NCBI GenBank assembly: GCA_902609095.1
Contig: CACLQQ010000006.1
Span: 1 to 60,822, forward strand
DNA length: 60,822 bases
Source: an uncultured Bacteroidota bacterium
Lineage (GTDB): Bacteria; Bacteroidota; Bacteroidia; Chitinophagales; Saprospiraceae
Direction of reading: 5' to 3'
Position numbers and translations under genes: made by a program. The notes beneath the pieces are model-generated. The model was not told the origin of the DNA, ran no database searches, and saw nothing but the letters and a program-made list of their open reading frames with translations. Positions 1 to 60,822 of the stretch are shown piece by piece (the first letter of the stretch is position 1; each line of letters starts with the position of its first letter).

Positions 1-349
1 GGTAGAATACTAAAATCATTATCCAACAAGCACCTCAAAAAATAATGGTTCAGCTATCTGTGGGTAATAATTATAAGGACATATATCTCATATAATTCTG
101 AGGCGAGATGTAAGGGGGCATTATATTTCTCCAACATTTACAGGTTAATCTCATATGCCATGAGATAACAGCCCTTTACTTATTGAATATAAATGCAAAG
201 GCCAGTAAAGCAATCAATGGGTTCGTTCTCCCGAGTGTATATCTTTTAAATCCAGACATAGTCTTAGTCGTAATATTCAACAAATATAACTGTACAAGAG
301 ATTATGGAGTTTCTTGAATTCGATAAACTCCTTGAAAATATTGACAAAG
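1..349. other. Leader stretch with no recognised gene
   Basis: The first 45 bases are open in only one plus-strand frame and end in TAA, so they could be the last 14 codons of a gene that begins outside the window. That is too little to name. The rest has no convincing reading frame on either strand. A 7-bp inverted repeat (ATCTCAT at 148-154, ATGAGAT at 160-166) is the only structure I see. The stretch lies downstream of the minus-strand ABC exporter. Confidence 0.4.
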
Positions 350-2113
350 CTACGCTGTTACCTCAGCTCCAAATTGCATAATATATAATTCTCTATATCG
401 ACCTTCATCTAATAGTACCAATTCGTCATGATGACCATGCTCTACTACCTCGCCATGATCCATGACTAAAATAGCATCTGCATGCCTAATCGTAGATAAT
501 CTATGAGCGATTATTATTGATGTGCGTTTCTGAATGAGCTTTTCAATCGCATACTGGATCACTTCTTCTGTTTCTGTATCTATTGATGATGTAGCCTCAT
601 CAAGAATCAAAATATCAGGATCAAATACTAATGCTCTGACAAAAGAAATCAACTGCCTTTGACCTACCGATAGATTTGCTCCTCGTTCCATTACCATATA
701 ATTATACCCATCAACAAGTTTCTGGATATAATCATGAGCTCCTATGGCTTTAGAAGCCTCAAGCACTGTTTCCATTGAAATTTCAGGATCGTTGAGGGTT
801 ATATTTTCGAATACGCTACCATAAAAAAGGAAAACATCTTGTAGAACTATTGCCATTCTCGCCCTAAGCTGATGAAGCTTATAAGTTTTTATCTCTTTAC
901 CATCAATTATTATATTACCATTATCGATATCATAGAATCGGGTTAATAGATTAATCAATGTACTCTTCCCTGAACCTGTGCTACCAACTATAGCCAAGGT
1001 CTTGCCAGCCCCAAGCTTAAAACTAACATCATAAATCACCTGATTCTCCCCATCATAAGCGAAGTTGACATTCCTAAACTCTATATCACCCTTAATCCTG
1101 CTTACTTCTATATAACCGTTGTCTGATATCTGCTCCCTTTTATCAAGTACATCAAATACTCGATCGGCAGCAACCATTCCCATTTGCAAGGTATTGAACT
1201 TGTCAGCTAACATTCTTACTGGCCTAAATAACAAATCTATATACCATGGGAAAGCTAATAAGGCTCCTAATGAAACACTATCACTAATCACATATCTCGC
1301 ACCCAAATAAACTAAAAACGCCAGAGCCAGATACTTTATAAATTCTACAGTTGGAAAAAATATCGCATAGTAAGTAATAGCATCCAAGTTGGCTTGGGTA
1401 TATTTCCCATTAATCTTCTTGAACTTATCCATCTCTTGTTGCTCTGCATTGAAAATCTGAATAATATTCATCCCTGTAATCCTTTCTTGTAGAAAGGCAT
1501 TCATATTGGATAACTGTGTTCTCACTTTCTCAAAAGCTAGTTTCACCTTCTCTTTAAATATGTAAGTAGCGATCATTAATAGCGGCAAAGTTCCCAGTAC
1601 TAGTAAGGTGAGTGGCCAGCTCGTAGCAAACATGATCCCTATCACGGCAAAAATTCCTAAAAGGTCAGCAACCATTGTAATGATCCCCTGAGTAAATACC
1701 GTATTGATCGTTTCAATATCATTGATCGTTCTGGTAGTTACTCTGCCGATAGGTGTCTGATCAAAAAACCTTAATCGCAAAGAAAGTATATGGCGAAAAA
1801 CATCAATTCTCAAATTTCGAACTACGTATTGTCCTAATAATGAGCTATAGTATATCATGAAATATCTCAGGACAGATGTAACGACTATTACTACTACGAA
1901 TACCACTGCAATCTTATAAAGTCCAGGCATATCCTCCAATAGAATATAGTCATCGACCATGACCGAAACCAAATAAGGTCTTAGCATAGAGACAGGAGCT
2001 AATATTACTGCCAGAATGATTGTCGACAGAAAAAGAAATCTATACGGACTAGCAAGTCCAACAATTCTGCTGAATAACCCTAAATCAAACTTTTTCTTCT
2101 TTTTATCTGCCAC
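350..2113 (-). CDS. ABC transporter, fused permease and ATPase (MsbA-like exporter)
   Basis: A half-transporter that would dimerise in the inner membrane and use ATP to export a lipid, drug or peptide. The first ~320 residues hold about six membrane segments (ABC_membrane type), after a short lysine-rich start (MADKKKKK). The ATPase follows: Walker A GSTGSGKST near residue 380, signature LSVGQ near 481, Walker B ILILDEATS near 504 and the H-loop IIAHRLS near 538. The 587-residue length is normal for MsbA/LmrA-like proteins and all catalytic motifs are present. It stands alone, followed by unassigned sequence and preceded by a broken FMN reductase gene, so context gives no substrate. Family call is firm; substrate unknown. 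Confidence 0.95.
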   Translation of the reverse strand: MADKKKKKFDLGLFSRIVGLASPYRFLFLSTIILAVILAPVSMLRPYLVSVMVDDYILLEDMPGLYKIAVVFVVVIVVTSVLRYFMIYYSSLLGQYVVRNLRIDVFRHILSLRLRFFDQTPIGRVTTRTINDIETINTVFTQGIITMVADLLGIFAVIGIMFATSWPLTLLVLGTLPLLMIATYIFKEKVKLAFEKVRTQLSNMNAFLQERITGMNIIQIFNAEQQEMDKFKKINGKYTQANLDAITYYAIFFPTVEFIKYLALAFLVYLGARYVISDSVSLGALLAFPWYIDLLFRPVRMLADKFNTLQMGMVAADRVFDVLDKREQISDNGYIEVSRIKGDIEFRNVNFAYDGENQVIYDVSFKLGAGKTLAIVGSTGSGKSTLINLLTRFYDIDNGNIIIDGKEIKTYKLHQLRARMAIVLQDVFLFYGSVFENITLNDPEISMETVLEASKAIGAHDYIQKLVDGYNYMVMERGANLSVGQRQLISFVRALVFDPDILILDEATSSIDTETEEVIQYAIEKLIQKRTSIIIAHRLSTIRHADAILVMDHGEVVEHGHHDELVLLDEGRYRELYIMQFGAEVTA

Positions 2114-2141
2114 GAGGATATTACTATGCTAAATAACAGGC

Positions 2142-2686
2142 TTATGACTTTATTATTTCCTGTAGTTTTTCAATTTTACTTTTCAACAATGCTTTTAATT
2201 CTGGATTAGTCATTCCCCCTTCCAAAAAAATTTGATAAAATCTGGATATTGATAAAGAGTCCACTATGTGAGCTCCCGTACATGGAAAAGAAGTTAGCGC
2301 TGATTGTAGTGAGTAGCACCACCTCTTCCGCCAGGCGATGTAGATAATAATAACATGGGTTTAGATTCCCATAACTTACCCTCTATCCTACTAATCCAAT
2401 CCATGAGATTCTTGAATGCTGCTGTATAACTTCCGTTATGTTCAGCAAAAGAAATGATAATAGCATTAGACTCCCTGATCAGTTTTTTGAACTCAACAGC
2501 ATGAGGATGAATGCCACTATCATTCTCTCTGTATATTGAATAAATTGACATATCAAAATAATTTAGATCAATGAAATTGACATTAACATCAACTAACTGA
2601 TTTGCGGCATACCTAGCTAATTGAGCATTTATTGAGTTCCTACTTAAGCTTGCTCCGAAGGTTAGTATTGAATCGTTCATTAGCAA
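2142..2686 (-). pseudogene. NADPH-dependent FMN reductase family gene, frameshifted
   Basis: The first 130 codons match the flavodoxin-like NADPH-dependent FMN reductases: a start with GASLSRNS for the phosphate loop, and LLLSTSPGGRGGAT near the C-terminal third. After GGAT the frame runs into HYNQR and a stop at 2294. The missing C-terminus continues in another frame (SLQSALTSFP, then GAHIV, then TNPELK) to a stop at 2142. One lost base near 2308 explains it; restoring it gives a protein of about 181 residues, the usual family size. The enzyme would reduce FMN or quinones with NADPH. No other defect is visible, so a base-calling error remains possible, but the neighbouring genes are also broken. 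Confidence 0.85.
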
Positions 2687-2756
2687 TGATTTACAAACGA
2701 ACGCATCGAATGCTACAAAGTTGAATTATTAGAAATATAGTCTCATAATTGCATCT

Positions 2757-3362
2757 ATGTTTAATGCAATAGTACTCGCTGCAGGAAGATCAGAGAGGAT
2801 GGGCGTCAGAAATAAGTTAACCCTAAATCTGAACGAGGGTACTATCATATCAACCGTCATAAAGCAACTTAAAAAAAGTCAGGTTGGAAAAATAATCGTA
2901 GTTACAGGTCATGAACATAAAGATATAATTGAAGCTATAAAAGGAATTCCTGATTTGCAGATAGTACATAATGCAAAATATAAAAAAGGTCAAATGACCA
3001 GTATCAAAGCAGGATTGAGCGGCATAGATACACGTTGTGAAGGTTTCTTAGTATGCTTAGGAGATATGCCTTCAATAACAGGAACAGAATATGATCTGAT
3101 CATGAATGAATACAGATCTATTAACTCTAATGTGTCACACCCAATAACAAGACCAGTATATAAAGACACCATAGGGCACCCTGTGATATTTCATTCAATT
3201 TATAAAAATGAGATTCTCAAAGCTTGGCACAACGCTGATTGTAGACAAGTCATACAACAACACAAAAAGAACTATCATCCTGTACCAGTCAGTTCAGTAA
3301 ATTTCTTTATGGACATAGACAATGAGGAGGAATATAATAGTTTGATTAAATGCACATCTTGA
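2757..3362 (+). CDS. MobA-like NTP transferase (molybdenum cofactor nucleotidyltransferase type)
   Basis: A Rossmann-type nucleotidyltransferase. The N-terminal nucleotide-binding motif LAAGRSERMG spans residues 7-16, with a lysine at about 20, and the metal-binding GDMP motif is near residue 102. GHPVIF in the C-terminal half is also typical of MocA/MobA-like proteins, which transfer CMP or GMP to molybdopterin. At 201 residues it has the normal length and looks intact, which is striking between broken genes on both sides. No molybdoenzyme or XdhC-type partner lies in the window, so the cofactor role is by family only. It is divergent from the FMN reductase pseudogene and 21 bp before the haem lipoprotein pseudogene. 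Confidence 0.8.
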   Translation: MFNAIVLAAGRSERMGVRNKLTLNLNEGTIISTVIKQLKKSQVGKIIVVTGHEHKDIIEAIKGIPDLQIVHNAKYKKGQMTSIKAGLSGIDTRCEGFLVCLGDMPSITGTEYDLIMNEYRSINSNVSHPITRPVYKDTIGHPVIFHSIYKNEILKAWHNADCRQVIQQHKKNYHPVPVSSVNFFMDIDNEEEYNSLIKCTS

Positions 3363-3383
3363 TACATCCTATATAATTAGCTA

Positions 3384-3766
3384 ATGATTAAAAGAGTATT
3401 ACTATTTAGCATTTTTTCTCTCATATTGGTATCATGTGCATCCGACGTATTAGAATCAAATAATACTGATTGTGGTGGAGAAGTATCATACGATAATGGC
3501 ATTAAGGAGATTATCGATGAAACCTGCGCATATAGCGGCTGTCATAACGGAGCAGGAAGTGCTCCCGGTGATTATCGCTCATTTGAAGGAATGCAGCGAT
3601 TTATATATAATGGAAGTTTGGAGAGCGTGTAATAGATGTCAAAGAAAATCCTACAAGAGGGATGCCACCTGACAGGATCATTTATCCTGAGACTCTACAA
3701 GATGATTTAACTGAAACGCAACTTGAACTGATTACCTGTTGGATTCAAAACAACTTTCCTGAATAA
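3384..3766 (+). pseudogene. Haem c-type lipoprotein gene, frameshifted
   Basis: It begins with a lipoprotein signal (hydrophobic stretch, then LVSCAS as lipobox) and then carries CAYSGCH, a CxxxCH-like haem attachment motif, in a region that resembles the small cytochrome-like lipoproteins of Bacteroidota. The frame stops at 3632 after GSLESV. The rest continues in another frame (VIDVKENPTRGMPP, later ELITCWI) to a stop at 3766. One lost base near 3626 would restore a protein of about 127 residues. The methionine in RGMPP could be the distal haem ligand. Starts 21 bp after the MobA-like gene, so the two may have been co-transcribed. Function beyond haem binding is unknown. Confidence 0.75.
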
Positions 3767-3789
3767 TTTTATTTTAATGGGATATAAGT

Positions 3790-4498
3790 ATATTAGATAA
3801 GGTAGCTTATGTAACTGGAGGCTCTAAGGGTATGGATTGGGTATTGCAGAAGCCCTGGCAGCACAAGAAGTCAATGTTTCTATCACTGGACGAAACAAGT
3901 CTGCAGTTGAAGCCTCAGCAACCGCAATTAATAAGAAATATCCAGATTCATGCATGGGTATTGTTGCGGACGTCCGTAATCCTGATGGGCAGGTTAATGC
4001 TATACAGAATACTATTGCGACGTGGGGGAAAGTAGATATCTGAATAGCCAATGCAGGTCTTGGACATTTTGATTCAATTGAGAATCTATCAATATAACAG
4101 TTGAATAAAGTCATTGATATTAATTTGACAGGCACATTTCATACTGTCAAGGCAAGTTTAGAAGCATTAAAAGAAACTCAAGGATATTTCATAATCATAG
4201 CAAGTTTGGCTGACTCGAATTTCTTTGCCAATGGATCAGCATATAATGCTAGTAAATATGGTGTAGTTGGATTCACTCAAGCTGTTATGTAGGATCTCAG
4301 AAAACATGGAATAAAGGTCACCACTATAATGCTGGGATCTTTGGCAACATACCTTAACAATCATAGGCCTAATGATCAGGATTCATGGAAGATCCAACCT
4401 GAAGACTTAGGTCAAATGGTGGTCGATTTACTGAAGATGCACCCGAGAACATTACCGAGTAAAATAGAGGTAAGGCCTTCAATCCACCTAAAAAGTAG
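3790..4498 (+). pseudogene. Short-chain dehydrogenase/reductase gene, heavily decayed
   Basis: Pieces in sequence order rebuild one SDR of about 235 residues. They are TGGSKG then GLGIAEAL (the glycine-rich NAD(P) loop, split by a lost base near 3833), NAGLGHFD, SAYNASKYG (the YxxxK catalytic pair) and the ending EVRPS..PPKK with a stop at 4498, reached after a second lost base near 4482. In-frame stops sit at 4041 (TGA), 4095 (TAA) and 4290 (TAG); the TAG stands where a Gln codon (one C-to-T change) would fit. The start is probably ATA at 3790, which may be a mutated ATG. With two frameshifts, three stops and no start codon, this is clearly dead. Confidence 0.9.
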
Positions 4499-4535
4499 TC
4501 CTCCCCAAGAGACCAATTTCATTATCTCACAGAAT

Positions 4536-5049
4536 TTGTGCATTAGAATTCTCTCAATCATATGTCTGATACCCTTCTGTAATCCTAATGAAATGATATA
4601 TCAAAAAACGAAAGCAGATGGGTCAGTAAACTATGATTATGGTCATGTCTGAAGTGTCCCTGATATGAATAGGACGAGAGACACCAATATGGTATATAGA
4701 GTGGTCTTGGATATACACAATTCCCCAAAGTCCAATGAAGAGTTAAATCCCAGATCGACACCTTAACACGTTTCATAAATATGTTAGAGCAGGAGTCCCG
4801 ATAATGAATTTACAAGTAGTTGGAGTATTTCATAATAAAGCGACTAAGGATCTACTGCAACCAAAAGAATATGAGAGTAGACATGGACATGTTAATAAGA
4901 TCTATGAACTGATTACACAACTATCAGATACTGGAGTAGGACTTATATTTTGTGGACGATCATAGTATTTTAGAGATATCCCCTAAGGACTCTTTCATCC
5001 CCAAACTCAGTTGAGCCTATCAGCGATGACAACAATTATGGAACTTTAA
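4536..5049 (+). pseudogene. DsrE-family protein gene, decayed
   Basis: The fragments resemble secreted DsrE/DsrF-like proteins of Bacteroidota. They are a hydrophobic leader (RILSIICLIPFC), then YDYGHV, VYRVVLDIHNSPKSNEELNP, the conserved RAGVP, LQVVGVFHNKATKDLL, the GLIFCGRS cysteine motif and LSAMTTIM. Defects are TGA at 4650, lost bases near 4753 and 4783, TAG at 4963 and TAA at 4984. The conserved Cys of the FCG motif is still encoded. Family members have roles in sulfur trafficking or are uncharacterised; this copy cannot make a full product. The exact 3' end is uncertain (5049 to about 5095), and it faces the CDGSH pseudogene tail to tail. Confidence 0.75.
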
Positions 5050-5078
5050 TAGCAATTAGCTTAAACCCTAATCAACTT

Positions 5079-5329
5079 TTAGACTTTCGAATTATCAGAC
5101 TTGTGAGATCCATCACAGAATTGTGGACGTTCTGATTACTTACAAGTGCACATAGGGTACATCTTAGTTTTTTCTACTGTTATTATAATAGGATCGAAAT
5201 CTGATCCTTTATGAGCCCCGTCGCACAAGGGTTGATTCGTATTCCCCCACAACTGCACCAGAAGTATTTCTTTCCAGCTTCTAATGCTAATCTAATAGGT
5301 ACAGTACCTCCTACTTTTGGATTAGCCAT
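5079..5329 (-). pseudogene. CDGSH-type iron-sulfur domain protein gene, decayed
   Basis: Read on the minus strand, the start MANPKVGGTVPI leads to YFWCSCG. One lost base near 5225 must then be restored to reach TNQPLCDGAHKGSDF, the first CDGSH cluster motif (CxC...CDGxH). The second motif follows as CTCK, an in-frame TAA, then QFCDGSH. With both defects repaired the product is 83 residues with two CDGSH motifs, the usual length for small bacterial mitoNEET-like proteins. Such proteins bind a [2Fe-2S] cluster through three Cys and one His. It was found only by reading through breaks, since no single frame is long. Its tail abuts or slightly overlaps the DsrE remnant. Confidence 0.85.
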
Positions 5330-5425
5330 ATTCAAGTTAGTTTAGGTTTTGATTTGATTAGATGATGGCCTAAGCGTATCATAGCAATGCGGTTCATCAA
5401 AAGCAAATAAAAACTACGTTTCCAG

Positions 5426-6116
5426 ATGTCTGATATCAAATCAATAAAGTCTTGGGCAGAGGAAGATAGACCAAGAGAAAAACTATCCCAAAAAGGGAAA
5501 GAGAGTCTATCAAATGCAGAATTGTTAGCAATAATTATGAGCTCAGGATCGAAAGACGAGTCAGCCGTGAGTTTAGCTAAACGAATCTTGACACAAGCAG
5601 AATCACTTAATAATTTGGGAAGGCAAAGTTTAGAGTTCTTCATGAGTTTCAAAGGAATCGGTGAAGCTAAAGCAATTACCATTGCTGCCGCACTGGAATT
5701 AGGGAGACGACGACAAGCAGAACCTTCCAAAGAAAAAAAGTCGATAACAAGTAGCGCAGATGCCTACGAAGTCATCGCACATCGATTGGCTGATTTGAAT
5801 AATGAAGAGTTTTGGGTGGTGCTACTGAATAATAAAAATCACATCATTTCTCAAGAGCGTATATTCACCGGCGGTGTTAGTGCAATAGTTGTTGATGCTA
5901 AACTTGTTTTCAAATCAGCATTATCAAAGCTCGCAAGTCGAATTATTCTGTATCACAATCACCCAATTGGCAGTATAAAACCCAGTCAACAGGATATATC
6001 ACTTACGAAAAAATTGAGTCAAGCCGGTGGGTTTATTAGACATCAGCGTAGTTGATCATATCATCATTGGAGAAAAAGGGTATTATAGCTTAAAAGATGA
6101 AGATCTACTGATCTAA
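5426..6116 (+). pseudogene. radC: RadC family protein (JAB/MPN domain), frameshifted near the C-terminus
   Basis: RadC has an N-terminal helix-hairpin-helix part (FKGIGEAKA, residues ~73-81) and a C-terminal JAB/MPN metalloprotease-like domain. HNHP at about residue 177, with the following PSQQD, provides the metal ligands, and these are present. The frame then runs off after QAGG into FIRHQRS and a stop at 6055. The expected ending (DISVVDHIIIGEKGYYSL) is in another frame to a stop at 6116. Removing one T from the run near 6029 restores a 229-residue protein. The 209-residue shortened product still has its metal site but lacks the last strands, so partial function cannot be ruled out. The repaired end overlaps the convergent glycosyltransferase by 12 bp. 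Confidence 0.85.
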
Positions 6117-7193
6117 TTCGTGGTAGAGCTCTATATATTGATCGATAGTCTCCTGCAATAAGAATTGCTTCATTTCAGTATTGTTCCACTCTTCTTTCAG
6201 TGCGCTTTGCATAGCCTTTGCTAAACCTGCAGGAGTATGTGAGTCCATAGTAATAAACTGACCACTGACAACCTCACTTAATGCACCTCGCCCTGAACTG
6301 ACAATCGGTGTCCCTATTGCCATTGTTTCCACTGCAGCATAACAGAAACCTTCACTGTAAGATGGAATTAAAATACAGTGAGCAGATTTAATACTCTTCT
6401 TAAGTTCACTAAAGGGTTTACTTGATTCGATAGTCAGTAGGTCCTTTGAAAGATTTAGTTCATTGATCAAAGTCGTAACCTTCTCAAGCAATGGTTCTTC
6501 TGGCAAGATCAATTTAACCCTAAAGTTGATAGAAGTCTTGATAAGAGGAATTGCACTGAGTAAAAGATCTATCCCTTTAGAATATCCCACCCGTCCGAAA
6601 AATAAGAACTGAAATTCCTCAGGATTTTTTGATCCTTCTAATCCTTCAAAGTCGTTATAATCTATACCATTATAAATTCGAATAAGCTTAGAATCAGGAA
6701 CACCAACCTCCAACAATGCAAACTTGGTATAATCTGATACCGCAATGAACCTATGAAAAGGAAGTGACCCCAACAACCTTTCAAATGCAGAATTGAGATA
6801 ACGGCTCAGTGTATTCAGCCAAGGAAGTTCAAACCATAGATTACCCCAATACTCATGAAATGTAATAATGACATTTTTCCGTCTGAGAAGTCCAACAATC
6901 CAAGCTGGTAAGCCAGCATTATAAGATGTTGTATGTATCACTTTGACCCCTGAAGCTTGCCATAAACCTGGTATCCATGCTAAAAATGTGAATATATATC
7001 TATTGAAAAATCTATATCTAATCACTTCTACGCCTTCTATGATTTCTCTAAATTTTAAACTCGAATCGTACTTATTAGTCAGTACTGTTACTTTATACCC
7101 CCTTTTGACTAATTGTCCAGCCAAAGACTTGAATAAGGTCTCTACACCTCCAACATGAGGCTCGTAGTATTCAAGAAGAAATAAGACTTTCAT
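6105..7193 (-). CDS. Glycosyltransferase family 4
   Basis: A GT-B fold retaining glycosyltransferase, acting in the cytoplasm at the membrane on polysaccharide or glycolipid. The N-terminal acceptor domain starts MKVLFLLEYYEPHVGGVETL. The C-terminal domain has the donor-site pattern EGFCYAAVE (E-x7-E) near residue 282, followed by GTPIVSS. Its 362 residues are typical and nothing is missing. A DUF2304 membrane protein lies 21 bp upstream on the same strand, a pairing often seen with polysaccharide or lipid glycosyltransferases, so the two probably form one transcript. The sugar and acceptor cannot be told from sequence. Confidence 0.93.
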   Translation of the reverse strand: MKVLFLLEYYEPHVGGVETLFKSLAGQLVKRGYKVTVLTNKYDSSLKFREIIEGVEVIRYRFFNRYIFTFLAWIPGLWQASGVKVIHTTSYNAGLPAWIVGLLRRKNVIITFHEYWGNLWFELPWLNTLSRYLNSAFERLLGSLPFHRFIAVSDYTKFALLEVGVPDSKLIRIYNGIDYNDFEGLEGSKNPEEFQFLFFGRVGYSKGIDLLLSAIPLIKTSINFRVKLILPEEPLLEKVTTLINELNLSKDLLTIESSKPFSELKKSIKSAHCILIPSYSEGFCYAAVETMAIGTPIVSSGRGALSEVVSGQFITMDSHTPAGLAKAMQSALKEEWNNTEMKQFLLQETIDQYIELYHELDQ

Positions 7194-7214
7194 ACAGCTC
7201 TCTAAGGTTCAAGC

Positions 7215-7616
7215 TTAGATCTTATTGATGAGCTTAGACTTTTCTTGTTTTCGTATTTCGTTGATACGTTTACGCTCTAATTCTCTTATCTTATTCTCAT
7301 CAAGGGCAAGTTGCCTGACTAGCTCTGTAATCTTGCGGTCCATATTCTCAATCTTAGCAGATAGATAAAAGGCAAGAATTATAACAAAAGCTAAGGAAAC
7401 AAAAATGATCGCATTAATATTACTCTTAATCCCAAGCAAATTTGCTAATTGAGTAGAGAACTCATGAGGAACAACCCCTAATACGGCGATAACAGACCAG
7501 AAACCTAACCAAATAAAATTGGTGAAGATAAATTTACGTCTACGTCGCAGTTCTACTACAATCCTATAGATGTAATATAATGATAAGGCTGGTGCTATTA
7601 GTTGGTAAACCTCCAA
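7215..7616 (-). CDS. DUF2304-type small membrane protein
   Basis: A 133-residue protein with three probable membrane helices (residues ~3-18, ~33-53 and ~67-87), followed by a charged helix of about 45 residues (KIENMDRKITEL..., ending KLINKI) likely to form a coiled coil in the cytoplasm. This layout matches the DUF2304 family, whose members accompany glycosyltransferases. It lies directly upstream of the GT4 gene on the same strand. A role as membrane partner or scaffold for the transferase is inference; no catalytic motif is visible. The start at 7616 puts the first helix right at the N-terminus, as in the family. Confidence 0.75.
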   Translation of the reverse strand: MEVYQLIAPALSLYYIYRIVVELRRRRKFIFTNFIWLGFWSVIAVLGVVPHEFSTQLANLLGIKSNINAIIFVSLAFVIILAFYLSAKIENMDRKITELVRQLALDENKIRELERKRINEIRKQEKSKLINKI

Positions 7617-7722
7617 TGATCTATTATTAGATATAAAAATATACCAATATCATGCCTAAAACTATAATAAATGAATTTAACTGTGTTATACAACTTAAAT
7701 TGGGGATTTCTACTTAAATAAG

Positions 7723-8073
7723 TTACACGGCAAAACTCTCCCCACACCCACAAGTGCGAGCAGCATTCGGGTTGTTAAAGTAAAATCCTTTCCCGTTGAG
7801 TCCTCCACTAAACTCGAGTGTTGTATTACATAGGTATAAGAAACTTCTTAAGTCTGTAACCACTTTAACTCCGTTGTCTTCGAACACTTGATCACCCTCC
7901 TTAGACACGTTGTCAAAATCCATATTATAGGTAAGTCCTGAACATCCACCACTGGTCACAGAGATCCTGACGAAGTAATCTTTTGTCAAAGCTTCTTGAC
8001 CTTTTAGTTCGGCTATTTTTTCCTTTGCGCTTTCAGCAACGTACAACATAGTCTCAATTGTTTTGGTAAGCAA
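7723..8073 (-). CDS. iscA: IscA/HesB-type iron-sulfur cluster carrier
   Basis: An A-type carrier that receives Fe-S clusters or iron and passes them to target enzymes. The three conserved cysteines are present in SGGCSG (C44) and TCGCGESF (C108 and C110, counted from the first ATG). Length is 116 residues, or 108 from the second ATG at 8049 (MLYVAESAKEKI), which fits the family better and is the start I prefer. It is the last gene of iscS-iscU-iscA, 37 bp after iscU. No IscR, HscA, HscB or ferredoxin follows, which is common in Bacteroidota. Confidence 0.93.
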   Translation of the reverse strand: MLTKTIETMLYVAESAKEKIAELKGQEALTKDYFVRISVTSGGCSGLTYNMDFDNVSKEGDQVFEDNGVKVVTDLRSFLYLCNTTLEFSGGLNGKGFYFNNPNAARTCGCGESFAV

Positions 8074-8110
8074 TTAGGCAGTACGGTAACAGATGACTTC
8101 TATGTAGAAG

Positions 8111-8503
8111 TTAATCTGCTATCTCATTTTTAGTCTTATAATCCTTTATAGCTCTCTTTATTGCATCTTCCGCTAATACAGAACAGTGAATCTTAACTGG
8201 AGGCAATGCCAACTCTTCTACTATATCCATATTATCTATTTTCATAGCATCTTCGATCGATTTACCCTTTAGCCACTCAGTAGCTAATGAGCTCGATGCA
8301 ATAGCAGATCCGCAACCAAAAGTCTTGAATTTAGCGTCTTTAATAGTTTGAGATGACTCTTCTACTTCGATTTGTAATCTCATCACGTCACCACATTCTG
8401 GAGCTCCGACTAATCCTGTTCCTACAGTGCGCTTTGTTTTATCCAGAGTTCCAACATTTTTAGGATTCTTGAAATGTTCTAAGACTTTTTCTGAATATGC
8501 CAT
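8111..8503 (-). CDS. iscU: Iron-sulfur cluster scaffold IscU
   Basis: The scaffold on which IscS-derived sulfur and iron build a [2Fe-2S] cluster. All three ligand cysteines are present: C37 in APECGD, C64 in TFGCGSAIASS and C107 in KIHCSVLAEDA. The LPPVKIHCS segment is the docking site for an HscA-type chaperone in the IscU family. The 130-residue length and the start (MAYSEKVLEHFKNP) are standard. It lies between iscS (58 bp upstream) and iscA (37 bp downstream) on one strand, almost certainly an operon. Confidence 0.96.
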   Translation of the reverse strand: MAYSEKVLEHFKNPKNVGTLDKTKRTVGTGLVGAPECGDVMRLQIEVEESSQTIKDAKFKTFGCGSAIASSSLATEWLKGKSIEDAMKIDNMDIVEELALPPVKIHCSVLAEDAIKRAIKDYKTKNEIAD

Positions 8504-8561
8504 TTTGTTCTTAGTTTATTTTGGTAACAAAAATATAATCTATAAAGTTCCTATTCTTCTC

Positions 8562-9782
8562 TTAATGTTCGGTCCACTCTACCGCCTCTAAATCTATCCC
8601 GTCTTTATACATTTCCCATATTGGACTTAGGTCTCTCATGTGATTAACTCCCTTAGTAAGCATGTCTATCGCCATATCAACCTCCTGTTCCTTGGTAAAT
8701 CTCCCCAAACTAAATCTGATACTGCTATGAGCCAAATCATCCCCCAGGCCTAATGCCATGAGAACGTAAGACGGCTCCAATGATGCAGATGTACATGCAC
8801 TTCCTGAGGAAACTGCTATGTTTTGGTTAAAGGTCATCATCAATCCCTCCCCCTCGACATGCTTGAATGAAATGTTTGTTACATGAGGCATTCTATGATG
8901 AACATTACCATTGACATAAACCTCTTCTAAATTATCCTTCAATCCTTGTTCAAGTTTGTCTCTAAGTTTAGATAGTCGCTTAGCGTCCTGATCCATTTCT
9001 AATCTGGCCAACTCTGCCGCAGTACCTAATCCAACTATAGCAGGTACATTTAAAGTTCCTGATCTCATTCCTCTCTCGTGTCCACCACCGTCCTGTTGAG
9101 CCGTTACTTTGACTCTTGGATTTTTTCTATTGACAAATAAAGCACCTACACCTTTAGGACCATACATCTTATGTCCTGTAAATGCCATTAGATGTACTCC
9201 AGTAGCTTTAGGGTCAACTGGTATCTTACCTACTGCCTGGGTAGCATCACTCATGAATAGCACTCCATATTTAGCACAGATTTCTCCAATTGCTTTCATC
9301 GGCTGGATGACTCCAGTCTCATTATTAGCCCACATTATAGATACTAATATAGTCTTATCAGTAATCGCAGCTTCCAACACCTCAAGGTCAACCAAACCAT
9401 CACCTTTTACAGGTAAGTATGTTACATTAGCACCCATCTTCTCTAACTTTTTGCACGAGTCCAATACTGCCTTGTGCTCAGTAGTAAGGGTAATGATGTG
9501 ATTACCTTTTCTGCGGTACATTTCAAATACTCCCTTCAATGCTAAATTATCAGATTCTGTGGCCCCAGAAGTAAAAATGATCTCTTTGGAACTTACATTA
9601 ATAAGTTCAGCAACTTGCTCTCTCGCATAGTCTACTCCCTCTTCTGCCTCCCAACCAAATGGATGACTACGACTGGCCGCATTACCAAAATGGTCGTAAA
9701 AATATGGCAACATAGCCTTAACCACTCTTGGATCACAGGGAGTGGTCGAATTATTATCTAAATAAATTTTTTGTATCGACAT
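8562..9782 (-). CDS. iscS: Cysteine desulfurase IscS
   Basis: A PLP enzyme that removes sulfur from cysteine and delivers it as persulfide to IscU. The PLP lysine is K205 in TGHKMYGPKG. The mobile loop cysteine that carries the persulfide is C330 in SSGSACTSASLEPS, the pattern of group I (IscS/NifS) enzymes. At 406 residues it is full length and opens with IYLDNNSTTP, as expected. It is first in iscS-iscU-iscA. The upstream 200 bp up to meaB hold divergent promoters; I found no clear IscR-type site. Confidence 0.97.
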   Translation of the reverse strand: MSIQKIYLDNNSTTPCDPRVVKAMLPYFYDHFGNAASRSHPFGWEAEEGVDYAREQVAELINVSSKEIIFTSGATESDNLALKGVFEMYRRKGNHIITLTTEHKAVLDSCKKLEKMGANVTYLPVKGDGLVDLEVLEAAITDKTILVSIMWANNETGVIQPMKAIGEICAKYGVLFMSDATQAVGKIPVDPKATGVHLMAFTGHKMYGPKGVGALFVNRKNPRVKVTAQQDGGGHERGMRSGTLNVPAIVGLGTAAELARLEMDQDAKRLSKLRDKLEQGLKDNLEEVYVNGNVHHRMPHVTNISFKHVEGEGLMMTFNQNIAVSSGSACTSASLEPSYVLMALGLGDDLAHSSIRFSLGRFTKEQEVDMAIDMLTKGVNHMRDLSPIWEMYKDGIDLEAVEWTEH

Positions 9783-9984
9783 GCTCTTATATATTTAACA
9801 ATCCATAATCGAACAATCATGAGTTTCAAATGGTTGTGCAAGTTTAGATATTATTATGATGACAAACCTGAATAATTTCGGGTTGTGTAGCAGCTATTTT
9901 AACTTTTAATTCAAAAGATCTAATAACACATATTAAGTAGCTTTAATATGTACCTTTGAAAGCTAAATATGGGCTTGCAATAAA
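9783..9984. promoter_or_regulatory. Divergent intergenic region of iscS and meaB
   Basis: This 202-bp AT-rich gap must hold the start signals for both divergent genes. On the plus strand TACCTTTG at 9951-9958 fits the Bacteroidota -7 element (TAnnTTTG) and lies 26 bp before the meaB GTG start, but no TTG is placed well for a -33 box. On the minus strand a TTTG followed by TAAACTTG is a weaker candidate for iscS. I could not identify an operator or riboswitch. Confidence 0.35.
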
Positions 9985-11022
9985 GTGAAATCAATAAATC
10001 CAAGATTAGACAAAATACTGAAACCACAGGCTCTGAACGTCAAAGAGGCCAACTATTATATAGAGGGAATTATCGAAGCTCAAGATTTTCTGGTACTTGC
10101 TGAAGCCATTACCCTTTTAGAAAGTGAGCACTCGGACCATAGACAGATTGCGAATCAAATATTGATAGCCTGTGAGCAGCTTAACTCTTACTCAAAAAGA
10201 ATAGGAATAACAGGCTCCCCAGGCGTTGGTAAAAGTACATTTATCGAATCAGTGACTCCTTTTCTAATATTGGCTGATTACAAAGCAGCAATTTTGACAA
10301 TTGATCCAAGCAGTATTGACAATCGAGGCAGTATACTCGGAGATAAAACACGCATGTATCAACTTACCCAAAATAACAGAGTTTTTGTAAGACCCAGCCC
10401 AAGCCGTAAATTCCTCGGCGGCACTCATGCCATGACTTATGAAGCCGTTGTTATGTGTGAAGCAGCGGGAATCGAAACAATCATCATTGAGACAGTAGGT
10501 GTAGGACAATCAGAACATACGGTCGGGGACATAGTCGATTGTACAATATTATTACTGCTCCCGGGTTCAGGGGATGAACTACAAGGAATAAAGAAAGGTA
10601 TCACTCAAATAGCTGATATCATCGTGATCAATAAATCTGATGGTGATAGACTAAATCTTGCTCGCAAAGTAGCCCAAGACTATAAAGTCGCTACTCACAT
10701 TACTGAAAAAAATAAGCAAGTATGGTCCATTCCAGTCTGCTTACACTCATCTACTGACCCAGAATTTGATATTCAAGTAACAAACCACTTATCTGACTTT
10801 TTCTCCTATTACAATTCTGAAAACTTAAGATTAGAACATCGGAATGCGATCAAGGTGAAAGTTATTAAATCAAGAATAGAATATCATCTTGAAGAAGTTC
10901 TAAAAAAGAAAATATCTGCCAATAGGCATATTACAGAAATCCTCAAATCAAGCAACAGCTACCCATTTGCTACTATCGAAAATTTAATGAAAAACATAAA
11001 CTTAGATCTGTCATGTCGTTAA
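9985..11022 (+). CDS. meaB: MeaB/ArgK-type G3E GTPase, methylmalonyl-CoA mutase chaperone
   Basis: A GTPase that protects and reloads adenosylcobalamin-dependent methylmalonyl-CoA mutase. Walker A GSPGVGKST begins at residue 77, ETVGVGQSE is the diagnostic MeaB/ArgK motif, and NKSDGD is the guanine-specificity loop. The start is GTG at 9985; 345 residues is close to family size. No mutase gene lies next to it, so the partner is presumably elsewhere on the chromosome. Its last 10 bases overlap the start of the M23 peptidase gene, suggesting translational coupling without an obvious functional link. Confidence 0.93.
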   Translation: MKSINPRLDKILKPQALNVKEANYYIEGIIEAQDFLVLAEAITLLESEHSDHRQIANQILIACEQLNSYSKRIGITGSPGVGKSTFIESVTPFLILADYKAAILTIDPSSIDNRGSILGDKTRMYQLTQNNRVFVRPSPSRKFLGGTHAMTYEAVVMCEAAGIETIIIETVGVGQSEHTVGDIVDCTILLLLPGSGDELQGIKKGITQIADIIVINKSDGDRLNLARKVAQDYKVATHITEKNKQVWSIPVCLHSSTDPEFDIQVTNHLSDFFSYYNSENLRLEHRNAIKVKVIKSRIEYHLEEVLKKKISANRHITEILKSSNSYPFATIENLMKNINLDLSCR

Positions 11023-12704
11023 GGATTAGGAAAGCTTATGAAGTATTAGTAGCCTTATTTATTTTTTGGACCATTCTAATTGGCCAAGATCAGGATTATT
11101 TCAGGTCACCTATACGTCACGACATAAAATTATCTGGTTCTTTTGCTGAACCTAGATCTGCCCATTTCCATGCAGGAATAGATTTTAAACAAAAAAAAGG
11201 TGTTCCATATGATACAATATATGCGGCTGCTGACGGATTTATATCACGCATAAACATAATGCCTGACGGATACGGCAATGCCTTGTATATAGATCATCCT
11301 AATGGATACACCACTGTTTACGCTCATTTACATCATTTCAATGAGCCGATCGTAGATTACATCTCCGATGTAATGATTAATAAGAGAATCCATAAAATAG
11401 AACACTATCCCAAAGCCCAGAAACTAAAAGTAAGTAAAGGTGACTATATTGGAATACTTGGAAATACTGGTCGATCTTTTGGAGCACATTTACATTTTGA
11501 AATTAGAAAGACTGATAGTGAAACGCCAGTCAATCCAGCACTTTTCAACTTAAAGCCCGAGGATAATCTTCCGCCGACAATACGAGGAATAGTTATCTAT
11601 AGTTTAACGCCAGATGGAGAGGTATTAGATCAAGACTATTATGACGTTGTGGTAAATAATAAAAACAGATATACATTAAAGCAAGATCTAATTAAGACAG
11701 ACGCTCTAATAGTTGGAATTGGGATTCATGCCTATGACACCATGAATGGTGCAAGTAATCATAATGGTGTATATGGTGTAAGCTTAAAAAATAATGGTAG
11801 AGAAATCCACGGTTTTAAAATGGATAGTATATCATTCGATCATAGTCATTATATACATGCCCATATGGACTATGAAGCCAAGATTAATAATCGTTATATA
11901 TCTAAGTGTTATAATCTTGATAGCAATCCGCTAGAGATATATGATACTACTTTGACATCAGGTAGAATTATCACTTCTGATCTTGTAGCTAATCATTTTG
12001 AGATCGATGTTTATGATATTGAAGGAAATAGTGCCACTGTAGGATTCGATCTCATCAGACAACATGACGAGTTTAAACCAAAACAGATAGATAACACCTA
12101 TATGAGAGTCACTCCCGCTAAGCCAATAAGTGGTTCCGGTGGGAAATTTAAGTGGGAGACTCCCGAGGGAATAGTAGAAAAACCAGAATATCTCAAAATA
12201 GACACTAATGGAGATACTCTGATTATCAGAGGCATAGGTGAAGTTCCTATGTTCAGATACCTAAAATTCAGTTACATTTCAGATCAAGAATTGGCTAAAT
12301 CAACAATGATAGCTACTCAAAATAAAAAGGGAGAACTCATGAGTCTGGGATGTGTGGCTCAGGACTCTATAACTCTAATCACATTTGTGAACCGGACTGG
12401 ACGATATTGGATTGACAAAGACACTATTGCACCAAATATAAATGTACTTAATCTACCAAAAGGGTTAAGTAGGAGAATCAGATTCGAAATGTCAGATAAT
12501 TACGAGTCATCATTCTCTCGTGACCAATTGAGATTTGAAGTTTACATTGACGATACATGGGTATTATGCCGGCATGATATTAAGAATAATATAGTATGGC
12601 ACGATATAGAGTTTAAACCCACAAATCAAAGACACGACCTAAAAATTAAGGTCTCTGATAGCTGTGGTAATGTCAGAGAGAAAACCAAGAGCTTCAAATA
12701 CTAA
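11013..12704 (+). CDS. M23 family peptidase, LytM type, with C-terminal extension
   Basis: A secreted or periplasmic zinc endopeptidase acting on peptidoglycan cross-links. An N-terminal hydrophobic segment (residues ~9-24) is the likely signal. The peptidase domain comes first: HAGID (H53, D57) and GAHLHFEIR (near 157) supply the zinc ligands, and YAHLH lies between them. The remaining ~370 residues form a beta-rich region with repeated D-rich turns and no motif I recognise. Total length is 563 residues, much longer than a minimal LytM protein but normal for this Bacteroidota type. The start overlaps meaB by 10 bp. Confidence 0.9.
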   Translation: MSLRIRKAYEVLVALFIFWTILIGQDQDYFRSPIRHDIKLSGSFAEPRSAHFHAGIDFKQKKGVPYDTIYAAADGFISRINIMPDGYGNALYIDHPNGYTTVYAHLHHFNEPIVDYISDVMINKRIHKIEHYPKAQKLKVSKGDYIGILGNTGRSFGAHLHFEIRKTDSETPVNPALFNLKPEDNLPPTIRGIVIYSLTPDGEVLDQDYYDVVVNNKNRYTLKQDLIKTDALIVGIGIHAYDTMNGASNHNGVYGVSLKNNGREIHGFKMDSISFDHSHYIHAHMDYEAKINNRYISKCYNLDSNPLEIYDTTLTSGRIITSDLVANHFEIDVYDIEGNSATVGFDLIRQHDEFKPKQIDNTYMRVTPAKPISGSGGKFKWETPEGIVEKPEYLKIDTNGDTLIIRGIGEVPMFRYLKFSYISDQELAKSTMIATQNKKGELMSLGCVAQDSITLITFVNRTGRYWIDKDTIAPNINVLNLPKGLSRRIRFEMSDNYESSFSRDQLRFEVYIDDTWVLCRHDIKNNIVWHDIEFKPTNQRHDLKIKVSDSCGNVREKTKSFKY

Positions 12705-12708
12705 TTTG

Positions 12709-12736
12709 TTTAAGATTAAACACTTATTTCTTAAAC
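12709..12736 (+). terminator. Weak hairpin between M23 peptidase and peroxiredoxin genes
   Basis: GTTTAAG and CTTAAAC form a 7-bp stem with a loop of about 15 bases just after the peptidase stop codon. There is no T-tract, so terminator activity is doubtful. Confidence 0.2.
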
Positions 12737-12775
12737 ATTATGGCGCTTCTATTATTTATTCATTCAAATCTTGAT

Positions 12776-13252
12776 ATGACAACACTAAAAGTTGGCGACA
12801 AAGCACCAGATTTTAAATCTGTAGATGAAAACGGCAATGTAATAGCGCTTAAAGATTATGTTGGAAAGAAGCTTATACTTTTCTTTTATCCAAAAGATGA
12901 TTCGCCTGGATGTACAAAAGAAGCCTGCAGTTTAAGAGATAATTATAGAGCTCTAACTAAAGCAGGTTATACTATATTAGGCTTCAGCCCAGATAAATAC
13001 ACTAAACACAAGAAGTTCATTGATAAATATGAATTTCAATACTCGTTAGTGGCTGATCCTGACAAAGAGATTATAAAGAATTACGCCTGTTGGGGTCCAA
13101 AGAAATTCATGGGCAGAGAAGTAATCGGAGTGTATAGAACAACATTCTTAGTAAATGAAAAAGGAATTATTGATCATATCTTCATTAAGGTTAAAACTAA
13201 AGATCACGCACAACAAATATTGGATCAAGTAGAACAAATGCAGACTGCTTAA
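12776..13252 (+). CDS. bcp: Peroxiredoxin, BCP/PrxQ type
   Basis: A thiol peroxidase that reduces hydrogen peroxide and organic peroxides in the cytoplasm. The peroxidatic cysteine C46 sits in SPGCTKEAC, with a second Cys (C51) five residues later, the PrxQ pattern of an intramolecular disulfide. The start at 12776 (MTTLKVGDKAPDF) gives 158 residues, the family norm. An in-frame ATG at 12740 would add an unrelated hydrophobic dozen residues and I reject it. The 3' end overlaps the convergent hemW by 4 bp. Confidence 0.94.
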   Translation: MTTLKVGDKAPDFKSVDENGNVIALKDYVGKKLILFFYPKDDSPGCTKEACSLRDNYRALTKAGYTILGFSPDKYTKHKKFIDKYEFQYSLVADPDKEIIKNYACWGPKKFMGREVIGVYRTTFLVNEKGIIDHIFIKVKTKDHAQQILDQVEQMQTA

Positions 13253-14373
13253 TCGAAGAACAGCTTAGAACTTATATGATCTGACAGATACCAATTCTGA
13301 GTAGTAATCCTTACTGAATCAGCTATATCAAGAACCACCCCTTTTGAGGTCATTTCGTTCGTTAGTTTATAGAAATGGTTGACTATATCTGTAGAAAACG
13401 AATTTATTCTTGATTTAGCAACTCCTTTCGCTTGACGAAGGCCTAACATTATAGTTTCATTATAAACATCGGCTTCGGATAGTTCTTCTTTCTCCTGTTT
13501 TAAGCTGCTCTCTTCCATGTGCTTGATGTATTGCATATTATTACTACAGTTCCAATATCTCACACCATCAAAGTAAGAATGTGCCCCTGGGCCAATACCT
13601 AAGTAATCACCATGAGCCCAATAATTAGTATTGTGTCGAGAATGCAAGCCTGGTTTACAGAAATTAGAAATTTCATAATGATCATAACCACCAGCACTAA
13701 GTAGGTCATGACCTAACATGAACTGATCAAATTGTATGTTTTCTTTCAGGGATTGAATCTTACCTTGCTCTTGCCACTTGTGAAAAGCCGTTTGTTCTTC
13801 TATCGTCAGGTTATAACAGGAGATATGCTCTGGAGCATACGAGACTATTTGTTCCAAGTTTGCTTTCCACTGATCCATATCGCTATCAACTAAGCCAAAC
13901 ATTAAATCGACACATAAGCTCTCTATTCCTACTGCTCTAATATGTTCAATAGCCATCCTGCCTTGATCAGCATTATGAGCACGATTCATAAATGATAGGT
14001 CATGATCAAAAAAAGATTGTATACCCATACTGACCCTATTCACCCCAGCCATTACTATTTCTTCGCAATACTTTAGGGTTATATCTTCAGGATTTACCTC
14101 CAGAGTTATCTCGGCATCAGAGTTGATATCGTAGCGTTGATTTATGAGTACCAAGAATCTTCTGATATTTGAGGGCTCCAGAACAGAGGGTGTCCCTCCT
14201 CCAAAATAAATAGAATCAATTTGATTGACTATCGGACGATTTGCCGCCTGTTTCGTTTCAAGGAGCATTGCCTCGATCATGCGATCAATATAAGTCAGAT
14301 TAGTCGAGAAGTGAAAATTGCAATAGTGACAAGCTTTACGACAGAAAGGTATGTGCAAATAAATTCCCGCCAT
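13249..14373 (-). CDS. hemW: Radical SAM haem chaperone HemW
   Basis: A radical SAM protein that binds haem and inserts it into respiratory enzymes; long misnamed an oxygen-independent coproporphyrinogen oxidase. The cluster motif CRKACHYC (C11, C15, C18) lies directly after IYLHIPF, and GGGTPS follows. The CxxxCxxC with C-x2-C plus N-terminal HIPFC is typical of HemW rather than HemN. The 374-residue length is normal. It is separated from the O-methyltransferase gene upstream by one base, so they are very likely co-transcribed. Confidence 0.93.
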   Translation of the reverse strand: MAGIYLHIPFCRKACHYCNFHFSTNLTYIDRMIEAMLLETKQAANRPIVNQIDSIYFGGGTPSVLEPSNIRRFLVLINQRYDINSDAEITLEVNPEDITLKYCEEIVMAGVNRVSMGIQSFFDHDLSFMNRAHNADQGRMAIEHIRAVGIESLCVDLMFGLVDSDMDQWKANLEQIVSYAPEHISCYNLTIEEQTAFHKWQEQGKIQSLKENIQFDQFMLGHDLLSAGGYDHYEISNFCKPGLHSRHNTNYWAHGDYLGIGPGAHSYFDGVRYWNCSNNMQYIKHMEESSLKQEKEELSEADVYNETIMLGLRQAKGVAKSRINSFSTDIVNHFYKLTNEMTSKGVVLDIADSVRITTQNWYLSDHISSKLFFD

Positions 14374-14374
14374 C

Positions 14375-15010
14375 CTATTTAACCCTAATCATTGAAAGAC
14401 CATCTCGATATGGGAGTAATACAACTTCTACTCTTGAATCTTTCGCCACAGTTCTGTTAAACTCATCTAATGCTAATGCCATATTCGACTTTTTCTCATG
14501 AACCACCTCCCCTTTCCATAGAACATTATCTGCAATTATAAGTCCACCACGACACATCTTGGTTAGCATCAACTCATAGTAATCCATATACTCCCTCTTA
14601 CCAGCGTCTATGAATAACATATCAACAGGTCCTCTTATTTGATCTATGGTATTCAGCGCTGTATCATTTATCAGTTCCACTTTATGAGCAATTGGTTTAA
14701 TCATCATGTTAATAAAATCAATTCTTAGAGCATCCTTTTCAACAGTCAGAATCTTACCATCAGTGGCTAGGCCTTCTGCCAAGCAGTATGTACCATAGCC
14801 TGTAAAAGTTCCCAACTCAACTATTAAGCTCGGCCGCATTATCTTACTGAGCATACTTAATAATCTCCCTTGAATATGGTCAGTAGCATCGAATGGCTTC
14901 AATGTGTTGAGAAATGTACCCCTAGCAATATCATATATCTCTTCGTTCGCTAAGGAACACATCTGCTCTGCGTAATGCCTAATCTTAGGATCATCATTGA
15001 TTTTGGACAT
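14375..15010 (-). CDS. Class I SAM-dependent O-methyltransferase (CmoM/catechol type)
   Basis: A soluble methyltransferase of the COG4122 type, related to catechol and caffeoyl-CoA O-methyltransferases. The SAM motif is ELGTFTGYGT (residues 65-74 from the chosen start), followed by an acidic residue at the end of strand 2 (VEKD) and the metal-site pattern FIDAGKREYMDYYE. I chose the ATG at 15010 (MSKINDDPKIRHYAEQ), giving 211 residues, because homologous proteins begin there; an upstream in-frame ATG at 15073 adds 21 unrelated residues. It lies one base before hemW. Substrate unknown. Confidence 0.9.
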   Translation of the reverse strand: MSKINDDPKIRHYAEQMCSLANEEIYDIARGTFLNTLKPFDATDHIQGRLLSMLSKIMRPSLIVELGTFTGYGTYCLAEGLATDGKILTVEKDALRIDFINMMIKPIAHKVELINDTALNTIDQIRGPVDMLFIDAGKREYMDYYELMLTKMCRGGLIIADNVLWKGEVVHEKKSNMALALDEFNRTVAKDSRVEVVLLPYRDGLSMIRVK

Positions 15011-15146
15011 AGAAGTTCGCTTTCGGTACGAATATTGGCCTTTCAGCATTAATAATTGGTTTTTTTGGGTCAATAAATTTGATCCTGTTGTTCAAACTTG
15101 AAGACAGGATTTTTTTATATCTCTTCACTGATCGTAACTTACTGCA

Positions 15147-15803
15147 ATGGATTTGGCGAAACGACAGAAGAAAGAAAAGAATATTATTAAGGCGGCTGAG
15201 CAAATTTTTGCAGAATCAGGTTTCTATAACGCCAAAATGGATGACATCGCACAGAGTGCGGGAATTACTAAGGTTACACTATACAGTTATTTCCAGAGTA
15301 AGGAGAATCTATATCTCGCCATCATTTATAAAGGGTTTCAGGTTCTCACTGAGATATTTTATGATGTCATAAACGATAATCGATGTAATACCGGTTATGA
15401 TTCAACCATGGCAATCTTCAATTCATTCTATGAGTTTTGTGAATCCAACTTCCTCTATTCAGAGGCCATTTTAGATTATTTTTCAATCATTCGCAATACG
15501 GTCAGAACTGATAATGCTAACCAGGATATAAGAGAGAGTATCTTTTTCTTGAAATTGCAAGACATTCAGAATATTCCATTAAAGCTAACGGCCAAAGAAA
15601 TCATAAGAGGAAAACAGGATGGCTCTATAACTGCGAATATAGATCCTATGCTCAGCACAATCCAAGGATGGACCATGGTAGTTGGATATATCAAACTTCT
15701 TATTGCTTCAGGAACTAAAGGTTTAACCTTGATGAGTGTAGATCTTAAGTCTCTCAAGACCTTAAGTCTTGATATGGCTAAAAATTCATTAAAATCTAAT
15801 TAA
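15147..15803 (+). CDS. TetR/AcrR family regulator
   Basis: A one-component repressor. The N-terminal DNA-binding domain (residues ~8-55) shows AEQIFAESGFYNAKMDDIAQSAGITKVTLYSYF in pieces typical of TetR, with the recognition helix near residues 38-48. The C-terminal ligand-binding part has no recognisable signature. It lies 112 bp before the acyl-CoA dehydrogenase gene on the same strand, so regulation of fatty acid degradation is plausible, as for FadR-like TetR proteins. That link is inference from position. Length 218 residues is usual. Confidence 0.9.
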   Translation: MDLAKRQKKEKNIIKAAEQIFAESGFYNAKMDDIAQSAGITKVTLYSYFQSKENLYLAIIYKGFQVLTEIFYDVINDNRCNTGYDSTMAIFNSFYEFCESNFLYSEAILDYFSIIRNTVRTDNANQDIRESIFFLKLQDIQNIPLKLTAKEIIRGKQDGSITANIDPMLSTIQGWTMVVGYIKLLIASGTKGLTLMSVDLKSLKTLSLDMAKNSLKSN

Positions 15804-15915
15804 TAGAAACCTTGGCAAACGTCAATTTTTGGCATAACTGTTATCTTATTGGCGTGCATGACAATTGAAATTGAACTAATTTTAAATTTTTTAGAAAAAA
15901 TAAAATGTATAAATT

Positions 15916-17730
15916 ATGTCTAATTATGTGAGCGTAGATCATCTGAAATTTCTATTAGATGAAGTACACAACTTAGAAGAAGTATTAGGGTTAGATAGAT
16001 TCTCCGACTATGATATGGAGGGTATTAACATACTATTGGATTCATCCAAAGAGCTATCAGACAAAGAGCTTTTCCCATATTTTACCGAGATGGACAGAGT
16101 AGGTGCTAAATATGAGAATGGTACCATCACTTGTCATCCTCAAATCGAGAATGTTATGAAGATGTATGGTGAGAATGGATTTATATGCCCACACTTCGAT
16201 TATGAAGAAGGTGGATCTCAGATGCCTCATATGGCAAGCTTAGCTGTAGGATTTATCAGCACTGCTGCCAATAACACAGCAGTAGGTTATCCCGGACTTA
16301 CAGCAGGAGCAGCAGGACTAATCAGATCATATGCTTCAAAGGAGTTATTTGATACATATGTGCCCAAAATGATGGCAGGAGAATGGGGTGGAACAATGGC
16401 ACTTACAGAACCTCATGCTGGTAGTTCACTATCTGATATTGTGACGTCAGCTAGGTTGATTGAAGATGGTTCATATAACATAGAGGGTCATAAAATTTTC
16501 ATTTCTGCAGGTGATCACCAATGTTGTGAGAATATAGTTCATCTAACATTAGCAAGAATTGAAGGAGCCCCTGCAGGCACCAAAGGGATATCACTTTTTG
16601 TTGTACCAAAATACATGCCTACAGAAGATGGCTTAATCGATAACGACGTATTTACAGCTGGAGAGTTTGAAAAAATGGGTCAGCGAGGTTATGTTACTAC
16701 TCACTTAGTATTCGGTGATAAACAAAATTGTAAAGGATTCTTAGTTGGTGAAGCTAATCGGGGTCTTAAGTATATGTTCCAAATGATGAATGGGGCAAGG
16801 TTAGAAGTAGGATTGACTGCTGCAGCTATTGCTTCAGCAGCCTATCACCAATCGCTACAGTATGCTAAAGAAAGATCACAAGGTAGAAAGCTTGACGGTT
16901 CGGGAGGCAAGAATATCAATGCATCACAAACTCTAATCATCAATCATCCTGATGTAAGAAGGATGCTACTATTACAAAAATCAGTTGTAGAAGGCTGCGC
17001 CAGTTTGCTCATCTTATGTGGTAAGTACTTAGATATGTCTCATTATGCTGCGGATGAAACTACGAAAGAAAAATATCATGACTTGTTAGAGTTACTAACT
17101 CCGATAGCTAAGACCTATCCTTCAGAGATGGGTAGAATCTCTACTTCTAATGGCATGCAGGTATTAGGAGGCTATGGTTTTACCACAGATTTTCCATTAG
17201 AACAATTATATAGAGACATCAGGATCACTGCCATCTACGAAGGAACAACTGGAATCCAGTCTTTGGACTTGTTAGGCCGCAAGGTCCTTATGAAGAATGG
17301 AGCTGCCCTAATGAGCCTAATGCAAGAAATTAATAATGACATTGCCCTTGCCGAAACTTATGAGGACCTAAAACCATACACCGACAAATTAAAATCAGCT
17401 TTACAGCAAACTCAGAAAGTATTAGTTCACTTGAGTCAATTTGCATTAGCCGGTAAGTTCGAAAGGTTCTTAGCCGATGCAACTATATTCATGGAGATGA
17501 CCAGTACGGTCATCATAGCTTGGCAATGGATCACCATGGCAAGCAATGCTAAACAAGCGTTGGTGACTGGACAACTCAATCAATCGCAACAGTTCTATGA
17601 AGCTCAGATTCATACTATGAAATTTTATTTTAAATATGAATTGCCGAAGATTAAGGGTCATATTGAAACTTTATTATCAGATGAAGTTTTAACTATTGCA
17701 GAAGAAAAAGCAGTTGAGGCCTTTTCTTAA
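15916..17730 (+). CDS. Acyl-CoA dehydrogenase, long (about 600 residue) type
   Basis: A flavoenzyme that introduces the 2,3 double bond in acyl-CoA in beta-oxidation. The FAD/substrate motif MALTEPHAGSS is in the middle domain, and IYEGTTGIQSLDLLGRK is the C-terminal ACAD signature around the catalytic region. The 604 residues include an extra C-terminal helical domain, as in AcdA/FadE-related bacterial enzymes. An SCP2 gene follows 28 bp later and a TetR gene precedes it, suggesting a small lipid-catabolism transcription unit. Chain-length specificity cannot be read from the sequence. Confidence 0.94.
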   Translation: MSNYVSVDHLKFLLDEVHNLEEVLGLDRFSDYDMEGINILLDSSKELSDKELFPYFTEMDRVGAKYENGTITCHPQIENVMKMYGENGFICPHFDYEEGGSQMPHMASLAVGFISTAANNTAVGYPGLTAGAAGLIRSYASKELFDTYVPKMMAGEWGGTMALTEPHAGSSLSDIVTSARLIEDGSYNIEGHKIFISAGDHQCCENIVHLTLARIEGAPAGTKGISLFVVPKYMPTEDGLIDNDVFTAGEFEKMGQRGYVTTHLVFGDKQNCKGFLVGEANRGLKYMFQMMNGARLEVGLTAAAIASAAYHQSLQYAKERSQGRKLDGSGGKNINASQTLIINHPDVRRMLLLQKSVVEGCASLLILCGKYLDMSHYAADETTKEKYHDLLELLTPIAKTYPSEMGRISTSNGMQVLGGYGFTTDFPLEQLYRDIRITAIYEGTTGIQSLDLLGRKVLMKNGAALMSLMQEINNDIALAETYEDLKPYTDKLKSALQQTQKVLVHLSQFALAGKFERFLADATIFMEMTSTVIIAWQWITMASNAKQALVTGQLNQSQQFYEAQIHTMKFYFKYELPKIKGHIETLLSDEVLTIAEEKAVEAFS

Positions 17731-17758
17731 TAATTAACTCATAAAAACAATTTAAAAA

Positions 17759-18055
17759 ATGGACGCTACTGCTTTATTAGCACAGTTAAACGATCAAGCA
17801 CAAAAAACAGATCCTATTGGTGCTACTATTAAGTTCGAGGTTGATGATCATATAGTTTTCATCGATGGCACAGGCGACTCAAACGTTGTAAGTCAAACAA
17901 ACGATGACGCGGATTGTACGATTACTACAAGCTTAGATACCCTGATGAAATTACAGAGTGGTGATCTTAACCCAATGATGGCAGTTATGGGAGGAAAGAT
18001 AAAAATTAAAGGTGATATGGGGCTTGCTATGAAGCTTCAATCTTTATTGGGATAA
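17759..18055 (+). CDS. SCP2 sterol-binding domain protein
   Basis: A 98-residue protein consisting almost entirely of an SCP2 lipid-binding fold, with the typical DADCTITTSLDTLMKL and GKIKIKGDMGLAMKLQ segments. SCP2 proteins bind fatty acyl-CoA and similar lipids. Its place 28 bp after the acyl-CoA dehydrogenase suggests it carries that enzyme's substrate or product; this is inference. A strong terminator follows 36 bp after the stop. Confidence 0.92.
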   Translation: MDATALLAQLNDQAQKTDPIGATIKFEVDDHIVFIDGTGDSNVVSQTNDDADCTITTSLDTLMKLQSGDLNPMMAVMGGKIKIKGDMGLAMKLQSLLG

Positions 18056-18090
18056 TACTGTTGCAGTTTCAGCTGTATTTACAATGCATT

Positions 18091-18119
18091 AAGGGGTTCA
18101 ATTTTGGTCCCCTTTTTTT
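18091..18119 (+). terminator. Rho-independent terminator after the SCP2 gene
   Basis: AAGGGG (18091-18096) pairs with CCCCTT (18109-18114) around a 12-base loop and runs straight into a T-tract. It works in the plus direction only and ends the acyl-CoA dehydrogenase-SCP2 transcript. Confidence 0.8.
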
Positions 18120-18122
18120 ATA

Positions 18123-18428
18123 TCAATTCGCGCAATAAAAGTTGCTAAATAATTCTATTGCGGTGACACTGTCAGAATCAACCAATTCATTAATTCTTGG
18201 ACTTATCTGCTTGAGTGCAGATTTGATAGATTCAGACGATCCGCTGACTATAACTTCTGGTTTATTCAGTAATAGTTTAACTAATAATCGCTCTAATTCA
18301 TCATTGATTTCATCAGGCGTTGTGTTCTCGTCTTTCGCTAGCAATTCATATAACCAACTATAGTTCGCACTATAGAAGTTATCCCAATTCATCAAACTTT
18401 GTCCAATAGCCTCAGTTTGTTTTAGCAT
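18123..18428 (-). CDS. Small hypothetical protein
   Basis: I do not recognise this 101-residue protein. It looks soluble and helical, starts MLKQTEAIGQSLMNW, is rich in acidic residues, and has no signal peptide, membrane segment or metal motif. Codon content resembles its neighbours. It ends 4 bp from the plus-strand terminator of the SCP2 gene and lies about 113 bp from the alanine dehydrogenase stop, on the same strand as that gene. It could be spurious, but the absence of a competing reading frame and the lone position favour a real gene. Confidence 0.5.
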   Translation of the reverse strand: MLKQTEAIGQSLMNWDNFYSANYSWLYELLAKDENTTPDEINDELERLLVKLLLNKPEVIVSGSSESIKSALKQISPRINELVDSDSVTAIELFSNFYCAN

Positions 18429-18541
18429 AACCTTGGATTTCCTAATTATGTAACCCCCAAACCTATTTTCTGCTTGACATACAGTGCTATGATCGGGTTG
18501 TCACCTAACCAAAACAAAAATCTTACCAATTCATAATTAGA

Positions 18542-19768
18542 CTAACGAGAAGAGGTCAATAAGAGCTCCAATGCAGTATATTTCAATTCAAAACTTTTAG
18601 CTAAATATTCACTCGTAATATGTCCATCATAAGCATACACCCCACGAATTAAGCCAAGGTTTCCGTATAGTAGCCTGTTAATTTTAGCTGGAGCAGCTAA
18701 TCTCAATATCGCCGGAGTAATAACATTACTGATCGCTAAAGAACTGGTTCTTGGCACCTTAGATGCCATATTTGGCACACAATAGTGAATTACATCATGC
18801 TTAAGAAATGTAGGATTTTTATGCGTAGTCATATGGGACGTTTCGATACATCCACCTTGATCTATACTTACATCAATAATGACAGCCCCTTTCTTCATAT
18901 TACTGACCATCTCCTCCGTTACGAGAACTGGCGCTCTTCCACTCTTGCCATGCATAGCGCTTAAAACTACGTCAGCACTAGTTAACTGATATGCCAAATA
19001 TTCAGGGTTGATAGACGAAGTATGTAGCTGCCGTCCTACCTTATCCTGCAATCGGATTATCTTGTTGATATCATTATCAAAAACTCGTACGGAGGCTCCA
19101 AGACCTATAGCAGTCTGGGCAGCATGCTGACCTACAACTCCTGCACCCAAAATCAAAACTTTAGATGGAGGCACGCCAGAAACCCCTCCCAATAATACAC
19201 CTCGACCCCCTCCATAGACACTTAGTAATTCTGATGCAGTTTGGATTGCTATACGCCCTGCCATCTCTCCCATCATTCTGAGTACAGGAAAAGTACCATC
19301 ACTGTTCTGGAGATAATCCATAGCAATAGCCACAACCCTCTTTTCTTTAAGGCATTCTAAGTAGGACTTATCAATTAATGGTAAAGGAAGCATGGTCAGA
19401 ACTATTTGCCCGCCACTCAATTGAGTCATTTCATCCTTATTAAGCGGGGACGACTTAATAACAATCTCACAGTTCAGTATTTTATTCTTGCCATTTACTA
19501 TCTCGGCCCCTGCAGATGCATAATTATTATCGCTGTAACGAGCCATTTTCCCGGCTCCTGCCTCAACCATTACTTTATGACCATACCCAACAATAGTTCT
19601 TATTGAATAAGGAACTAATGCAACTCTATTCTCATGATCAAAATCCTCTTTTAACACACCAATTGTAGCTCCTTCATTCTTTCCTAATACCTCTAGAGTC
19701 TCAACCTGAGTTTCATACTGTCCTTGTGTAAAAAAAGTCGAGAACTTATATTTTTCTCCTCTTGGCAT
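18542..19768 (-). CDS. ald: Alanine dehydrogenase
   Basis: NAD-dependent L-alanine dehydrogenase, converting alanine to pyruvate and ammonia. The N-terminal domain carries the substrate part (EDFDHENRVALVP, and IVIKSSPL with its Lys). The dinucleotide site is LILGAGVVGQHAA, and DVSIDQGGCIETS is the diagnostic C-terminal motif of AlaDH/PNT proteins. The 408 residues include about 25 extra N-terminal residues compared with well-studied enzymes. It follows tsaE by one base, an arrangement I know from other Bacteroidota. It could be called a PNT-like protein, but it lacks the membrane part of transhydrogenase. Confidence 0.9.
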   Translation of the reverse strand: MPRGEKYKFSTFFTQGQYETQVETLEVLGKNEGATIGVLKEDFDHENRVALVPYSIRTIVGYGHKVMVEAGAGKMARYSDNNYASAGAEIVNGKNKILNCEIVIKSSPLNKDEMTQLSGGQIVLTMLPLPLIDKSYLECLKEKRVVAIAMDYLQNSDGTFPVLRMMGEMAGRIAIQTASELLSVYGGGRGVLLGGVSGVPPSKVLILGAGVVGQHAAQTAIGLGASVRVFDNDINKIIRLQDKVGRQLHTSSINPEYLAYQLTSADVVLSAMHGKSGRAPVLVTEEMVSNMKKGAVIIDVSIDQGGCIETSHMTTHKNPTFLKHDVIHYCVPNMASKVPRTSSLAISNVITPAILRLAAPAKINRLLYGNLGLIRGVYAYDGHITSEYLAKSFELKYTALELLLTSSR

Positions 19769-19769
19769 A

Positions 19770-20186
19770 CTAGCTTATTTTCACAATCCGCTCCTTTTCT
19801 TCATTCATTGAAATACTGATGAAAATACAGCTATCTTTTAAAATTGGAAACGCCAGTTCAGGCCACTCAATAATGCATAGTTGACCAGAATAAATATATT
19901 CCTCAAACCCGATATCCAACAGGTCATCTATTGACTCTAATCTGTATAAGTCCATATGATAAACCATGCCACGCTTAGACATATACCCATTAACTATTGA
20001 GAAAGTGGGACTATTGACTAAATCGTCCGAACCTAAATACTTCATTAATGCCTTTACAAAGGTTGTTTTACCAACTCCCAAATCTCCTTGTAGCGCAACT
20101 ATAGAGTGATTAGGCTGAGCCAATCTATTATCTAAATGAATTACAATCTTAGACCATTCTTGTTCATTTTTCAATCTATATGTCAT
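19770..20186 (-). CDS. tsaE: tRNA threonylcarbamoyladenosine biosynthesis ATPase TsaE
   Basis: The ATPase that works with TsaB and TsaD to make t6A at position 37 of ANN-decoding tRNAs. Walker A is GDLGVGKTTF (from residue 34), and NSPTFSIVNGY and MDLYRLES are family signatures. At 138 residues it is full length. It is followed after one base by alanine dehydrogenase, so they share a transcript. Essential in many bacteria; no sign of damage. Confidence 0.94.
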   Translation of the reverse strand: MTYRLKNEQEWSKIVIHLDNRLAQPNHSIVALQGDLGVGKTTFVKALMKYLGSDDLVNSPTFSIVNGYMSKRGMVYHMDLYRLESIDDLLDIGFEEYIYSGQLCIIEWPELAFPILKDSCIFISISMNEEKERIVKIS

Positions 20187-20255
20187 AGTCTTTTGCTAAG
20201 CTTTCAACATTAAATAAAAAACTAATTGAAAATAGGTCAAAAGTACAGAAAATGA

Positions 20256-22295
<2,040 letters not shown>

Positions 22296-22538
22296 CCTAA
22301 CAGATTCAATGTTAAAAAGAGAAACCACCTCAGAGGAAGATGACTTCCTTTCACTGCATCAACCAAAAAATAAATCCTATTACTATATTTTCTAAGCTTG
22401 AAACGTTTCAGGAAGTAAAGGGCCACTACCTTTATAACTTCTATTTATTAAATATAATGAAAACGGTTTTTTTCATACTCTATTCAAGTTATTGTGTTAA
22501 ATCTGTAATATTTTCAAAATAATAGGATAGTCGTACTA
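22296..22538. other. Gap after gyrB with no recognised gene
   Basis: This 243-bp gap is AT-rich. A 60-codon plus-strand frame inside it (22340-22522) has no similarity I recognise and a sequence typical of chance. I see no strong terminator; the downstream DUF6702 gene presumably has its promoter here. Confidence 0.4.
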
Positions 22539-23120
22539 ATGAGTTCTTTATATAAATATTCTTGGAACTTCTTTAGGCAGACTGCTGTATCTTTAAATTA
22601 TATGTGGTATTCCCTCATTATTGGTTTATTTATCTCCTCATTGAATCTTATTCCCAATGAGCTACATGATTTGCATCTGAGCAAAACTGATATCAATTAC
22701 AACAGCGAAAATCAGGCGATAGAAATTAGTCTTCATCTGTTCATCGATGATTTAGAATTAGCTTTAGAGGTCTATGGGCAAGGGAGTCTATTGATCTGTA
22801 CGGAAAAAGAAAGCTCCAGTGCAGAAACCTATATTGCCCAATACATAAAGGATCATCTGAAAATAAGAGTAGATAATCAAGAGCATCAAATAGAATACAT
22901 TGGAAAGGAAGCGAGCGATGACTTAATGGGAGTATGGTGCTATTTTGAACTAACTAATATCGCCGCACCTAAATCTTTCAATGTTTCAATAGATTTTTTC
23001 AATGAGCTTTACGATGATCAAAAAAATGTTCTTTTAATCAACTACAATGAGGACAATAAAGAATATTTTCTTTTAAATAAAAACAAAGAGCAAGCTCAGT
23101 TGTCCATTAATCATGAATAA
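22539..23120 (+). CDS. DUF6702 family protein
   Basis: A probable exported protein of unknown function. A hydrophobic segment near residues 22-38 acts as signal or anchor, and the mature part has the family pattern: LHLSKTDINYN, ALEISLHLFIDDLE-type wording (here AIEISLHLFIDDLE) and CYFELTNI. Proteins of this family in Bacteroidota are about 160-190 residues; this is 193, so translation may start at the internal Met near residue 22. The last 8 bases overlap yidD. The link with envelope or haem genes downstream may be only positional. Confidence 0.8.
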   Translation: MSSLYKYSWNFFRQTAVSLNYMWYSLIIGLFISSLNLIPNELHDLHLSKTDINYNSENQAIEISLHLFIDDLELALEVYGQGSLLICTEKESSSAETYIAQYIKDHLKIRVDNQEHQIEYIGKEASDDLMGVWCYFELTNIAAPKSFNVSIDFFNELYDDQKNVLLINYNEDNKEYFLLNKNKEQAQLSINHE

Positions 23121-23391
23121 GTTGCTCAAGCAGATTTTCATCCTCCCTGTTCGCATCTATCAAATCACCCTCTCCCCAATACTTAGCACTTATATGGGAA
23201 TGAAGTGTCGATATGAACCATCATGTTCGCATTACATGATTCATGCAATAGAAGAATGGGGCGTTATAAAAGGAATAATCCTTGGGTTGAAGCGAATCGG
23301 CCGATGCCAGCCCTGGAGTGGATTTGGTCCAGATCCAGTTCCAGAAAATCCTAAAAAGAAAAAACATGCTGATTCGACCGAGAAGAAATAG
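23113..23391 (+). CDS. yidD: Membrane protein insertion efficiency factor YidD
   Basis: A small peripheral membrane protein that assists YidC-dependent insertion. The signature is present: an amphipathic start (LLKQIFILPVRIYQ), LSPILSTYMGMKCRYEPSCSHY with its cysteines (split here into LSPIL and CRYEPSCSHY), and RIGRCQPWSGFGPDPVP. At 92 residues it has a normal length, with a short lysine-rich tail. It overlaps the DUF6702 gene by 8 bp at its start and hemB by 26 bp at its end. It is usually found beside rnpA-yidC; here it is not. Confidence 0.95.
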   Translation: MNKLLKQIFILPVRIYQITLSPILSTYMGMKCRYEPSCSHYMIHAIEEWGVIKGIILGLKRIGRCQPWSGFGPDPVPENPKKKKHADSTEKK

Positions 23392-24352
23392 AAAATCAGA
23401 GTCTATACGCAGACTTAGCCAAGAAACTATATTGACCACAGATGATCTAATCTATCCATTATTTTTAGTGGAGGGTAAAAAAATCAAAGAAGAGATATCG
23501 TCTTTACCTGACAATTATCGACTCTCATTAGATGAGATGCTCATAGAAATACAAGAGGCGACCAATTATGGCATCCATAGTTTCATAATCTTTCCTAAGA
23601 TCCCGGAAAATCTAAAAGATAAAGTCGCAAGTTACAGCTACAGTGCAAAGAACTATTACCTCCATGCAGCAACTGAAATCAAATCAAAATTCCCCAGTAT
23701 CAATATCATCAGCGATGTAGCGATGGATCCCTACAATATAGATGGTCATGATGGTATCGTGGAAAATGGAGAAATTCTAAATGATGCCTCTATCGAAGTA
23801 TTAGTCCAGATGTCAGTGGCCCAAGCAAAAGCTGGCTTCGACATATTAGGTCCTTCTGATATGATGGATGGACGAGTTGGCGCTATGAGATCAGCTCTCG
23901 ATCAAGCTGGTTACTATAACACAAGCATTATGTCTTACACGGCCAAATATGCCAGTGCCTTCTATGGTCCTTTCAGAGATGCCTTAGCAAGTGCGCCGGT
24001 AGACAATGAAGGGATTCCAAAGCATAAAAAGTCCTATCAAATGAATCCTGCCAATAAGAAAGAAGCGCTGATAGAAGGAGCATTAGATGTACAGGAGGGA
24101 GCAGATTTTCTGATGGTTAAACCCGCCCTCAATTATCTGGATATCATACGCTTGATGAAGGAGAATTTCAATTTACCCATCGCAGCATATCATGTAAGTG
24201 GAGAGTGCGCTATGCTGATAGCCGCCTGTCAGAATGGTTGGCTTGAATATGAAAAAGCGATGCCAGAAACCTTGCTATCTCTGAAAAGAGCAGGGACAGA
24301 TGCGATAATCACGTACTTCGCAAAAGATTATGCCAAGATGATAAATGGTTAG
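23366..24352 (+). CDS. hemB: Delta-aminolevulinic acid dehydratase (porphobilinogen synthase)
   Basis: Condenses two 5-aminolevulinate into porphobilinogen in haem synthesis. Schiff-base lysines are in SYTAKYASAFYG and MVKPALNYLD. In the metal loop the sequence is SDVAMDPYNIDGHDG, with aspartates where zinc enzymes have cysteines, so this is the magnesium-type enzyme. I chose ATG 23366 (MLIRPRRNRKSESIRR), giving 328 residues; the frame is open to 23318, but that would be read within yidD. It overlaps yidD by 26 bp. It converges with a lipoprotein gene 6 bp away. Confidence 0.95.
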   Translation: MLIRPRRNRKSESIRRLSQETILTTDDLIYPLFLVEGKKIKEEISSLPDNYRLSLDEMLIEIQEATNYGIHSFIIFPKIPENLKDKVASYSYSAKNYYLHAATEIKSKFPSINIISDVAMDPYNIDGHDGIVENGEILNDASIEVLVQMSVAQAKAGFDILGPSDMMDGRVGAMRSALDQAGYYNTSIMSYTAKYASAFYGPFRDALASAPVDNEGIPKHKKSYQMNPANKKEALIEGALDVQEGADFLMVKPALNYLDIIRLMKENFNLPIAAYHVSGECAMLIAACQNGWLEYEKAMPETLLSLKRAGTDAIITYFAKDYAKMING

Positions 24353-24358
24353 TACTTC

Positions 24359-24895
24359 TTACTTTTTATCCCAGGCGTAATTAATCTTTTTATATTCGGC
24401 TATGTCCTCACCACTAGGGAATGTTACACTATCCATAACGTCCAGTCGACTTTGGAAATCTAACTGATCTATGTAGTACTTTTCTCCATCATAATTAGGT
24501 AGTATATAAATCTGGATACCTAATCTGCCCTTGAGGTCAAGCCACGCATAATCGAAGCCTTGTGACTGATCAGAACTGCCACTGAGGTCGTGAAAATCAT
24601 GAAACTCCCACTCTCTCCCTCCTATCCCAGTACTGTACATACCAATTAGGCGCTTTAGTTTAAGCAGATTTACTGCTGTTCCAGTTTGGAACTGGTCATG
24701 CAGTGGCTTTTCTCTATTAGTTTTAATAGACTTAAGCACTAAGTCAGCATACTCTTTAGCTGTTTCTGCTAATTGAAACGGTAAATCCGCGATCGTCTTA
24801 TTCGAGGATTCGGACGAACTTTGACCTCCTCCACAAGAAGAAAGACTAATAAATAATGCACATAATACAAGGATGCGAAAAACAGCAGATTTCAT
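24359..24895 (-). CDS. Hypothetical lipoprotein
   Basis: A lipoprotein signal starts at the ATG at 24895: MKSAVFRILVLCALF, then LSSC as lipobox with C21, followed by GGGQSSSESS as a flexible linker. The mature part of about 155 residues is soluble and contains DYAWLDLKGRLGIQIYIL and YYIDQLDFQSRL; I do not recognise a family. An earlier in-frame ATG at 24940 would give an untypical leader. It converges with hemB 6 bp away. Probably an outer-membrane-attached or periplasmic protein of unknown role. Confidence 0.75.
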   Translation of the reverse strand: MKSAVFRILVLCALFISLSSCGGGQSSSESSNKTIADLPFQLAETAKEYADLVLKSIKTNREKPLHDQFQTGTAVNLLKLKRLIGMYSTGIGGREWEFHDFHDLSGSSDQSQGFDYAWLDLKGRLGIQIYILPNYDGEKYYIDQLDFQSRLDVMDSVTFPSGEDIAEYKKINYAWDKK

Positions 24896-25091
24896 GATGC
24901 CTATGGTGATCGATATTAAAAAAGACGCAAACATGAACAATTTATTTCACTATTACCAAGGGGTTACCCCTATTTAAAAAGAATCTCTTTGTCAAACCCA
25001 ATATTGTAGTAACACGTTTTAACCTCCTTTAACCACTATTGAATGGTTCATCATCTTTAGACTGTCTGAGATAAGTTCCTAACTTTAGACA

Positions 25092-26456
25092 ATGCAATCC
25101 TTAGATAGATTTATAGCCTCTTTTGCAAGCTTTACTTGGGGACTTCCATTAATTATTTTATTAATAGGAGGAGGACTCTATCTCTTGATACTGTCAAGAT
25201 TTCTTCCCTTTAGATACCTGACACTTGCCATAGATCTCTTAAGAGGTAAACATCAAGAAGAATCTGCTAAAGGTGATATCACACACATCCAAGCCCTGAG
25301 TACTGCACTATCATCTACTATTGGCATGGGGAATATAGCCGGCGTAGCAGTCGCTATTAGTATTGGCGGACCTGGTGCTATCTTTTGGATGTGGGTTAGT
25401 GGAATTGTAGGTATGTCAACAAAGTTTTTCACCGGAAGTCTGGCAATTATGTATCGAGGATATGACTCTGAGGGAAATATTCAGGGTGGTCCGATGTACT
25501 TTATTCAAGAGGGGTTAAGTAAAAAATGGCATTGGCTTGCGACATTCTTTGCATTAAGTGGGTTAATCGGTGCACTACCTGTATTCAATGTCAATCAGTT
25601 AACTCAGGCCGTTAGGGACATTGTTTTAATCCCAAATGGTTGGTATATGGGCGTTAGTAGTGACGCCATAGTTGGAGTCGTGTTGGTGTTATTGGCCGCT
25701 ATAGTCATATTCGGAGGCATATCTAGGATCAGTAAAACTGCTGAAAAATTAGTACCATTTATGGTCGTGATCTACTTCTTATCAGTTCTATACGTTCTTG
25801 CTGTACACATAGATCGTGTACCTTATTATTTATCCCTGATCATAACGGATGCTTTTAATGCCAGTACTTATAACGGGGACTCGATGTTTGGAGGATCATT
25901 AGGAGGGTTAATTTTATTGGGTATTAGACGGGGAGCGTTTAGTAATGAGGCCGGTATCGGAACAGCACCAATGGCTCATGGTGCTTCTAGAACTAATGAA
26001 CCCATCAAAGAAGGACTGGTATCTATGTTAGGACCATTCATGGATACCCTTGTAGTCTGTACACTTACTGCATTGGCAATCCTGGTTACAGATGCCTGGC
26101 AATTAAATGAATCGAATGGAGTGAGCCTGACAGCTGGCGCTTTCACCCTGGCAGCACCACAATTTGGCTCATATATCCTACTGTTATGTATAGCTGTGTT
26201 CTCAATTTCCTCCCTATTCAGTTTCAGCTATTATGGAACCAAATGTCTCTCCTTCTTATTGGGTGCCGAGCATAAATATTGGTACAGATACTTTTATCTA
26301 ATAAGTATAATGGTAGGTGCCGTTACCAGTTTAGACATGATGATCAACTTGATAGATGGTTTTTATGCATTAATGGCTATTCCGACTATGACAGCTACAT
26401 TAATCTTAGCACCTAAAGTTGTCATGGCGGCAAGAGATTACTTTAACAAAATCTGA
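25092..26456 (+). CDS. Alanine/glycine:cation symporter, AGCS family
   Basis: An inner membrane transporter with about 10-11 helices that takes up alanine or glycine with sodium or protons. Family signatures are present: TALSSTIGMGNIAGVAVAI near residue 75, GGPMYFIQ, and FSNEAGIGTAPMAHG near residue 285. The 454-residue length is normal. It stands alone between convergent genes, with an alanine dehydrogenase 6 kb away but not in an operon with it. It abuts the GNAT gene end to end (26456/26457). Confidence 0.92.
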   Translation: MQSLDRFIASFASFTWGLPLIILLIGGGLYLLILSRFLPFRYLTLAIDLLRGKHQEESAKGDITHIQALSTALSSTIGMGNIAGVAVAISIGGPGAIFWMWVSGIVGMSTKFFTGSLAIMYRGYDSEGNIQGGPMYFIQEGLSKKWHWLATFFALSGLIGALPVFNVNQLTQAVRDIVLIPNGWYMGVSSDAIVGVVLVLLAAIVIFGGISRISKTAEKLVPFMVVIYFLSVLYVLAVHIDRVPYYLSLIITDAFNASTYNGDSMFGGSLGGLILLGIRRGAFSNEAGIGTAPMAHGASRTNEPIKEGLVSMLGPFMDTLVVCTLTALAILVTDAWQLNESNGVSLTAGAFTLAAPQFGSYILLLCIAVFSISSLFSFSYYGTKCLSFLLGAEHKYWYRYFYLISIMVGAVTSLDMMINLIDGFYALMAIPTMTATLILAPKVVMAARDYFNKI

Positions 26457-27011
26457 TTAAGTCCAATTCCAATACACAATACTCCATGGATACCCATCAG
26501 GTGCCTCATAATTCAATAAAGACTTAAAACCTTGATTTTGATGTGCACGAATCGACCGAGTATTAAATTCTGATATCTCAGTAATTACGAGATCGAAAGA
26601 ATGGCACATCTTATCTCTTAAGAAATCATACATTTTATAAAATATATTTTGTCCCCTAAACTCTTTAGAGACACATACCTGACCCATCACGAAATAGGAC
26701 CTATCCCTAAGCGACTCATGATTGGATCGAGCTTGATCAATCTGATCAAACATTGGTAGTAGTATCGGCATAATTTCTTTATGATGCTGCATCATGACCA
26801 AACAGTATGCGATAACGTTCTCATTTTCAGTTGCGATAACATGAGGATAAGGGCTATTCATTATCTTAAGGTCCTCAACAGAATATTCACAGGTAACAAA
26901 ACCCTGACTTTCTTTCTCCGTAGAACTCAGTTGTCTTGGTAGGTTCAAAAGTTGGAGTTTTTTAATCCTTACCAGATCATCTTCAGTTTCAACTAATCGA
27001 ACTTCAATCAT
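26457..27011 (-). CDS. GNAT family N-acetyltransferase
   Basis: An acetyl-CoA-dependent acetyltransferase fold. The acetyl-CoA loop is MGQVCVSKEFRGQNIFYKMY (motif V-x-x-x-x-R-G-x-x), near residues 105-120, and the C-terminal NQGFKSLLNYE is the typical second half. Length 184 residues. Substrate unknown. It ends at the base next to the symporter stop, and starts 92 bp from kynureninase on the other strand. Confidence 0.85.
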   Translation of the reverse strand: MIEVRLVETEDDLVRIKKLQLLNLPRQLSSTEKESQGFVTCEYSVEDLKIMNSPYPHVIATENENVIAYCLVMMQHHKEIMPILLPMFDQIDQARSNHESLRDRSYFVMGQVCVSKEFRGQNIFYKMYDFLRDKMCHSFDLVITEISEFNTRSIRAHQNQGFKSLLNYEAPDGYPWSIVYWNWT

Positions 27012-27102
27012 ATTATTAAATTACAGATTGAATGAATAAATCAGATATCTAATCGATTACAATTTGGTAATCAATCTAAGATTAGTTGTGTTATCTAATT
27101 AT

Positions 27103-28383
27103 ATGAAATATCAGAATTCACTTTCATTTGCTAAAGGCAATGATGAGAAAGATCCTCTGAAATCCTTCAGATCCCTTTTTAACATTCCAACTAATTCAAA
27201 TGGAGAGCAACAGATCTACTTCTGTGGTAATTCCTTAGGCTTAGCTCCTGTAAGTGTTGAAGAACTTCTGGACGAAGTAGTCTCTCAATGGAAAAGAAAG
27301 GCAGTAGAGTCATGGTTTCACGGAGATAATCCTTGGATAGATAGTCATAAAAACGCTAAGAGAATTTTAAGCTCATTAGTTGGGGCTCACGATGATGAGA
27401 TAGCAATTGCGAACTCTTTGAGCGTTAATCTCCATCTCCTATTGCTAAGCTTTTACAAGCCAACTACTCACCGATACAAAATTATCATAGAAGCCGATGC
27501 ATTCCCCTCAGATGTATATATAGTTAAGTCACAGATAAGATTTCATGGTTATGATGTCGACGAATCTCTGGTAATAATACGCCCAGACAAAAAAGGATAT
27601 CCAATATCAAAACAAAACATAGACTATACCCTTGAAAAGCACGGTAACGAAACCGCAGTTTTTTTAATCAGCGGTGTTAACTATAGCACAGGACAAGTAT
27701 TTGATTTAGAATCAATAGCTCAATTGGGAAAGTTCTATGGCTGTATGGTAGGCCTTGATCTCGCACATGCCATTGGCAACATACCTCTAAATCTGCATAA
27801 TTGGGGTATAGACTTCGCTGCATGGTGTCACTATAAATATATGAATGCTGGTCCAGGTAGTATAGCTGGTATGTTTGTGCATAGGGATCATCATGAAAGT
27901 CAGTTACCCAAACTGCATGGCTGGTGGGGAAGTAAGAGTGAGAGCAAGTTTCTCATGAGAGACGAATTCGAAGAAGAGAAAGGGGCTGAATCCTGGGTAA
28001 TGAGTACACCTTCTCAGCTTAATATGGCCGCATTATATAGTTCACTTGAGATATTTGATAAGACTGATATCAACAGTTTAAGAACTAAGTCCATTACACT
28101 CTCCGGATACTTAGCATATCTCATAAATACTCTCAACAACCCTAATCTTAAGATTATTACTCCGTTAGAGCCTAAATTCCGAGGATGTCAGATCTCTATT
28201 AAGATAAAGTATAATGGTAAAGCAATATTCGAAAGACTCATTGCCGCTGATCTTATATGTGATTGGAGAGAACCGAATATTATCAGGCTATCCCCAACTC
28301 CACTTTACAACACCTATGCGGAAGTATATAAGTCTGTGCAAGTTCTCAAAACAGCTGTAAGCCCACAAAAAATGGGCTTGTAA
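27103..28383 (+). CDS. kynU: Kynureninase
   Basis: A PLP enzyme that cleaves kynurenine (or 3-hydroxykynurenine) to anthranilate (or 3-hydroxyanthranilate) and alanine in tryptophan degradation. The PLP lysine lies in CHYKYMNAGPG, and IYFCGNSLGLAP and ESWFHGDNPW near the start are diagnostic. I chose ATG at 27103 (MKYQNSLSF), giving 426 residues, the family size; the frame extends upstream to 27064 without conserved sequence. No kmo or tdo-type gene is adjacent. The last codons overlap a minus-strand terminator. Confidence 0.95.
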   Translation: MKYQNSLSFAKGNDEKDPLKSFRSLFNIPTNSNGEQQIYFCGNSLGLAPVSVEELLDEVVSQWKRKAVESWFHGDNPWIDSHKNAKRILSSLVGAHDDEIAIANSLSVNLHLLLLSFYKPTTHRYKIIIEADAFPSDVYIVKSQIRFHGYDVDESLVIIRPDKKGYPISKQNIDYTLEKHGNETAVFLISGVNYSTGQVFDLESIAQLGKFYGCMVGLDLAHAIGNIPLNLHNWGIDFAAWCHYKYMNAGPGSIAGMFVHRDHHESQLPKLHGWWGSKSESKFLMRDEFEEEKGAESWVMSTPSQLNMAALYSSLEIFDKTDINSLRTKSITLSGYLAYLINTLNNPNLKIITPLEPKFRGCQISIKIKYNGKAIFERLIAADLICDWREPNIIRLSPTPLYNTYAEVYKSVQVLKTAVSPQKMGL

Positions 28384-28402
28384 CATCTTATTACAAGCCC
28401 AT
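28366..28402 (-). terminator. Rho-independent terminator of the sigma factor gene, inside the kynU 3' end
   Basis: ATGGGCTTGTAA (28372-28383) and TTACAAGCCCAT (28391-28402) form a perfect 12-bp stem with a 7-base loop. Read on the minus strand it is followed by TTTTTT, the order needed for a terminator downstream of the sigma gene, 32 bp after its stop. The left arm is also the last four codons of kynU. On the plus strand there is no T-tract, so it should stop only minus-strand transcripts. Confidence 0.8.
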
Positions 28403-28433
28403 CCACTTAGGTATGAAAAAATTGAATTCTTTG

Positions 28434-29018
28434 TTATGATTGTAGCTGTAGATTATTTTCTTCAACCATCTTTCTCATGTTAATCAGTGCATATCGCATT
28501 CGTCCTAACGCAGTGTTGATACTAACTCTGGTTAAAGCGGCAATCTCTTTAAAGCTCATATCTGCATAGTGTCTTAGAATAACCACCTCTCTCTGCTCAT
28601 TAGGCAACATATCGACTAATTCTTTGACCTTAGAGTAGGTCTGATTCTTTACCATTTGTACTTCCATGTTGTCATCTTTCACCTCTAATACATCAAAAAT
28701 ATCGAAGGTCTCTGATGGTGATACTTTGGTACGTCTTTTTGAACGACGGAAATAATCAACGCAGAGGTTATAAGATATCCGCATAGCCCACTGCAAGAAC
28801 TTGCCCTCATGATTATACTTTCCTTTACGGAGTGTTTCGATAATTTTTATAAAAACTTCTTGTAAAATATCTTCAGCCAAATCATGATCCTTCACGAAAA
28901 GGTATATTGATGTATATATTTTTACTTTGTGTCTTGTGAGAAGGATTTCGAAAGATTTTTCGTCACCTATAAGATAAAGCTCAATGAGCTTCCTGTCATT
29001 CAATTTTTTGCAATCCAT
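28434..29018 (-). CDS. ECF-type RNA polymerase sigma factor
   Basis: Region 2 (DLAEDILQEVFIKI, then WAMRISYNLCVDYFRR) and region 4 (LPNEQREVVILRH, then SFKEIAALTRVSINTALGRM) are both present in a 194-residue protein without region 3, the ECF architecture. No anti-sigma or FecR-like gene is next to it, so it is not of the FecI type by context; solitary ECF factors are common in this phylum. The leader and following hairpin suggest a single-gene transcript. Regulon unknown. Confidence 0.93.
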   Translation of the reverse strand: MDCKKLNDRKLIELYLIGDEKSFEILLTRHKVKIYTSIYLFVKDHDLAEDILQEVFIKIIETLRKGKYNHEGKFLQWAMRISYNLCVDYFRRSKRRTKVSPSETFDIFDVLEVKDDNMEVQMVKNQTYSKVKELVDMLPNEQREVVILRHYADMSFKEIAALTRVSINTALGRMRYALINMRKMVEENNLQLQS

Positions 29019-29280
29019 AACTCTAACAACATTTCTGTTTGATAAGAAAATTGATTTTTATACTTAGAGTAGAATTTTTACTTATATATTAAATTTATAA
29101 TTGAACGAAACAAGAAAATCAAATAAAAGAGGACTCAAGCAAAATGTCAAGCCTTAATGTAAAGAAAAGTAAAATAAAAACTACATTACCTAGTGGAAAC
29201 CACTAGTGTTTCGATTTTCGCATCTATGATCAGGGTTTTTAGCCATACCACTGTCTATATAACAGAGAAATAACATTTAA
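29019..29280. other. Gap upstream of the sigma gene and the H-NOX pseudogene
   Basis: A 262-bp divergent gap of high AT content. No gene is visible. It presumably holds the promoter of the sigma gene (minus) and the former promoter of the H-NOX gene (plus). No exact TAnnTTTG element was found. Confidence 0.4.
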
Positions 29281-29819
29281 ATGAAAGGAATCGTATTCAC
29301 AGAGTTTCTGGAAATGGTTGAAAAAAATTCGGCTACAATATGGTAGACCTAATCATAGAAACCTCTGAATTGCCTTCCGGAGGTGCATACACAGCAGTCG
29401 GGACGTATGATTATGGAGAAATGCTGCAGCTCATCACTAACTTAACTAAAAATACCAACATTTCTATCCCAGATCTTTTAAAGGCATATGGGAAATATAA
29501 TTTCGTTACTTTTTTAAAGTCCTATCAAGGATTCTTTGAACAAACCGAGAGTTCATTTGAATTCTTAGAATCAATAGATAAGAATATACATGTAGAGGTC
29601 AAGAAGCTCTATCCTGATGCTGAATTACCTTCATTTCAAACTAATAGAGTGAATGATAATACATTAGAAATGGTCAATACCTCTTCACGAAAGTTGGGTC
29701 ACCTTGCAATCGGTTTAATTGAGAAAACTATGGAATACTATGGTGATGAAATGACTATGGATACAGAATCCTTAAGGGATGATGGAAGTCAAATCAAATT
29801 TACAATCACTACATCTTAA
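29281..29819 (+). pseudogene. H-NOX haem NO/O2-binding sensor gene, frameshifted
   Basis: H-NOX proteins bind haem and sense nitric oxide, signalling to a neighbouring kinase or cyclase. The start MKGIVFTEFLEMVEK is followed by an A7 tract (29321-29327) where one A is missing; with 8 A the frame joins VDLIIETSELPSGGAYTAVG and continues to the stop, giving 179 residues, the family size. The proximal histidine is kept in DKNIHVEVKKLYPDAELP. The haem-propionate clamp YxSxR reads NTSSR, so its tyrosine is lost. The stop overlaps the start of the kinase remnant, the usual H-NOX pair. Confidence 0.85.
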
Positions 29820-30323
29820 GCAGGATGTGGATCAACCTGCAAATATTTTAGCCTTAGAGTGCAGATTAAAACGTGAAATTAACGCACGTCAATCTGCCGA
29901 AAGTATTCTTGAGCAAAAGGCCTTAGAACTGTATGTAGCCAACCAGAACCTTATCGCCCTTAATAAAGACTTCGAATCCAAAGTAGCAATACGTACAAAA
30001 GCCCTTAAAATAAGTGAGGAGATCTTTCGAACTGTTATAGAAACTGCAACAGACGTAACTTTTAATACTGACCAAGGAGGATTTTTCACATTTATGAATC
30101 CATCTGGACTATAAGTTTATGGGTTCCCATTGGTGAAATAATTGGACGACATTTCTCCGATTATATCTACGAAGAGAATAAAGAATACTGTTACAAGTAT
30201 TTTGTTAATTTTCTTAACAGCTCAGACGAAGAAAGCTATTATGAATTTAGAGTTTCGACTAAAGATGGTAAGCTTTTTTGGATAAGACAAAAACACGTAA
30301 ATTATTCATCAATGATGAATTAA
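29782..30323 (+). pseudogene. H-NOX-associated PAS sensor kinase, truncated remnant
   Basis: The first part is a coiled coil (LKREINARQSAESILEQ..., up to ~residue 70) leading into a PAS domain (FRTVIETATDVTFNTD then GFFTFMNPSG). This is the layout of hybrid histidine kinases paired with H-NOX. The frame breaks at 30114. Further PAS sequence continues in another frame (IGEIIGRHFSDYIYEEN, then VSTKDGKLFWIRQ) to 30323, needing two small frameshifts. The HisKA, ATPase and receiver domains expected after this are absent. It ends exactly where the DUF5916 remnant begins on the other strand. Confidence 0.8.
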
Positions 30324-30751
30324 GTTTCACCGTACCATATTGGATTCCAGTTTGAATCCCAAATATTTCCATTCTCTGTAATGAATTCATCATCCTTTAC
30401 ATCTGAAAAAAGGAGTGTGAATGAAAATGCTGTACTCTTATCAAAATAGCTATCCATATGTACCTCGAATTGGTCTCCAGGAAAATTATCCCGTCGACCT
30501 AAACCATTTTCAATTTTACTTACATCTTCATGTTCGCAATGAAAAGCGAGATATAAAAAATCATCATCGTAAAGAAGCTTAAACCTTGTTTGTCGAGTCG
30601 GCTTTTCTCCATTATTAGGATTTTGAACTGTAGAATCCGATTGCCATTCTACCAGATTCCACACCTCATCATTGGTGATACCATCAACGTTTATTTCACT
30701 CTCCAGCAATCTTTGAGTTTGATATTACCTTAGGGTTAACAGTATTAACAT
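30320..30751 (-). pseudogene. DUF5916 / carbohydrate-binding family 9-like protein, N-terminal remnant
   Basis: About 130 residues match the N-terminal CBM9-like domain of the large (~750-850 residue) DUF5916 proteins: VDGITNDEVWN, GEKPTRQTRFKLLYDD and GRRDNFPGDQFEVHMDSY. Everything downstream is gone, and the stop at 30320 lies at the junction with the kinase remnant. At the 5' end, an ATG at 30751 with a short hydrophobic start is followed in frame by a TAA before the homologous part, so the signal peptide is also damaged. DUF5916 proteins are usually outer-membrane-associated in Bacteroidota; their function is not settled. Confidence 0.75.
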
Positions 30752-30871
30752 TTTATTAGATAGATATTATAATCTTGACGTTTGAAGCATCAATTCTTCA
30801 GACCAATGCTTAAATTCCACTAATAACACATCTAATATAATTCTTAGGACGTTATAAGTAAAAAGCTATTC

Positions 30872-31615
30872 ATGATGAAAGCATATGGGGTAATTCTTTT
30901 AGCACTGACCATAGTAACGTCCTGTGGTGATGACGAATCTAATTTTGATATGACAATCAAATTGAGTTATGATGACGCACCACTCGTTATGACTAATGAT
31001 TATACTTACCCTGACGGTCGCCCCATCAGATTTAACCGGGTGAGCTTTTTCATATCTAAATTAAATGTGAGCGACGGTACAGAATCCGTACAACTCTTAG
31101 ATGCTCAACATGTGAATCTGACACAGAGTCATATTGATGAAGAAAGTGCCTTAGAAGGTTACCAGGTAATATCCAACGATGTGGAATTAACTTCAATTAA
31201 TAGCGTTTCTTTTAATATTGGATTAACCGCAGATCAAAATGGACAATCCCCATCTGACTATCCTGTAGATAGTGACTTATCTAATAGTGCTGAATATTGG
31301 GTTGGTTGGGAAAGTTATATCTTTGCTAAAATAGAAGGACTTATAGATCTTGATAATGATGGCACACCAAAGAGTACATTTGCTCTTCATCTTGGTTCGG
31401 ATGAAATCATGAGGACCGTAGACATAGAAAACCTCAGCAATTCAAGAGATTCTTATAGTCTTAATATAGATCTTGATCTAAAGCAAATCTTTAATGATGG
31501 TACTACAACTTATGATATAGTCGAAACGACTAATATCCACAGTTTAAATCAGATCGCTCAAGCCAATTTCCTTATCAATAATTGGGAGCGAGCTCTTGAG
31601 AATAGTAACAATTAA
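30872..31615 (+). CDS. MbnP-like family lipoprotein
   Basis: A lipoprotein with signal MMKAYGVILLALTIV and lipobox VTSC. The mature protein has the MbnP-family pattern: FDMTIKLSYDDAPL, the IRFNRVSFFISKLNVSD segment, ADQNGQSPSDYPVDSD, YWVGWESYIFAKIEGLID and ALHLGSDE. MbnP-like proteins are typically partners of MbnH/MauG-type dihaem peroxidases involved in copper or metal handling; no such partner is adjacent here. The 247-residue length is normal. The gene ends 4 bp into the convergent trans-sulfuration gene. Function by family only. Confidence 0.75.
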   Translation: MMKAYGVILLALTIVTSCGDDESNFDMTIKLSYDDAPLVMTNDYTYPDGRPIRFNRVSFFISKLNVSDGTESVQLLDAQHVNLTQSHIDEESALEGYQVISNDVELTSINSVSFNIGLTADQNGQSPSDYPVDSDLSNSAEYWVGWESYIFAKIEGLIDLDNDGTPKSTFALHLGSDEIMRTVDIENLSNSRDSYSLNIDLDLKQIFNDGTTTYDIVETTNIHSLNQIAQANFLINNWERALENSNN

Positions 31616-32754
31616 AGCTTAAGAGCCTTATCTAAATCTTGAATAAGATCTTCGACATTTTCTACCCCTATACTAAGACGTATTAGTGAATCAGTAAGGC
31701 CAACCTTAAGTCTTTCTTCGTTTGGTATAGAAGCGTGAGTCATACTTGCTGGGTGCCCTATAAGTGATTCAACACCACCTAAAGATTCTGCTAATGAAAA
31801 GTAATGAGTGTTACTCAGAATTTTTTCCGCAGCCGCGTAATTATTATTGACTAAATCAAAGGAAACCATACCACCAAAAAGTCTCATTTGCTTAGCTGCA
31901 ATCTCATGATTTGGATGATACTTAAATCCAGGATAATAAACCTTAGAAACCGCATCATGATATCTCAAAAAATGAGCAATGTGCTCTGCGTTTTCGCAAC
32001 TACGCTGTACTCTTAGGTGCAAGGTTTTAATTCCTCTCAAAATCAAGAAACAATCCATTGGGCCTGGTACCGCACCAGCTGCATTTTGTATAAATCGCAA
32101 TTCATCAGATATGGCCTTGTGATTGGTTAACACACAACCGTGAATCACGTCGGAGTGGCCACCAATATATTTAGTCGCAGAGTGCAAGACCATATCTGCT
32201 CCATAATCTATAGGGTTCTGTAGATATGGAGAACTAAATGTATTGTCCACACAAACCAAGATATCTCGCTCATGAGCGACCTTAACAAGAGCCTCTATAT
32301 CAACCACATTGAGCATTGGATTAGTTGGAGTCTCTATCCACAGTAATTTAGTCCCTGATGTCAGTTGAGCACCTACTTCATCGGCAGTGCTCATATCTAT
32401 GAAACGACTTTTTATACCAAATTTTGAAAAGATCTTAGTCATTAATCTATAAGACCCACCGTAGAGATCATTAGTAGATACGATTTCGTCACCTGGACCA
32501 AACATTTTAATAATAGCATCCATAGCCGCTAATCCACTTGAAAAACTTATACCGTATTCCGCATTCTCTAAAGCGGCCAAGTTTGCTTCCAGAACAGTTC
32601 GAGTAGGATTCTGTGTTCGAGCATACTCATAGCCTTTGTGCTTACCTGGAGACTCCTGTACATATGTACTAGTCTGATAGATCGGTGTCATAATAGCTCC
32701 TGTACTTGGATCTGGCTCTATGCCTGCATGTATTGTTTTAGTTTCGAACTGCAT
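31612..32754 (-). CDS. Cystathionine gamma-synthase/lyase family PLP enzyme
   Basis: A gamma-family PLP enzyme of methionine-cysteine interconversion. The PLP lysine is K195 in SATKYIGGHSDV. Other family marks are YEYARTQNPTR (phosphate and active-site residues) and ESLGGVESLIGHPASMTH near the C-terminus. At 380 residues it is complete. Sequence alone cannot decide between cystathionine gamma-synthase (MetB) and gamma-lyase. It stands alone, converging with the MbnP-like gene by 4 bp and preceding the HU gene's terminator by 48 bp. Confidence 0.92.
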   Translation of the reverse strand: MQFETKTIHAGIEPDPSTGAIMTPIYQTSTYVQESPGKHKGYEYARTQNPTRTVLEANLAALENAEYGISFSSGLAAMDAIIKMFGPGDEIVSTNDLYGGSYRLMTKIFSKFGIKSRFIDMSTADEVGAQLTSGTKLLWIETPTNPMLNVVDIEALVKVAHERDILVCVDNTFSSPYLQNPIDYGADMVLHSATKYIGGHSDVIHGCVLTNHKAISDELRFIQNAAGAVPGPMDCFLILRGIKTLHLRVQRSCENAEHIAHFLRYHDAVSKVYYPGFKYHPNHEIAAKQMRLFGGMVSFDLVNNNYAAAEKILSNTHYFSLAESLGGVESLIGHPASMTHASIPNEERLKVGLTDSLIRLSIGVENVEDLIQDLDKALKL

Positions 32755-32801
32755 GGATAAATTTCTATTATTTGAAGTATCAAAATTAGAGAAATAAAAA
32801 A

Positions 32802-32829
32802 GGGATCGCAGTATTAATACTACGATCCC
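32802..32829 (-). terminator. Rho-independent terminator of the HU gene
   Basis: GGGATCG and CGATCCC flank an AGTAT/ATACT pair, together a near-perfect 13-bp stem with a single mismatch and a tiny loop. There are A-runs on both sides, so on the minus strand it reads as stem then T-tract, 28 bp after the HU stop. It could also act in the plus direction. Confidence 0.85.
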
Positions 32830-32857
32830 AAAAAAATATTTCTTGAAGAACCTATGA

Positions 32858-33130
32858 TTAGTTCACAGAGCCCTCTAATGCTTTTCCAGCCTTGAACTTT
32901 ACTAAAGTCTTAGCTGGAATCTTGATAGTTGCACCAGTTGCTGGGTTTCTTCCATCTCTCGCTTTTCTCTCTGACGTAGAGAAAGTTCCGAAGCCTATAA
33001 ATGCTGCTTTATCCCCTTTTTTTAAAGCTCCTTCGATAGAACCAAAAACTGTATCAACAGCTGTTCCTGCTTGAGCTTTAGAAATTCCAGTCGCCTCTGC
33101 CACTGCTGAAATTAAATCCCCTTTGTTCAT
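32858..33130 (-). CDS. HU family nucleoid DNA-binding protein
   Basis: A 90-residue histone-like protein. The dimer and arm are recognisable: MNKGDLISAVAEATG at the start, and the DNA-binding arm signature RKARDGRNPATGATIKIPA, with the final PAKTLVKFKAGKALE. All key positions are intact. It is monocistronic, with its own promoter (33170-33200) and a strong terminator, as expected for a highly expressed gene. IHF is a less likely name, as this is one subunit type and no IHF partner is near. Confidence 0.96.
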   Translation of the reverse strand: MNKGDLISAVAEATGISKAQAGTAVDTVFGSIEGALKKGDKAAFIGFGTFSTSERKARDGRNPATGATIKIPAKTLVKFKAGKALEGSVN

Positions 33131-33169
33131 TGTACTATAATTTATTTAGTTATAATTTTTTTAACAATC

Positions 33170-33200
33170 CAAAGGTATATTTTAATAATTACACATACAA
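33170..33200 (-). promoter_or_regulatory. Promoter of the HU gene, Bacteroidota type
   Basis: On the minus strand TTG (33198-33200 on the plus numbering) and TACCTTTG (33170-33177) are 20 bp apart, matching the TTG-N17-23-TAnnTTTG pattern known from Bacteroides and Flavobacterium. The -7 element lies 40 bp before the HU start codon. Confidence 0.65.
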
Positions 33201-33403
33201 TATAAATCAATATATATCGCAATTATTCAATAAATTAGGTAGATGCCCTATATAATTAGCCATATCTATGATTTTATATATATCATTATATATAGCATTT
33301 ATATTAATAATATTCATTTATGAAAGATTTATCTAATATATATCCAATATCAATTAAGAGATTGCTGGTCAAAACTGTTTAATTTTTGAGCAAATGGTCC
33401 AGA
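33201..33403. other. Very AT-rich gap between HU and the ABC permeases
   Basis: Upstream of the HU promoter the sequence is almost all A and T, with repeated TATATA steps up to about 33360. No gene is visible. It may serve as an UP-like or curved element for HU, but that is inference. Confidence 0.4.
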
Positions 33404-34423
33404 TTAGGCCTCATTTGCCGCATCAACAACAATATTTAAAGTCAAAATAGATAGGAATAACAGAAGTCCCGGAAATAACGCTAACCACCATGCCTTAAAA
33501 TAGTCCCTCGATTCTCTCATGATTCCTCCCCAACTTGGGATATCCTGCGGCAATCCCACATTAAGGAATGACAAAGTACTCTCAACCAGTATCGCACCTG
33601 TAAATGTGTAACACGACGCTATGATCAATGGGCTAATTACATTAGGTAGGAGATGATAAACAAGAGTTCTCCATTTAGATAATCCAAGCACTTGAGTTGT
33701 TATCATGAAATCCTGATTTTTAACCTTCAGGATTTCAGCACGCAGTAATCTCGCTTTGCCTGGCCACGATATCAATCCTAATATTACAATAAGCGAGACG
33801 ATAGAAGCCTGAGAAAATATTGCGAAAAGAGACAAGATTATGAACAGTCCAGGGACCGTTCTTATGACCTCAATGATTTTCATAATTATCGCATCTATCG
33901 GCAGGTAAACCTGCTTTAGATTAAATCTTCTCAGAATGAATATCAAGAATATAGTTATACTCAAAATGAATACAGCTATAACAATCTGGCCATATCTCAA
34001 ATAGAACAACATAAGGATACTACCTAATAATAAAATGAACAGCTGAATCAAATTTACCTTGATCGACCGATTCCCAAAGAATCCTGCTAATACACCAAAA
34101 ACCAAGGCCAAAAGAGAGGACAAGAGAACAACTCCTACACCTACTAATAATGCAGTTCGCGTACCATACAATAAACGTACCAGTACATCTCGTCCAAATC
34201 GATCTGTACCAATGATGTGCAGTCTCCCAAAGGAATCAGAACTCCATGGACTCAGATATTCAGCTTGCTCAATAGACTGATTAGGCCCGAATGGAATTAA
34301 TTTATTCGGTCCACTAATATTCGGTGCCGTAATCCCTAATAACACCAAAATGATGAACAACACAACCAGTCCCTTGCCTAATCCACTCAATCGTAACCAG
34401 ATATGCGCTAACTGATTTTTCAT
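33404..34423 (-). CDS. Peptide-type ABC transporter permease, OppC/DppC family
   Basis: An inner membrane subunit with about six helices. The N-terminal signature GTDRFGRDVLVRLLYG, near residues 70-90, and the cytoplasmic EAA-type loop (RLLRAEILKVKNQDFMITTQ, then GLSKWRTLVYHLLPN) mark the OppC/DppC type. I chose ATG at 34423 (MKNQLAHIWLRL), one base after the stop of the OppB-type gene, giving 339 residues. It is the last of three genes: binding protein, OppB, OppC. The ATPase subunits are not in the window. Confidence 0.9.
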   Translation of the reverse strand: MKNQLAHIWLRLSGLGKGLVVLFIILVLLGITAPNISGPNKLIPFGPNQSIEQAEYLSPWSSDSFGRLHIIGTDRFGRDVLVRLLYGTRTALLVGVGVVLLSSLLALVFGVLAGFFGNRSIKVNLIQLFILLLGSILMLFYLRYGQIVIAVFILSITIFLIFILRRFNLKQVYLPIDAIIMKIIEVIRTVPGLFIILSLFAIFSQASIVSLIVILGLISWPGKARLLRAEILKVKNQDFMITTQVLGLSKWRTLVYHLLPNVISPLIIASCYTFTGAILVESTLSFLNVGLPQDIPSWGGIMRESRDYFKAWWLALFPGLLLFLSILTLNIVVDAANEA

Positions 34424-34424
34424 G

Positions 34425-35798
34425 CTAATTAAGGATACTTGTAGCTGCCTGTGGATACAACACTGCATATAAGATATCAGAAAGCAGATATGAGAAAATA
34501 GTAACTACACCAACTATGATAATGATGGTAAAAATGACTGGCCAATCTCCGAAATAGATAGAATCCAGTAAAAGCTTACCAACTCCAGGTATATTAAAAA
34601 TCACTTCAATTATGGCCGAACCGACTATTGTACGAGGTAATGCGCCAGTAACAATTGTAATATATGGCATTAAAGCATTAGGCAGTTGATGATTCCATCT
34701 TAAGCGATTGGGGGTTACCCCTTTAGCTCTGACCATAGTACTGTATAACCTCTTGGATTGCTTTTTTAAATCCACAACCAGTTGTCTCGTCAAATAGGAA
34801 AGACTAACTAAAACCATACATATGATGGGCAATATAATCTGTCGACAATAAATACCCACATTACCCCAGAAGCTATCTCCAAGTTCCCAAAACTTGATTC
34901 CTATAGATGGAAGAAGGTGGGTCCATTCACCATAGTCATCAGTTGTAAAAAATACCAGAGCTAAAGTAGCGAACCAAAAAAGAGGAATGGAATAGAAAAA
35001 GTAAAGAGAGCTATTCAAAACCTTAGCAATCATGGAGCTCTCGTTACCAACCAGCCAAACCGCCATGATTGTAGATAAAACACAAGCTAAAGTCAATGTG
35101 ATAAAGGATAGACTAAGAGTCCACCATATACTTTGCCTTATCTTTTCAGTCACGCTCACTCCATCTCTAAGAGAAATATTATGTCCATTCCAGAATCTCT
35201 TTATCCAATCATGAAACTGGTTATTTGTACCGTTCCATTTTATTCTGGGATAAATCAAAGCACTTGATACCCTTAGATTAGCTATGTTCTTATTTAAAGC
35301 ATTAATCATCTCCTTTAGAGAATTATCATAATTCTCTTGAATGGCTAATTGCTTAATAGCAGACACCTGATCATGCTTCATCTGTCGGTTGAGTTCAAGG
35401 CTTAGCTCTCTGTAAACAGATTTGTCTTGAACGAATAGCTTTAATTCCCGAGCACTGTTATAATAATCCTTGACGATGGTCCAATCCTTAACCTGATGTG
35501 TTAATTCAGTGAGTGTATTGCGAGTGAATAATGGTACAATCTCAATTATTTCATCAGAGAAATAATCAGGCATCATAGACCAATAAAATTTTGGCCCAGA
35601 CAATCCTAAATCTCTCTCCAAATTCTTATAAGCCAGCTCATACTGATCTAAGTCCCTCATACTCGACTCCCCTGCCATCTCCAATCTGATTGCTACTTCA
35701 TCACCTGGAGTATATGTACTTAGAAGATAAGTACTAACAAGAATGATAAAAACTGTTGGAACTAAAAAAACAATTCGGCTCAGGAGAAGCTTAAACAT
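34425..35798 (-). CDS. Peptide-type ABC transporter permease, OppB/DppB family, with a large insert
   Basis: The first helix (RIVFLVPTVFIILVSTYLLS) and the C-terminal half (EAA loop MVRAKGVTPNRLRWNHQLPNAL, GSAIIEVIFNIPGVGKLL) are standard OppB. Between them, residues ~35-215 form a long, mostly soluble and partly helical stretch that ordinary ~310-residue OppB proteins lack. With ATG at 35798 (MFKLLLSRIVF) the product is 457 residues. The start lies 16 bp after the binding-protein stop, so the genes are co-transcribed. An upstream frame extension to 35912 is inside the binding-protein gene and I reject it. Confidence 0.88.
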   Translation of the reverse strand: MFKLLLSRIVFLVPTVFIILVSTYLLSTYTPGDEVAIRLEMAGESSMRDLDQYELAYKNLERDLGLSGPKFYWSMMPDYFSDEIIEIVPLFTRNTLTELTHQVKDWTIVKDYYNSARELKLFVQDKSVYRELSLELNRQMKHDQVSAIKQLAIQENYDNSLKEMINALNKNIANLRVSSALIYPRIKWNGTNNQFHDWIKRFWNGHNISLRDGVSVTEKIRQSIWWTLSLSFITLTLACVLSTIMAVWLVGNESSMIAKVLNSSLYFFYSIPLFWFATLALVFFTTDDYGEWTHLLPSIGIKFWELGDSFWGNVGIYCRQIILPIICMVLVSLSYLTRQLVVDLKKQSKRLYSTMVRAKGVTPNRLRWNHQLPNALMPYITIVTGALPRTIVGSAIIEVIFNIPGVGKLLLDSIYFGDWPVIFTIIIIVGVVTIFSYLLSDILYAVLYPQAATSILN

Positions 35799-35814
35799 GA
35801 ATTCCTCTCGATGA

Positions 35815-37551
35815 TCAATTAGCAGTAAATGCATTGACAAAAAAGCCTGGCCTCTTAGATGATATAACAGGATCATATTTACTTGATACCACAAATTTTT
35901 CAACTGGAGCATACAGAAATATCATAGGCTGATCCTCATATATCTGTTGTTGAAATTCTCTATAGGCTTTCATTCTTTCACCATCTTCTTCAGTAAATCG
36001 TATCGTCTCCAAGAGTTCATCAACCTTTGCATTACTATAACCTCCCCAGTTCAATCCATTGGCACCCATGGCACTGGTATGAAATCTCAAATAAGGATCT
36101 GTTTTTCCCTCACTTGTAATTGCCTGTGCTGATAATTCAAAATCACCAGGAATGAGATTTTCTTGACGAGATGCACGAGAGGACTTCGTAATTAATTCAA
36201 TATTGAACCCCGCCTTTAATGCTTCTTCCTTTAATAAAGTTGAAATAGCCGTACTAAGCGCCGATCCGGTAATGAAAAATCTTAGGTTTAACTTTTTTCC
36301 ATCTCGCTCCCTTATTCCATCTCCATCCTCATCTTCCCAACCAGATTTAGACAAGAGAGACTTCGCCTGATTTATATCATGCTGAATAGGCTTAAGAGTT
36401 GAGAGATATCCCGGTTGCAATGGACTGAATGGACCACTCAACCTATCTCCGAGACCCTTTTCCTGCTGATCAATCAAGCGATCAACATCCATACAGTGAG
36501 CTAATGCTTTTCTAACGTTCACATCAGAAAGATGCTCTCCCTGATTATTCATGAGGACATAATAGATCCTTGGTAATTGGGGATTATAAAATCTATAATC
36601 AGATGTCATCTCAGAATCCTGCTTAAGGTCAAGAAAAACTTGACTTGACAAACTTGCTAATGACATCACATCAATCTGATTACTCCTCAATTGAGTTAAA
36701 GCTACTGTAGGATCACTGATTATCTGGTAAATAATTCGCTTAGCATTAGCTGCAAGCAAAGTTCTACTAGGATACTTGTCACCCCACCAATTTTCTTGGC
36801 GTTCTAAAACTATAAATTGACCTGTTTGCCATTGTTTCAATCTATATGCGCCGACACCTTCAATTATAGGATCTCGAGAGAATTTAGCTGAGCCAAATTC
36901 TTTAGCTAAATCAATCAATGAGCTTTCAGAATCTAAATTTTCAGTCGCTATAGATTTGATCTCCTGATAAGTATATTGATCTAATACACTGTAAGAATCA
37001 TATATATGTTTCGGCAAAATCTCAGCTGTCAATAGAGCATCGATAATTTTAAAATGATTCTCCGTCACTACTATAGAAAACACCTTAGGATCTTCAGTTG
37101 AAATTCTAATTTCTGCGAGATCACCGATTACTGCCTTCCAAGAAGGGCTGTTAACTCTCGGCAATAATGCCATCTTCATAGTCATTTCAAAATCATGAGC
37201 TGTTACTGGACTACCATCTGCCCAAACAGCTTCTGGAACGATTTCAACCTCAACGGTAGTAATGGACCCTCCTCTTTCATTCTTAGACTTAATAGACTTT
37301 GGCATCTCAGTCGTCAGAACAGGGACCCACTCCCCAGAAATAGGATCATAATCACAGAGAGACAAAAACATATGCTCAGTGACTATGCGCTCTTCACTTA
37401 TAGTTTGCAAAATAGGATTCAATCGCTGTGGTTCCTTCTCAAGATGTACAATAATTTGATCCAAGCTCTCAGTACTTGTTAACTGATCGCTGCTGCATGA
37501 AACAACAAATAATAATGCGGTATATACCAATAGAATATTTCTGACGAGCAT
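35815..37551 (-). CDS. Peptide-type ABC transporter substrate-binding lipoprotein
   Basis: A family 5 extracellular solute-binding protein of 578 residues, attached by a lipoprotein signal (MLVRNILLVYTALLF, lipobox VVSCS). Family marks are VWADGSPVTAHDFEMTMKMA, FYNPQLPRIYYVLMNNQG and DVNVRKALAHCMDVDRLI. It presents a peptide or similar oligomer to the two permeases that follow. The 3' end is 16 bp before the OppB gene. Substrate cannot be inferred. Confidence 0.92.
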   Translation of the reverse strand: MLVRNILLVYTALLFVVSCSSDQLTSTESLDQIIVHLEKEPQRLNPILQTISEERIVTEHMFLSLCDYDPISGEWVPVLTTEMPKSIKSKNERGGSITTVEVEIVPEAVWADGSPVTAHDFEMTMKMALLPRVNSPSWKAVIGDLAEIRISTEDPKVFSIVVTENHFKIIDALLTAEILPKHIYDSYSVLDQYTYQEIKSIATENLDSESSLIDLAKEFGSAKFSRDPIIEGVGAYRLKQWQTGQFIVLERQENWWGDKYPSRTLLAANAKRIIYQIISDPTVALTQLRSNQIDVMSLASLSSQVFLDLKQDSEMTSDYRFYNPQLPRIYYVLMNNQGEHLSDVNVRKALAHCMDVDRLIDQQEKGLGDRLSGPFSPLQPGYLSTLKPIQHDINQAKSLLSKSGWEDEDGDGIRERDGKKLNLRFFITGSALSTAISTLLKEEALKAGFNIELITKSSRASRQENLIPGDFELSAQAITSEGKTDPYLRFHTSAMGANGLNWGGYSNAKVDELLETIRFTEEDGERMKAYREFQQQIYEDQPMIFLYAPVEKFVVSSKYDPVISSKRPGFFVNAFTAN

Positions 37552-37631
37552 GAGAAATGAATTTAAAATAGTAAGTTACATATAAACAAAGACTCTTAAA
37601 ATCTCCTTAGTACAAGCAAACTTGACGATCA

Positions 37632-38546
37632 ATGAATAAACGTGTACTTATAGCAGGAGGATCAGGGTCTGTCGGTAGACACTTGACGACTTTTCTTGAA
37701 GAAAAAGGATTCTTCGTTAAGTCACTCAGTCGAAATAAAAATAGATGCGATGGTTCTGATAACTATGTCCATTGGGATTCCGACCGAGATATCTTTGAAT
37801 TGGGGGAATTTATCCCTCACAATGTAGTGAATTTATCAGGTGCTGGAATAGCAGATCAAAAATGGTCTGAAAAAAGGAAAAAGATCATCATAGAAAGTCG
37901 TACCAAGAGCACTAATTTTTTGATCAATTCTCTAAAAAGTAGAGGTATTCATACTGAATCATTTATCTCAGCATCAGCAGTAGGATACTATGGTCATACC
38001 GGCGATCAGATAGCCAAAGAGACCGACAAACCCCATACTAATGAATTTTTATCCCAAGTCTGTGAGCTTTGGGAAAAAGCCGCCAGCTCAGCACACGAAA
38101 TCACCAATCAACTGATTATTGTCAGGATATCAACAGTATTAATGAAAGGTGCTGGAGCTCTGGAAAAAATGGACAAGACCATCCCATTTGGAATGGCAAA
38201 CTACCTTGGGAATGGCAAACAATATCTACCATGGATCCATATCGCAGACCTATGCAGATTCATACATCACTGCTTGATATTGTCGGGAAATAGTTCAGAG
38301 ATCTACAATATTGCTTCTCCGGACGAAGTAACTAACTACCGGTTTACTGAAATACTCAGAGACGTTATAAACCCCAAAGCCATATTACTACCAGCACCAA
38401 AGTTTTCTCTTAAATTACTTTTAGGTGAAATGTCGAGCGTGGTACTCAATAGCACGCGAGTTACAACTGATAAAATTAAAAGTATTGGATACGACTTACG
38501 CTTTCCTAAATTGGGGCAAGCCTTGGAAGATATCTATCACGATTAG
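37632..38546 (+). CDS. TIGR01777-type epimerase-like oxidoreductase (SDR-extended)
   Basis: A nucleotide-sugar epimerase-like protein with the NAD(P) loop IAGGSGSVGRHL at residues 7-18 and the family motifs NLSGAGIADQKWSEKRKK, ISASAVGYYGHTGD and WIHIADLCRFIH. In this family the usual YxxxK pair of epimerases is altered (here YYGHT), so catalysis is unclear. Length 304 residues is normal. It overlaps the convergent HAD gene by 4 bp. Function unknown in detail. Confidence 0.9.
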   Translation: MNKRVLIAGGSGSVGRHLTTFLEEKGFFVKSLSRNKNRCDGSDNYVHWDSDRDIFELGEFIPHNVVNLSGAGIADQKWSEKRKKIIIESRTKSTNFLINSLKSRGIHTESFISASAVGYYGHTGDQIAKETDKPHTNEFLSQVCELWEKAASSAHEITNQLIIVRISTVLMKGAGALEKMDKTIPFGMANYLGNGKQYLPWIHIADLCRFIHHCLILSGNSSEIYNIASPDEVTNYRFTEILRDVINPKAILLPAPKFSLKLLLGEMSSVVLNSTRVTTDKIKSIGYDLRFPKLGQALEDIYHD

Positions 38547-38971
38547 TGCTTTTCAAACACCTCGATCTCCTTGTTAACTTTGATTAGATCAGTGAATTGA
38601 CCTTTGAATCGAGTTGCTCTAACCATATGATTATCAATCCAATGGTAGTTTCCTCCTCTTGGTTTATTCATCAATAGGCCATGATATTTGAAGCCATGCT
38701 TTTTAAGCCAAGTCTCAGTAACTGACCTATGCTCCTCTGTACGTGATGTAAAAAACGTAATGATATGTCCTTCATCAAACCACTTATTCAATATTTCTAA
38801 AGCATCTGGATATGGCTCACAAGTCACCATGCGCTCAGGCTCCTCATTAGGAACATCATCTGTGATAGTTCCATCTATATCAATGAGGTAGTTTTTGACT
38901 TCCTCTGGTAATACCGGACTTAACGTCTTACCATCATTTCCTTTAATCTCCTTAAGTTCTGGGTTACTCAT
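38543..38971 (-). CDS. HAD superfamily phosphatase-like protein
   Basis: A 142-residue HAD-fold protein. The first motif is LIDIDGTITDD (DxDGT, near residue 30), then ITFFTSR (motif II) with lysine in LKKHGFKYHG and IDNHM as the later acidic part. Close relatives in Bacteroidota are often annotated as phosphoheptose isomerase, which I think is a misnomer because no SIS domain is present. It lies 5 bp after the M23 gene on the same strand, so both may be co-transcribed. Substrate unknown. Confidence 0.8.
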   Translation of the reverse strand: MSNPELKEIKGNDGKTLSPVLPEEVKNYLIDIDGTITDDVPNEEPERMVTCEPYPDALEILNKWFDEGHIITFFTSRTEEHRSVTETWLKKHGFKYHGLLMNKPRGGNYHWIDNHMVRATRFKGQFTDLIKVNKEIEVFEKH

Positions 38972-38976
38972 CTATT

Positions 38977-39828
38977 CTAAAAATTTAAAAAGTCTTCAGG
39001 ATTAACCGGTTTTCCACTATGCCATAATTCGAAGTGCAAATGCGGCCCACTTGATAATGTACCTGTATTTCCGATGATAGCAATCGCTTCTCCTGCTTCG
39101 ACAAAAGTACCCTTCTCTTTTAACAAAATCGAGTTATGCTTATAAAATGATAAAATATTACCCTCATGCTGCACTCCTATTGTATAGCCAGTTTCTAAGT
39201 CCCAACCTGAGCTAAATACAAATCCATCCATAATCACATTAATAGGACTATTCTGCGGTGCAAGTATGTCTACACCAAAATGTTTAATCTCTGGAGTAAA
39301 TTTAGAACTAACAAGACCTTGTACTGGAGGAATAACCTTTGCTTTGTGCCAAGTATCATATATACCATTGTCAACAGATGCTTTAAAAAAGCTATTATCC
39401 TTAACAGATTTGGCGATATCAGGAGTTTTAATTTGGTCTCTATTTACATTACTAAAGTTACTTGTGAAAGGAGGCTTATTATCCTGATCAGGAACACTTA
39501 GAGCAGTACGTAGTGCTGCAATATATGTATCCTGTGCCTCTATCTCTTCTATTACAAGATCCACCTTTTCTATCACTCCAAGGAATTGAGCATTAGCTTC
39601 TAAGTCTCCATAGCCAGGTATGATTCTCTTCAGCGGAGTAAAGGCAAAAAGCGAATAGAACCCTATAATTGATATAATAGAGACCATGCTTATGATGGTA
39701 TATATACTCCTGACACTTAAATCAAATGATTTAACCTCTTTAAATGTATCCGAAGTAAGTACAACTAATCGATATTGGTCTCTTAATTTATCAACCCGCG
39801 ATCTTTTGTCCTCGGTCAAGTCATCCAT
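38977..39828 (-). CDS. M23 family metallopeptidase, membrane-anchored
   Basis: An envelope peptidoglycan hydrolase or a LytM regulator. One membrane helix sits near residues 42-65, followed by a short linker and then the LytM domain with HFGVD, YKHNS and GPHLHFELWHSG, which keep the zinc ligands (H..D, HxH). Length 283 residues. It lies 187 bp from sprE, divergently, a neighbourhood often seen in Bacteroidota. The HAD gene follows 5 bp later. Catalytically competent by motif. Confidence 0.9.
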   Translation of the reverse strand: MDDLTEDKRSRVDKLRDQYRLVVLTSDTFKEVKSFDLSVRSIYTIISMVSIISIIGFYSLFAFTPLKRIIPGYGDLEANAQFLGVIEKVDLVIEEIEAQDTYIAALRTALSVPDQDNKPPFTSNFSNVNRDQIKTPDIAKSVKDNSFFKASVDNGIYDTWHKAKVIPPVQGLVSSKFTPEIKHFGVDILAPQNSPINVIMDGFVFSSGWDLETGYTIGVQHEGNILSFYKHNSILLKEKGTFVEAGEAIAIIGNTGTLSSGPHLHFELWHSGKPVNPEDFLNF

Positions 39829-40015
39829 CTCCTCAAAGGTATTTCATAATAAATTAGAAATAAAACGGTTATTGTAGTGCTTATAAGTTAACGTGACATA
39901 GTAAGAAATATAGTATCTAGATGGCAATTAAAAAAATGTGCATCAGATAATTATTTTAAGATTCATTTTTGGTCTACTTATTGGTCATAGATTTCATAGC
40001 CCATAGAAATAACTC
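39829..40015. promoter_or_regulatory. Divergent gap between M23 peptidase and sprE
   Basis: 187 bp that must hold both promoters. A TTTTTGG followed 16 bp later by TAGATTTC is a near match to the Bacteroidota element for sprE, but spacing is short. No clear operator is visible. Confidence 0.3.
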
Positions 40016-43003
40016 ATGACTAACAAGAGTACCATTTACTATATCAAATTTGCTGTGATCACCTTAGTGATCAGTAGCTTAGGTTTTAGTTCTTGCTCCT
40101 CGAGCAAAAAGAGCAAAGATGAGGTAGGTTTTGTAGGAAATAAATTTCATGACCTCACAGCGAAATTCAATGGCTACTTCAATGCGAACGAGCTGTATAA
40201 AGCGAGTAAGCTACAACTCGAAACAAGTTATCAAGATAATTACAATAGAGTCCTGAATATATATCCATATGAGTCAGTCCAAAATCCACAGGCTGTTGAA
40301 GAAGATATGGATAAAGCGGTTGAAAAAGTTATCAAAGTATCAAGTATACATGAGGTGAGTAAATGGGTCGATGATTGTTATGTCCTAATGGGCAAAGCTC
40401 AATATCTGAAAGGTGATTATGAATCAGCACAGGAAACTTTTGCATACTTCGTAGACGACTTTAATCCCAAAGATCCAGATAGTAGAGTGTATGTGACCAT
40501 AGATAGAGCAGATGATGCTAAGGCGCACAGAAAAGAAGTCGAGCGTGAACGAAAAATAAAACAAGAAGAAAGAGATAAAGCTAGAAAAGAAACAGAGAAG
40601 AAACGAGAAGAGGATAAGAAAGCACGAAAAAAGGCAAAAAAAAAACGAGGTAAGAAACGATCTAAAAAGCGGACACCTAAAGAGGTGATTGAGGAAGCAA
40701 AGGAAGAAGTGACAGAGATCACAACTAAAATCGAAGGCATTGTGGATAGCTCTAACGAAATTCCTCTAAGTGAAATGGACGAGGACGAAGAATATCTGAA
40801 CTCTCTCAACCAAGAGAAAAAGAAGAAGAAAAAATTAACTGACAATTCATATGACAAAGGATTCCTGAAACATCCCCCAGCCTACTATCAAGGTATGTTG
40901 TGGCTGTCTAAATCTTATATTAAGAGAGATAAATGGCTCGACGCTAAGTACTACTTAGACAAAATAGTGGAAGAAGGACTTGCCTCTGAGAATATCACGT
41001 CAGAAGCACATGTGGTCCGTGCTGATATGCTGATCAAAATGAAAGATTATAAAGCGGCACTACAGGCATTGGATATTGCCATTGTGGCAAATAAGGATAA
41101 AAGACTAAAGGCCAGATTAGCATTCATACAAGGACAAATTCATCAGATAAGAGGTAATGCCGCCCAAGCTTCAAACTCCTTTGACCTTGTAAAGGAGTTT
41201 CGTCCTAGTTTCGAAATGGAACTGCATGCAGAGATGAATCAATTACGCAACTCATGGGCAGCAGGAACTACAAGTAGTGAATCAGCAATTAAGAGACTTG
41301 AAAAATTAGCTAAGGAAAGTAAAAATGAACCTTATAAGGGGGCCATATATTTTACACGGGCAGAGATACTATTAGCTAATGGCAATGTTGATGAAGCTCT
41401 TGCTTTGTTTAATCAAGCCTTACAATATAGCGATGGAACGAATAAGACAGAAATCTATCATAGACTTTCCACATTGTTCTTATCACGTGAAGAATATGTT
41501 AATGCTAAAAGCTATTTTGATAGTACGCTTACATTGATGCCAAAGAAAGATGAGCGTTATCCAACTGTTGAAAAGTATGCTAACAACTTAAAAAGCATCT
41601 CTGAAAATATCACTATCATAAGACTACAAGATAGCTTACTGGACTTATCACAATTAAGTACTGAGGAATTAGAAGCCTTTGCTTTATCGAAGGCAAAAGA
41701 GATTGTTGCAGCACAACAAAAAAGCGAAGATGCTGCGGAGAAAATATCAGTTACTACTTCTGTCTTATCTGGCAATAGCCGATTTTTTGCATATAATCCT
41801 GCTTCTGTTCAGAAGGGGAGACAGGACTTTAATAAGAGATGGGGTGACAGGCCATTAGAGGATGACTGGAGAAGATCCAACAAGTCGAGCAGTTTCAATG
41901 ACATTGAGGATGGTCTGCAAGAAGAACAAGTAGCTGAAATAGATTATAGTGCAGAAATTAATAAAATACTCAGAGGTATACCGAAAGATGCTCAATCTCA
42001 GCAAGATGCTAAGGATCGGATAGAGAAAGCCATGTTTGAACTTGGTACAGGTTTCAGAACCTATATCGAGAAGTTTAAAAAATCAAATGATGCGCTAAAA
42101 TCACTCCTCAACAGATTCCCTGATACAGATAATAAGGTAGAGGCCTATTACTATCTATACCTCAATTATTTGGACTTAGTAGATTCTCAACAGGCAGAAT
42201 CCTACAAACAAAAAATATTAACTGAGTTTTCTGATTCTCCTTTTGCCATCTACTTGAGGAATCCATCTGATGAGAATGCACTTATGACAGATGAAAAAAA
42301 GATTCAGATCTACTATCAGAACACTTACGAAGAGTTCGAAAAAGGAAACTTTCAGTTGGTATTTAATCGCTTAGAAAAAGGTAGAGAAGATTTTGGGCAG
42401 GAGCATAAAATGGCTGCCAAATATGATCTTTTAAGAGCAATGGCTATAGGTAATACAGCAGGACAAAATGAATACATCAATGCGCTGCGAGGTGTAATAT
42501 TAAAATATAATAATACCCCAGAACAGACTTATGCGAAGGAAATGCTGAGGTTCCTAAGAGGAGACGAAGAAGCATTTGGCAATGAAGCAAGTGAATCGGA
42601 CTTGTCAAAGTTCAAGGTCGAAGATGACAAACTTCACTATATCATATTCTTATTATATGGAGGTGATGGCAATATTGTTAATGAGTTGAAAAATCAGCTG
42701 AATAAGTATAATGCTGATCAGTTTCCAGATCTAAGATTGAGGTCTACGAGCATGTATCTTAATCAAGAAAAGAAAACTCACTTGGTCTTATTAAGAAGAT
42801 TTAATGATGCAGATCAAGCCATGGAGTATTATGAAAACTTCCAAAAAGAGCAAATTAAGATCCTTTATCCATCCAAGTTCTCTTACGATATATATGCCGT
42901 CAATCAGTTAAATTATCGAGAGATTATCACTAGTAAATCAACTAATTCCTATAGACTCTTCTTCGAACAGCAATACCTGAACAACAAAAAGGAAGACAAA
43001 TAA
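40016..43003 (+). CDS. sprE: Type IX secretion/gliding lipoprotein SprE/PorW, TPR protein
   Basis: SprE/PorW is a large periplasmic or outer-membrane-linked lipoprotein needed for the type IX secretion machine. The signal ends in GFSSCSSS (lipobox); the start VGFVGNKFHDLTAKFNGYFN is the family's N-terminal mark. TPR-like helices follow in two blocks (residues ~120-160 and ~300-560), and further repeats to the end. Between them, residues ~170-235 are almost only Lys, Arg and Glu. The A10 run at 40636-40645 lies in this part. Length 995 residues is close to known SprE proteins. It converges with an AtpI-like gene 5 bp away. Confidence 0.88.
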   Translation: MTNKSTIYYIKFAVITLVISSLGFSSCSSSKKSKDEVGFVGNKFHDLTAKFNGYFNANELYKASKLQLETSYQDNYNRVLNIYPYESVQNPQAVEEDMDKAVEKVIKVSSIHEVSKWVDDCYVLMGKAQYLKGDYESAQETFAYFVDDFNPKDPDSRVYVTIDRADDAKAHRKEVERERKIKQEERDKARKETEKKREEDKKARKKAKKKRGKKRSKKRTPKEVIEEAKEEVTEITTKIEGIVDSSNEIPLSEMDEDEEYLNSLNQEKKKKKKLTDNSYDKGFLKHPPAYYQGMLWLSKSYIKRDKWLDAKYYLDKIVEEGLASENITSEAHVVRADMLIKMKDYKAALQALDIAIVANKDKRLKARLAFIQGQIHQIRGNAAQASNSFDLVKEFRPSFEMELHAEMNQLRNSWAAGTTSSESAIKRLEKLAKESKNEPYKGAIYFTRAEILLANGNVDEALALFNQALQYSDGTNKTEIYHRLSTLFLSREEYVNAKSYFDSTLTLMPKKDERYPTVEKYANNLKSISENITIIRLQDSLLDLSQLSTEELEAFALSKAKEIVAAQQKSEDAAEKISVTTSVLSGNSRFFAYNPASVQKGRQDFNKRWGDRPLEDDWRRSNKSSSFNDIEDGLQEEQVAEIDYSAEINKILRGIPKDAQSQQDAKDRIEKAMFELGTGFRTYIEKFKKSNDALKSLLNRFPDTDNKVEAYYYLYLNYLDLVDSQQAESYKQKILTEFSDSPFAIYLRNPSDENALMTDEKKIQIYYQNTYEEFEKGNFQLVFNRLEKGREDFGQEHKMAAKYDLLRAMAIGNTAGQNEYINALRGVILKYNNTPEQTYAKEMLRFLRGDEEAFGNEASESDLSKFKVEDDKLHYIIFLLYGGDGNIVNELKNQLNKYNADQFPDLRLRSTSMYLNQEKKTHLVLLRRFNDADQAMEYYENFQKEQIKILYPSKFSYDIYAVNQLNYREIITSKSTNSYRLFFEQQYLNNKKEDK

Positions 43004-43008
43004 AAGCG

Positions 43009-43395
43009 TTAAAAACTGGTTTTCTTAGCTAGCAACGTTAAAAAGTATACCTCATAAATAGTGTAAACTATATAGATCAAGATATACAAGGCTATATGGT
43101 GATTATCAGTAGGATTATGGAATCTTTGCCAATATGCCAGCAAACCTAATGAGAATAGTAATTTAATTAGGAATGATGCAGAAACAACTCCATTAAACGT
43201 ATAATTACTCTCTCTCGAAGATACACGTTGAGCATATAAGAATATAGATGTATTAAAAATCAAATAGATGACTATAGAGAGAGACCCGAAATTGAACAGA
43301 TCTAAACGATAGTCATAACAGACTACATAGCAAATGAGCAAAGAAAGGGTTGTAAGAGCGATTATATGGACACTGAAGTCTCGTAAAGTCATCAC
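43009..43395 (-). CDS. AtpI-like four-helix membrane protein
   Basis: A 128-residue hydrophobic protein with four predicted helices (about residues 10-27, 35-53, 65-85 and 100-123). It has no strong signature, but in Bacteroidota a protein like this usually lies between atpZ and atpB, where it is taken as AtpI, an ATP synthase assembly or magnesium uptake factor. AtpZ is indeed 3 bp upstream here. However, no atpB follows; sprE lies there instead, converging 5 bp away. The identity rests on context. Confidence 0.6.
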   Translation of the reverse strand: MMTLRDFSVHIIALTTLSLLICYVVCYDYRLDLFNFGSLSIVIYLIFNTSIFLYAQRVSSRESNYTFNGVVSASFLIKLLFSLGLLAYWQRFHNPTDNHHIALYILIYIVYTIYEVYFLTLLAKKTSF

Positions 43396-43398
43396 TCA

Positions 43399-43593
43399 TC
43401 AAGATAATTCTTTCACCAATTTATACAGATACCCGATCAAGAATGTGATCATAAGTAATAGAGCCAAGTAAGGCTTATCAAACTCAAATAAGCTGTCCAA
43501 ATAGCCTCCAATAAGCCAGCCCAAAAGCAACAAGAAAAACATCTGGAATGCTATCCCAGTATATTTTAAATAATCTTTAAAGGGATTGGGCAT
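43399..43593 (-). CDS. atpZ: AtpZ/AtpI-type small membrane protein
   Basis: A 64-residue protein with two helices (residues ~11-31 and ~40-58) and the family pattern YTGIAFQMFFLLLLGWLIG, then a short loop and LALLLMITFLIGYLYKLV. Such proteins come with the F0F1 ATP synthase and help c-ring assembly or ion supply. It lies 24 bp after the bactofilin and 3 bp before the AtpI-like gene, all minus strand, the usual order except that the synthase genes are absent. Confidence 0.85.
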   Translation of the reverse strand: MPNPFKDYLKYTGIAFQMFFLLLLGWLIGGYLDSLFEFDKPYLALLLMITFLIGYLYKLVKELS

Positions 43594-43617
43594 ATTTCTA
43601 CAGACTCGAGTCCGAAT

Positions 43618-44037
43618 TTACGCCGTCTTCACAGACGGTTTGGGTACAATCTTTTGACCTCCCATACTACATTTCACATTGAATACTGCTCCAGATTGGA
43701 CCATAAGTTTATCCGTTGTTATCTCTCCTGATATACTGGCAGACTCCTTAACCTGTAGTAGGTCTTTTACTCTTAAAGTCCCATCTATAGTGCCTTCAAT
43801 TACAGCATTTTGACAATCTATATGCCCTTTTATCAGTCCTTTGGGACCTAAGATAAGCTTTCCAGAACAGTTAAAATTTCCTTCAAGCTTACCGTCAATA
43901 CGCATATCATTTTGTGCAGTTAAATCTCCGACTAATTTAGTTCCTTGCCCTAAACTATTGATTCCGCCATGTGATGAACTATCGTTTGAAATTGATGCCA
44001 TAGTGTTGTTTTCCTTCTTTGAGTTATTGCCAAACAT
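43618..44037 (-). CDS. Bactofilin (polymer-forming cytoskeletal protein)
   Basis: A 139-residue bactofilin. The right-handed beta-helix core (residues ~25-125) shows the hydrophobic rungs: LVGDLTAQNDMRIDGKLEGN, LILGPKGLIKGHIDC, VIEGTIDGTLRV. The short tails are typical. Bactofilins polymerise without nucleotides and localise envelope enzymes. It is first in bactofilin-atpZ-atpI, and an M23 peptidase, a frequent partner, is 4 kb away on the same strand. Confidence 0.95.
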   Translation of the reverse strand: MFGNNSKKENNTMASISNDSSSHGGINSLGQGTKLVGDLTAQNDMRIDGKLEGNFNCSGKLILGPKGLIKGHIDCQNAVIEGTIDGTLRVKDLLQVKESASISGEITTDKLMVQSGAVFNVKCSMGGQKIVPKPSVKTA

Positions 44038-44148
44038 AATTTAGATTCTCCTTTTACTTGTTAAGTTTAACAATTGTAAACTGAAGAAAAGATAAGGCAA
44101 TATCAAGTATATCAACTAAGTATAAACACAAATATTTGATATAATTAT

Positions 44149-44169
44149 TATTCTAATATGATTAGAATA
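44149..44169. repeat. Perfect hairpin at the end of the first PorP/SprF gene
   Basis: TATTCTAAT and ATTAGAATA pair in a 9-bp stem with a 3-base loop, overlapping the stop codon of the PorP gene ending at 44162. No T-tract follows on the minus strand, so it may stabilise the mRNA end rather than terminate. Confidence 0.5.
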
Positions 44170-45217
44170 TAGGACAGAATACTCCCCCTCCGACATCACC
44201 AAAGAGGTAACTCAACGACAACTCAAATGATCCGTTGCCTGGAGATGATTGACTCAAAGCAGATACGTTATAATCATAGCTCAAGCCTATACCATAAACA
44301 TCATAGTCGATCCTGGCCGCCAGAATAATGGCATCTGAATGAACACCGACTTCGATCTTATTACCAACTCTATACCATGCTCCAAGTTCGAAAAATTGTT
44401 CAAAATCACTATTGAAAGTGGAATTTTTAGATTTATTCTTGAATCTCACGCTCGCTCCAACATTTAGTTCTTTATGAGGGCCTTGAGACATATAGATGAA
44501 GTTAGGCTTAACACTAACTTTATTATTTATTGGGAACTCTCCTCCAATATGAGCTGTAAGCCTGGAGAATAGATTTTCTTCTTGATTCAAAAATGAAACA
44601 TTGGGTTGATTCAAGTGATGCATAGCAACACCGACATATATACTTTTTCTTTCACCCAGGGTACTAAACCAAATCAGTCCTCCGGATAAGTCAGGATAAG
44701 TAATATTAGTATTAGGTATTGTTTCACCTGCACCACAACCAGGACAAAACTCGGCATTAGCATCAACTTGGGTAAGCCATCTAAAGTCACCCTGTCTCAC
44801 TCTACGTTGAGTAAATCCTGCATCAGCACCAAACGATACATAATGTGCTTGCTTTCTTGTGCCAGCTATCTTTTTACTAAATGAAAATGACATTCTCGCT
44901 TGAGTTGATCCAAAGTTAGTCTCACCAGCAACATCACCCCATAGTGTTCCTCCAACACCAAAATAGTCATCTTGACCAACAGCTAATCGACGGTCGTATG
45001 ACGACGAATAAGTATTATAAGCACTTGAACCAAGAGCCCCAGCCCATTGATTGCGATAATTAACGATAACTCGCTGCCCACCATTTACCACTCCAGTCAT
45101 AGCTGGATTCAGATTGAGTGGCGACATATAAAACTGCGAAAAATGGATATCCTGTGCTCCTAAGCCAAATGAGCTAAGGATGAGAAAAACTGTGATAATT
45201 CGATTCAATTTGGACAT
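44162..45217 (-). CDS. PorP/SprF family type IX secretion membrane protein (paralogue 1)
   Basis: An outer-membrane beta-barrel of 351 residues. The signal peptide is followed by QDIHFSQFYMSPLNLNPAMTGV, the hallmark of PorP/SprF (split here as DIHFSQFY and NPAMTGV). Further marks are YDRRLAVGQ and VAMHHLNQPNVSF. SprF-like proteins serve as a membrane partner for a large gliding or adhesin protein; none is adjacent. It follows paralogue 2 by 78 bp, probably a tandem duplication. It has fewer insert residues than paralogue 2. Confidence 0.92.
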   Translation of the reverse strand: MSKLNRIITVFLILSSFGLGAQDIHFSQFYMSPLNLNPAMTGVVNGGQRVIVNYRNQWAGALGSSAYNTYSSSYDRRLAVGQDDYFGVGGTLWGDVAGETNFGSTQARMSFSFSKKIAGTRKQAHYVSFGADAGFTQRRVRQGDFRWLTQVDANAEFCPGCGAGETIPNTNITYPDLSGGLIWFSTLGERKSIYVGVAMHHLNQPNVSFLNQEENLFSRLTAHIGGEFPINNKVSVKPNFIYMSQGPHKELNVGASVRFKNKSKNSTFNSDFEQFFELGAWYRVGNKIEVGVHSDAIILAARIDYDVYGIGLSYDYNVSALSQSSPGNGSFELSLSYLFGDVGGGVFCPIF

Positions 45218-45295
45218 AGGGTTTATTTGTATAGTCCGTCATATATAATGACAACTATTTATGTCAGCTACCCTACATTTAGGTGGTAATATTTG

Positions 45296-46408
45296 TTAGA
45301 ATCTCGGACTTAGATATCCTCTAAAGTTAGGATCAAACAACATATATGTCAATGATAACTCAAATGCACCATTGGCTGTTGCTGCCTGACTCAGACCAGA
45401 AACATTATGATCATAACTAAATCCTATACTATAACTACTGAATGAGAATTTAGAATAAACTACAATTGCATCGCTCCCTATTGAGCTCGATCCACCATTA
45501 GTTCCAGCATTCTGAACGATCCGTCCCCATAAACCAATTTCAAAGTAGTCTTTCACTCCTTCGTATTCTCCAATGTTGAATCGCACTGCAGATCCAGGTA
45601 ATATCTCTAAGTGTGGACCCTGAGACATGTAAACTATGTTTGGAACTACTGATAAAATCTTATTGATTCTCAGTTCGCCACCTGCATGAATGGTTAATCT
45701 GGAAAACAGGCTCTCTTGTCTATTCAAGAAACTGATATTAGCTTGATTTAAGTGATGTAGAGCAGCTCCTATATAGAAACTGTTATTACGCTGATCTAAA
45801 CCATATAGCAATATTCCCCCCGCTAAATCTGGATAAATGAAATTATTGTTGGGAATTACTTCATCAAATCCTGCTGAAGGATCGTAAACTCCATTAGTTA
45901 CTTGAGAAGGCCATCTTAGATCTCCAGGAGTGACCCTCCTCTGCGTAATACCCGCATCCGCACCAATACTTAGATATAATCCAGACTTCTTCATGTTGCG
46001 CCTAACTTGCTTAGACCAATTACCTCCAACCTTACGAGTATAGGCAAATGAAACTTTAGCCTGAGTAGTACCGAAATTAGCATCACCGGCAACATCGCTC
46101 CATAACGTACCTCCAATACCAAAATAATCTACCTGACCTACCTCAACACGTCTATCATAAGAAGCAGAATAAGTATTGTATGCACTGGAACCTGCAACTG
46201 CGGCCCATTGATTGCGATAGTGTACTGTAGCCCTTTGTTGTGCATCCATAACACCAGTCATAGATGGATTTAAGTTGAGAGGGGATAAATAAAACTGAGA
46301 GAAATGTATATCCTGAGCACTAACTTTAATTACACTGAATACAAAAACCACAATTGTGATTAATGAAAAGACATTCCTATAGATCCTATGTAACCTGCTA
46401 CAATTCAA
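45296..46408 (-). CDS. PorP/SprF family type IX secretion membrane protein (paralogue 2)
   Basis: A 370-residue paralogue of the gene 78 bp downstream, with the same barrel signatures (DIHFSQFYLSPLNLNPSMTGV in two parts, YDRRVEVGQ, AALHHLNQANISF). It carries extra sequence around residues 140-165 and near its C-terminus. The long N-terminal leader (hydrophobic residues ~15-30) is a signal peptide. The two lie in the same direction and are likely co-transcribed. No partner adhesin follows or precedes it in the window. Confidence 0.92.
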   Translation of the reverse strand: MNCSRLHRIYRNVFSLITIVVFVFSVIKVSAQDIHFSQFYLSPLNLNPSMTGVMDAQQRATVHYRNQWAAVAGSSAYNTYSASYDRRVEVGQVDYFGIGGTLWSDVAGDANFGTTQAKVSFAYTRKVGGNWSKQVRRNMKKSGLYLSIGADAGITQRRVTPGDLRWPSQVTNGVYDPSAGFDEVIPNNNFIYPDLAGGILLYGLDQRNNSFYIGAALHHLNQANISFLNRQESLFSRLTIHAGGELRINKILSVVPNIVYMSQGPHLEILPGSAVRFNIGEYEGVKDYFEIGLWGRIVQNAGTNGGSSSIGSDAIVVYSKFSFSSYSIGFSYDHNVSGLSQAATANGAFELSLTYMLFDPNFRGYLSPRF

Positions 46409-46434
46409 AATCTGCGTATTTATAATAAGAAATC

Positions 46435-46455
46435 GTTAGACACACAATCTAACGG
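46435..46455. repeat. Hairpin in the gap between PorP/SprF and the GSCFA pseudogene
   Basis: CGTTAGA (46435-46441) and TCTAACG (46449-46455) form a 7-bp stem with a 7-base loop in the divergent gap, close to the start of the PorP paralogue 2. It could be an operator or an mRNA leader hairpin; I cannot decide. Confidence 0.35.
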
Positions 46456-46510
46456 TTCAGATAAACCATTATTATTAAGTGAAGATAGACCATTCTAATA
46501 TCATCATCAT

Positions 46511-47493
46511 ATGGAGCTTAGAACTAAATTAAAAATAGATGTTTCCCCTGATCAGATAGATCATAATACAAGGGTTTGTACTATCGGATCTTGCTTTGCT
46601 TATAACATGAGCCAAAAGTTATCAAAAAATAAGTTTCAGATTTACCATAACCCATTTGGGACTCTATACAACCCTATAAGTATTAGTCAACTTATGTCCT
46701 CTTGTATAAAGCAAAAACTCTCAACAAAAATCTCAACTTAGTTCGGGATGAACGTGCTGTAAACTATCTATATCACTCTGATCTCAATGGTGCTAAAGAG
46801 GCTTAGCTTTAATCGATTCACCAGACCCAAAACAAAGAATTCGCTAATCAACTTAAAAATGCAAAATGGCTGATTATCACCTTAGGAACTTCTATCGTAT
46901 TTAGCCACATCGAACAAGATATTATCGTTGCAAACTGCCATAAACAGCCTGGTCAATTGTTCCATCGAGAAATGTTATCTATTGATAACATAGTCAATAA
47001 GCGAGGCAGTTGCTTCAAGCTTTTATTAAACTATAATCGTAATCTGAAGATTATTTGCACCGTAAGCCCAGTTTGACATATTAGAGATGGCATTGTTCAG
47101 AACAACCTTAGTAAATCACGATTAGTCAATGCATGTCACGAGTTAGCTCAGGGCATTAATGCTGTAGACTACTTTCCATCTTATGAGATTATGATAGACG
47201 AGCTGAGAGACTATTCCTATGATGCTAAGGACCTTATCCACCCTAATGACGTAGCTATCGAGTATATCTATGAGACTTTTAAAAAAAAATATTTTTCATC
47301 AGTCACAACAGATATTTTAACTGAGCTCCGGATCATACAAGATGGCACCAATCATAGACCCTTTAATCCTAATTCGAGTAACCATCTTGTATTCTTGAAT
47401 AGACTGTTCAATGAATGAACAACGCTTCAAGAGAAACATCATATTGACATGAGCACAGAAATTAAAAAAATAAAGACACAGTTAGATATCTAA
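46511..47493 (+). pseudogene. GSCFA-domain protein gene, decayed
   Basis: GSCFA proteins are presumed hydrolases of the GDSL type named for the N-terminal GSCFA motif; here TIGSCFAYNM is intact near residue 26. The frame breaks near 46730 in an A-run; restoring one A joins NLNLVRDERAVNYLYHSD. Then follow TAG and TAA stops near 46804 and 46810, TGA near 47075 (in SPV*HIRDG, where CGA for Arg is expected) and TGA at 47416. Other marks survive: WLIITLGTSIVFSH, CHKQPG, DLIHPND. The rebuilt protein has about 327 residues, the family size. It ends 12 bp inside the convergent amidohydrolase gene. Confidence 0.88.
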
Positions 47494-48663
47494 TCGTTTT
47501 ACTCCACAAGCCTCCGATAGATTAAACTCGTTTTCATTTACATCAACGTCTATTAAGTTGATTCCTGGACTTTTCCCAGGAGTAATTGACCCTATGTGTT
47601 CGTTGTAACCCAAGGCCTTAGCCCCATTAGATGTAGCCCAAGTCAAAATATCATAGTCACTTACTCCAGACTGATACTTTTTAATGGTTTTCATTTCCTC
47701 CAAAATACTTAGTTGCCAATTGCTACTTAGACTATCAGTACCTAAACATATAGTAACTTCTTGGTCAATGAACAGCTTGTAGTTCGGAAGCTTATTCTCA
47801 ATGTATAAATTGGCATTAGGACAAGACACCCAATACACTTGATCCGACCAAGTTGAAGCATTCAATATGTCGTCAACTCTTGATTGAGTATTATGAATCA
47901 TCAAAGTAGGTTGGGCCGAATTCATATGACTCAAGGCATAGTCAATTGATCGATAACCAGTCGCTTCAAACTTATCCAAAGGGATTCCAAATTCTTTGTA
48001 AAAATCAACAAACCCTCCTGACTTATTAAGAAATAGATTATTCTCTGCCTTCAACTCTTGATTATGAATGCTGATGATCGCATCAGGGGTGTTGGCACGA
48101 TTGATTAATTCAAACAATTTTGGGCTCACAGAATAAGGCGCATGTGGCACACAGCTTACTTTATTCTTACCTGATCGAGACTGGCCCTCATAAACTTGAT
48201 AATACTTATCAAAGTTAGACTTTGCTTCCGCTTCTTGCAAAAAATCAAACATCTCAACAAAGGTGCAATAATCAATGAGTGAGATATTCTTAGTATATAC
48301 AGTATCTAATGTATTAGATATATCTCCCACTGCTACTATACCATTGTCGTACATTTCTTGATCAGCTTCAGCTATTGCTTCGATGATAACCTCATGAGGA
48401 AAATCTCTTAATGTGACGACACCTTTGATGAATTCAATCAACCCTGTTCCGGTATTTATGATATTCTTGAGATGAGATAATTCAAGGTGACAGTGGGCAT
48501 TGATAAAACCGGGACATATCACACCTTTATGATATTTGATGTCTTGGGAAGATGCATTTGGGTATACTCCAATGATCTTGTTCCTATCCAAAAGTATGTG
48601 ATGATTATTCCAATTGGTTCCATCTCCAGATACGATTATATCCGCAGAAAAACGCTGAATCAC
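47482..48663 (-). CDS. Amidohydrolase family protein
   Basis: A 393-residue metal-dependent hydrolase of the chlorohydrolase/SAH-deaminase type. Metal site motifs: GFINAHCHLELSH near residue 52, HAPYSVSP, SIHNQE and LGTDSLSSN. Family members deaminate guanine, S-adenosylhomocysteine or methylthioadenosine, or hydrolyse related compounds; the exact substrate is open. The start (48663) overlaps the GbsR/MarR regulator's stop by 4 bp, so the regulator and enzyme are translationally coupled, which suggests a joint function. It overlaps the GSCFA remnant's tail. Confidence 0.88.
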   Translation of the reverse strand: MIQRFSADIIVSGDGTNWNNHHILLDRNKIIGVYPNASSQDIKYHKGVICPGFINAHCHLELSHLKNIINTGTGLIEFIKGVVTLRDFPHEVIIEAIAEADQEMYDNGIVAVGDISNTLDTVYTKNISLIDYCTFVEMFDFLQEAEAKSNFDKYYQVYEGQSRSGKNKVSCVPHAPYSVSPKLFELINRANTPDAIISIHNQELKAENNLFLNKSGGFVDFYKEFGIPLDKFEATGYRSIDYALSHMNSAQPTLMIHNTQSRVDDILNASTWSDQVYWVSCPNANLYIENKLPNYKLFIDQEVTICLGTDSLSSNWQLSILEEMKTIKKYQSGVSDYDILTWATSNGAKALGYNEHIGSITPGKSPGINLIDVDVNENEFNLSEACGVKRLDI

Positions 48664-49151
48664 CTTAACATGATTTTAGACAACCAGTCGAGTTTAGTGC
48701 TGGTTAATGCTCCCAGAGCCCGATCAACCTTATGAGTATATATTCCAATCTTATTTATCATATGACAAAACTCGTTGGAATCGTCACATTCGGGCTTAAA
48801 GGATTTAAGATCTGATACAAGTTTAAGTAAAGGGTCAAACTCTTTTTTTTTCCTATTCTCCACTATATTCCTAAATACCTCATTCAAATCTTTCTGAGCT
48901 TTGTAATAGTCCTTACGGCAACCAGATTTATTCTTTTTTTCTATTAATCTCCATTCGAGTAATGCTCTGAGATTCATGTTTGCATTACCTCGTGAAATAT
49001 GCAGCTCCTCAATGATATCATCTGCGCATAGATCATATTTAGAAATAAGCATTAGTGCATGAACTTGGCCCATAGTCTTGTTAACTCCCCAGTTGCTACA
49101 CAGGGTGCCCCATTCATTTATAAATTTTTTTTTTGCCTGATTGAGATTCAT
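48660..49151 (-). CDS. GbsR/MarR family transcriptional regulator
   Basis: A 163-residue winged-helix regulator. The MarR-like helix-turn-helix is in GQVHALMLISKYDLCADDIIEELHISRGNANMNLRALLEWRLI (residues ~28-70, split here). The GbsR subfamily regulates choline/osmoprotectant genes in some bacteria, but no such gene is here. An A10 tract at codons 6-9 and an A9 tract near residue 102 make it prone to slippage. It overlaps the amidohydrolase gene by 4 bp, so it may control that gene. Confidence 0.88.
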   Translation of the reverse strand: MNLNQAKKKFINEWGTLCSNWGVNKTMGQVHALMLISKYDLCADDIIEELHISRGNANMNLRALLEWRLIEKKNKSGCRKDYYKAQKDLNEVFRNIVENRKKKEFDPLLKLVSDLKSFKPECDDSNEFCHMINKIGIYTHKVDRALGALTSTKLDWLSKIMLR

Positions 49152-49226
49152 ACGAAATCATCCTTACAGTAGGTTTAAAAGGATTTTTTACACAGATTGT
49201 TTAAATAATCTTTAATCAAAATGAAT

Positions 49227-51248
49227 CTATCGTTTGACAATTCGGATATCCTTAATGACATCACCCTGTTCAATCTGGTGTACAACATCCATACCAGACT
49301 TAACCTTGCCAAATATCGTGTACCGACCATCCAAGTGTAGTGTTGGAGAATGCGTGATGAACCATTGAGTCGATTCTGTGTCAGGTCCTGCTGAAGCCAT
49401 ACCTATAAAACCCGCGGTATTATAAGAAACTTGACTAAACTCTGATCTAATGGTATAATCTAAACTACCATAGCCATCTCCACGAGGACAACCAGTTTGA
49501 ATCACAAAATTTGGAACTACCCTATGAAAGGCCTTCCCATCATAAAAATCTAACTCAACTAAATTAACAAAGTTAGCTGTGCTAGCTGGAGCAACATCTG
49601 GATAGAGCTCTAACTCTATATTGCCCCGACCAGTAAGGATATAAACCAAACTCGAATCTGTCAGTGAGTTGACCGTATTCCAATCTATAGGATGATTATA
49701 GTCTACATCAATATCCTCAAATGATTCGTCATTTAGATAAGTAATGGTTTTTTCTATTTCAATTTTAGTTTCCAGATGCTCAGGAATCTTCAGATTTCTT
49801 GAAGCTGCCAATAAAGGTTCCAATGCCCCAAAATCCTCTTTGAAATTTAGCTTGGGGTCTCTGAGTAGCTCACTTGCCACAGCCATAGCTCCAATATTAC
49901 CCCTTGCAAAAACATCAATCAAGTACTTCTTTATTTCCACCCTAACCATTTGTACGGCCGAATTTGTTCTATAGACTTTATCAAACTTATCAGATTTCAG
50001 AATATTTGATAAAGAATTCACTGCAACACTAACAACCGGCATTTCAGAAGATCTTATTCCTTTTTGATAGATAAGGTCATAATTAATGGGGTCATAAGAT
50101 AAAGCCTCTACATAGGCAGCCTTATTATAGGGAGAACTTACTTTAGCCAATTCAATTTGAACCTCATCAGTCACTCTTTTTCTTGTATTGGCAAAGTAAT
50201 ATGGAACTGCACGGAGGACTCCTGCATACAATGAAGCCTTAACTTTAGGACGTAACTCTCCTTGACAGATTCTTATTACAGGTCGCACCTCACTAGACGG
50301 GAGATTGTTCTTTATCAATTCTGCCGTAGTTATTGCAATATGATAATTTTCATCTTCCAGATAAGTTATAATTGAGTCTTTGAAGCTAAGATATGGATAA
50401 TGAGACAGATTTCTAATTCCATTAACCTTTACCCTATAATCATCACTTTCTTTAATTTCTTTTAATACATATGGGATTAAAGCCTCATCTCCGGACCGAG
50501 CAATGGTACCGATTAAGCACATTCTAATTCTTGGATCATCAGATTCACTTAGAACTTGGAGCAATTGCTCATCTAACAATTCTAAATCGATAGTTCTAAA
50601 TCGATAAAAGTAATTGGCCGCTATAACTTTTACCTCTTGAGGTATTCCAGGTTCAGTCAAAAACTCTAACATCTTGTCAGTACCCTGATCTATAATCATT
50701 CCTCGCAAGCCAAATTGATAGATAGCATGAGCCTGTCCCAGTAGCAAGTAATTGTGGCTCTGAAGATATGTGGATTGCTCAGCAATGAACTTAAGAGATT
50801 GTTCATCTCCAACTTTACCAACCGCTTCTAATATAACCTTTCGAACCTCATCATTAACTTGTAATGAATCCTGAAATCTGAATGACTGAACTAATAGAGG
50901 TCCAGCTTGAACATCACCAGACTGTCCTAAAGCAAAGGCAGCATTAGTTCTGCATTCTGGAGATGGATCGGATATTAGTATGTCATACAAGCCTTCTAAA
51001 ACACCATGCTCTTTGATGGATCCTAATGTTTGAGTTGCGATAAATCTTTTGTTGACATCAGGTTCAGACAAATAAGTTTTTAGCACATCGACCCGCCGTT
51101 CATCCGCAATATTCATGATCTGCTGCAAGTCCGGATTAGACCAATCTACAACTGGTGTAACAACGGAATCGTCACTTGGAGGGACACAACCAAAATAGAA
51201 TAGGCAATAGAGAAATAAAAAAATACGAAACAAACGAGATTTAATCAT
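49227..51248 (-). CDS. HEAT-repeat lipoprotein with C-terminal cyclophilin peptidyl-prolyl isomerase
   Basis: A large envelope protein. The lipoprotein signal is MIKSRLFRIFLFLYC with lipobox YFGC, and ATG 51248 is the likely start. Residues ~30-500 are repeated helical pairs of the HEAT/PBS type (LGSIKEHGVLEGLY, FALGQSGDVQAG and more). The last ~145 residues are a cyclophilin with ELELYPDVAPASTANFVNL, FHRVVPNFVIQTG and GMASAGPDTESTQWFI, so the catalytic Arg and Gln are present. This fusion is known in Bacteroidota. It likely helps fold outer-membrane proteins. Confidence 0.9.
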   Translation of the reverse strand: MIKSRLFRIFLFLYCLFYFGCVPPSDDSVVTPVVDWSNPDLQQIMNIADERRVDVLKTYLSEPDVNKRFIATQTLGSIKEHGVLEGLYDILISDPSPECRTNAAFALGQSGDVQAGPLLVQSFRFQDSLQVNDEVRKVILEAVGKVGDEQSLKFIAEQSTYLQSHNYLLLGQAHAIYQFGLRGMIIDQGTDKMLEFLTEPGIPQEVKVIAANYFYRFRTIDLELLDEQLLQVLSESDDPRIRMCLIGTIARSGDEALIPYVLKEIKESDDYRVKVNGIRNLSHYPYLSFKDSIITYLEDENYHIAITTAELIKNNLPSSEVRPVIRICQGELRPKVKASLYAGVLRAVPYYFANTRKRVTDEVQIELAKVSSPYNKAAYVEALSYDPINYDLIYQKGIRSSEMPVVSVAVNSLSNILKSDKFDKVYRTNSAVQMVRVEIKKYLIDVFARGNIGAMAVASELLRDPKLNFKEDFGALEPLLAASRNLKIPEHLETKIEIEKTITYLNDESFEDIDVDYNHPIDWNTVNSLTDSSLVYILTGRGNIELELYPDVAPASTANFVNLVELDFYDGKAFHRVVPNFVIQTGCPRGDGYGSLDYTIRSEFSQVSYNTAGFIGMASAGPDTESTQWFITHSPTLHLDGRYTIFGKVKSGMDVVHQIEQGDVIKDIRIVKR

Positions 51249-51308
51249 GGCAGCTTTATACCACACTAAGATAAATCTATCGCTGCAGTCTCAATAATTC
51301 TATGAAAT

Positions 51309-52328
51309 CTAAAATCTCGGAGAAACCCCAAAGTTTTTCCCTGCGGCTACCGAATATTGATAAAGATTAATGGTGTGTCGGAGCGTTTCTTCAATAGGCC
51401 TATAATGAAAATCTAGTTGGCCCAATGACTTTGAATTATCAAAGACCAAATTTTCCTGTGCTATTCTCAAACTCTCAGCACTCATTTTGGTACTAATTCC
51501 AAATAGCGAGGCCATCTTCAATAATAATATGGCTGATCTATAAAGCCAGCCAGAAAGTGGCTTAAATGATAGTTGTAGTTCTGACAACTGCGCAATAAGA
51601 GTAATTAAGTCCTTAATTGATATGTTAGCTGCAGAGCAAATAAACTTTGCTCCCCATACGTCTCCTTGAACCAAAAGCTCAGTCATATCAGCAATATCCC
51701 GAGCATCAACTAAACCGTTAGAGCCAGTAGGATAATATTTGAAGCCTTGAGCTATGTTCTTGATAAATGCAGGTTCGGTATCCCAGTAACCAGCACCAAT
51801 AACTATACTGGGTGCAACAATAGCAACTTTAAGTCCTTCTGATTGTCCTCTCCATACTTGTTGTTCTGCTAAGTATTTGCTATAACCATAGTTAGATTGA
51901 AGAGGCTTATCCATCCAGATATCATCCTCTGTTAATGATTTCGTACGAGCTGCGCCGAGAGCAGAGACACTGCTGATATAAATTAGTTTTTTAACATTAT
52001 TGGCTAAGCAACAGTCAACAATATGGGTTGTTCCACCTACATTGATATCGAATAGTTTCTTTTTGTCTCGATTGAAAAATGAGATTAATGCTGCTGCATG
52101 AATAATTAAATCAACCCCCTTAGTTATTTCGAGTAGCTGTACTAAATCTAACACATCACATTCATGCCATTGGATCTGATCAAATATGTCCTCTACCAAA
52201 TCGGTCTTACTAGTTGAACGCTTAATGGCTACAATATCAATTGAGTCATCATCAACCAATTTTCTGAGGATATGAGACCCTACTAAACCCGTACCTCCTG
52301 TAACTAATACTCTCAATGATAGATGCAA
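51309..52328 (-). CDS. NAD-dependent epimerase/dehydratase (SDR-extended)
   Basis: A 339-residue extended SDR with the NAD loop VTGGTGLVGSHIL (residues 9-21), ISSVSALGA and YGYSKYLAE (YxxxK pair, near residue 147). The overall look resembles dihydroflavonol reductase-like or 3-beta-HSD-like proteins; substrate unknown. It follows the anmK gene by 22 bp on the same strand, so it may be co-transcribed. Nothing is missing. Confidence 0.9.
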   Translation of the reverse strand: MHLSLRVLVTGGTGLVGSHILRKLVDDDSIDIVAIKRSTSKTDLVEDIFDQIQWHECDVLDLVQLLEITKGVDLIIHAAALISFFNRDKKKLFDINVGGTTHIVDCCLANNVKKLIYISSVSALGAARTKSLTEDDIWMDKPLQSNYGYSKYLAEQQVWRGQSEGLKVAIVAPSIVIGAGYWDTEPAFIKNIAQGFKYYPTGSNGLVDARDIADMTELLVQGDVWGAKFICSAANISIKDLITLIAQLSELQLSFKPLSGWLYRSAILLLKMASLFGISTKMSAESLRIAQENLVFDNSKSLGQLDFHYRPIEETLRHTINLYQYSVAAGKNFGVSPRF

Positions 52329-52350
52329 TTATGTATGAATATATGACTCT

Positions 52351-53415
52351 TTAAGGCAGATATAACGCTCCAGTACAAGAACCTCTGCTTGCCCCAGTGG
52401 CAGATGGTATAGTATTTACCTCTTTTATTATCCTGAGATATCCCATCAAAGACATTAGAATGGCCTCTTTTGATTCTATTAATTGTGCCTTTACGGATTT
52501 AATTTCAATTTGTTCTGGCATACACAGTTGAATACGCTGCATCATGAACTTGTTCATGGCACCTCCACCTGTAATCATAATTTCGGTGTTCTTGGATCCA
52601 TGAGTGATTAGGTCATCTTTTAAAGATTTTGATATTTGGAGAGCTATGAACTCGACCATTGTAGTCATTGCATCATTCGTCTTTATATTGAATTGATCGA
52701 GCATGGTATAAAACTCTTTTAGCACCCATGAGTTATCCAATGATTTAGGAGGTGATTTATCGAAATAAGGTAAGGTTTCCCAAGATTTGATGAGCTCGGG
52801 GCTGATTTGACCAGATGCTGCAATATCTCCATTTTTATCATACTCTTGCCCCAACTGCTTAGCCAATCGATTTAAAACCTGATTACAAGGGCAAATGTCA
52901 TAAGCCACTACGTCTTCTGAATGTATACTGATATTAACTATTCCACCAAGATTCAGAAAATAGGGAACTTCCGGAAACAGAACCTGCTCAACAATAGGCA
53001 CAATCGGAGCTCCATGGCCGCCTAATGCAATATCATTCATTCTAAAATCACTAATACAGGGAATATCACTCAATGCGGCAATGACTCCTCCATTTCCAAT
53101 TTGGGTACTATACCCATTGGTAGGATCATGATACACAGTATGTCCGTGAGAAGCTATATAGTCAATTTTAAAACTTTGGGCAATGTCTTTAATCTGACGT
53201 GCGCAAAACGATGCAAAGTCGCTATCTAACTCCGCTAACTTCATCGGATTCAGAGTAGTTGCTTGAGATAAATGATTAGCAAGATAATTATCGAAAGGGA
53301 CAGTGTAGGCCTCAATTAGCTCCCATTGCAGATCGGCCTTGGAACCTTCATATTCACATACTGCAATATCTAATCCATCTAAAGAACTCCCTGACATAAG
53401 CCCAGCAATAATCAT
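52351..53415 (-). CDS. anmK: Anhydro-N-acetylmuramic acid kinase
   Basis: Recycles peptidoglycan by phosphorylating 1,6-anhydro-MurNAc. The signature GLMSGSSLDGLD opens the protein near residue 6, the ATP loop is in the N-terminal half, and MITGGGAMNKFMMQRI is near the C-terminus. ATG at 53415 (MIIAGLMSGSS) is the best start, giving 354 residues, close to the family; the frame is open eight codons further upstream to 53439. It divergently faces the TetR-efflux operon, with a 102-bp gap. Confidence 0.93.
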   Translation of the reverse strand: MIIAGLMSGSSLDGLDIAVCEYEGSKADLQWELIEAYTVPFDNYLANHLSQATTLNPMKLAELDSDFASFCARQIKDIAQSFKIDYIASHGHTVYHDPTNGYSTQIGNGGVIAALSDIPCISDFRMNDIALGGHGAPIVPIVEQVLFPEVPYFLNLGGIVNISIHSEDVVAYDICPCNQVLNRLAKQLGQEYDKNGDIAASGQISPELIKSWETLPYFDKSPPKSLDNSWVLKEFYTMLDQFNIKTNDAMTTMVEFIALQISKSLKDDLITHGSKNTEIMITGGGAMNKFMMQRIQLCMPEQIEIKSVKAQLIESKEAILMSLMGYLRIIKEVNTIPSATGASRGSCTGALYLP

Positions 53416-53541
53416 AATAACATTTGCTCTAATCGACAATTAAAATAGCACTATGGAAGGTATCAATTAATTCGTCGAATAATTCAAGAAACTTTATAAC
53501 CTTATTAAGTTTCCTAAGTTCTGATGTCATAATTTTGTTTT

Positions 53542-54153
53542 GTGGATGATAATATAATTATAGAAATCCGTGAATTTGCCATAGCGCAGTTCATGCAGTA
53601 TGGAGTCAAATCTGTATCAATGGATTACATATCAGGCCAGCTCGGTATATCTAAGAAAACTTTATACAAACACTTCAGCAATAAGGAAGAGCTCATTGAT
53701 ATGTGTATGTCTGATTTTATAAGAAAAGAAAAAGAACTCATCAATCACCTCCAGGACACATCAGATGATGCGATCCATGCAATGAAAAATATTACAAAGC
53801 ATATCATGTCAACATTCAGAAAAATGCGACCGCAGTTACTCTGTGAACTTCAGAAATACTATAAAAAAGTATGGAAGAAAATCATCGATATGCAATCGAT
53901 ATTCATCAAAGAGCAAATTACTGATAACCTCAAGAGAGGTATGAATGAAGGACTATATCGCTTTAATATGGATCCCGAAATCATATCAGATCTATATGTG
54001 CAGCAGGCCTTACAGATCACAAGTAATATTCATAAATACGAGAATTTAGGATTAGAGAACACCCTGAACCAGCACCTATTATATCACTTATACGGCATAC
54101 TATCTCTTAATGGTATAAAACTTTTAGAAGAATTAAATCTTATCGAACAATGA
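53542..54153 (+). CDS. TetR/AcrR family regulator of the efflux operon
   Basis: A 203-residue one-component regulator starting with GTG at 53542. The N-terminal helix-turn-helix reads VKSVSMDYISGQLGISKKTLYKHFSNKEEL (residues ~19-48, split here), with the recognition helix around ISKKTLYKHF. It overlaps the TolC gene by 4 bp (ATGA) and is the first gene of a TolC-adaptor-RND operon, so autorepression and control of efflux are likely. Ligand unknown. Confidence 0.93.
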   Translation: MDDNIIIEIREFAIAQFMQYGVKSVSMDYISGQLGISKKTLYKHFSNKEELIDMCMSDFIRKEKELINHLQDTSDDAIHAMKNITKHIMSTFRKMRPQLLCELQKYYKKVWKKIIDMQSIFIKEQITDNLKRGMNEGLYRFNMDPEIISDLYVQQALQITSNIHKYENLGLENTLNQHLLYHLYGILSLNGIKLLEELNLIEQ

Positions 54154-55568
54154 AATGGAAGACAACGTTCTTAGGAACAATTATCACAGTATTGTTGAGC
54201 ATCACTACATTGTCGTCGCAGCAAAATTTTTCTTTGGCAGATGCCATAAAATATGCTTTGGAACATCACCCAAGCCTAACCACCAGTCGGCTTGACGGAG
54301 AAAATGCAAAGTGGCAGTACAAAGAAGCTCTATCTATCGGTATGCCAAGAATTAATGGGAATGTTGACTACTCATACTTTTATAAATTACCAATCTCTCC
54401 AATCCAGGATTTCATTTCTCCTTCAATATACGGAGTGCTCATTCAGGAACAGGTAACTACAGAAAACGGAGTAGTCACTCCATCGAGCATACCAGAACCT
54501 CAGACATTTAACGTCACTTTTCAACAAAATCATTCTCTCAACTTAGGACTAAAAGGAGAAGTGTTATTATTCGATGGTAATTTTCTGAAAGGCTTGAAGG
54601 CAGCTAAACTGTTCATAGATTTAGCTGAGCAACAAATACAGTTGACAGAACAAGATATCGTCCAAAATGTAGCACGAGCCTATCAAAATGTTCTAATCAC
54701 ACTCAAGAATGTAGAAATCATTGATAAAAACATTGCCAACATCACCTTATCTCTAATCGAAGCACAAGAAATCTATGATAATGGGTTCATAGAGCAATTA
54801 GATGTTGATAGATTAAAACTATCTCTTCAGAACTTGCAATTCGAAAGGCAAAAACTCGCAGAGCTAATAGATGTGAGTTACAGCATACTGAAATATCAGA
54901 TGGCCTATCATATTAATCAGGAAATAGAGGTCACGGATGTTTTAGAAACTGTCGTCGCCTTAATGACATTAGAAATCAACTCCATAGATCAAATTGTATA
55001 TGAAAGCAGACCAGAACATAGATTATTAACGAAGGCCATCGAATTAGACTATGCCGACTTAGAACGCATCAAGCAAGGGTACTATCCATCGGTTACAGGA
55101 TTCGCTGGTTATGGTCAGAACTTACAACGCAACAGTTTATTCAATGGATCAGAGACAGCATTCCTTCCTAATGGATCAGTCGGACTCAGGGCAAGAATAC
55201 CTGTCTATGATGGTGGATATACTAAATCAAAAATTCAACAAAAGAAGATTGAAATCGAAAAAAGACAAATCGAGCTATCCGAATTTGATAGAGCGATGAC
55301 CCTACAAGTCATCAGTACCGAAACTCAATATCATAATGCCCAACGTAGTTTAGTTAATGCTGAAAGAAGTCTCGAGTTGAATGAAAATATTTATGATAAA
55401 ACACAGATAAAATACAAGGAAGGCGTCGGAAGTAGTGTAGAAGTTACCCAAGCCGAAGCTTCTTTATATCAAGCACAAGCCAACTATATCAATGCTCTTT
55501 ATGACCTACTCAGTTCAAAAACTGAACTCGATATTGCTACCGGTCAAATTCTTAAAACAGTGAAATAA
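54150..55568 (+). CDS. TolC-family outer membrane efflux protein
   Basis: A 472-residue outer-membrane channel of the RND efflux system. A signal peptide (hydrophobic residues ~8-22) is followed by the TolC helical repeat pattern in two halves; FSLADAIKYALEHHPSL near the start and VEVTQAEASLYQAQANYINALYDLL near the end are typical. It trimerises in the outer membrane and connects to the adaptor encoded 7 bp downstream. The operon gives its job; substrate unknown. Confidence 0.93.
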   Translation: MKWKTTFLGTIITVLLSITTLSSQQNFSLADAIKYALEHHPSLTTSRLDGENAKWQYKEALSIGMPRINGNVDYSYFYKLPISPIQDFISPSIYGVLIQEQVTTENGVVTPSSIPEPQTFNVTFQQNHSLNLGLKGEVLLFDGNFLKGLKAAKLFIDLAEQQIQLTEQDIVQNVARAYQNVLITLKNVEIIDKNIANITLSLIEAQEIYDNGFIEQLDVDRLKLSLQNLQFERQKLAELIDVSYSILKYQMAYHINQEIEVTDVLETVVALMTLEINSIDQIVYESRPEHRLLTKAIELDYADLERIKQGYYPSVTGFAGYGQNLQRNSLFNGSETAFLPNGSVGLRARIPVYDGGYTKSKIQQKKIEIEKRQIELSEFDRAMTLQVISTETQYHNAQRSLVNAERSLELNENIYDKTQIKYKEGVGSSVEVTQAEASLYQAQANYINALYDLLSSKTELDIATGQILKTVK

Positions 55569-55575
55569 CCTCAAG

Positions 55576-56739
55576 ATGAAAAGTATAAATAAGTTATTGT
55601 TAATAACATTCTTACTCCTTACCATGTTGGCAATATCCAGCTGTGGTGAAGGAACTGAAACTGCAGATCCAGTAACCTTTAAGGATAAAAAAGAACTCCT
55701 TCAAAAAAAAAAGGATCAGTTGTCTGTGCTACAAGCTGAGATCGATGATTTACAGAATGAAATAGTTGCGGCAAGTCCAGAACTACAAGAAAAGGCCAGA
55801 CTTGTTGACACATTGATGATCGCTCATACTGACTTCAGAAGATATATCTACATACAAGGAAAAGTTGTGGCTGATGATGTGGTTAACGTAGTAAGCGAAG
55901 TGCCTGGAAGGATTATTAGAGTAAATGCTAAAGAAGGAGATTATGTCAAGAAGGATCAAATTATAGCGACCATAGATTTAGAATCTTTGAACAAGCAGAA
56001 GGCTGAAATCAACACAGCACTTTCCTTAGCTGTAGATGTCTATGATCGTCAAAAAAGACTCTGGGATCAGAATATAGGAAGTGAGGTACAATACTTACAA
56101 GCTAAGAATAATAAAGAGCGCTTAGAACGGTCACTGGAGTCTCTTGATTATCAATTAACCAAGTCGACCATATACGCTCCAATATCTGGAACAGTCGATA
56201 GAGAAATGCTCAAAGTTGGAGAACTCGCATCCCCTGGTATGCCAATCATTACAGTTCTCAATACTCGAAACATCAAGATAGAGTCTGATCTTCCGGAGCG
56301 CTTTTTAACCAAGCTCGATAGAGGAGATAGAGTCGTCATCAACTTCCCTAGCATAGAAAAAGAAATGACTGGTAAAGTTACTATGATGGGAAGATCGATA
56401 GATCCCTCTAATCGTACTCTGAAAGTTGAGATCAAACCTTCTACATACGATAAACTACTCAAGCCAAACCTATTAGCTAAGATTAAAATCGAAGAACTTA
56501 CTATAGATGATGTTATCGTATTACCATCTGTATACCTCTTACAACAGATTGACGGAAAGGAATACGTATTCATCGTGCGGAAGGATGGAGATGAGTTCAG
56601 AACCCAAAAAATCTTTGTTCAGACAAGTGAATCCAGTGATGGCAACATAATTATTACCGAAGGCCTAAACCCTGGAGATATTGTAATCTCCAAAGGGGCC
56701 AGAAATGTTTCAAACGGTGATTTGATCATATTCCAATAG
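55576..56739 (+). CDS. RND efflux periplasmic adaptor (HlyD/MFP family), lipoprotein
   Basis: A 387-residue adaptor with a lipoprotein signal (lipobox ISSC near residue 23). An N-terminal coiled coil (residues ~35-70) contains LLQKKKDQL, coded by an A10 run. The beta-barrel/lipoyl parts follow with VPGRIIRVNAKEGDYVKKDQ and ISGTVDREMLKVGELASPG, typical of MFP proteins. It joins the TolC channel to the RND pump. It lies 7 bp after the tolC gene and 9 bp before the pump gene. Confidence 0.94.
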   Translation: MKSINKLLLITFLLLTMLAISSCGEGTETADPVTFKDKKELLQKKKDQLSVLQAEIDDLQNEIVAASPELQEKARLVDTLMIAHTDFRRYIYIQGKVVADDVVNVVSEVPGRIIRVNAKEGDYVKKDQIIATIDLESLNKQKAEINTALSLAVDVYDRQKRLWDQNIGSEVQYLQAKNNKERLERSLESLDYQLTKSTIYAPISGTVDREMLKVGELASPGMPIITVLNTRNIKIESDLPERFLTKLDRGDRVVINFPSIEKEMTGKVTMMGRSIDPSNRTLKVEIKPSTYDKLLKPNLLAKIKIEELTIDDVIVLPSVYLLQQIDGKEYVFIVRKDGDEFRTQKIFVQTSESSDGNIIITEGLNPGDIVISKGARNVSNGDLIIFQ

Positions 56740-56748
56740 AACAAAACT

Positions 56749-59700
56749 ATGAACACAGAAACGATCAAAGACAAGCTAAGAAATTTCAGACTTACAGATA
56801 TAGCTGTTGACAATGGTACCAGTATTATCATTTTGGCCCTGATGATCTTAATCTTTGGGCTGCGGTCTTACACTGATATGCCTAAAGAATCTTACCCTGA
56901 GGCTAGCTTCCCTACGATTTATATTAACACACCATATTTCGGAAATTCTGCCGCAGATATTGAGTCCTTGATTGCAAGACCACTGGAGAAAGAAATTTCC
57001 TCGGTTAACGGTATCAAAAACCTGAATTCGACATCAATTCAAGATTTCTCAGTGATATTGATAGAATTTGATGCTGATCAAGATCAGGATATCGCACTTA
57101 GAAAAGTTAAAGACGCTGTAGACAAAGCTGAGAGTGAATTACCCAATGACTTAGATCAAGATCCAAACATCGAGGAAGTAGTATTCTCCGAGTTCCCAAT
57201 TATGACCATAAACATATCCGGTGACTTTAGCCCGGATGAACTTAGAAATGTTGGGGAATACATGCAAGATAAGGTCGAAAGTCTCAAATCAGTTAATAGA
57301 GTTGATCTAAAAGGAGCACTCGACAGAGAGGTGAAAATTAATGTAGACCTCCTAAAAATGCAGTCATTACAAGTTTCTTTCAATGATATAGAGGCCGCCA
57401 TAGCACAAGAGAATATGTCTATGTCTGCGGGAGAAATCGTGGCGAATGAATTCCGACGCTCGATAAGAGTAATTGGTGAATTCACCAATGCCGCTCAGAT
57501 GGAAAATGTAATTATCAAATCTGAGAATGAAAGACCCATATACCTAAAAGACTTTGGTACCGTAGAATATGGATTTGAAGAGCGCACCAGTTATGCCAGA
57601 TCCAATGGCCTCCCAGTTATATCGTTAGATGTCGTTAAGCGCAGAGGTGGTAATGTGATAGATGTTGCTACTAAGATCAAAGAGCTTTTAATTGAAGAAG
57701 AAAGTAATCTTCCAGAAAATATCAATATCGCCATCTTTAATGATACCTCTAAGTATACAGAAGAGTCCGTTGCGACCTTAGAAAATAGTATCATATCTGG
57801 AGTAATTCTAGTGGTATTAGTCTTACTATTTTTCCTGGGACTGAGAAACTCTCTTTTTGTAGGAATCTCTATACCCTTGAGTATGCTTATGGGGATTTTA
57901 TTCCTGCATCTGACGGGTACAACAATGAATATGGTTGTTCTATTCGGCTTAATTCTCTCCTTAGGACTACTGGTTGATAATGCGATTGTTGTAGTTGAAA
58001 ACGTATATCGCTATCTGCAGCAGGGATATAGTGGATGGGACGCTGCTAAGTATGGTGCAGGCGAAGTCGCCTTACCGATTATGGCCTCAACAGCTACTAC
58101 TTTAGCTGCATTTATCCCATTAGCCTTATGGCCTGGAATCATGGGAGAGTTCATGAGATACTTCCCAATAACTTTAATTGCCGTTCTTTCCTCTTCATTA
58201 TTCGTAGCATTAGTAATTAATCCAGTCTTAACATCTCGATTGATGCGTGTGGAAAAGAGCGGTTTAACTAATTCTGAGTGGAATATAAAGACTAAGAATG
58301 TCCTCATTGGAATTGCCATCATGGTGATCATTGCCGTCATAGGTCATATAACGAGCACCATGTGGGTTCGCAATCTATTCGGCATAGCAGCGATAGTCTC
58401 ATTAGTGAATCATTTTTTATTCAGACCGGGAGCGCTTTTCCTTCAAAACACTGGTTTGCCATTTTTAGAACGTCAATATGATAGATTCATAGATTTGGTT
58501 TTGACTGGTTTTGGACCATATCTTACCTTCTTAGGATCTGTTGCTTTATTAATTGGTTCGATAATACTCTTCGCCAAATTCATGCCACCAATTGAATATT
58601 TCCCTGCCAGTGACCCAACGTATGTTAACGTATTCGTCGATTTACCCTTGGGATCAGATATAGAAGCGACTAATGATATTGTTAAAAAGATCGAGCAGGA
58701 CGTAAAGAAAGCTGTGGAGCCCTATGATGAGATAGTAGAGGAGATTCTAACCCAGATTGGAGAAGAGACATCTGATCCTCAATCTCCACCAGAGCCCGGG
58801 CTTACGCCCCACAAAGCTAGAATCACTGTATCATTCATTGCCTATCAGGATCGCAATGGTTTATCATCATATGATGCCATGGATGCTATACGTCAAGGAG
58901 TCCAGCAATATCCAGGCATAAGAATTGTAATCGCTCAAAACGTTGATGGACCACCTGTAGGATTACCTATTAATATAGAAATCATCGGAGAGGATATAGA
59001 AGAACTGTCGGCTGAGAGTCAAAAGATAATTGACTACATCAATAGAAGTAAGATATCAGGGATAGAAGATCTCACAAGAGATGTAACACTTGCTAAGCCA
59101 GAGCTGGAAGTTTCCATCGATAGAGAGGCGGCAAGACGATACAATCTATCAACGGCACAGATTGCTTCCTCAATCAGAACTTCAGTTTATGGTAAGGAGG
59201 TTTCCAAATTCAAAGTAGGAGAAGATGAATATCCTGTAATGCTTCGATTAAATGAAGATTACAGATACAATGTGAATGCCTTGATGAATCAAAAGATCAC
59301 ATTCAGAAATCAATCAAATGGTAGAATAGCTCAAGTTCCTATAAGCAGTGTTATTGACTACAAGTACACCACCAGTTATAACGCTATCAAAAGAAAGGAT
59401 CAAAAAAGAGTAATTACCATATACTCTAATATCCTCGAAGGATTTAATGCTAACAAGATTGTGAATAACATTAAGGATATCATGACAAGGTATGACTTAC
59501 CTCAAGGAGTCAGTATTGATTTCACAGGAGAACAAGAGCAACAGGCTGAAGATTCTGAGTTCTTAATGGGAGCGTTTATGCTTGCCCTATTCACCATCTT
59601 TATCATTTTAGTGGCGCAGTTCAATTCAGTGTACAGTCCCTTTATTATAATTATTTCGATCGTATTCAGTACGATTGGCGTCTTCTTAGGTTATGTACTC

Positions 59701-60204
59701 ACTGGACGAACGATAGGTGTAGTATTTACTGGAGTTGGTATTATTTCATTGGCTGGTATTGTAGTTAACAACGCTATTGTCTTGATCGATTATATCAACT
59801 TACTCGTGCAACGTAGGAGGGAAGCTGTTGGAGTATCCAGCATACTTGATTTAGATCGGATAGATGTCAAAAAAGCCATCATTAAGGGTGGATCAACGAG
59901 ATTGAGACCTGTACTACTAACTGCTATTACAACAGTTTTAGGTTTGATTCCATTAGCCATTGGATTCAACATCAATTTTTTCACGATAATAAGTGATTTA
60001 GACCCTCAGATTTATTTGGGTGGTGATACAACTGCCTTATGGGGCTCATTAGCCTGGACGGTCATTTATGGTCTTGTATTTTCTACATTTTTGACTTTGG
60101 TTATTGTCCCCGCAATGTATTACTTAGCATATCGATTGAAATATGTTACCGAAGGATATTTCTATTTTAAAAAGACAAAAGAAATCGAACGTGAACAGGG
60201 ATAA
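56749..60204 (+). CDS. RND family efflux permease
   Basis: A 1151-residue inner membrane proton antiporter with 12 helices and two large periplasmic loops. Marks are DMPKESYPEASFPTIYI at the start, LGLLVDNAIVVVENVYR (residues ~401-417) and the second half GIISLAGIVVNNAIVLIDYIN, the paired helix-4/helix-10 type motifs of the hydrophobe/amphiphile efflux family. It exports drugs or lipids through the TolC channel with the adaptor. Length is a little above average. Its last 14 bases overlap the pdxH start. Confidence 0.95.
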   Translation: MNTETIKDKLRNFRLTDIAVDNGTSIIILALMILIFGLRSYTDMPKESYPEASFPTIYINTPYFGNSAADIESLIARPLEKEISSVNGIKNLNSTSIQDFSVILIEFDADQDQDIALRKVKDAVDKAESELPNDLDQDPNIEEVVFSEFPIMTINISGDFSPDELRNVGEYMQDKVESLKSVNRVDLKGALDREVKINVDLLKMQSLQVSFNDIEAAIAQENMSMSAGEIVANEFRRSIRVIGEFTNAAQMENVIIKSENERPIYLKDFGTVEYGFEERTSYARSNGLPVISLDVVKRRGGNVIDVATKIKELLIEEESNLPENINIAIFNDTSKYTEESVATLENSIISGVILVVLVLLFFLGLRNSLFVGISIPLSMLMGILFLHLTGTTMNMVVLFGLILSLGLLVDNAIVVVENVYRYLQQGYSGWDAAKYGAGEVALPIMASTATTLAAFIPLALWPGIMGEFMRYFPITLIAVLSSSLFVALVINPVLTSRLMRVEKSGLTNSEWNIKTKNVLIGIAIMVIIAVIGHITSTMWVRNLFGIAAIVSLVNHFLFRPGALFLQNTGLPFLERQYDRFIDLVLTGFGPYLTFLGSVALLIGSIILFAKFMPPIEYFPASDPTYVNVFVDLPLGSDIEATNDIVKKIEQDVKKAVEPYDEIVEEILTQIGEETSDPQSPPEPGLTPHKARITVSFIAYQDRNGLSSYDAMDAIRQGVQQYPGIRIVIAQNVDGPPVGLPINIEIIGEDIEELSAESQKIIDYINRSKISGIEDLTRDVTLAKPELEVSIDREAARRYNLSTAQIASSIRTSVYGKEVSKFKVGEDEYPVMLRLNEDYRYNVNALMNQKITFRNQSNGRIAQVPISSVIDYKYTTSYNAIKRKDQKRVITIYSNILEGFNANKIVNNIKDIMTRYDLPQGVSIDFTGEQEQQAEDSEFLMGAFMLALFTIFIILVAQFNSVYSPFIIIISIVFSTIGVFLGYVLTGRTIGVVFTGVGIISLAGIVVNNAIVLIDYINLLVQRRREAVGVSSILDLDRIDVKKAIIKGGSTRLRPVLLTAITTVLGLIPLAIGFNINFFTIISDLDPQIYLGGDTTALWGSLAWTVIYGLVFSTFLTLVIVPAMYYLAYRLKYVTEGYFYFKKTKEIEREQG

Positions 60205-60822
60205 TAATCAAATCAGAGCTCTAAGAGTTTCTTACGAAAAAAGCCATCTATTAGAAAAGGATGTACTCCAGAACCCTTTCGATCAATTTAAGCTATGGTT
60301 CGACTATGCAATTAAGTCAGAAGTATTTGAAGCTAATGCCATGACCTTAGCTACATGTGGATCGAATGGGCAGCCATCAGCACGAACTGTCTTGCTTAAA
60401 GAAATAATGGAAGAGGGCTATGTTTTTTATACCAATTATAATAGTGATAAAGGCGTACAGATAGCAGAGAATAATAAGGTAGCACTATTATTTTTTTGGA
60501 AGGAGCTCGAAAGACAAGTTAGAATCGAAGGGCAGATCGCAAAAGTTAGCAAAGAAAAATCGCAAGATTACTTCCAATCCAGACCAAAGGGTAGTCAGAT
60601 CGGTGCTTGGACAAGCCCACAAAGTCAGACGGTAACCAGAGAAGAGCTTGACTCCTTGGCTGAGACAACTCAATCTAAATATGCAGATGAATCCGTATTA
60701 CCGTTGCCTCCGTTTTGGGGTGGATATATTGTGAAGCCGGTAAATTTTGAGTTCTGGCAAGGCAGACAAAACAGATTGCATGATAGGATTAGTTATGAGC
60801 AAAATACCCAGTCAGAATGGGT
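60191..60822 (+). CDS. pdxH: Pyridoxamine 5'-phosphate oxidase, cut by the window end
   Basis: The FMN enzyme that oxidises pyridoxamine or pyridoxine phosphate to PLP. It starts with GTG at 60191, 14 bp inside the RND gene, and is open to the window end (about 210 codons visible). Family marks are NPFDQFKLWFDYA, GQPSARTVLLKE, FYTNYNSDKG, LLFFWKELERQVRIEG, RPKGSQIGAWTSPQS and FWGGYIVKP, so both FMN-binding and substrate regions are present. The last few residues (the usual RLxP end) fall outside the window. The overlap suggests coupling to the efflux operon without a known functional reason. Confidence 0.92.
   Translation, partial: MNRDNNQIRALRVSYEKSHLLEKDVLQNPFDQFKLWFDYAIKSEVFEANAMTLATCGSNGQPSARTVLLKEIMEEGYVFYTNYNSDKGVQIAENNKVALLFFWKELERQVRIEGQIAKVSKEKSQDYFQSRPKGSQIGAWTSPQSQTVTREELDSLAETTQSKYADESVLPLPPFWGGYIVKPVNFEFWQGRQNRLHDRISYEQNTQSEW

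Follow-up and report, generated by a model that had tools for sequence, protein, structure and literature searches.

The well-known reduced genomes of Bacteroidota are those of late-stage insect symbionts, among them Blattabacterium and Walczuchella, which carry few pseudogenes; among endosymbionts of other hosts, an eroded nitrogen-fixing cyanobacterium is reportedly lodged in Azolla. Reductive evolution has been described for the two Bacteroidota insect endosymbionts (PMC2768785, PMC3971599), the genome of Walczuchella amounting to 309 kb (PMC3971599), and genome erosion has been described for the endosymbiotic nitrogen-fixing cyanobacterium (PMC2900214). In Candidatus Sodalis pierantonius SOPE, many genes are broken by small frameshifts or premature stops while a close relative has few pseudogenes, and the same source records raised protein change, a massive expansion of insertion sequences, low synteny with the relative and a known host (PMC3914690). 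As to Saprospiraceae, searches of an open-licence library brought up no report of genome erosion or pseudogenisation. The stretch of DNA analysed here (the window, 60,822 nucleotides) is the entire contig C6 of a Saprospiraceae assembly, G000, and contains a block of interrupted genes that are very probably genuine pseudogenes. On the best reading they belong to a lineage in which selection has relaxed and genes throughout the genome are turning into pseudogenes and being deleted.

The G000 assembly (2.76 Mb, 0.15% contaminated) is 58.7% complete and divided into 144 contigs, so that missing genes are indistinguishable from missing contigs. Two genomes of the same genus, G001 (99% complete) and G002 (97% complete), served as references, and lesions were mapped by frameshift-aware alignment of the intact relatives' proteins to the DNA. 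Pairs of frameshifts no more than 20 codons apart that cancel each other were taken as alignment slips and left uncounted, and lesions in the first 6% or the last 5% of a protein were excluded from the counts of broken genes. The totals for the block refer to G002, replaced by another relative, L073, in the case of the FMN reductase.

As the earlier note had claimed from the letters and open reading frames, only one of the seven genes at 2142-6116 is uninterrupted; in the alignments with intact relatives the other six show 14 lesions, namely seven frameshifts and seven in-frame stops. Proceeding from the left, the block contains an FMN reductase pseudogene (2142-2686, minus strand) having one frameshift with respect to the intact L073 copy; the MobA-like nucleotidyltransferase gene (2757-3362, plus strand, 201 amino acids), which is free of lesions as had been proposed; a lipoprotein pseudogene (3384-3766, plus strand) with one frameshift; a short-chain dehydrogenase (SDR) pseudogene (3787-4484, plus strand) with one frameshift and three in-frame stops, to which one more frameshift is added at the very end when G001 serves as reference; a DsrE-like pseudogene (4602-5043, plus strand) with two frameshifts and three stops; a CDGSH pseudogene (5100-5329, minus strand) with one frameshift and one stop; and a RadC pseudogene (5426-6116, plus strand) with a single frameshift at residue 202 of 228, by which only the C-terminal end, lying in another frame, is lost. 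Both flanking genes, an ABC transporter (350-2113, minus strand) and a glycosyltransferase (6105-7193, minus strand), align without any lesion. Within these coordinates the alignments themselves span 2151-2668 for the FMN reductase, 2757-3350 for MobA and 5426-6104 for RadC, and that of the lipoprotein spans 3381-3763. The broken genes remain alignable across 81-98% of the relatives' proteins, which indicates that they have not yet been deleted.

The family assignments are supported to different extents. Pfam NTP_transf_3, FMN_red, adh_short and RadC score above cut-off in the window fragments, FMN_red being found in the open part of its pseudogene, and the open part of RadC comprises the N-terminal UPF0758 domain and the JAB domain (PF04002, PF20582), both above cut-off. 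The DsrE fragment of the window reaches 19.7 bits, just under the cut-off of 22.7, and its G002 orthologue passes with 46.8 bits; zf-CDGSH (PF09360) is matched by two stretches of the G002 orthologue, to which the window copy aligns. The lipoprotein had been called a haem protein, a label that finds no confirmation: neither the window fragment nor two intact orthologues give any Pfam match, and the Cys/His motif is C-x4-CH and not CxxCH.

In G002 the ABC transporter, MobA-like, lipoprotein, SDR, DsrE-like, CDGSH, RadC and glycosyltransferase genes form a single row, all open, and in G001 the same row, compared here for the genes other than CDGSH, is divided between two contigs; the comparison with close relatives that had been suggested thus yields intact orthologues within the genus. 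Neither G002 nor G001 has the FMN reductase at this site, the gap between the ABC transporter and MobA genes being 137 bases in the former and 337 in the latter. An intact copy adjoins the ABC transporter in L073. Synteny of the window with G002 is maintained along its length.

The relative rates of amino-acid change were obtained from genes of at least 40 codons having orthologues in both G001 and G002 (21 broken and 60 intact), classical dS being left out because third positions were judged near saturation (DNA identity about 64-80%). G001 is probably the outgroup to G000 and G002 since in intact genes it has the highest share of unique changes (0.18 vs 0.14 and 0.12). In the four broken block genes that could be tested (lipoprotein, SDR, DsrE-like and RadC), 116 changes are unique to G000 and 32 to G002, as against 656 and 481 in 25 other intact genes of the window (Fisher p = 7e-7) and 21 and 28 in MobA (p = 1e-5), which itself differs from the intact window genes with p = 0.054. 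These figures indicate that the block genes are drifting and that MobA is not. Outside the window, on the other hand, the difference in rate between broken genes (624:492) and intact genes (954:845) does not reach significance (p = 0.14), so that many of the broken genes there may be younger. The intact genes of G000 are themselves somewhat faster than those of G002, both in the window (656:481) and at the other loci (954:845), as expected under weaker selection.

Decay within the window extends beyond the block. Among its 61 orthologues, a number from which the FMN reductase is excluded, the gene being absent here from both reference genomes, automatic calling gave 51 intact, nine broken and one partial; after correction there are 52 intact, eight broken and one partial. 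The call withdrawn is that at 15049-15797, where the supposed lesions lie upstream of the gene's own ATG at 15147. A second eroded patch occupies 29281-30724, where an H-NOX gene (29281-29819, plus strand) shows a frameshift at residue 16 of 182, which may instead be a shortened N-terminus, and is followed by the remnants of a PAS/histidine kinase gene (29842-30331, plus strand; residues 4-167 of 835, with two frameshifts and one stop) and of a CBM9/DUF5916 gene (30323-30724, minus strand; residues 27-161 of 883). The junction between these remnants is at about 30325, a point at which G002 holds approximately 14.5 kb more. Farther on, a GSCFA-family pseudogene (46508-47478, plus strand) has one counted frameshift and two stops. 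Neither Rfam families nor tRNAs were found across the whole window.

Signs of the same process are found elsewhere in the genome. Open reading frames of at least 100 amino acids cover 0.82 of 400 kb of G000 (the starts of 20 other contigs), compared with 0.92 in G002 and 0.89 in G001, and runs of at least 1.5 kb devoid of a 150-amino-acid ORF number 16 in the 400 kb of G000, none in 180 kb of G002 and two in 200 kb of G001. The window and five contigs of low ORF coverage together gave 34 broken genes, one of them later dropped, and one partial among 132 orthologues, beside a G002 control of three broken and three partial among 129. Three near-average contigs, chosen with their ORF coverage known (0.81-0.84, the mean of all 20 samples being 0.82), contained nine broken and one partial among 55 orthologues, compared with none of 60 in G002 (Fisher p = 4e-4). 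Over nine loci of G000, five picked for low ORF coverage and three as near average, 44 of 187 orthologues are broken or partial, and the lesions comprise 56 frameshifts and 77 inner stops (35 TAA, 22 TAG and 20 TGA). Across the whole assemblies, matches to the SDR family contain in-frame stops in six of 18 cases in G000, in none of 30 in G001 and in none of 27 in G002 (p = 9e-5), a count into which the three stops of the SDR pseudogene of the block also enter. The corresponding count of ABC ATPase matches shows little, two of 29 having stops in G000 and 0/48 and 1/47 in the other two assemblies, the last case being below the family cut-off.

The block had been presented as a site set apart from its intact neighbours and its decay as recent. 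As to the first point, the cluster is real: six adjacent pairs of broken genes occur among the 61 window orthologues, compared with 1.2 expected (permutation p = 5e-5). Its standing as a special site is lost, the block being one sample of a genome-wide erosion that affects other patches and contigs. As to the second, the word recent calls for qualification: four of the block's genes will have lost constraint some time ago (116 vs 32 changes), and elsewhere in the window the counterpart of about 14.5 kb of G002 is gone. The process is of a known kind, and the meaning of the block is wider and more ordinary than a local peculiarity.

Genes that share a function or an operon would be expected to decay in patches, and a single functional module, of which one step was lost and the remaining genes decayed together, would explain them. 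Indeed, the MobA, lipoprotein, SDR and DsrE-like genes lie side by side on one strand in both G002 and G001, the adjacent broken pairs over the nine loci number 22 compared with 14.3 expected (p = 8.5e-4), the broken share varying from 0/22 to 12/20 among these loci, and on another contig the neighbouring genes for a wax-ester/DGAT-type (WS/DGAT) synthase, glycerol-3-phosphate dehydrogenase and an acyltransferase are all broken. Yet MobA, the first gene of the row, is intact and not accelerated, RadC is separated from the MobA row in G001, where the two are on different contigs, and decay is present in other contigs as well. Loss of a module as the explanation of the block is therefore rather unlikely, although it can be compatible with genome-wide erosion.

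Far less probable is an artefact, whereby the cell has working copies and the breaks are uncorrected indels and miscalled bases of the assembly. The fragmentation and low completeness of the assembly are in keeping with such errors, and 5 of the 56 frameshift sites are near homopolymers of at least six bases, compared with 1% of random sites, an excess to be expected from slippage or from certain kinds of sequencing error. Errors, however, do not choose genes and should be scattered regardless of them, whereas broken genes cluster both in the window and over the nine loci, and lesions are confined to nine of the 61 window orthologues and yet amount to four in the SDR gene and five in the DsrE-like gene. 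Furthermore, inner stops of all three kinds accompany the frameshifts, and errors would hardly raise the number of changes at sites where both relatives agree, and do so in the block but not in MobA.

Selective streamlining of the genome of a free-living planktonic bacterium is likewise very improbable, for while a segment of G002 is indeed missing from G000, streamlined genomes are gene-dense and have few pseudogenes, and the ORF coverage of G000 is lower, not higher, than that of its relatives. Finally, recoding or programmed frameshifting that would keep the interrupted frames functional can be dismissed almost entirely: the frames do align across the lesions, but TAA, TAG and TGA occur alike as inner stops and also terminate intact genes, the shifts are absent from the relatives' intact orthologues and the broken block genes that were tested evolve fast.

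Genuine pseudogenisation in an eroding genome finds its nearest parallel in SOPE. G000 resembles it in its excess of pseudogenes over a relative (10 of 55 vs 0 of 60 orthologues, and 6 of 18 vs 0 of 57 SDR matches with stops), in the inactivation of genes that remain alignable by small frameshifts and premature stops (56 and 77 over the nine loci) and perhaps in raised protein change, which is seen in the four block genes (116:32) but not significantly outside the window (p = 0.14). Unlike SOPE, G000 shows in 461 kb no pair of repeats that reaches 200 bp in length and 85% in identity (none also in 393 kb of G002 and five in 351 kb of G001), a comparison to be read with the knowledge that such assemblies often break at repeats and lose them; its window is syntenic with G002; and its host association is a proposal, whereas SOPE has a known host. 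The cyanobacterium is likewise a case of erosion outside insects, differing from G000 in phylum and in having a known host. Blattabacterium and Walczuchella share with G000 reductive evolution in Bacteroidota, G000 being at an early stage and belonging to Saprospiraceae.

The course of events may be envisaged as follows. Dispensable genes would lose purifying selection, small frameshifts and stop codons would then accumulate while the amino-acid sequence drifts, and larger deletions would later excise the dead genes. Constraint would presumably persist on housekeeping and essential genes and on a small number of neighbours, the MobA-like gene among them. Weaker selection combined with a small effective population size would be the cause, and the most likely trigger would be a move to a stable, sheltered, probably host-associated life, as suggested by the kinds of gene lost and by the comparison with SOPE. 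The genes lost serve to make storage lipids, to sense NO and to encode a mechanosensitive channel and redox proteins, a set that fits a sheltered life. That the species is at the beginning of its restriction to a host other than an insect, devoid of visible insertion-sequence expansion and with sister species of its genus still intact and syntenic, is a proposal for which the chances appear about evenly balanced.

A half-eroded genome accompanied by two intact relatives of the same genus would show how reduction starts, which genes are the earliest to die and whether functional patches are the units of decay. If the proposal is true, one could read directly in what order genes die (those for storage, for osmotic release, for NO sensing and for redox proteins), and individual genes under constraint, the MobA-like one for example, would be seen spared within dead blocks. 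A warning also follows, in that many short ORFs in an assembly of this type need not mean poor sequence.

The distribution of the damage outside the window is uneven. None of the 22 orthologues of contig L051, one of the three near-average contigs, is broken, and contig L043, which contains a long ORF-free run, has no broken gene among only eight with references. A first census based mostly on distant references (query coverage of at least 0.5) had given 13 of 124 genes broken in G000, 3 of 93 in G002 and 2 of 83 in G001 and is superseded by the counts with closer references. Further broken genes encode an MscS-type channel, a thioredoxin, FMN_dh (an FMN-dependent dehydrogenase), a MOSC protein, a glyoxalase-superfamily protein with a weak HPPD-type match, below cut-off, and PPK2, in which the shift lies merely near the end of the gene.

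An eroded patch of three genes or gene remnants occupies positions 29281-30724 of the window; it comprises an H-NOX gene, whose N-terminus is either shifted or shortened, a PAS/histidine kinase gene of which only the first fifth is left and, on the opposite strand, a CBM9/DUF5916 remnant. Comparison with the same-genus reference genome G002 indicated that ~14.5 kb of G002 sequence is absent from the window at ~30325. Further along, at 46508-47478, lies a broken gene of the GSCFA family, in which one frameshift and two stops were counted.

As to other contigs of the same assembly, the 13 kb at 6638-19998 of L034 (contig C1) correspond to scattered matches across ~47 kb of contig C41 of G002 (44832-92292), a dispersion implying that much G002 content is missing from L034, having been either lost in the assembly containing the window or gained in G002. 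Three adjoining genes at 14107-20000 of L049 (contig C17), encoding a wax-ester/DGAT-type synthase, a glycerol-3-phosphate dehydrogenase and an acyltransferase, are each broken. Within L043 (contig C11), ORFs of 150 aa are absent over 5 kb (4414-9434), and no orthologue of this run was found among the stretches retrieved. Finally, ~170 bp of L045 (contig C13, 3926-4097) have matches at many sites of G002 and at several of G001, a second same-genus reference genome.
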